DNA of 23,146 bases, from positions 1 to 23,146 of IMG/VR virus record IMGVR_UViG_3300048109_000012, one strand, 5' to 3'. Below are positions 1-23,146 of this stretch, piece by piece. The notes below the pieces were generated by a model. The model ran no database searches. It was not told the DNA's origin and saw only the letters and a list, made by a program, of their open reading frames with translations. The stretch is from a virus. Numbering within the stretch: position 1 is the first letter of the stretch; every line of letters starts with the position of its first letter. A program made the position numbers and the translations under genes.

Positions 1-1
1 C

Positions 2-91
2 TATGACGATCTTGAAGCCGCCGCTGTTATAGCAGAACAAGCTAGGCAGCAGCATTATGGTAGTTTTGTCTATAAAGGAGAAAGAACATGA
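2..91 (+). CDS. C-terminal end of an unidentified upstream phage gene (5' cut by window)
   Basis: The reading frame beginning at base 2 is open from the window edge and ends at a TGA at 89-91. It gives a 29-residue tail (YDDLEAAAVIAEQARQQHYG at its start, ending in GERT). The stop overlaps the ATG of the next gene in an ATGA arrangement (88-91), the same junction type used elsewhere in this genome, which supports a real gene end. Its position just before virion genes suggests a head or tail component, but 29 residues are too few to identify it. Confidence 0.6.
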   Translation, partial: YDDLEAAAVIAEQARQQHYGSFVYKGERT

Positions 92-309
92 CAGACACAC
101 CGACAGTAGAAGAGATTGCCCAACATTATGTTGCAATGGGCCATAGCGTCGATTTGCTGAACGCTGGGCAACCAGAGGGCATGGACGATGCTGATTGGGC
201 TGACACTGTGTCACGCAACGTAGAGCATCTACAGCTAATGGTGGCTAAAGACTTCTGGACTACAGAAGATATGACCGCTGCCAATGCTGCAATCGCAGCT
301 AACACTTAA
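88..309 (+). CDS. Small conserved phage protein, 73 aa, function unknown
   Basis: An acidic, soluble 73-residue protein with no membrane segment or signal peptide. The start is well supported: AAAGGAG lies at 74-80, about 7 nt before the ATG, and the ATG overlaps the stop of the preceding frame. The C-terminal half (RNVEHLQLMVAKDFWTTEDM) is helical and reminds me of small proteins found near the capsid or tail genes of marine tailed phages. That is only an impression of family resemblance. It is followed 22 bp later by another small gene with its own ribosome-binding site. A structural or assembly role is possible from position alone. Confidence 0.75.
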   Translation: MTDTPTVEEIAQHYVAMGHSVDLLNAGQPEGMDDADWADTVSRNVEHLQLMVAKDFWTTEDMTAANAAIAANT

Positions 310-331
310 CTCAAACTCAAAGGAGACTGTC

Positions 332-547
332 ATGAGTAAAAATGAAAAGAACCTCATCACTGTCAACGACATCGAATACAACATCGAAGACATGACTGAC
401 GCACAGAAGGCCATGCTGAACCACATCAATGATTTGGATCGCAAGCTGGGTTCTGCGCAGTTTAACTTGGATCAGCTTAACGTGGGTCGTGATGCCTTTG
501 TGAATATGCTGGCAGGTTCGCTTGAGGCAGAGCCAACGGAAGAGTAA
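332..547 (+). CDS. DUF6447-like small phage protein, 71 aa
   Basis: The start is placed at the ATG at 332 because AGGAG (321-325) sits at ideal distance. A longer frame from 284 would overlap the previous gene by 26 nt and has no ribosome-binding site. The protein has the pattern ITVNDIEYNIEDMTDAQKAM, then a heptad-like helical part (residues about 28-53, HINDLDRKLGSAQFNLDQL). This matches my memory of DUF6447, a small family common in cyanophages and other marine phages, with a short beta element followed by a helix that could form a coiled coil. Function is unknown. It is the last gene before a 56-bp gap containing a hairpin. Confidence 0.7.
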   Translation: MSKNEKNLITVNDIEYNIEDMTDAQKAMLNHINDLDRKLGSAQFNLDQLNVGRDAFVNMLAGSLEAEPTEE

Positions 548-560
548 TACTAATTAAGGG

Positions 561-581
561 TTGGCACATATTTTGTGTCAA
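561..581 (+). other. Intergenic hairpin, possible weak terminator or RNA processing site
   Basis: TTGGCACA (561-568) and TGTGTCAA (574-581) can form an 8-bp stem with one G-U pair around the 5-nt loop TATTT. It lies in the only gap over 50 bp in the + strand block, between the 71-aa and 84-aa genes. The following bases are CTCTTT rather than a clean T-run, so intrinsic termination would be weak. It could instead be an RNase cleavage or mRNA-stabilising structure that sets different expression levels for upstream and downstream genes. Confidence 0.4.
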
Positions 582-603
582 CTCTTTACACTAGGCTATT
601 ATT

Positions 604-858
604 ATGAGCATCAACTTGACACCAGAAGAACTAGAAGATATGCTAGATAGAGCAGCAAGGCGTGGAGCTAAGCAGGCTTTGTCAGCTATAGGCTTGCACG
701 ATGACAGTGCAGCCAAAGACATCAACGAGATGCGAGATCTATTAGAAGTGTGGCGTGATACACGTAAAGGTATCTGGAGTACATTTGTAAAGGTAACAAC
801 AATCGCAATTATAACATTCATAGCTGGTGCTGTATGGATGCAGTTAGGGAATAAGTAA
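604..858 (+). CDS. DUF6127-like membrane-anchored small protein, 84 aa
   Basis: The soluble N-terminal part has the pattern LTPEELEDMLDRAARRGAKQ followed by a short helical region (INEMRDLLEVWRDTRKGIW). A single C-terminal transmembrane helix lies at about residues 60-80 (FVKVTTIAIITFIAGAVWMQ). The pattern resembles DUF6127, a family I recall from alphaproteobacterial phages and prophages, usually near structural or lysis genes. One C-terminal membrane helix would give an N-in topology, so a holin accessory, spanin-like or membrane-docking role is possible, but nothing here proves it. No strong ribosome-binding site is seen, only AGG at 593-595. The next gene starts 2 bp after the stop. Confidence 0.7.
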   Translation: MSINLTPEELEDMLDRAARRGAKQALSAIGLHDDSAAKDINEMRDLLEVWRDTRKGIWSTFVKVTTIAIITFIAGAVWMQLGNK

Positions 859-860
859 TT

Positions 861-2918
861 ATGGCTAAGAAGTTTGCAGGTTTTAAACAGGAAGCAATGG
901 AGAAGAAGATTCTCCCTGCGTTAGGTTATACTGGCCCTATGGATCAGAAGTCCATTAATGCTTTTCTTGCGTCTAACCCTGGTGCTGCTGCTAAGATGGG
1001 CAGATACACACTAGCTGCACGTCAGCGCATTGAGGGTAACCGTATAGGTATGGCTGAAGGTGGTCTTACCTCTGCAGTAGATGCAGCACAGGCTACTGTA
1101 ACAGATAGACGTAATGCTCTATCTGCTGCTCAACTTGCTGCTGCAGCTAACCCCCAAGATACATCCCTTATGTCTGCAGTTAACGCTGCACAAGTAGCCC
1201 TGACACAATCAGAGGCTGCTCTTAGTTCTGCTCGTTCTAACCTAACAGGTTCAGTAAACACACCGGAAGTACGTGCTAGGTCTATTGCAGATCCTATGTC
1301 TATCACACAGACAGCACCTGTAGCTACAGCAACACCTGCTCAAGTTGCAGCTGGTACTATTGACCCTACCACAGGCCAGATGACTGCACCACTTGCTACA
1401 GCAACACCTAGCGCTGTAACACCAGCTGCTCCTGCTATGGCTGCTGCACCTCAACCTGCTGCTACTGTAACTGCACAGACTGCAGCAGACCCTATTGCAG
1501 AGGCAGTAGAAGATTTAACTGCTGCTACAGGAGCACCTAGTGAGGCTGCTCAAGCACAAGCTGCTACCATGCAGCCTACCGACTTAGCCCAATTAGCTGT
1601 AGCTCCTGAGACTATTGCACAAGCTCGTACTGTAGAGGCACCTGCTCCTCGTGCTGTACAAGAGGGTGAGATGATTGCTGGCCCTACTGTAGACATGGAG
1701 CGTGTACGTACAGAGACAAACTTTGCTGCTGCTACAGGTGCACCCTCTACAGATGCTACTGTACAAGGGCAACTTACTGGCTTAATGGAGCAGTTTGAGG
1801 GTAATGAACCTCCTGCATGGGCTGCAGGTGCTATGAGGGCTGCTACAGCTACTATGGCTGCACGTGGTTTAGGTGCATCATCTATGGCAGGTCAGGCTAT
1901 TATCCAAGCTGCTATGGAGTCTGCACTACCTATTGCTGTACAGGATGCACAGACAGCTGCCTCATTTGAGATGCAGAACCTGAGTAACCGCCAACAGGCT
2001 GCTCTATTTGCTGCAGAGAAACGTGCTGAGTTCCTTAACCTAGAGTTTACACAAGACTTCCAGACACGTGTTACTAACGCTGCTAAGATCAGTGACATTG
2101 CTAACATGAACTTTAGTGCTGACGTACAGGTTGCACTAGAGAATGCACAGATGGCACAGACTGTAGACCTAGAGAACCTTAGCGCTAAGAATGCTAAGAT
2201 TATGGCTGATGTTGCAGCTATGTCACAGGTTGATATGACTAACCTCAACAACCGTCAACAGGCTCAAGTACAAACAGCTAACGCTTTCCTAAGTATGGAT
2301 ATGCGTAACCTAGACAATGAGCAACAGACATCTATGTTTAAAACACAAGAGATGGTTAACGCTATGCTCAGTGATCAGGCTGCTGCAAATGCTGCGTTAC
2401 AGTTTAATGCTACCTCTGAGAACCAGACTAACCAGTTCTTTAGCTCTCTAGCTACACAGGTATCACAGTTCAACTCAGAGCAGACTAACGCTATAGCACG
2501 TTTCAATGCTGGTGAAGCTAACAGTCTGGCTCAGTTTAATGCAACACAGAACAATGCACGTGATCAGTTTAATGCACAGAACCACCTAGTTGTAGCACAA
2601 GCAAACGCTGAGTGGATAAACAAGATTACTACCGCACAGAATGCAGCAGAGAACCAAGCAAACCGTGATGCGGTACTAGCAGCAAATAACTTTACAATGA
2701 CTGGCTATAATAATATGTTACAGCGAGAGCGTGACATCCTTAGCTGGGCATGGAGTTCCGGTGAATCCGCTTTAGAAAGAGACTCTAATGTTGTTGTCGC
2801 TAAAATTGCTGCTGATGCCAAGGCTGGTGACGCTACTGATCCTCTCGCCAGTGCAAGTGGAAAAGTACTCTCTGCAATTGCCGATAACGCAATTGATCTC
2901 ATATTCGGTAAGGATTAA
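861..2918 (+). CDS. Alanine-rich repeat virion protein, 685 aa (candidate internal virion/ejection protein)
   Basis: Three parts are visible. Residues 1-60 are a short basic/helical head. Residues about 60-310 are Ala/Thr/Pro/Gln-rich and low in complexity. Residues 314-365 are a conserved-looking block (PPAWAAGAMRAATATMAARG, then LGASSMAGQAIIQAA) that I recall from structural proteins of marine phages. From residue 369 to about 632 the protein runs in an exact 22-residue period without gaps, with NL/NF and QFNA signatures, as expected for hendecad (11-residue) helical rods. The rest is a short C-terminal domain. There is no signal peptide. A long Ala/Gln/Asn-rich helical protein in a T7-like late operon beside a lysozyme suggests an ejection protein or a fibre/needle component. 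The first is favoured but unproven. Confidence 0.7.
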   Translation: MAKKFAGFKQEAMEKKILPALGYTGPMDQKSINAFLASNPGAAAKMGRYTLAARQRIEGNRIGMAEGGLTSAVDAAQATVTDRRNALSAAQLAAAANPQDTSLMSAVNAAQVALTQSEAALSSARSNLTGSVNTPEVRARSIADPMSITQTAPVATATPAQVAAGTIDPTTGQMTAPLATATPSAVTPAAPAMAAAPQPAATVTAQTAADPIAEAVEDLTAATGAPSEAAQAQAATMQPTDLAQLAVAPETIAQARTVEAPAPRAVQEGEMIAGPTVDMERVRTETNFAAATGAPSTDATVQGQLTGLMEQFEGNEPPAWAAGAMRAATATMAARGLGASSMAGQAIIQAAMESALPIAVQDAQTAASFEMQNLSNRQQAALFAAEKRAEFLNLEFTQDFQTRVTNAAKISDIANMNFSADVQVALENAQMAQTVDLENLSAKNAKIMADVAAMSQVDMTNLNNRQQAQVQTANAFLSMDMRNLDNEQQTSMFKTQEMVNAMLSDQAAANAALQFNATSENQTNQFFSSLATQVSQFNSEQTNAIARFNAGEANSLAQFNATQNNARDQFNAQNHLVVAQANAEWINKITTAQNAAENQANRDAVLAANNFTMTGYNNMLQRERDILSWAWSSGESALERDSNVVVAKIAADAKAGDATDPLASASGKVLSAIADNAIDLIFGKD
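1965..2756 (+). repeat. Coding repeat: twelve 22-residue (2x11) units in the 685-aa virion protein
   Basis: Residues 369-632 can be cut into twelve consecutive 22-residue blocks with no insertion or deletion. Block starts read FEMQNL, FLNLEF, IANMNF, VDLENL, VDMTNL, MDMRNL, AMLSDQ, TNQFFS, IARFNA, RDQFNA, ITTAQN, FTMTGY. In the later blocks a QFNA-type motif recurs at block positions 3 and 14, which is an 11-residue half-period. This is protein-level periodicity; the DNA copies have diverged. Confidence 0.75.
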
Positions 2919-2922
2919 TAGT

Positions 2923-4569
2923 ATGCCATTTCAAGACTATGGATATAAACCCTCAGGTATTACACGCCCAAAAGCACGTCCTAAACCTAAAGCAACAAGT
3001 AGCTCATACTACTCAGGTAATGAGTTTGGTTCTGGTAACATCTTTACAGAGACTAGTCCAGGTGCCAGTACAGTAAACTTTGGTAACAACAATAATAATA
3101 ATAACAATGATAACAATAGCTACCAAGCACCTTCTTTAGTACAGGCTCCTACACCTACAGTAACTGCCCCTGCAGCACCTACCCCTGCGCAGATTGAAGC
3201 AGAGAGACAGGATCGTATTGCTAGAGTGTTTGAGGCTGCAGGTGCTACACTACCTCAGGATACAGGTAGAATGGGTAGAGTTGGTAGAGGTATAGATCTC
3301 TATAGTCGTGATATATTTACCACACCCTTTGTAGCCACACCTGATAACACGCAGGAGATTACAGACTATCTACAACGTACTGCAGTAGATGATGCTTTGC
3401 GTGATGCACTAGGTATGCCAGAAGTATATCAGGGTACACCAACTCAAGAAGAACCAGAGCCAAACATTGATATGTCTGTACTGCAGGAAGCAATGATGCC
3501 TGAGCCTATCACTGTAGAGGAACTGCCTGATGGGAGGGGTGGCTTGATGGGTTCTCCTACACTGGGTACTATTGCACCTGATGCAGAGGTTATGAACTTT
3601 TCAGACCGCTCAGCACTAACAAACATGGATAACCTCCAGCTTGTAGACATAGAAGATGAGACGGGTTCTGCAGGGCTTATGACACGCCCTAAAGCTAGAC
3701 CAGAAGGGTTACGTGCATTAAGCGAACCAGAGAAGAATAAAGCTGCTCAAAAGTACTTAGGCATAACTGCAGATGGTATTTGGGGTAAAGGCTCTACCAG
3801 AAAACTAGCTGGATGGCAGTACCAAAACGGAGTACCTGTATCTGGGGTACTAGATGAAGCTACTATCAAAGCTATGGAAAACCCAGAAACAGAAGACCCT
3901 AGAAAAGAAATAACACGTAAGTCTGTACTAAACACAGCAGGAACAGCGCCTGATATTAGTAAGGTAAAAGATTGGGCTAAGGAAAACATAAAAGATCCAA
4001 TGAGAGCAGCAGCCTTTGTAGCTACTGTTGAGGCTGAAACAGGTGGTAGGGCATTAGTTGAGAGTGGTCATACTTTAAAAAGCGCAGTTAGAACATTTGT
4101 AACAAACAATAAGTACATGCACGAGGGTAATGACGTAAGAAGACCCTTAACTGCAAAGGGCAAAAGACGTAAGCAGAAGCTAGAAGCCTTAGGAAGTAAC
4201 GCCACAGGCGATGAGATATTTGACTTCATCTACGGCCCAGACACAGATGCTATTGGCGGCAATCTAGGTAACACCTCAGCTACGGACGGCTCTAAGTACA
4301 AAGGTCGAGGTCTAGTACAAATTACAGGCAAGGATAACTACCAGAGAGTTGGTGATATTATTGGTGTAGATTTGGTCAATAATCCTGAGTTAGTAAAAGA
4401 CCCTAAGTATGCTGCTGCTGCTGCAATGGCGTACCTAACTTTACCAGGAAAAGATTTCTTTGATGGTACACTTACGAGTGATAAACTTGCTAGTGCTATA
4501 GGTCATACGGGTTCTGCTGCTACTAGGTGGTCTAGGGCTACTGCACTAAAGAATGAGATGTATCCCTAA
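2923..4569 (+). CDS. Virion-associated or lytic muralytic enzyme: peptidoglycan-binding + GH19-like lysozyme domain, 548 aa
   Basis: The start is at 2923 (AAGGA at 2910-2914) and not further upstream, where the frame overlaps the previous gene. Residues 1-265 are a low-complexity, Pro/Ala/Asn-rich linker region. Residues about 270-320 are a PG_binding_1-type repeat (YLGITADGIWGKGSTRKLAG). Residues about 350-548 resemble glycoside hydrolase 19 / phage lysozyme. FVATVEAETGGR carries Glu370/Glu372 as catalytic candidates, and KYKGRGLVQITGKDNYQ (from Lys458) is the hallmark GH19-like strand, followed by NPELVKDP. It would cleave the glycan strand of peptidoglycan. The long disordered N-terminus and its place between structural genes fit a virion-borne enzyme used at DNA entry. 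The holin-like gene directly after it equally fits an endolysin. Confidence 0.85.
   Translation: MPFQDYGYKPSGITRPKARPKPKATSSSYYSGNEFGSGNIFTETSPGASTVNFGNNNNNNNNDNNSYQAPSLVQAPTPTVTAPAAPTPAQIEAERQDRIARVFEAAGATLPQDTGRMGRVGRGIDLYSRDIFTTPFVATPDNTQEITDYLQRTAVDDALRDALGMPEVYQGTPTQEEPEPNIDMSVLQEAMMPEPITVEELPDGRGGLMGSPTLGTIAPDAEVMNFSDRSALTNMDNLQLVDIEDETGSAGLMTRPKARPEGLRALSEPEKNKAAQKYLGITADGIWGKGSTRKLAGWQYQNGVPVSGVLDEATIKAMENPETEDPRKEITRKSVLNTAGTAPDISKVKDWAKENIKDPMRAAAFVATVEAETGGRALVESGHTLKSAVRTFVTNNKYMHEGNDVRRPLTAKGKRRKQKLEALGSNATGDEIFDFIYGPDTDAIGGNLGNTSATDGSKYKGRGLVQITGKDNYQRVGDIIGVDLVNNPELVKDPKYAAAAAMAYLTLPGKDFFDGTLTSDKLASAIGHTGSAATRWSRATALKNEMYP
3085..3117 (+). repeat. AAC/AAT trinucleotide tract coding for poly-Asn
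   Basis: Eleven codons of which ten are AAC or AAT and one is GAT, giving NNNNNNNNDNN in the disordered N-terminal region of the lysozyme-domain protein. It is imperfect, mixing AAC and AAT, which limits but does not exclude in-frame copy-number change. Confidence 0.8.
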
Positions 4570-4991
4570 TGTTCGGACTCCCCCTAGAACTTATCACCAT
4601 GTTATTCTCCACCGTGCTAGGTGGGGTCATGTCTATATGGGGTCAGTCTAACAAGAACAAAGCAGAGCAACAGAAGCTACTCATAGCAGGACAGCAGCAA
4701 GCCAGAGAGCATGGCAAGACTGACGCACACTTTGCATGGACACGTAGGATCATAGCTTTATCTGCTGTAGGGTCAATTATTGTCTTGCCAAAGGTAGCAG
4801 CTTTGTTGTATCCTGAGGTCAACGTTATCGTAGGCTACACTGAAATGCAAGGTGGCTTCCTTAACTGGTTGTTTGGTACTACAGAAGCTATTGAGTGGAA
4901 GTATGCACAAGGCTTCGTTATCACACCCCTAGACACACACATCGTTTCCGCCATTGTAGGGTTGTACTTTGGCGCAGGTTTCACTAAGTAA
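4569..4991 (+). CDS. Small membrane protein, holin candidate, 140 aa
   Basis: The ATG overlaps the preceding TAA (TAATG, 4567-4571), so translation is probably coupled to the lysozyme gene. Three hydrophobic segments are visible. Residues about 4-23 are ELITMLFSTVLGGVMSIW. Residues about 60-85 are RRIIALSAVGSIIVLPKVAA. A C-terminal one lies at about 120-137 (THIVSAIVGLYFGAGF). Between the first and second is a charged stretch (SNKNKAEQQKLLIAGQQQ) that looks like a coiled coil. Length, membrane-segment number and pairing with a muralytic enzyme fit a class I-like holin that would permeabilise the inner membrane. The rather long loops are less typical, so a different virion or membrane role remains possible. 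Confidence 0.65.
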   Translation: MFGLPLELITMLFSTVLGGVMSIWGQSNKNKAEQQKLLIAGQQQAREHGKTDAHFAWTRRIIALSAVGSIIVLPKVAALLYPEVNVIVGYTEMQGGFLNWLFGTTEAIEWKYAQGFVITPLDTHIVSAIVGLYFGAGFTK

Positions 4992-5002
4992 GGTATATTA
5001 TT

Positions 5003-5554
5003 ATGGCTACAGCATTTGATAGGCCCATTCCAGGGCAGTCTCTAACAGGAGAGCCTCGTAACTTTCCGTGGGAGCAACCTGCTGAGATGAGCAGTATTGA
5101 AGAGGTGACTAAGTTTTACATTGGACGCCTTGCTAATCAGGATGTCATTGATGACTTTGGTGCTTTGTGTCAGGCTGGTGTCTCACTAGCTCCCATTGTA
5201 GAGTCCGTCTATCTAGTAGGTGTAATGCGTGGCATACACAGCCTTGATACAGGTATGTTGGCTGCACCTACCATTCACACATTCCTAAAGCAAGCTATTG
5301 AGGCTATGGGTATCTCTGTTAAAGATACAAGTGATGATCCACAGAAACGTGCAGAAGATGCAGAGATGGAACGCTTCCGCTTAGTTGCTAACAAGTATCT
5401 CTTAACGGAGGATGACGATGATATGTCTGACCCTGGTAAAGAGATGCTTAGTGAGATGCTAGAGGAAGAAGGAGAAGCTGAGCAACCTGCAGAGGATGTA
5501 ATGCCAGAAGAAACAATGAACGAAGAGCCTACGGGCTTAATGGCAAGGGGTTAA
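5003..5554 (+). CDS. Probable structural protein, 183 aa, acidic C-terminus
   Basis: The N-terminus (FDRPIPGQSLTGEPRNFPWE) has a pattern I recall from uncharacterised proteins in the structural clusters of marine phages. Residues 30-110 are predicted helical. Residues about 130-175 are strongly acidic (DDDD, EEEGE, EEPTG), probably disordered. The protein ends in TGLMARG, which resembles the GLMTRPKARP motif inside the lysozyme-domain protein. There are no membrane segments. It sits 11 bp after the holin candidate and 3 bp before the next gene. No function can be named. The acidic tail could act as a DNA-mimicking or chaperone-like segment during head assembly, which is speculation. Confidence 0.7.
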   Translation: MATAFDRPIPGQSLTGEPRNFPWEQPAEMSSIEEVTKFYIGRLANQDVIDDFGALCQAGVSLAPIVESVYLVGVMRGIHSLDTGMLAAPTIHTFLKQAIEAMGISVKDTSDDPQKRAEDAEMERFRLVANKYLLTEDDDDMSDPGKEMLSEMLEEEGEAEQPAEDVMPEETMNEEPTGLMARG

Positions 5555-5557
5555 GAC

Positions 5558-6916
5558 ATGGCATTTGATTGGAAAGACTTTGCAGCTGCATTCCTAGAAG
5601 GTACAGCAAAGAACATTGAGCGCCGTGGTGAAGAAGCTAGGACGTATGAGAAAGAGCAGAAGGAAGCAGCTAAGCGTAATGCAGAGGTTATCCGTAACCG
5701 TGCAGCTAAAGCTAAGCAGGCTGCTACATATGCTCGTAAAGCTAAGATGTATCTAGGTAGCCACCCTCAAGCAGATATGATGGTTAAAGCAGCTATGTCA
5801 GCTGGCCCTGCAGAGATCGCAACACTATATGAAAAGCTAGAAGCTGCAGCTAATCAGCCAGGACAGAATGGTAAGCTGGGTGAAGCTGATATTGATACTC
5901 TAATCAACATGCCAGAACTTCCCAGTGTAGATGATAAGTATATTGACATGGGCTTGGAAGACTTTGCTATGCAAACCTATGGGGCAAGCAAAGGCTCTAT
6001 TGTACGTTCAGCAGAAGAACAGGAAGAAGTAGGCTTAGTTGGTCAGCTCTTTGGGTTTGGTGCAAAGCAACGTGTAGATGAACGTCTAGGTGAACAGCAG
6101 TATGGTATGGGTATGTCTATATCAGACATCAATGACCTAGCAGAGCAAGATGAATACCAAAACCTTATTAAGGATACTTCCCTTACATATGGTACACTAG
6201 ATCGTTTTGATTTGGCTGACTATACTAAGTTTGATGCTATCCTCACTAAGGCAATGAAGGATATTGTAGATACAAATGAAGCTGCCATAACCAATGCAGG
6301 TCTTCCAGGTGATCCAAAACGTGACGCATTTAAACAGCAGATACAACGTAAAGCAGCTGAGCCTCTCATTGCAGAGTCTGTAAGAGAGAACCCCCGTATG
6401 CTGGAAAGCCCTAGTGTAGCACAGAGGATTGTGGCTGTTATGGGCCAAGAGCATCTTGACAAACTATACATACAGTATGGTATCTTTACACAGGAAGAGC
6501 TAGACGAGATGCGTGGTGAGGGTGGTACAGTTCCTGCTGAAGGTGGTACGGGTGCAGAGCCTGCTGCTGCTGAACCTGCTGCTGAAGGTGCTGAGGGTGG
6601 TACGGGTGCTGAGCCTGCTGCTGTTACTACTCCAACCACTACAGAGGGTATAACACCTAGACCTAAGGCTAAGCGTAGAGACAGGAGTGCTAAACTTAAA
6701 CAGCGTGAATGGGATAGCAAGTACAAAGGTAAGTATGAGCCTGACACAGGTAAGCCTATCCTAGCTGGGCCACGTCCTGCCTTGGATGAATATCGCCAAG
6801 AGCCTACTATCGTAGCAGGTCGCACTCGAAGCGTATCACTGTATACTGAGTGGATGGATAAGTATGGTGATACACATGATCCAGAAACAGGTCTACCTTT
6901 GCCAGTAGAGGAATAG
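5558..6916 (+). CDS. Probable internal virion/structural protein, 452 aa
   Basis: A good ribosome-binding site (AGGGG, 8 nt upstream) supports the start. Residues 15-70 form a highly charged long helix rich in Lys/Arg/Glu/Ala (YEKEQKEAAKRNAEVIRNRA). The middle (about 110-315) is mixed and acidic. Residues 320-360 are a Gly/Ala/Glu/Pro linker with an 18-residue tandem repeat. The C-terminus carries GITPRPKAKR (from residue 364) and two copies of a 17-residue EW..KY...(E/D)P(D/E)TG.P motif. I do not recognise a named family. A helical charged head followed by a flexible repetitive linker fits an internal core or ejection protein similar in role to T7 gp14/gp15, inferred from position between the lysozyme and the 1152-aa protein. 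Confidence 0.65.
   Translation: MAFDWKDFAAAFLEGTAKNIERRGEEARTYEKEQKEAAKRNAEVIRNRAAKAKQAATYARKAKMYLGSHPQADMMVKAAMSAGPAEIATLYEKLEAAANQPGQNGKLGEADIDTLINMPELPSVDDKYIDMGLEDFAMQTYGASKGSIVRSAEEQEEVGLVGQLFGFGAKQRVDERLGEQQYGMGMSISDINDLAEQDEYQNLIKDTSLTYGTLDRFDLADYTKFDAILTKAMKDIVDTNEAAITNAGLPGDPKRDAFKQQIQRKAAEPLIAESVRENPRMLESPSVAQRIVAVMGQEHLDKLYIQYGIFTQEELDEMRGEGGTVPAEGGTGAEPAAAEPAAEGAEGGTGAEPAAVTTPTTTEGITPRPKAKRRDRSAKLKQREWDSKYKGKYEPDTGKPILAGPRPALDEYRQEPTIVAGRTRSVSLYTEWMDKYGDTHDPETGLPLPVEE
6539..6622 (+). repeat. 18-codon tandem repeat encoding EGGTGAEPAA
   Basis: Two copies of EGGTGAEPAA start at residues 328 (base 6539) and 346 (base 6593) of the 452-aa protein, separated by AEPAAEGA. A degenerate related unit (EGGTVPAE) precedes them. 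The DNA copies are nearly identical (GGTGGTACGGGTGC, then GAGCCTGCTGCTG with one change), so the duplication is recent and the linker length may vary between relatives. Confidence 0.75.
6707..6898 (+). repeat. Duplicated 17-residue C-terminal motif in the 452-aa protein
   Basis: EWDSKYKGKYEPDTGKP (6707-6757, residues 384-400) and EWMDKYGDTHDPETGLP (6848-6898, residues 431-447) align without gaps, sharing E-W, K-Y, P-(D/E)-T-G and P. The copies are 47 codons apart and the second ends five residues before the stop, which suggests two small binding modules at the C-terminus. Confidence 0.65.
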
Positions 6917-6920
6917 AGTA

Positions 6921-9900
6921 ATGGATAAGAGCGCTTATATTAGAGCCTACAAATCATCCCTGACAGACAAGCAAGTAGAATTACCTACACTAAAGCTAGA
7001 CCCTAAGGATGACTTTGTTATTGACCCTAACGTCACACTCAAGAAGGATGACTTAAAGAAGAACAACTACGTAAACCCTATCCGTGACTACATGGTTGCA
7101 CGTAAGGGCGTAGACTACAATGATGTAGAAGACGATAAACTTGTAGATGACTTTGTAGAACACATGCGTTACTTCAATGCTAACACTGTGTCTACTGCTG
7201 GTGAGGTACGCTTTGTTAGTAAGGCAGATGAAGCTGCTAAGCTCAAAGCTAAGAAAGCTTATCAGATCTATGACCAGTTAGGTAACGTCTTTGTTAATGA
7301 CGGTATCGCTGGTGCTGTAGGTGGTATCTGGGACTACGTTACTGCTGCAGCTACTGACCCTACAAACTACTTGGGTGTACTCACAGGTGGTATTGCTCGT
7401 GCTGGTGCAGGTGGTGTTGCCCTTGGTGGTAAGCAAGTAATCAAGGCTGCTGTACGTAATGCAGGACGTGAAGCCCTAAAGAGTGGTGCTAATAAACAGG
7501 CTGCTCAAGAGGCTGCAAAGAAAGCTGGCATAGAGGCAGCAGATCGTGCATTAACTAAAGGTTACACAAAGACACAGGCTGATAAGATTGCTGCTAAAGT
7601 AGAAGCTAAGATGGCTCTTGAGGGGCCACGCGCTCTAGCTAAACAGTCTATGCTTACTGCACAGGAAGACTTGTTTAAGCAGGCGGGTAAGAGAGCGCTA
7701 AAGCAAACTACTGCGCTTGATGCTAGTGCTGCTATGTTACAAGATGTAATGAACCAGAACGCTAGGCTGGAAGTTAATGCACAGGAATCATACAGTGGAG
7801 CACAAACTGCATTCTCATCCTTACTGGGTGGTGTTGCTGGTGCAGCACAGCTAGGGTTTGGTAAGTTCCGTGGTGCCTCAGGCTATGGTGATGTAGGTGA
7901 TCCTCTTGAACGACTAGCTAACGTATCTATTGAGGAGGCTACACCCTTCCTTAAAGCAGAGGATGCTAAGAGAGCTTCTAAGGAAGTAGTAGATGCTGTC
8001 TCTACATGGGAAGAGAAAGTAGCACGTGGTGCAAGCTTTGATGAGGAGGGTGGTATTACCGCATCACTTATCAAGCACATCATTATTGGCGAAGATGGTA
8101 AGGGTGGTGTAGGTAAGGTTGTGAAGGATATGGGCTACAAGGTAGACCGTAACTTGAAGACAACAGACTTCATCACTAACGTAATACGTTACATGCCTCA
8201 AGAGGATTTAGTAAAAGCTAACTCTCTTATAAAGAAACACACAGGGGTACACCTAGGCGACTACGATGAAGTAGGCGTTAACCTCAGTGATCTTATTGCT
8301 GCTCGTATTAGTGATGCTGGTAAGCAGTTGAACGTGATGTCACAGCTGCGGCGTACCATAGACTCAGGTATTGTTGCTTCTTCTGATGCACTTGAGGCTA
8401 CTATTGAGAATGTAGAAAAGAACACTACGCCTGCACAGAAAAAGGAATACCTCAAGTATACACAGGGCGTGTGGAAACGTTTGCTTGTTTCATCCCCTGC
8501 TACTACAGCGCTTAACATTGCTGGCTATGGTCAGTTTGCTGCAGGTCAGACACTAGCAGATATATTTAATGCTGGTATGTATGGCCTTCAGGGTATAGGT
8601 ACGTCTGTCACTAATAAGGCTGCATCTAAGGAAGCGTTCCGCCGTATGAGAGCGCTTACTACTATTCAAGGGCAGAAGATCCGTAACTTTGCAGATCCAT
8701 ATACAACACGTGAGGCATACCTAAAGCTACTAGAAGAGAACCCTGACATTCAGAAGGCTCTCTTTGAAACGTTTGCTGGCGGTGTAGATGCTACAGCTAA
8801 ACGCCATGGTCTTGACCCTACAAACACAGCCTTTAAAAACATAGAAGCTGTAACAAACGCAGCCAACACCATCACAGGTGTGCGTATTCAGGATACCTTT
8901 ACTAAGTCACAGATGTTTATGGGTGAGTTAGATAAGGCAGTACGTTTTAAACACGGTAAAACCCTCAAGGAAGTTATCAACGGTACAGATGATACGCTTC
9001 TTGATGATGAGGTAATGCAGTCTGCCCTAGATACAACACTCAAGTCTGTGTTCTCTAAGGATTATACGGCTAAGAGTCAGCCGGAGATGGTGCGACAACT
9101 AGCTAATGGTGTTGAAACCTTCTCAAGCATACCTGGCTTAGGTACTATCCTGCCGTTTGGGCGCTTCTTTAATAACGTCCTAGCTACAGCGTACCAGTGG
9201 AACATCCTAGCTGCACCTGAGATGCTCATCAAGTTTGGTCAACGTGCAAAGAGAGGACAGAAGGCAGATCTCTCAGAGATGGAAGCTTTTGCACGTATGA
9301 CTATTGGGACATCTGCGCTGGGCATGGCTGCAGCGTATGACCAAGAGCGCCGTGATAAGGGCTTAGCTTACAATGAGATTGATGTAGGTGGTGGCACTAT
9401 TGTAGATGCTAAGAACACCTACCCATTCTCTGCCTTCCTAGCCGCAGGGCGTATCGTAAATATGATAGCTCGTGATGAGGAAGTACCACCAGAGTTACTG
9501 CAAGAGATGGGTACTCAATTAGCTGTCGGTCAGTTGGCACGTGATGCACAGTTTGGTAACGACATTAACAACCTTATGGACATCCTAGTGAACCAAGAAG
9601 CAGGTGCACGTAAAGCTTCTGCCATGGGCTTAGCTAAGATAGGTGGTAACTTTGTATCAGGTTTCACTAGGCCACTAGACGCTGTTAACAAAGTAGTAGG
9701 CTTTGCTATGGGTACAGACGCAGCTAAGGATGTACGTCAAGCAGATGGCTCTTCCCAAGTCTTTACTCAGTCTGCTACTAAATACGTAGACAATCTGTTT
9801 GAAGTGTTTAGCGATAAGGTAGATGCTGTAACAGGTGATGAGCTACGTGTTGCTACACGTGAGGGGCAGCTATACGATGCCAACCCCTTTGCTCGTGTCT

Positions 9901-10379
9901 TTGGTTTGACTATCAAGCCAGCACGTACTGGTACAGAGAAAGCATACTCTATGGCTGAGATGTTTCCGTGGCAGGCATCAGAGCGTAGCAAGATCCCAGG
10001 TTATGATAGGGCGTTTAACTCTATCATTGCTCCTCTGTTAGAGAGACAAACAAACCAGCTGCTACGTACTAAAGCGTTTCAAGAGGGTAATCTCACACAA
10101 CGCAGGCAGATGCTCAAGACTGTAGTGTCAGATGCTAAGTCACAAGTACGTAAGTATATGAAGGCTGGTGGTGGCGGTAGAGAGAACGCTATGCTGGCAC
10201 TAGTACGTACTGCAGAGGGAAGAGCAAACAAAGAGATCCGTAATGAGGCTAAACGCTTGCTCAAAGAGAGACGTGGTATTGATGCTAGTCCACAGGATAT
10301 GAACTATCAGGAGCTAACCCTGTATATCTCTTACATAGACTACCTAAAGGACATATACGAGGAAGCATCCAGTATATAA
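6921..10379 (+). CDS. Large internal virion (ejection) protein candidate, 1152 aa
   Basis: It is the largest gene of the window and the last of the late block. GAGGAA lies about 8 nt before the ATG. The N-terminal 120 residues are charged (NPIRDYMVARKGVDYNDVED, then FVEHMRYFNANTV). Residues about 120-170 form a Gly/Ala-rich hydrophobic stretch (VFVNDGIAGAVGGIWDYVTA, LGVLTGGIARAGAGG) that could insert into membranes. Residues 175-260 are Ala/Lys-rich helix. The rest is long, helical and soluble, with a second hydrophobic part near residues 510-550. Size, composition and position match the role of T7 gp16-type proteins, which leave the head and span the cell envelope. Unlike T7 gp16 I see no lysozyme domain at its N-terminus; that activity is on the 548-aa protein. 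Proteins with similar N-termini occur in marine phages, from memory. Confidence 0.7.
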   Translation: MDKSAYIRAYKSSLTDKQVELPTLKLDPKDDFVIDPNVTLKKDDLKKNNYVNPIRDYMVARKGVDYNDVEDDKLVDDFVEHMRYFNANTVSTAGEVRFVSKADEAAKLKAKKAYQIYDQLGNVFVNDGIAGAVGGIWDYVTAAATDPTNYLGVLTGGIARAGAGGVALGGKQVIKAAVRNAGREALKSGANKQAAQEAAKKAGIEAADRALTKGYTKTQADKIAAKVEAKMALEGPRALAKQSMLTAQEDLFKQAGKRALKQTTALDASAAMLQDVMNQNARLEVNAQESYSGAQTAFSSLLGGVAGAAQLGFGKFRGASGYGDVGDPLERLANVSIEEATPFLKAEDAKRASKEVVDAVSTWEEKVARGASFDEEGGITASLIKHIIIGEDGKGGVGKVVKDMGYKVDRNLKTTDFITNVIRYMPQEDLVKANSLIKKHTGVHLGDYDEVGVNLSDLIAARISDAGKQLNVMSQLRRTIDSGIVASSDALEATIENVEKNTTPAQKKEYLKYTQGVWKRLLVSSPATTALNIAGYGQFAAGQTLADIFNAGMYGLQGIGTSVTNKAASKEAFRRMRALTTIQGQKIRNFADPYTTREAYLKLLEENPDIQKALFETFAGGVDATAKRHGLDPTNTAFKNIEAVTNAANTITGVRIQDTFTKSQMFMGELDKAVRFKHGKTLKEVINGTDDTLLDDEVMQSALDTTLKSVFSKDYTAKSQPEMVRQLANGVETFSSIPGLGTILPFGRFFNNVLATAYQWNILAAPEMLIKFGQRAKRGQKADLSEMEAFARMTIGTSALGMAAAYDQERRDKGLAYNEIDVGGGTIVDAKNTYPFSAFLAAGRIVNMIARDEEVPPELLQEMGTQLAVGQLARDAQFGNDINNLMDILVNQEAGARKASAMGLAKIGGNFVSGFTRPLDAVNKVVGFAMGTDAAKDVRQADGSSQVFTQSATKYVDNLFEVFSDKVDAVTGDELRVATREGQLYDANPFARVFGLTIKPARTGTEKAYSMAEMFPWQASERSKIPGYDRAFNSIIAPLLERQTNQLLRTKAFQEGNLTQRRQMLKTVVSDAKSQVRKYMKAGGGGRENAMLALVRTAEGRANKEIRNEAKRLLKERRGIDASPQDMNYQELTLYISYIDYLKDIYEEASSI

Positions 10380-10387
10380 AACGAGAG

Positions 10388-10412
10388 AGGGGAGCCACTA
10401 AGCTCCCCTTTT
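10388..10412 (+). terminator. Rho-independent terminator between convergent late and early blocks
   Basis: AGGGGAGC (10388-10395) pairs perfectly with GCTCCCCT (10402-10409) around the six-base loop CACTAA and is followed by TTTTCTTT. It starts 8 bp after the stop of the 1152-aa gene. On the opposite strand the same stem is preceded by the end of the 67-aa gene and followed by a weaker T-containing stretch, so it may stop transcription from both directions. Confidence 0.9.
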
Positions 10413-10414
10413 CT

Positions 10415-10618
10415 TTATTGTGTACCATGTTTCTTAACACAGTGTCTTGCCCATAGTACCGTAGCTATCAGATGCTCTAGTGCTTTGTTCCTCTCGTCAC
10501 TCTGCCATAGATTACTCTTGATGTGATGCTCTAGTGCCTCTGCATGTTGGGCTAACTCATCGTAGAACTTAATGCGTGTGCCTTCTACGTGCGCTTTGGC
10601 TTCTTGTTCTAGTTTCAC
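10415..10618 (-). CDS. Small helical-hairpin protein, 67 aa, last gene of the early block
   Basis: I place the start at the GTG at 10618. It overlaps the phoH stop (GTGA) and follows AAGGAAGG within a few bases. An ATG at 10648 would overlap phoH by 34 nt and lacks a better ribosome-binding site. The product looks like two helices: residues about 2-36 (KLEQEAKAHVEGTRIKFYDE, then LAQHAEALEHHIKSN) and 41-63 (ERNKALEHLIATVLWARHCV). The last motif, R-x2-A-L-x2-L-x2-A-x2-W-A, resembles the C-terminal helix of small phage proteins grouped with Acb2/Tad1, the cyclic-nucleotide sponges. This is only a pattern impression. The gene ends 3 bp from the terminator T-tail. Confidence 0.7.
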   Translation of the reverse strand: MKLEQEAKAHVEGTRIKFYDELAQHAEALEHHIKSNLWQSDERNKALEHLIATVLWARHCVKKHGTQ

Positions 10619-11331
10619 AGACCTTCCTTCATAAATACTTTGACCCACTCTGCACAGATACCACTACGCACAATGTCATCAATACCAAACTCTACTACAG
10701 GTACATCCAGCATGTACTTCTTAGCTAGGTGTATGATCTTAGCTAGACCAGACGTACCCTTCAAGTCAGACTGCTGGATGTCACCATTGAGTACAATAGT
10801 ACTGCCTTCACCTACACGTGTCAACAGCATCTTGATCTCTGGTATGTCGATATTCTGTGCTTCATCTACAATGATAAACGCATTGTCAAAGCTACGCCCA
10901 CGCATGAGTGCCAGTGTAGCCACTTCAATGTTACCATTCTTTACACCTGTATCAACAGCACCACGGCCTAAGTGTTTTACCAGTACGTCTAACACAGGTA
11001 GCGCCCAAGGTTGTGCCTTCTCTTCTAGTGTACCTGGCAGGAACCCAATGTCTTTACCTACAGCTACGTGAGGACGTGTGATAACAATCTTGTCAATCTC
11101 TTTGAGTGTGTACAAGTCTGCTGCACATGTAGCTGTAACGTAAGTTTTACCAGTACCAGCAGGGCCAAGGATAAGCACCTGCTTGCTGTTAGTGATAGCA
11201 TCAATGAGCTTACCTTGATTCTCTGTCTTAGGTAGAATACCAGAGGTAGGCTTAGAAGAGGCTCCCTTGTAGGTTGTCTTCCTTCTTGTGCGTGTCTGCT
11301 TTCTTGGTGGCTCTAACGTGTCCGTGTTCAT
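10615..11331 (-). CDS. phoH: PhoH-like P-loop ATPase, 238 aa
   Basis: Walker A GPAGTGKT at residues 56-63 and Walker B FIIVDEAQN (Asp156, Glu157) are followed by the PhoH signature region LTRVGEGSTIVLNGDIQQSD. Length and order match the PhoH-like domain of E. coli PhoH and the phage PhoH proteins common in marine phages. The family binds ATP and is linked to RNA metabolism; its role in infection is unsettled and a phosphate-starvation function is not shown. The N-terminal 40 residues are basic (KQTRTRRKTTYKG). The first 80 nt overlap the end of the GIY-YIG gene, the longest overlap in this block, and no strong ribosome-binding site precedes the ATG, so expression may depend on coupling to the upstream gene. 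Confidence 0.93.
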   Translation of the reverse strand: MNTDTLEPPRKQTRTRRKTTYKGASSKPTSGILPKTENQGKLIDAITNSKQVLILGPAGTGKTYVTATCAADLYTLKEIDKIVITRPHVAVGKDIGFLPGTLEEKAQPWALPVLDVLVKHLGRGAVDTGVKNGNIEVATLALMRGRSFDNAFIIVDEAQNIDIPEIKMLLTRVGEGSTIVLNGDIQQSDLKGTSGLAKIIHLAKKYMLDVPVVEFGIDDIVRSGICAEWVKVFMKEGL

Positions 11332-11842
11332 TTAAGTTATCCAGTATTGTTATTGCTTGTTCTACTGACAGTTTAAACCACTCACCCTTAGAGTCAGTAG
11401 CCAAAGGCAACGCCCTAGTGTGAGCTTCTTTCTCCGACTTACGCCTATCGTTAGATGCTACGGTATGTTCTAGTACGTAGTCACGGTAGGGGCTACTTGT
11501 CTGGTAGCCACTTAAACGATCCTCTGCATCAATAGCCATACCTATCTTTACCCAGTTAGGCCACGCTCTGTTAGTTATAGCATAAACATAGCCCTCTTTT
11601 ATAGATTCTGCTTTATATGTGCCCTCAAAGGCTGCGTCACTAAAGGTTTTGTACCTGCCCGGCTTATGTAAAGGGTGCTTAACAGATATACGCTTACCGT
11701 TTACATACATTTGATGCTTGGCTTGTTCTGCAGCTTTAGCTATATGGCAAGGAATACATATATAACCATTACATTTCATCCTAGATCTGTACCAGTTTTT
11801 ATCCACCTCTAACTCAACATCACACTTTATACACTTGTTCAT
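11252..11842 (-). CDS. GIY-YIG (T5orf172-type) endonuclease with zinc-finger N-terminus, 196 aa
   Basis: The start is the ATG at 11842, which overlaps the previous stop (TAATG) and follows AAAGGA; a longer frame to 11869 is not needed. Residues 4-32 hold a Cys4 zinc motif (CIKC at 4-7, C24, CIPC at 29-32). Residues 84-101 are GYVYAITN...VKIG, the GIY-YIG core. Arg109 and Glu139 (SEKEAH) sit where the catalytic Arg and Glu of this fold are expected, and GEWFKLSVEQAITIL closes the T5orf172 domain. Such proteins are often free-standing homing endonucleases that spread at the expense of intron- or gene-less relatives. The basic tail (KKADTHKKEDN) overlaps the first 80 nt of phoH, which suggests insertion next to it. 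Confidence 0.8.
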   Translation of the reverse strand: MNKCIKCDVELEVDKNWYRSRMKCNGYICIPCHIAKAAEQAKHQMYVNGKRISVKHPLHKPGRYKTFSDAAFEGTYKAESIKEGYVYAITNRAWPNWVKIGMAIDAEDRLSGYQTSSPYRDYVLEHTVASNDRRKSEKEAHTRALPLATDSKGEWFKLSVEQAITILDNLNEHGHVRATKKADTHKKEDNLQGSLF

Positions 11843-12042
11843 TACGCATCCTTTGATACAGCGGTACACATATGCACTATGGATACTTTATCTTTGAGAT
11901 CCTCAGGCAAGTATTGATACACGGCTGTCATTGCATTAGCTGCCTCATAAAGACAGGCATCATATGTGTTATACAAGTTAGGTGAAGCACGTACTGATGG
12001 TGCCTCACCCGACATGTATGCTATAAGCACAAGCACATACAT
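11842..12042 (-). CDS. Small protein with hydrophobic N-terminus, 66 aa, function unknown
   Basis: The first 10-16 residues (MYVLVLIAYMSGEAPSV) are hydrophobic and then polar, like a short signal peptide or membrane anchor. The remainder (NLYNTYDACLYEAANAMTAV) is helical with two cysteines, Cys30 and Cys59, that could form a disulphide if exported. The start overlaps the stop of the 47-aa gene (TAATG) and the stop overlaps the start of the endonuclease gene, so it lies in a coupled chain. I do not recognise a family. The periplasmic or inner-membrane location is inferred only from the N-terminus. Confidence 0.65.
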   Translation of the reverse strand: MYVLVLIAYMSGEAPSVRASPNLYNTYDACLYEAANAMTAVYQYLPEDLKDKVSIVHMCTAVSKDA

Positions 12043-12185
12043 TATTCTTGTACCGTATCTGACTCTTCGTCAGACAACATCTGTGTAACTTTAGGTTCTG
12101 CATAATCGTATGCTTTACCTGCTACGTCTGTTGTTACTTCTAGTGCTGCTACAGCAAAGAAGAACATTACAAAAAACTCAACCAT
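12042..12185 (-). CDS. Very small membrane-anchored protein, 47 aa
   Basis: ATG at 12185-12183 and TAA at 12044-12042. AAAGGA lies about 8 nt before the ATG, inside the end of the glutaredoxin gene, with which it overlaps by 8 nt. The stop overlaps the next ATG (TAATG). The sequence begins MVEFFVMFFFAVAALEVTTD, one clear transmembrane helix at residues 3-16, followed by a short acidic cytoplasmic or periplasmic tail ending in SDEESDTVQE. Both junctions and the ribosome-binding site support a real gene. Its function is unknown; small membrane proteins in early phage regions often act on the host envelope or on superinfection. Confidence 0.72.
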   Translation of the reverse strand: MVEFFVMFFFAVAALEVTTDVAGKAYDYAEPKVTQMLSDEESDTVQE

Positions 12186-12405
12186 CTAAACGTTCCTTTA
12201 GTTCTGTGTAGCCACCGACATGGTGACCTTCGTTATCCCAGATTTGAGGTACAGTAGTCATACCCGCCTGCTTTAGCAATGTCAATAGCCATCTACTACT
12301 AACTGTATCAACAGAGTAAGACATAAAACCTATGCCTTCCTTTTGTAGTAAAGTCTTTGCCTTATTGCAGAACTCACACTTAGTAGTCCCTAGTATTACG
12401 TACAT
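12178..12405 (-). CDS. grx: Glutaredoxin, 75 aa
   Basis: A dithiol active site CEFC is at residues 10-13, close to the N-terminus after a beta strand (MYVILGTT). The cis-proline motif TTVPQIW and the GGYTEL element that binds glutathione follow in order. Length matches phage glutaredoxins (NrdC/NrdH-like, 70-85 aa). GAGGAG lies about 8 nt before the ATG. It sits two genes downstream of the ribonucleotide reductase, whose C-terminal Cys621/Cys626 pair must be re-reduced each cycle, so the likely role is electron supply to NrdJ. Thioredoxin is the usual donor for class II enzymes, so the exact reductant is inferred. Confidence 0.88.
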   Translation of the reverse strand: MYVILGTTKCEFCNKAKTLLQKEGIGFMSYSVDTVSSRWLLTLLKQAGMTTVPQIWDNEGHHVGGYTELKERLDG

Positions 12406-12580
12406 TACTTCTCCTCTCTAGCTGCTCCAGCAAATGCTCTTGCGCTTCCTGTGACATGATAGGCCACTGCCTTATCTCTGTCATACTGCGGAGGCACCCT
12501 ATGCAAAACCCATCCTCAATGAAACAGATCTTTACACAGGGTGACTCCACCTTACCTACACTAGGTCTACGATCTCGCAT
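12380..12580 (-). CDS. DUF1289-family small cysteine protein, 66 aa
   Basis: SPCVKICFIEDGFCIGCLRS gives the family pattern S-P-C-x3-C-x6-C-x2-C, followed by the conserved MTEIRQW region and a helical tail. DUF1289 proteins are widespread in alpha- and gammaproteobacteria. The four cysteines probably bind a metal or Fe-S cluster, and the function is unknown. The gene overlaps nrdJ by 25 nt and glutaredoxin by 26 nt. The start at 12580 gives a basic leader (MRDRRPSVGK); a GTG about 10 codons further on is also possible. Its place between nrdJ and grx suggests a redox or cobalamin-related helper acquired from a host, which is inference. Confidence 0.85.
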   Translation of the reverse strand: MRDRRPSVGKVESPCVKICFIEDGFCIGCLRSMTEIRQWPIMSQEAQEHLLEQLERRSNVRNTRDY

Positions 12581-14454
12581 GAATCACCGGAGCAAGCCAT
12601 AGTCTGCATGGATACTGTGTTGTCCTCACTCTCGTAGTCGTTAAGCTCTTCCCAGTCAATGCTGTCTGGCATAAGTGCAAGCATCTCTTCATACTCTTCC
12701 TTAGTGCAGTCCTGATAAGGCGCTTGCTGGTAAGTATGATCTGAGTGTGGCAGGAATGATACACCTGACATCTCATCGAAGTGTTCATATACAAATGCAC
12801 CTACAGCCATCCACTCACTGTCACGAACTGAGATAGTTACACTTGGCTTATGCTCACACCAGTGTCGTTGATAGGTGAGCCACAACTCAAGCTGCTCTAC
12901 AGCAGTCATATCATTACGTGTGACAGCCTGCTCAGGAGACTTGACAGGGAAGCTAAACACTACAGTAGAGTCAGGCTTCATGACGCAAGGCTCATTAGGA
13001 ATACCCTGGTCAATCATGAACTGCGTCAGAGGGTCTTTGCTGTCACCACGCACAGTGCGAATGTAATAGGGGCTGTGACGAGCATGAATACCAGAAGCAG
13101 AGTCAACCAACTGTGATACCGTACCGGAAGGTTTAACGCAGCTGATACTAGCAGAAGCAGGGATGCCAAGCAACTCAGCCCACTCAGCGTTAGTAGCCAC
13201 AGCAATGGATCGTAAATGCTCAAGGGTCTTCTCCAGTCCTTTGTTCTTGTTTGTCATAAGAGGGTTATCCATAATGCCTGTCATAGACACACCAAGCAAA
13301 CGCTCTTCTGCTGTGTTGTTCTGCCAGACCTTACGCAGATATGGGAACTTAATCATGGTAGACTGGATCGTACCTAAGATGGTAGCCAGCTTAACCTTAC
13401 GCTCAAGATCCTCAATGGTATCGGTAGCACGTACTACGCACTCCGTTAGGTTACAAAACTGATATGGGCGTAAAATGATTTCAGAACAAGGGTTTGTACC
13501 GAACTCATGGTTAGGATCACGCCGCCCAAACTTAGCTGCTTGCTTCTTAGATGCCTCACGATTGAAGATACCACGCTCACCAGACTTAGACTCAACCAGT
13601 GCAAGCCACTCACGCATGAATGTTTCCATGTCTGGCTTCTCAGTGTAGGATACAGAGTTGTTAGCCAAGGCACGATGACCAGCAGTTTCCCACCACTGTC
13701 CTGACTTAGCGTGACGCATACGGTCATCACTCAGGTTAGACAGAGAGATCATAGCTGAACGTCTCACACCACCTACAACAACGATCTGACCAATGAAGCA
13801 CATCAAGTCATGGCATTCCATAGAGCTAAGCTTACGGCCTTGTGCAGCCTTGAAGGTAGACACAGCAAAGTTAAATAGTTCTACGAGTGGCGCTGGGCCT
13901 GACGCTCTACCGCCAAATGTTTTAAGTCTTGCACCAGCAGGACGTACACGAGAGACATCCCACTTAGGAATCTCACCAGCCCACAGGAGTGCAAGAACTT
14001 GACGGAACCCCTTAGCCCAGCCTTCCTTACTGTCCTTAACGACAACGATAGACTCACTCTCGAACAGCTCAGGCACTTCTGGGAGCTTGCTGATAAACTG
14101 GCGCTCGACACTGAACCCGACACCAGTACCACAGAGGAGGATGTACATAGCCTCATCGAAGGACTTAGGGTCATCTACGGGTAGGTAGCTACAGTTGTAG
14201 CCTGCAGTGTTGTCACGATCAAGCGCTGGGCCAGCTGTCATCATAGCTCTCATAGAAGGCATGATCTCTTGACCTAGGATAGCTTGCTCAATGTCATTGA
14301 TGTAAGAGTTGTCACCTGTCACACGGCGCACTACGTTATCCATGTAGCGGCTTACTGTCTTGCCCCATGACTCACGGCCTTCGCCGTCAAAGTACTTGGC
14401 GTAGCGTGACTTGTGAATGAATGCTTGATAGTCTGTTGGTAGTTGATTGCTCAT
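12556..14454 (-). CDS. nrdJ: Class II adenosylcobalamin-dependent ribonucleoside-triphosphate reductase, 632 aa
   Basis: Reduces ribonucleotides to deoxyribonucleotides with a radical made from coenzyme B12. The key residues line up with the Lactobacillus leichmannii enzyme. Cys88 and Cys334 form the redox pair. NPCSEI places the thiyl Cys323 and Glu325, with Cys323 to Cys334 spaced 11 as in C408/C419. The C-terminal Cys621/Cys626 pair has the same 5-residue spacing as C731/C736. KPSGTVSQLVDSASGIH is the conserved phosphate-binding part. It is about 100 residues shorter than that monomeric enzyme. There is no separate small subunit gene nearby, as expected for class II. The ATG overlaps the mazG-like stop (ATGA). 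It is the hallmark gene of cobaviruses. Confidence 0.94.
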   Translation of the reverse strand: MSNQLPTDYQAFIHKSRYAKYFDGEGRESWGKTVSRYMDNVVRRVTGDNSYINDIEQAILGQEIMPSMRAMMTAGPALDRDNTAGYNCSYLPVDDPKSFDEAMYILLCGTGVGFSVERQFISKLPEVPELFESESIVVVKDSKEGWAKGFRQVLALLWAGEIPKWDVSRVRPAGARLKTFGGRASGPAPLVELFNFAVSTFKAAQGRKLSSMECHDLMCFIGQIVVVGGVRRSAMISLSNLSDDRMRHAKSGQWWETAGHRALANNSVSYTEKPDMETFMREWLALVESKSGERGIFNREASKKQAAKFGRRDPNHEFGTNPCSEIILRPYQFCNLTECVVRATDTIEDLERKVKLATILGTIQSTMIKFPYLRKVWQNNTAEERLLGVSMTGIMDNPLMTNKNKGLEKTLEHLRSIAVATNAEWAELLGIPASASISCVKPSGTVSQLVDSASGIHARHSPYYIRTVRGDSKDPLTQFMIDQGIPNEPCVMKPDSTVVFSFPVKSPEQAVTRNDMTAVEQLELWLTYQRHWCEHKPSVTISVRDSEWMAVGAFVYEHFDEMSGVSFLPHSDHTYQQAPYQDCTKEEYEEMLALMPDSIDWEELNDYESEDNTVSMQTMACSGDSCEIVDLV

Positions 14455-14810
14455 CGGTTGTCACCTGATCCTTTGATAACGCCACGTCTTGCACGGCTGT
14501 TTAGTTTGTCCATATTAGTTTGTATTACCTCTGTGAGGTCACTGTTAAAGTAGTTAGCAAGGGCTGTAACATAGAACACAACGTCACCTAGCTCCTTGAT
14601 AATGTCATCAGATGAGACCTTGGTGTTGTCACGCAGTAGCTTCTTGATCTTCTCAGCCACCTCACCTGCTTCACCTACTAAGCCTAGTGTATTCTCCACT
14701 AAGCGGGTCTCACCTTCTGTTACAATCTTACCCTCTACCCAGTAGGAATAATCCTGCGTGTTAACATCTGCCATAGCAGCAAACGCATCTATATCTTCTT
14801 GTGTAATCAT
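14451..14810 (-). CDS. MazG-like nucleotide pyrophosphohydrolase, 119 aa
   Basis: The MazG metal-binding pattern is clear: ENTLGLVGEAGEVAEKIKKL at about residues 38-57 (E-x2-E helix) and DIIKELGDVVFYVTALAN at about 69-86 (E-x2-D). It is a single short MazG-like domain, like phage forms and MazG-type dNTPases, and not the two-domain E. coli MazG. It would hydrolyse (d)NTPs to monophosphates, possibly clearing odd nucleotides or altering (p)ppGpp, though phage MazG substrates are debated. The start is an ATG whose second to fourth bases form the stop of the 55-aa gene before it. It lies directly upstream of nrdJ, consistent with a nucleotide-pool role. Confidence 0.9.
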   Translation of the reverse strand: MITQEDIDAFAAMADVNTQDYSYWVEGKIVTEGETRLVENTLGLVGEAGEVAEKIKKLLRDNTKVSSDDIIKELGDVVFYVTALANYFNSDLTEVIQTNMDKLNSRARRGVIKGSGDNR

Positions 14811-14974
14811 TGTCTCTCCTTGACGTTTAAGTTCTCAATCTCCACATCATCTACATCATAGATAACATCTGTAATCAAGTCATGAATGTCTTGCTCATGA
14901 CTGTCTTCGTAGGATGATAGTATGTTATTATTCTTATCAACCTTCATAACAAAAGTAACACTAAACTTCTTCAT
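14807..14974 (-). CDS. Small acidic protein, 55 aa, function unknown
   Basis: ATG at 14974-14972 in ATGA overlap with the preceding stop, and TGA overlapping the mazG-like ATG (ATGA). AGGGAAG precedes the ATG. It fills exactly what would otherwise be a 160-bp hole in a block that has almost none. The product begins MKKFSVTFVMKVDKNNNILS and continues with an acidic stretch (SYEDSHEQDIHDLITDVIYD, then VDDVEIENLNVKERQ). The strand-helix-strand look fits a small DNA-mimic or regulatory fold, but no family is recognised. Confidence 0.8.
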   Translation of the reverse strand: MKKFSVTFVMKVDKNNNILSSYEDSHEQDIHDLITDVIYDVDDVEIENLNVKERQ

Positions 14975-15324
14975 GCGCTTCCCTGTGTCTTAGACCAGCG
15001 TGTAAGTGTAACTACATTATCGTCCACCTCATACTCCTTGTCTTCCTGTAACTCCTGCTCTGCTTCTGCATACTGATCAGGAAACATCTCCTGTAGAATG
15101 TCTTGACGTAGATCTGCAAAGTCTTCCCAAGAATCAGGGTAAAGCTCTAAGAACTTCTGTGCTGCAGACATAGTGAGTGCCTCATCAAGAGCAGCCCTCA
15201 TGCCATCCTCTGAACCAGCCGAACCAAAGACCATGCCAGTCTTGATACTGCCAGTCCACTCACCGTCCTCAACTACAGGAGATAATACAATAGCGATGTC
15301 ACCAGGTTTAATCTCATAAGCCAT
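14971..15324 (-). CDS. Conserved phage protein, 117 aa, function unknown
   Basis: The N-terminal half is beta-rich (KPGDIAIVLSPVVEDGEWTG, then SIKTGMVFG) and the C-terminal half is an acidic helix followed by VDDNVVTLTRWSKTQ. I recall similar 'KPGDIAIV...WTGS' proteins in marine phage genomes without assigned function. The ATG overlaps the endonuclease I stop by one base (TAATG) and the stop overlaps the next ATG (ATGA). No membrane segments, cysteines or obvious catalytic residues. Its fixed place after endonuclease I hints at a DNA-processing partner, weakly. Confidence 0.75.
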   Translation of the reverse strand: MAYEIKPGDIAIVLSPVVEDGEWTGSIKTGMVFGSAGSEDGMRAALDEALTMSAAQKFLELYPDSWEDFADLRQDILQEMFPDQYAEAEQELQEDKEYEVDDNVVTLTRWSKTQGSA

Positions 15325-15752
15325 TACTCTCTCCTCTTAACTTTGACACGTTGTTCTTTCATTCGCTTGCCTTTCTCTTTGAGCCACTCTTCTGGTATCA
15401 CACGATTAGCCCAGAGGAAACCCTTTTGATCACACCAATCGCAGTATCTACTCTTGGCTCCCTTGTATAGCCTTGAATTAGCATTACTAAATACAAAACG
15501 AATATCTAGTGTAGGATGCTGACGCTGTATCTCTATGTGTTTACGTCTATCTGCAGCAGAAAACAACCCCTTCATCTCAATTATTATGCCGTTGTCTAGC
15601 TCAAAGTCTGGTGTGTATGTACGATACTTTAGATCCTCCCACTCTATCTTTAGCTTTTCATAGGCTACAATCTTCTGCCTATCCTTGAGGTATGCAGCGG
15701 CCTCAACTTCAAGACCACTGCGATACAGGCGAGAGTTGTGTCTTCTAGCCAT
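15324..15752 (-). CDS. Endonuclease I (T7 gp3-type Holliday junction resolvase), 142 aa
   Basis: Near full-length match to T7 gp3 from memory. RSGLE carries Glu15, YTPDFELDNGIIIEMKG carries Asp49, Glu59 and Lys61, with the same spacing as T7 Glu20/Asp55/Glu65/Lys67. QHPTLDIRFVFS, LYKG, a C-x2-C (CDWC) region and IPEEWLKEK follow in the T7 order. It acts as a dimer to cut branched DNA, resolving junctions and, in T7, helping to break down host DNA. It overlaps the nuclease gene upstream by 8 nt. The extreme C-terminus is basic (KGKRMKEQRVKVKRRE), suited to DNA binding. Confidence 0.93.
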   Translation of the reverse strand: MARRHNSRLYRSGLEVEAAAYLKDRQKIVAYEKLKIEWEDLKYRTYTPDFELDNGIIIEMKGLFSAADRRKHIEIQRQHPTLDIRFVFSNANSRLYKGAKSRYCDWCDQKGFLWANRVIPEEWLKEKGKRMKEQRVKVKRRE

Positions 15753-16614
15753 TAAGATACTCAGGTGCTACGTAAGTATAGTCTACCTCTTGTGGGTTCT
15801 TAGACTTACTAGGGATGCTTGGGCGTGGCTGCAAGTTAGTGTGACACTTATGCTTGAAGCTACAGAACTTACACCCTGAGGGTAACACCCAGTTGCCTGT
15901 CTTCTTACGGTAGAATGTTTCTTCTACTGGCTCGTAGCAACGCTCAAAGGGTTCATCGTTATCTATGTAGTCTACAAGAGCTTGGATGTCAGCGAGTACT
16001 GCTTCCTTATCCACTCCCTCAGAGGCGTCTACATACTTGAATTGCCCGTTTGCTTTGTTGACTACCCACCAGCCACCTACCTCTTTCCCTGCGCCCTCTG
16101 CGTAGCCCACAAGCTGTGCTACGTAGCCAAAGCTATCACCCTGTGCAAGGGTATCAAAGGATGCAAACTTGTTATCGTATGACCAAGGTGAGGCAGACTT
16201 AACATCGTCAATGCGCCCATCCATCTCCATGTCATACTCACCCTTGATCTCCTGACCGTGAGGTAACTTGAGTGTAACCTTGTCATTGTCCTTGAACTCT
16301 ACACCAGCAGAGCGGAGGACTCCCTTGAACACAGCCTCAACAATATCGCCAAGGATCATGTTCATTAGGAACGCAGGAGGGAAGGGTGTCTTGTCTTCTG
16401 GATCGTTCTTCTCAAACCATAGCTGACACTTAGGCTTACCAATGTTAGACATACGTAAGCGGAAATTGTCACGAGGGCCACTATCAAACTGCTTATACAA
16501 CGCAGCTTCAACATCGGAGGCGACTTGTTTAGCCACCTCCTCTGTCATAGTAGACTCACCAGCCATAGCCTTCTGTAAGAAGTTGAAGACTTTTAATTCA
16601 GCTGGATGATTCAT
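15745..16614 (-). CDS. Cas4/RecB-like PD-(D/E)XK nuclease with 4Fe-4S motif, 289 aa
   Basis: Catalytic pattern: GDIVEAV with Glu93, MDGRIDDVKS with Asp132, Asp137 and Lys139, and QLVGY with Gln167/Tyr171 (the QxxxY motif of RecB/Cas4-type exonucleases). Four cysteines match the Cas4/AddB iron-sulphur layout: Cys63 early, then Cys248-x2-Cys251-x5-Cys257. It is probably a 5'-3' exonuclease or endonuclease working in recombination, occupying the genomic place where T7 has its gp6 exonuclease. No CRISPR array or cas genes are near, so 'Cas4' refers only to the fold. It starts in TAATG overlap with the ssb candidate and ends overlapping endonuclease I. Confidence 0.88.
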   Translation of the reverse strand: MNHPAELKVFNFLQKAMAGESTMTEEVAKQVASDVEAALYKQFDSGPRDNFRLRMSNIGKPKCQLWFEKNDPEDKTPFPPAFLMNMILGDIVEAVFKGVLRSAGVEFKDNDKVTLKLPHGQEIKGEYDMEMDGRIDDVKSASPWSYDNKFASFDTLAQGDSFGYVAQLVGYAEGAGKEVGGWWVVNKANGQFKYVDASEGVDKEAVLADIQALVDYIDNDEPFERCYEPVEETFYRKKTGNWVLPSGCKFCSFKHKCHTNLQPRPSIPSKSKNPQEVDYTYVAPEYLNG

Positions 16615-17489
16615 TAGCCCACCTCAATGAAGTCGTTATCAATGATGTCCTTAACGACTGCAGCGTCTTCGTCAGAGATACCAGCACCATTGCGCTCATT
16701 GTGTAGATCCAGAACCTTACCGTTCATATATTCTACAAGCTCAATGAAGTCCTTGAGTGTGTCATTGTCACTGTCAGACAGATCAACACTGCTTCCAAGC
16801 TTAGCTTCGATCTTACCAAACTTAGCACCAGTAGGGATGCTGTCCTCTACCCCAGACAATTTGATGGTAGACATGATAGGCAGCAGGTTCTTACGACTAA
16901 GACCATTCAGTACAGCATCAATGCTCTTGAGTGAGTCACGGTTCTTAACGTCCATGACCACAGGCACATCAGTGTAGTTACCTGTCACTGCCTCACCCTT
17001 GTCATTCACAGGGTTGTCTAGTGTTACTGTACCAAAGAATACCTTAACACGTTTGACTGAGCGCATGATCTGCTTGGTAGCCTCAGGCAATGATTGGAAG
17101 TCATCAATGTAACCTGTAGGACGCCCCAAGTTAAAGCCACCAATGCTATCCTTTAGATCGCCATTGAGTGAGTTAGACATGACGGACTTCTCCATCTCTT
17201 CTGTCTCACTGTTCCAGCGTTGCCACTGATTGCGCTGGGCAAAGACACGGAAGGTGACACCATTGCTATACACCTTATCATCACCCTGTGTCAGAGTGAA
17301 TGCACCTACAGGTACAACCTCTGTCTTGATTGTCTTGCCATTAAACTCCACCTCACCCATGATAGGCTGATGGATCATACCGACACGTGCAATAGATGGT
17401 GTGGACTGTTGGCTAGGTGTAGAAGACACACCCATAAGTTCAGCCATAGACTGTCCACGATCTGTTGCAATTTGTAGTTCGTTGCTCAT
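16614..17489 (-). CDS. Candidate single-stranded DNA-binding protein, 291 aa
   Basis: The first gene after the promoter at 17525-17552, with AAAGGA about 8 nt before the ATG. The body is beta-rich (GEVEFNGKTIKTEVVPVGAF, VYSNGVTFRVFAQRNQWQRW), which would suit an OB fold. A long stretch with Asp/Glu follows, ending ISDEDAAVVKDIIDNDFIEV. Acidic tails with an aromatic residue near the end are typical of phage SSBs such as T7 gp2.5. Position between polA and the nuclease/endonuclease I pair is where T7-like phages keep gp2.5-like functions. No catalytic motif is seen. I cannot name the family with certainty, so the role is inferred from context. Confidence 0.6.
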   Translation of the reverse strand: MSNELQIATDRGQSMAELMGVSSTPSQQSTPSIARVGMIHQPIMGEVEFNGKTIKTEVVPVGAFTLTQGDDKVYSNGVTFRVFAQRNQWQRWNSETEEMEKSVMSNSLNGDLKDSIGGFNLGRPTGYIDDFQSLPEATKQIMRSVKRVKVFFGTVTLDNPVNDKGEAVTGNYTDVPVVMDVKNRDSLKSIDAVLNGLSRKNLLPIMSTIKLSGVEDSIPTGAKFGKIEAKLGSSVDLSDSDNDTLKDFIELVEYMNGKVLDLHNERNGAGISDEDAAVVKDIIDNDFIEVG

Positions 17490-17524
17490 TTCTATATCCT
17501 TTTAATAGAGTCAAAGAGTACCTA

Positions 17525-17552
17525 GTTATACACTACACGTCTACTGTGTCAA
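17525..17552 (-). promoter_or_regulatory. Sigma70-type promoter in the polA-ssb gap
   Basis: On the - strand TTGACA (17552-17547) is a perfect -35 box, followed by a 16-bp spacer and TATAAC (17530-17525), five of six bases of a -10 box. The start of transcription would fall near 17518, about 29 nt before the ssb-candidate ATG at 17489, leaving room for AAAGGA. The -35 lies in the last codons of polA. The position, in the only sizeable gap of the - strand block, supports function. Confidence 0.72.
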
Positions 17553-19581
17553 GCCAATTAGGCCCAATCTTAGCTTCTAATAGTAGTGGTACATTCATTC
17601 GTATTCCATACACTGACTCAACCAGATCAGTCAAGCCCTCATTCATATCCTGTATCATATTTAATACTTGCTCTCTCTCATTAGGGTGAACGTCAATAAC
17701 TGTAGAGTCATGTACGGTATTAACCAAGCAGGATTGCATAGGCTCAAGTCTCTTGTACATCTCATTGAGTACAACAGGAACTACGTCACCTGTAGCAAAG
17801 CCCTGCACTGGGTAATTCTTAATCATGGTAAAGTATGTCACGCTACCATTGTCTCTTCGTTGCACATCAGGGAAGGCGTACTGCCTGCCTGACACGTTAG
17901 TGATCTTATTGAAGCGTAGTGCCTCATCAGCCAGGTTCTTGTGCCAGTTAGCCACACCCTGATACTTCTCAGTGAAGTGTTTGTAGTAAGCCTCCTCCGC
18001 CTTGGATCTGCCATACCCTGTAGCCCCAAAGAGAGGTGCAAAGGTATGAGCCTTGGCTTCCTGACGTGACGTAGGCTGTCCCGCATCAGAGATAACCTGT
18101 GCAGTGTAGCTGTGTACGTCAAAGCCTGTGTTGATCTCTTCCATAGCAACTTCATCCTGAGCTAGGTATGCAGCCGTTCTAAATTCAAGCTGAGCAAAGT
18201 CAGCCTCACAGATCTCACCACCCTCCCACCGTGACACAAAGACCTTCTTCACAGGGAACGTACCACCACGAGGCATGTTCTGCATGTTAGGTTCCTTGCC
18301 ACTGAAACGTCCTGTCGCTGTGACACTCTGAGTGAGGGTAGCATGTAGGAAGCCATCGTCCTTAGAATAACGCTCAATGCCATCAACAAACGTAGAGATG
18401 TAGCTGCTGATAGCGTTGTACCGTTGTAGATCCTCTAAGAAAGACACTGCCTCATACTTCTTGTGTGTCTTAGCCGTAGCAATAAGCAGACCTAGCTTGT
18501 CCTTACTGGTGCTGAAACCATTAGCACTGACCCACTTCTTGTTAGGTGCAGAGAAACGCAGCCCAGCAATCTGTTCTGTGTTCTTGAGTTGAAACCCACG
18601 TGTGTCACAGTCCTTGCATTTGTTAGGCTTAGCGAACCTAGTGCCATCCTTCTTGGTCTTGTATGTTTTGCCCTCACCCTCACAGGTTGGGCAGGTGAAT
18701 GCCTTGGTGCGGTAGACGTGGCTGCTGTTGGCCTTGACTGCCGCCTTGTACTCATCAATGTTCTTGGTGAACTCGAACAGTTCAGCCCACTCTTTCTTAT
18801 TGTTCATGCGGCGGCTAAAGATAACCTGAGACATCTGTTCATTAGAGCCTAAGTTAATTGGTGTGTCACCCATGATCTCACGCACCTTGATGTGCAGTCG
18901 TGTCTCTAACTCAGAGCGTTCATCCTCAAACTCTACTCGAACATCTTGGAGCTTTTGAAGATCGACTTTGATTCCTGACATGTGCATTCGGGTAAGGGTT
19001 TTACAGGTGTCGAAGGTAACATCTCTGACTGTGTGAAGGGACTGACTTTCTGGCTGGGCATAGTCTCTCTCCAAGGCATGGAACAGTTCGCTAGTAGTAA
19101 GAATGTCAGACACGAGATAGTCAGTGAGCTGGGTGAGATCCGTTTCATTGGTGTTGATTCCTTTCTTTAGGCAATCACTGAGGTAGTCGCCCTTCTTTAC
19201 GTCTAGGTCACGCCGTTCTGCTATAAGCTTGAGAGACAGGGGTGCACCCTGCCCTCGCTGAAGTATATACTCTGCAAGCATGGTGTCATAGATCGCACCG
19301 TCATAGGTGTATCCACTCTCCCACAACCACATCAAGTCATGCCGTGCATTGTGCATGATTAACAGGGTAGTCATATCAAGCACCGCCTGAACAAGGTTAT
19401 GCCCAGCGCCTGATGTATCCTTGGCCTCTACATGATCTAGGTTTACCACGTGTAGTTCAGTGTGATCGTCAGCGTTCACCATGCCGATCTGCGTTAGGGT
19501 GTTACCTGGCTCAAAGGGATCGTTGTATATCTTCCCTTCCTTCCAAGTCACACTGTTCTCTACGTCTAGTACTAATCTCAT
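17533..19581 (-). CDS. polA: Family A DNA polymerase with 3'-5' exonuclease, 682 aa
   Basis: The phage replicative polymerase. Exonuclease motifs: LDVEN (Asp6, Glu8), HNARHDLMWL, and YLVSD. Polymerase motif A is EADFAQLEFR (catalytic Asp461), motif B is RQEAKAHTFAPLFGATGYG (Arg506, Lys510, Phe514), motif C is TVHDSTV (His624, Asp625, Ser626). Between the two halves, after NLGSNEQMSQVIF, is an inserted zinc ribbon (Cys297, Cys300, Cys322, Cys325). Phe514 stands at the E. coli Phe762 / T7 Tyr526 position. Ser626 replaces the usual Glu of the HDE motif. There is no separate 5'-3' exonuclease domain. GGAGAG precedes the ATG, and the gene follows the helicase by 9 bp. Confidence 0.96.
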   Translation of the reverse strand: MRLVLDVENSVTWKEGKIYNDPFEPGNTLTQIGMVNADDHTELHVVNLDHVEAKDTSGAGHNLVQAVLDMTTLLIMHNARHDLMWLWESGYTYDGAIYDTMLAEYILQRGQGAPLSLKLIAERRDLDVKKGDYLSDCLKKGINTNETDLTQLTDYLVSDILTTSELFHALERDYAQPESQSLHTVRDVTFDTCKTLTRMHMSGIKVDLQKLQDVRVEFEDERSELETRLHIKVREIMGDTPINLGSNEQMSQVIFSRRMNNKKEWAELFEFTKNIDEYKAAVKANSSHVYRTKAFTCPTCEGEGKTYKTKKDGTRFAKPNKCKDCDTRGFQLKNTEQIAGLRFSAPNKKWVSANGFSTSKDKLGLLIATAKTHKKYEAVSFLEDLQRYNAISSYISTFVDGIERYSKDDGFLHATLTQSVTATGRFSGKEPNMQNMPRGGTFPVKKVFVSRWEGGEICEADFAQLEFRTAAYLAQDEVAMEEINTGFDVHSYTAQVISDAGQPTSRQEAKAHTFAPLFGATGYGRSKAEEAYYKHFTEKYQGVANWHKNLADEALRFNKITNVSGRQYAFPDVQRRDNGSVTYFTMIKNYPVQGFATGDVVPVVLNEMYKRLEPMQSCLVNTVHDSTVIDVHPNEREQVLNMIQDMNEGLTDLVESVYGIRMNVPLLLEAKIGPNWLDTVDV

Positions 19582-19590
19582 GTGTCTCTC

Positions 19591-20811
19591 CTACGCACTG
19601 TATATTGAACGTGCGCCATCTAATACACAAGTAATCTTACCTTGGAAACCATTAAGTTTATTCTTGGCTAAGTTTAAGTAGCGCACAGGATCTTCATCCT
19701 CACCCTCTACCTGCTGTGTCTTACCAATGAGCAGCATCAAGTCAGCCTCTGCAGCCTTACCTGTCTTGCTGCCTTCCATCATAGACTGATTGAGATCTGC
19801 CTTACCCTCTGCTTCAGCACTCAACTGTGACATCCATATCACACAGCAGTCGTACTGCTTAGCAATGTTACGAGCATGGATGGCTGCAGCCTTGAGTGTG
19901 ATGTCGCTACGCTCACTCTTCATGTCAGCAAACTTGTCACCCATGTCAAGCACTACAATGTCAGGCTTCTCCTGTTTCACTACTGACTCAACCCATGCCA
20001 TTGTTTTACCTGTGCTTTCCTTGAACATAATGTTCTGACGTACAGGCTCATAACGCTTACGTGCTAGGGCTTGGTTCTCCCGCACCTCTTTCATTGTCAT
20101 GTTAGCAGAGGCACTGACGTACCGTGATGCTACACGTGTGTATGCTTCCTCGTTACAGAGGATAACACACTTAGCACCCTGATGTGCAAAGCCACTCTCT
20201 GCAGCAATGAGTGAGGCATGAAAGGATGTCTTGCCTGTGTTAGGACGTGCGCCCACTACAATGAGGTGGCCCCCACTCACACCCTCTACCCTACGAGCTA
20301 GGGATGGGATGTTAAATGACCAGCGTGACTCAAGAGCAGTCGCAGCTAGGATAGTATCTAGATCGTCAGCCTCCCAATCAACACGGAGGTTAGGTGTGAA
20401 GTCATCCTTGTAATCGTCAAGGATCTTACGCAGTGGCTCCAAGCTATTCTCTGTACCGTTAACGTAGTCAAAGCCAAGGTTAGCAACAACGTCACCTACG
20501 TAGTTCTGAAACAGCTGAGACAGTGTGTCCTGTGCTATCTCTGCCTTGATAGGTTCAGTCATCTCAATGCGTCTGAAGAGTGCATCCATGGCAGTCTTAG
20601 TGGCTGTTGTCATGCTCTTGTTCTGCACAGTGAATACAGCCTGTAGGTCTTGAACACTGAGGCTACCCTCATACGTCTCCATTGCAGCGTCTAGCGCCTG
20701 CTTGATGCCACGTGTGTCCTTACTAAAGATATGGTCAGGGCAGCGGATACCTTTGTGCTGCTCATAAAAGTCACGGTCTAGTAATGTTTTAATTAGTGCC
20801 AGTTCCATCAT
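19591..20811 (-). CDS. DnaB/T7 gp4-like replicative helicase, 406 aa
   Basis: A RecA-fold helicase that unwinds DNA ahead of the polymerase as a ring. The N-terminal half (about 1-165) is a helical linker domain. The C-terminal half has Walker A GARPNTGKTS (187-196, Lys194), then CNEEAYTRVASR (H1a-like Glu), Walker B IVVLDMGDKF, the H3 region CVIWMSQLSAEAEGK, and NKLNGFQGK near the end as the arginine/beta-hairpin region. Unlike T7 gp4 it has no primase part; the TOPRIM primase is a separate gene upstream at 22678. Two ATGs open the gene (20811 and 20808), and it overlaps the small membrane-protein gene by 23 nt. Confidence 0.93.
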   Translation of the reverse strand: MMELALIKTLLDRDFYEQHKGIRCPDHIFSKDTRGIKQALDAAMETYEGSLSVQDLQAVFTVQNKSMTTATKTAMDALFRRIEMTEPIKAEIAQDTLSQLFQNYVGDVVANLGFDYVNGTENSLEPLRKILDDYKDDFTPNLRVDWEADDLDTILAATALESRWSFNIPSLARRVEGVSGGHLIVVGARPNTGKTSFHASLIAAESGFAHQGAKCVILCNEEAYTRVASRYVSASANMTMKEVRENQALARKRYEPVRQNIMFKESTGKTMAWVESVVKQEKPDIVVLDMGDKFADMKSERSDITLKAAAIHARNIAKQYDCCVIWMSQLSAEAEGKADLNQSMMEGSKTGKAAEADLMLLIGKTQQVEGEDEDPVRYLNLAKNKLNGFQGKITCVLDGARSIYSA

Positions 20812-21001
20812 TGTCTTTCTCTCCTACAAAGATACGATATAATACTTCCAAGGCAATCAAAGGCCACAGGAAAGCAAACTTGATAGGGCCAGAGTTGTCC
20901 ATCTCCTCATCCTCTGGCTCTACCATATGGTATAATAAGGGTATGCCTAACACATACATTACGAATATGCCAGAGAAAAACCCTTGTCCTAGTTCATTCA
21001 T
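20789..21001 (-). CDS. Small two-helix membrane protein, 70 aa
   Basis: Two hydrophobic segments: about residues 8-25 (FFSGIFVMYVLGIPLLYH) and 41-58 (KFAFLWPLIALEVLYRIF), separated by an acidic loop (VEPEDEEMDNSG). This should give a hairpin with both ends on the same side. GAGAGG lies about 9 nt before the ATG, and the ATG overlaps the preceding stop (ATGA). It is placed directly before the helicase gene, overlapping it by 23 nt. No family is recognised; membrane docking of the replication complex, host-envelope modification or superinfection exclusion are possible. Confidence 0.75.
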   Translation of the reverse strand: MNELGQGFFSGIFVMYVLGIPLLYHMVEPEDEEMDNSGPIKFAFLWPLIALEVLYRIFVGEKDNDGTGTN

Positions 21002-21240
21002 ACTTGTGGCCTCTCAAATGTTATGTAGAACGCACCCTCTTTACTGTTATACGCTGCCATAATATCAACGAGTTGCTGGTGGCTCATGATAATCATCTGG
21101 TACGAACCCATGTCTGGTTCAAACTGTCGGATATATACATCACCATCATCACCTAAGATGACTTCAACATCCTCGTGCATATCATCCTGGTCTAGCGTTG
21201 TAATTACAGCAGCGTCTGATTCAAACTCAACTGTGTACAT
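20998..21240 (-). CDS. Small acidic conserved phage protein, 80 aa
   Basis: Beta-rich and acidic: MYTVEFESDAAVITTLDQDD, then VEVILGDDGDVYIRQF and QMIIMSHQQLVDIMAAYNS. The shape resembles small single-domain phage early proteins, but I cannot name a family. The start overlaps the end of the 42-aa gene by 14 nt and the stop overlaps the 70-aa gene (ATGA). No cysteines or membrane segment. Function unknown. Confidence 0.78.
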   Translation of the reverse strand: MYTVEFESDAAVITTLDQDDMHEDVEVILGDDGDVYIRQFEPDMGSYQMIIMSHQQLVDIMAAYNSKEGAFYITFERPQV

Positions 21241-21355
21241 CAGGTTGCTCCGCTACAAGAATGTTAACGTGAGCTACGTTACCTTCTACACGAGTGATGA
21301 CATACTCAAGCCCTGCCTTGGTGAGCAACAAACGTAATTGACCTACAGGTATCAT
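21227..21355 (-). CDS. Tiny protein, 42 aa, function unknown
   Basis: ATG at 21355-21353 in ATGA overlap with the DUF3310 stop, and TGA at 21229-21227 inside the next gene. AAAGGA lies about 8 nt before the ATG. The product starts MIPVGQLRLLLTKAGLEYVI and continues TRVEGNVAHVNILVAEQPDV. It has a helix-then-strand pattern with no cysteines or membrane helix. It accounts for the 111-bp interval between its neighbours, supporting a real gene. Confidence 0.75.
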   Translation of the reverse strand: MIPVGQLRLLLTKAGLEYVITRVEGNVAHVNILVAEQPDVHS

Positions 21356-21678
21356 GTCTTATCCTTTCCATCTAGATGTATCAAACGATCCAAGTACCAC
21401 TGTGACTTGAGTAGATCCTCTTGCTTGTTCTTGTAACGCCAGCGGTGTAGATACTTAGCAATGTTACCACGAAGGTAGCCTATGTATTCCTCTGTGGTTA
21501 GAAAGTCTTCAATGTAATCAATACATTCTATCTTACCCTTGCCATAATGTGCTGGGTTGTTAACGTTATCTGTTGTGTGCTCAGCTAACACTGCTTCACT
21601 AAACTCGTGGTCTCGCATTACGCTCTCCTTGTATGCTTTTTCTTCTGCTAATAGTTTCTTCCACTGGCTGTTAATCAT
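21352..21678 (-). CDS. DUF3310 protein (T7 gp1.7-related nucleotide kinase), 108 aa
   Basis: The start is set at 21678, where GGAGGAAGA stands directly upstream; the longer frame to 21705 has no ribosome-binding site. DUF3310 is recognised from NPAHYGKGKIECIDYIEDFL, then YLRGNIAKYLHRWRYKNKQE and DLLKSQWYLDRLI. In T7 the related gp1.7 phosphorylates dGMP and dTMP. The present protein is shorter (108 versus 196 aa) and keeps little beyond the DUF3310 domain, preceded by a charged 40-residue helix, so kinase activity is plausible but not established. It lies near thyX, whose product is dTMP. Confidence 0.88.
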   Translation of the reverse strand: MINSQWKKLLAEEKAYKESVMRDHEFSEAVLAEHTTDNVNNPAHYGKGKIECIDYIEDFLTTEEYIGYLRGNIAKYLHRWRYKNKQEDLLKSQWYLDRLIHLDGKDKT

Positions 21679-21809
21679 TCTTCCTCCAGACAGAAGCCAC
21701 ACCATGTGTCCTTGCTTGCATTACCACAGCTGACACACTTGCGCCACTTATTCTTTTCATCACGCTCTTGGGATGCCTTACGTTCTTCATCACTCATTGG
21801 TCTTATCAT
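21675..21809 (-). CDS. Tiny zinc-ribbon protein, 44 aa
   Basis: ATG at 21809 with GGGAG about 8 nt upstream; TGA at 21677-21675 overlaps the next ATG. It starts MIRPMSDEERKASQERDEKN and then carries CVSC and CGFC, two C-x2-C knuckles nine residues apart, which fit a small zinc ribbon, and ends in LEEE. A second ATG four codons on (MSDEE) is possible. The charged helix plus zinc ribbon suggests a nucleic-acid or RNA polymerase-binding adaptor, which is inference. Confidence 0.8.
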   Translation of the reverse strand: MIRPMSDEERKASQERDEKNKWRKCVSCGNASKDTWCGFCLEEE

Positions 21810-21957
21810 TGTCTGTCTCCCAGTATAGACCTGTCTTAATTAGAGACACAAAGCCCACGTTAAAGATGGCTCCAAATGTCTCTGGGTCACACTCAACCTG
21901 TAGTGTGGCACTGCCATCCTCGTGCTCCGTTATTTCAGTTATCTTAACTTCACTCAT
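21790..21957 (-). CDS. Small acidic protein, 55 aa
   Basis: ATG at 21957 overlaps the thyX stop (ATGAGTGA, 8 nt), and the TGA lies 20 nt inside the zinc-ribbon gene. The sequence runs MSEVKITEITEHEDGSATLQ, then VECDPETFGAIFNVGFVSLI, a beta hairpin followed by a helix. I recall similar 'EHEDGSAT...DPETF...GFVSLI' small proteins in T7-like and marine phages, with no known function. The overlaps on both sides support translation. Confidence 0.82.
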   Translation of the reverse strand: MSEVKITEITEHEDGSATLQVECDPETFGAIFNVGFVSLIKTGLYWETDNDKTNE

Positions 21958-22681
21958 CGTCATACTCCGTTAGTGCATCCCACGATACAGGGAATAGTTC
22001 AATCATCTTGTGGTCTATCTGCTTTGCTACCTCTCGTGTCTCTGCCTGTGTGTCAGCCTTGCAGCGCAGGTTACACATATCAGCGAAGGCATCTAGGCTA
22101 CCTGACCAGTACCACTCAGTCATAGTGTTCTGAGGTAATACCATACGTGCTTGCTCAGGTGCTACTTCATTATCAATCATCCTTTGGTAAAGATGTAGCA
22201 TCTTTTCATTGACCCAGCCTGCATAGCGGTCAATGGGTTCACTCCAGTTATCGTAGTGGGGGTGTTCTTCTGTACTTAGCTCGTCATCTAGCTCCATGAA
22301 ATGTAGTGTATCAATAGTTGTATCAGAAGAACCTTGCTTTTTATCTGCACTACGTCCACGCCATACATCAGGTACAAAGAACTCAGGCTCATCATCAACG
22401 TAACGTCTACTGATCTCATTCCATCTCAAGAACTTATGCTTGACTAGCTGCCGTGCTACAAAGATAGGAGCCTTGATGTGGAAGCTTGCAAAGCAATGAC
22501 CAAAGGGACTGATGTGCTTGTGCTTGGCTAGATAACGGATGAGCTTATCATCCTTAGCCTTGAGCTTTGGTGGCCCCCAAGGGTCATCCTCCATCTCAGA
22601 TGTCTTACCAAATGACACACGAGCAGCATTAGCTACAGTCAGGTCAGTGCCCATGTGGTCAATGTATGTTGCTTTAATCAT
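21950..22681 (-). CDS. thyX: Flavin-dependent thymidylate synthase ThyX, 243 aa
   Basis: Makes dTMP from dUMP using FAD and methylene-tetrahydrofolate. The start is the ATG at 22681 (ATGA overlap with the primase stop, AAGGAAG 8 nt upstream), not a TTG two codons earlier. The ThyX signature R-H-R-x2-S-x-N-x2-S-x-R-Y appears as KHKFLRWNEISRRY (residues 81-94), preceded by the family's VARQL. The basic residues at the RHR site are conservatively changed to K-H-K and the Ser to Arg. SPFGHCFASFHIKAPIF before it and EPEFF...WRGR after it also match phage ThyX. Gene content nearby (DUF3310, nrdJ) agrees with a dNTP role. Class II RNR and ThyX both occur in SIO1-type phages. Confidence 0.93.
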   Translation of the reverse strand: MIKATYIDHMGTDLTVANAARVSFGKTSEMEDDPWGPPKLKAKDDKLIRYLAKHKHISPFGHCFASFHIKAPIFVARQLVKHKFLRWNEISRRYVDDEPEFFVPDVWRGRSADKKQGSSDTTIDTLHFMELDDELSTEEHPHYDNWSEPIDRYAGWVNEKMLHLYQRMIDNEVAPEQARMVLPQNTMTEWYWSGSLDAFADMCNLRCKADTQAETREVAKQIDHKMIELFPVSWDALTEYDDE

Positions 22682-23146
22682 GTACAAACTTCCTTCAGTT
22701 GTTGCGTGTCCTCTTCGACACGATATTTAATATCATCTATTAGTTTCATAGCAACAGTGTCAACACCTGTCCAGAGTTTTATATCCCTGCTGAACTGTAA
22801 TGTCTTATCCATTGCATCAGGATCAAGTGCAACCACTGCCTTACGATATGTGCCTACCTTCTCCATGTGTTTCTTAGACAGTGACGTGCCAAGGATAGCC
22901 AAGGCTGTGATGTTAGGCACCAGCTGGGTGGCAACGATAGCAGAAACGACATCCTCTACAAGTAAAACGACATCACCCTTACCTGCTGTGAAGTAATTGG
23001 CTGCGCCAGTGTAGCGATACCACTTGGGCTGTGACCTTTTACCTACTGCCCTACCTACTGCATCAATGAGACGCCCCCTGTAGTGTATCGGAAAGACACT
23101 GCGCTCCTGTTTGACATCATAAAGCAAGCCAGGATAGTTACGAATA
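22678..23146 (-). CDS. TOPRIM DNA primase, C-terminal 155 codons (5' part outside window)
   Basis: The frame stays open to the window edge (IRNYPGLLYDV ahead of the first internal TTG), so this is the end of a longer gene. The TOPRIM elements are visible: VVLLVEDVVSAIVA with the conserved Glu, and AVVALDPDAMDK with the Asp-x-Asp pair that binds metal. Before them PIHYRGRLIDAVGRAVGK is the RNA-polymerase-like part of T7/DnaG primases, so the zinc-binding domain should lie upstream. It makes RNA primers for the replisome. Stop overlaps thyX (ATGA). Primase and helicase are separate genes here, unlike the fused T7 gp4. Confidence 0.88.
   Translation of the reverse strand, partial: IRNYPGLLYDVKQERSVFPIHYRGRLIDAVGRAVGKRSQPKWYRYTGAANYFTAGKGDVVLLVEDVVSAIVATQLVPNITALAILGTSLSKKHMEKVGTYRKAVVALDPDAMDKTLQFSRDIKLWTGVDTVAMKLIDDIKYRVEEDTQQLKEVCT

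Follow-up and report, generated by a model that had tools for sequence, protein, structure and literature searches.

The window, as the whole stretch of 23,146 bases taken from a virus record is called here, carries on its plus strand a gene for a 685-residue protein, referred to below as the rod protein. Three further genes downstream complete the set of interest (Table 1), and the last of them closes the virion module, after which the coding strand switches. Between the rod gene and the gene for its 183-residue partner, positions 2923-4991 are occupied by a gene for a GH19/peptidoglycan-binding endolysin and by one for a small membrane protein, which is holin-like by its position and its hydrophobic segment. 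An insert of this type is absent from HMO-2011. In Pelagibacter phage HTVC115P (L061:11417-11866), the rod gene is followed at the place of the endolysin by a toxin-activating lysine-acyltransferase, according to the annotation as deposited. Elsewhere in the window, at 17533-19581 on the minus strand, lies a DNA polymerase frame with a CxxCxGxG zinc-finger-like insert, such as has been reported for HMO-2011-type phages (PMC6918029).

Table 1. Features of the rod gene and of the downstream cassette in the window.
Feature	Position	Strand	Remark
685-aa rod protein, whole ORF	861..2918	+	relatives in HMO-2011-type phages
Residues 1-296: N-terminal helices and Ala/Pro/Thr-rich linker, length very variable, without a period of 11 or 22	861..1748	+	
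Residues 297-356: conserved helical domain preceding the rod	1749..1928	+	Q304, P318, A321, G336 and A346 invariant
Residues 357-510: 22-residue repeats	1929..2390	+	NLxNxQQ at block positions 5-11
Residues 511-588: 11-residue repeats	2391..2624	+	QFNA; F515, 526, 537, 548, 559, 570
Residues 589-640: helical, without clear motif, fixed length	2625..2780	+	
Residues 641-685: C-terminal tail	2781..2915	+	
183-aa partner gene, gp7/gp14-sized slot	5003..5554	+	homologous in all isolates compared
452-aa gene, gp20/gp15-sized slot, divergent	5558..6916	+	size and order compared with PMC8954989
1152-aa gene, gp16-sized slot, divergent	6921..10379	+	size and order compared with PMC8954989

Relatives of the rod protein are present, as hypothetical proteins, in HMO-2011-type podoviruses and their kin. 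These include the Roseobacter CRP phages, Puniceispirillum phage HMO-2011, the Pelagibacter HTVC phages, Pseudoalteromonas phage Slicky01, Vibrio phage CHOED, Aeromonas phage MQM1, Sinorhizobium phage phiM6 and Rhizobium phages. At least 564 IMG/VR stretches encode such relatives, and the carriers of the gene, marine phages with short tails, form an abundant group. The same rod in the same register is found in direct homologues such as phage1322_25 of HMO-2011, gp44 of CRP-207, CHOED_013 and SmphiM6_25 of phiM6, all of which are annotated only as "hypothetical protein" and whose rod lengths differ by multiples of 11. When bacterial and archaeal genomes were scanned with the rod protein of the window as query, no relatives were detected. 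The same protein gave no significant match in Pfam, PHROGs or NCBIfam, and a PDB sequence search with two profiles yielded no match below E=0.2. A literature search found no virion proteomics of an HMO-2011-type phage, and neither mass spectrometry nor a structure was found for any member of the family. The rod proteins are, in short, a widespread and uncharacterised family under an unusually strict structural rule. In several relatives, DNA tandem repeats of 9-33 nt are present in the N-terminal Ala/Pro/Thr-rich part.

The initial annotation had described an exact 22-residue periodicity in the product of positions 1965-2756, which correspond to residues 369-632. The periodicity is even stronger than was claimed. 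The mean BLOSUM62 self-score of these residues is raised at lag 22 (z=7.7), followed by lags 44 (z=5.6), 11 (z=4.7), 33 (z=4.0) and 55 (z=3.9), while 2000 shuffles reached at most 4.84, whichever lag was taken. There is no rise at lags 7, 14 and 21 and hence no heptad signal. Residues 1-258 of the same protein have no signal at 11 or 22, and none of the five subsequent virion-module and lysis proteins of the window has such a periodicity. The proposed series of twelve 22-residue blocks has two parts: the period is 22 in residues 369-500 (z=6.7 at lag 22 and 1.4 at lag 11), whereas it is 11 in residues 501-632 (z=5.4 at lag 11). The N-L/N-F pair at block positions 5-6 is seen in five of the first six blocks and is missing from one. 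The signal fades at about residue 588, and in the last two blocks (589-610 and 611-632) the motif is missing and agreement with the block consensus is poor, yet the spacing is still held, with W585-R640 equal to 55 residues, or 5x11, wherever it is measurable. In Fourier terms, the dominant harmonic of the window's rod protein is 2.75 (11/4), where a canonical hendecad coiled coil should give 3.67 (11/3); the profile of the family has 3.67 as its strongest period in the late half but not in the early half. The tube, the needle, the right-handedness and the ejection role proposed along with the periodicity are inferences. As few 33-nt repeats are left in the DNA of the rod, its repeat expansion is mostly old, and a recent tandem duplication at the DNA level was rejected as the source of the repeats.

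The strict rule itself is seen when raw residue distances between conserved anchors (P357, W585 and R640) are measured in the relatives. The distance P357-W585 takes ten values, namely 140, 151, 162, 173, 184, 206, 217, 228, 283 and 316 residues, and it equals 8 mod 11 in all 178 measurable relatives (175 sequences together with three whose first anchor residue is not proline). The early and late halves vary independently, each being 4 mod 11 throughout. The length of the early half changes mostly in units of 22 and that of the late half in units of 11, although thirteen sequences have an early block of 147 rather than 158 residues, a difference of 11. No fewer than nine changes are needed to arrive at ten different lengths, and with a chance of 1/11 for each, such an outcome has a probability of about 4e-10. 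As controls, the N-terminal linker of the same proteins occurs in 109 lengths that cover all residues mod 11, and the distance W320-P357 shifts by single residues, from 35 to 37. The rule holds in the window protein and in fifteen isolates from different host groups.

Across the HMO-2011-type homologues, P357-R640 ranges from 206 to 371 residues. Phages on one strain, FZCC0040, have rods of 272 and 217 residues, and those of SAR11 phages measure 371 and 217. As the lengths are unequal among phages of one host strain, rod length tracks the phage and not the host; the idea that the rod is a ruler of the host periplasm is unsupported by these same pairs.

Over a total of 40,941 residues, the rods of the relatives have a single proline, along with 528 glycines, while the domain that precedes the rod in the window protein has 4% proline and 10% glycine. 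Asparagine and glutamine make up 25% of the rod, with N at phase 5 throughout. In the family profile, the late half has a classical hendecad core with a period of 3.67, in which phase 1 is I/V, phase 4 is F and phase 8 is L/W. In the early half, hydrophobic residues fall mainly at phases 3 and 6, Q is conserved at phase 10, and phase 1 gives a second seam. The stronger hydrophobic face thus switches sides near residue 510, and for this reason the two halves are probably packed differently.

Length changes in multiples of 11, together with the absence of proline, point to an uninterrupted hendecad helix within an assembly that is locked in register. We hold with considerable confidence that the architecture is a register-locked hendecad rod or tube; on this point the earlier proposal of a hendecad rod is well supported by the lags, the length changes, the lack of proline and the all-alpha prediction. 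The protein would form one long alpha-helix from about residue 340 to 640, built from hendecads, and the segment P357-R640 would measure about 42 nm if straight. Several copies lying side by side would give the rod or tube, with neighbouring helices in contact along a seam repeated at 11-residue intervals. Because of this repetition, only insertions and deletions in multiples of 11 would survive, hence the quantised length. Such a length is a sharp quantitative constraint. It gives an unknown gene the character of a mechanical part that can be tested, and from it the isolates are predicted to have straight helical assemblies, locked in register, of about 31-56 nm. The rod protein very probably forms a rigid rod or tube of many strands, with a job, as yet unproven in its details, in the virion or in DNA delivery.

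The gene neighbourhood offers a clue to this job. The order of rod gene, a gene for about 180 residues, one for about 500 and one for about 1100, at the end of the virion module, is shared by eight isolated phages. The gene for about 180 residues is homologous across all eight, and the two larger genes have diverged so far that most pairs give no match. In the isolates compared, the 183-residue partner is better conserved than both larger cassette proteins, and it has no significant match in Pfam, PHROGs or NCBIfam. Ejection proteins have been described as variable, with which the divergence of the two larger genes agrees (PMC8954989). Since the sizes and order of the downstream genes match those of gp14/gp15/gp16 or gp7/gp20/gp16, the rod gene, placed in the ejection operon next to them, is an additional upstream component. 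This agrees with the earlier view that it may be distinct from T7 gp14-gp16, the slots of their sizes being filled by the genes for 183, 452 and 1152 residues.

The three downstream proteins may be functional counterparts of gp7, gp20 and gp16, and the position of the rod gene suggests that its product belongs to the ejection cassette as a conserved fourth component. It would be carried in the virion and, when DNA is delivered, act as an elongated spacer or conduit. A conserved place in the cassette is no proof of ejection, and we infer the oligomer, its presence in the virion, its ejection and its conduction of DNA from the observations given above. The single reading that fits best is a rod or tube belonging to the ejection apparatus, which has about an even chance of being correct.

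The rod could instead be an external homotrimeric fibre or a tail needle, with the hendecads forming a trimeric coiled coil that would project from the tail and, in some members, fold with the aid of a C-terminal intramolecular chaperone. We consider this unlikely, though it ranks next after the ejection reading and has several points in its favour. S74 chaperones are best known from trimeric fibres, which this domain trimerises, and a C-terminal Peptidase_S74 domain is present on the subgroup II rod relatives CRP-3, CRP-738 and L076. Tail fibre genes lie directly upstream of the rod gene in related phages, and in P22 the needle gene 26 is situated shortly upstream of 7-20-16. However, a Pfam scan detects no S74 domain on the window protein, and the domain itself is not confined to fibres. 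In Cronobacter phage GAP52, gp94 (L124:7023-8255), a phrog_4287 DNA ejection protein in a slot comparable to that of the rod gene, has a C-terminal S74 domain at the Pfam cut-off, and in Vibrio phage PVA1 an unannotated ORF (L123:7398-8219) matches P22 gp7 and, weakly, S74. Judged by these matches, the C-terminal S74 domain belongs in both phages to DNA ejection proteins rather than to fibres. The needles examined also differ from the rod. No similarity was detected between the rod family and P22 gp26, whose periodicity is heptad (lags 14, 21 and 35) rather than hendecad, and the SU10 needle gp18 lacks an 11-residue periodicity. Moreover, the family and its partner of about 180 residues are conserved over very different hosts, unlike host-binding fibres.

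A further question is whether the rod is one helix over its whole length, and here the predicted structures disagree. An AlphaFold monomer computed from 62 full-length sequences has a continuous helix of 148 residues (486-633), with pLDDT near 80-89 across about 520-600. In a second monomer, for residues 297-685 with 104 sequences, the helix is broken about every 22 residues, with lower confidence there. Both models are all-alpha. Taken as a whole, the interpretation offered in the initial annotation is supported in part. A structure in which the early half is a solenoid of 22-residue helix-turn repeats, with the hendecad helix confined to the late half, is improbable in our estimation. It would agree with the breaks found in both models around positions 1-7 of the early blocks, with the S, T, D, N or G that occupies position 7 in 79% of cases, and with early length changes that are mostly multiples of 22. 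Yet turns would tolerate proline and glycine, and proline occurs at no early phase, with glycine being rare. Likewise, a solenoid should not vary by half a unit, and the changes of 11 in the early block, besides those of the late block, count against it. Alignment of the second model to designed helical repeats reaches Z 6-8, but values up to 8.0, which VIA-align gave with designed helical repeats and V-ATPase, are inside the noise stated for helical models. Foldseek searches of the PDB with both models found no match at E<=0.001. In BFVD there were four matches at E<=0.001 (24-39% identity), mostly unnamed and probably members of the family. As solenoid turns should accept proline and glycine, the proline exclusion and the 11-residue indels outweigh the second model, and a continuous hendecad helix is preferred.

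The least probable alternative, and a quite doubtful one, is a tape-measure-like rod whose 11-residue marks would determine how long a part of the particle becomes, with units duplicated or lost as in siphoviruses: it is favoured by six phenylalanines in exact register in the window protein (shuffle maximum 4 in 2000 trials) and by a length that follows the phage and not the host, but the HMO-2011-type relatives are podoviruses whose short tails offer no long tail tube to measure (PMC6918029), runs of more than three such F/W are missing from many members, SAR11 phages included, and no tape measure family was matched significantly, in BFVD or otherwise.

Among known systems, the cassettes of T7 (gp14-gp15-gp16) and P22 (gp7-gp20-gp16) are mirrored in size and order by the genes downstream of the rod. 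The rod gene is an extra upstream gene, and its product has no detectable homology to any of their proteins. Comparison of the family profiles with the P22 and T7 proteins by hhalign gave scores no better than reversed controls, in a comparison of weak sensitivity that also missed P22 gp7 against the phrog_4287 proteins. A resemblance noticed by eye between the RGLxxSS...PIA domain and the GGLGS...IAP motif of P22 gp7 was rejected, since its scores equal those of reversed controls.

A second comparison is with the phrog_4287 proteins of Kuravirus and Grimontviridae, to which SU10 gp21 and gp22 belong as well as GAP52 gp94. SU10 gp20-24 exit the particle upon genome release (PMC9509320). Like the rod gene, the phrog_4287 genes lie upstream of larger ejection-type genes, and gp94 shares the C-terminal S74 domain with rod subgroup II; unlike the rod, these proteins have no 11- or 22-residue period. 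The phrog_4287 profile does not match the body of the rod protein. The S74-bearing relatives match it through their S74 end, and neither residues 300-766 of L076 alone nor the window protein match it. No homology of the rod family to the SU10-type and GAP52 proteins was detected outside S74. As no link is left without this domain, the likeness is a positional and architectural analogy rather than a demonstrated homology.

Siphovirus tape measure proteins, too, vary in length by entire 11-residue units, which are marked by [FW]-x(10) (PMC3271669). The rod family shares the whole units in all its members and the aromatic residue at every eleventh position in some; it differs in its 200-370 residues, its richness in N/Q, its ejection-type cassette and its short-tailed phages.

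A further parallel is the DNA pilot protein H of phiX174, which acts in phage DNA delivery and, like the rod protein, has a long, Q/N-rich hendecad helix (PMC7354561). In H, three hendecads are followed by eleven heptads around an amide-lined lumen (PMC7354561), which presents amide and guanidinium side chains. The rod protein has the hendecad (11,3) helix of the H tube but, unlike H, no heptads after its hendecads. Between the rod profile and a single H sequence, hhalign gave no significant match (E=0.14 over 16 columns), and at the sequence level membership of the rod in either H tubes or tape measure proteins finds no support. phiX174 is a tail-less ssDNA phage, whereas the rod carriers are short-tailed. 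It is conceivable, though rather unlikely, that the rod is the tailed-phage counterpart of the H tube, an amide-rich helical barrel of HMO-2011-type podoviruses, built from hendecads, that would conduct DNA across the periplasm and whose length would evolve by 11-residue quanta. If the rod is indeed a conduit that is ejected, a single solution, a hendecad tube that takes DNA through the cell envelope, would have been reached both by tailed phages and by tail-less microviruses.
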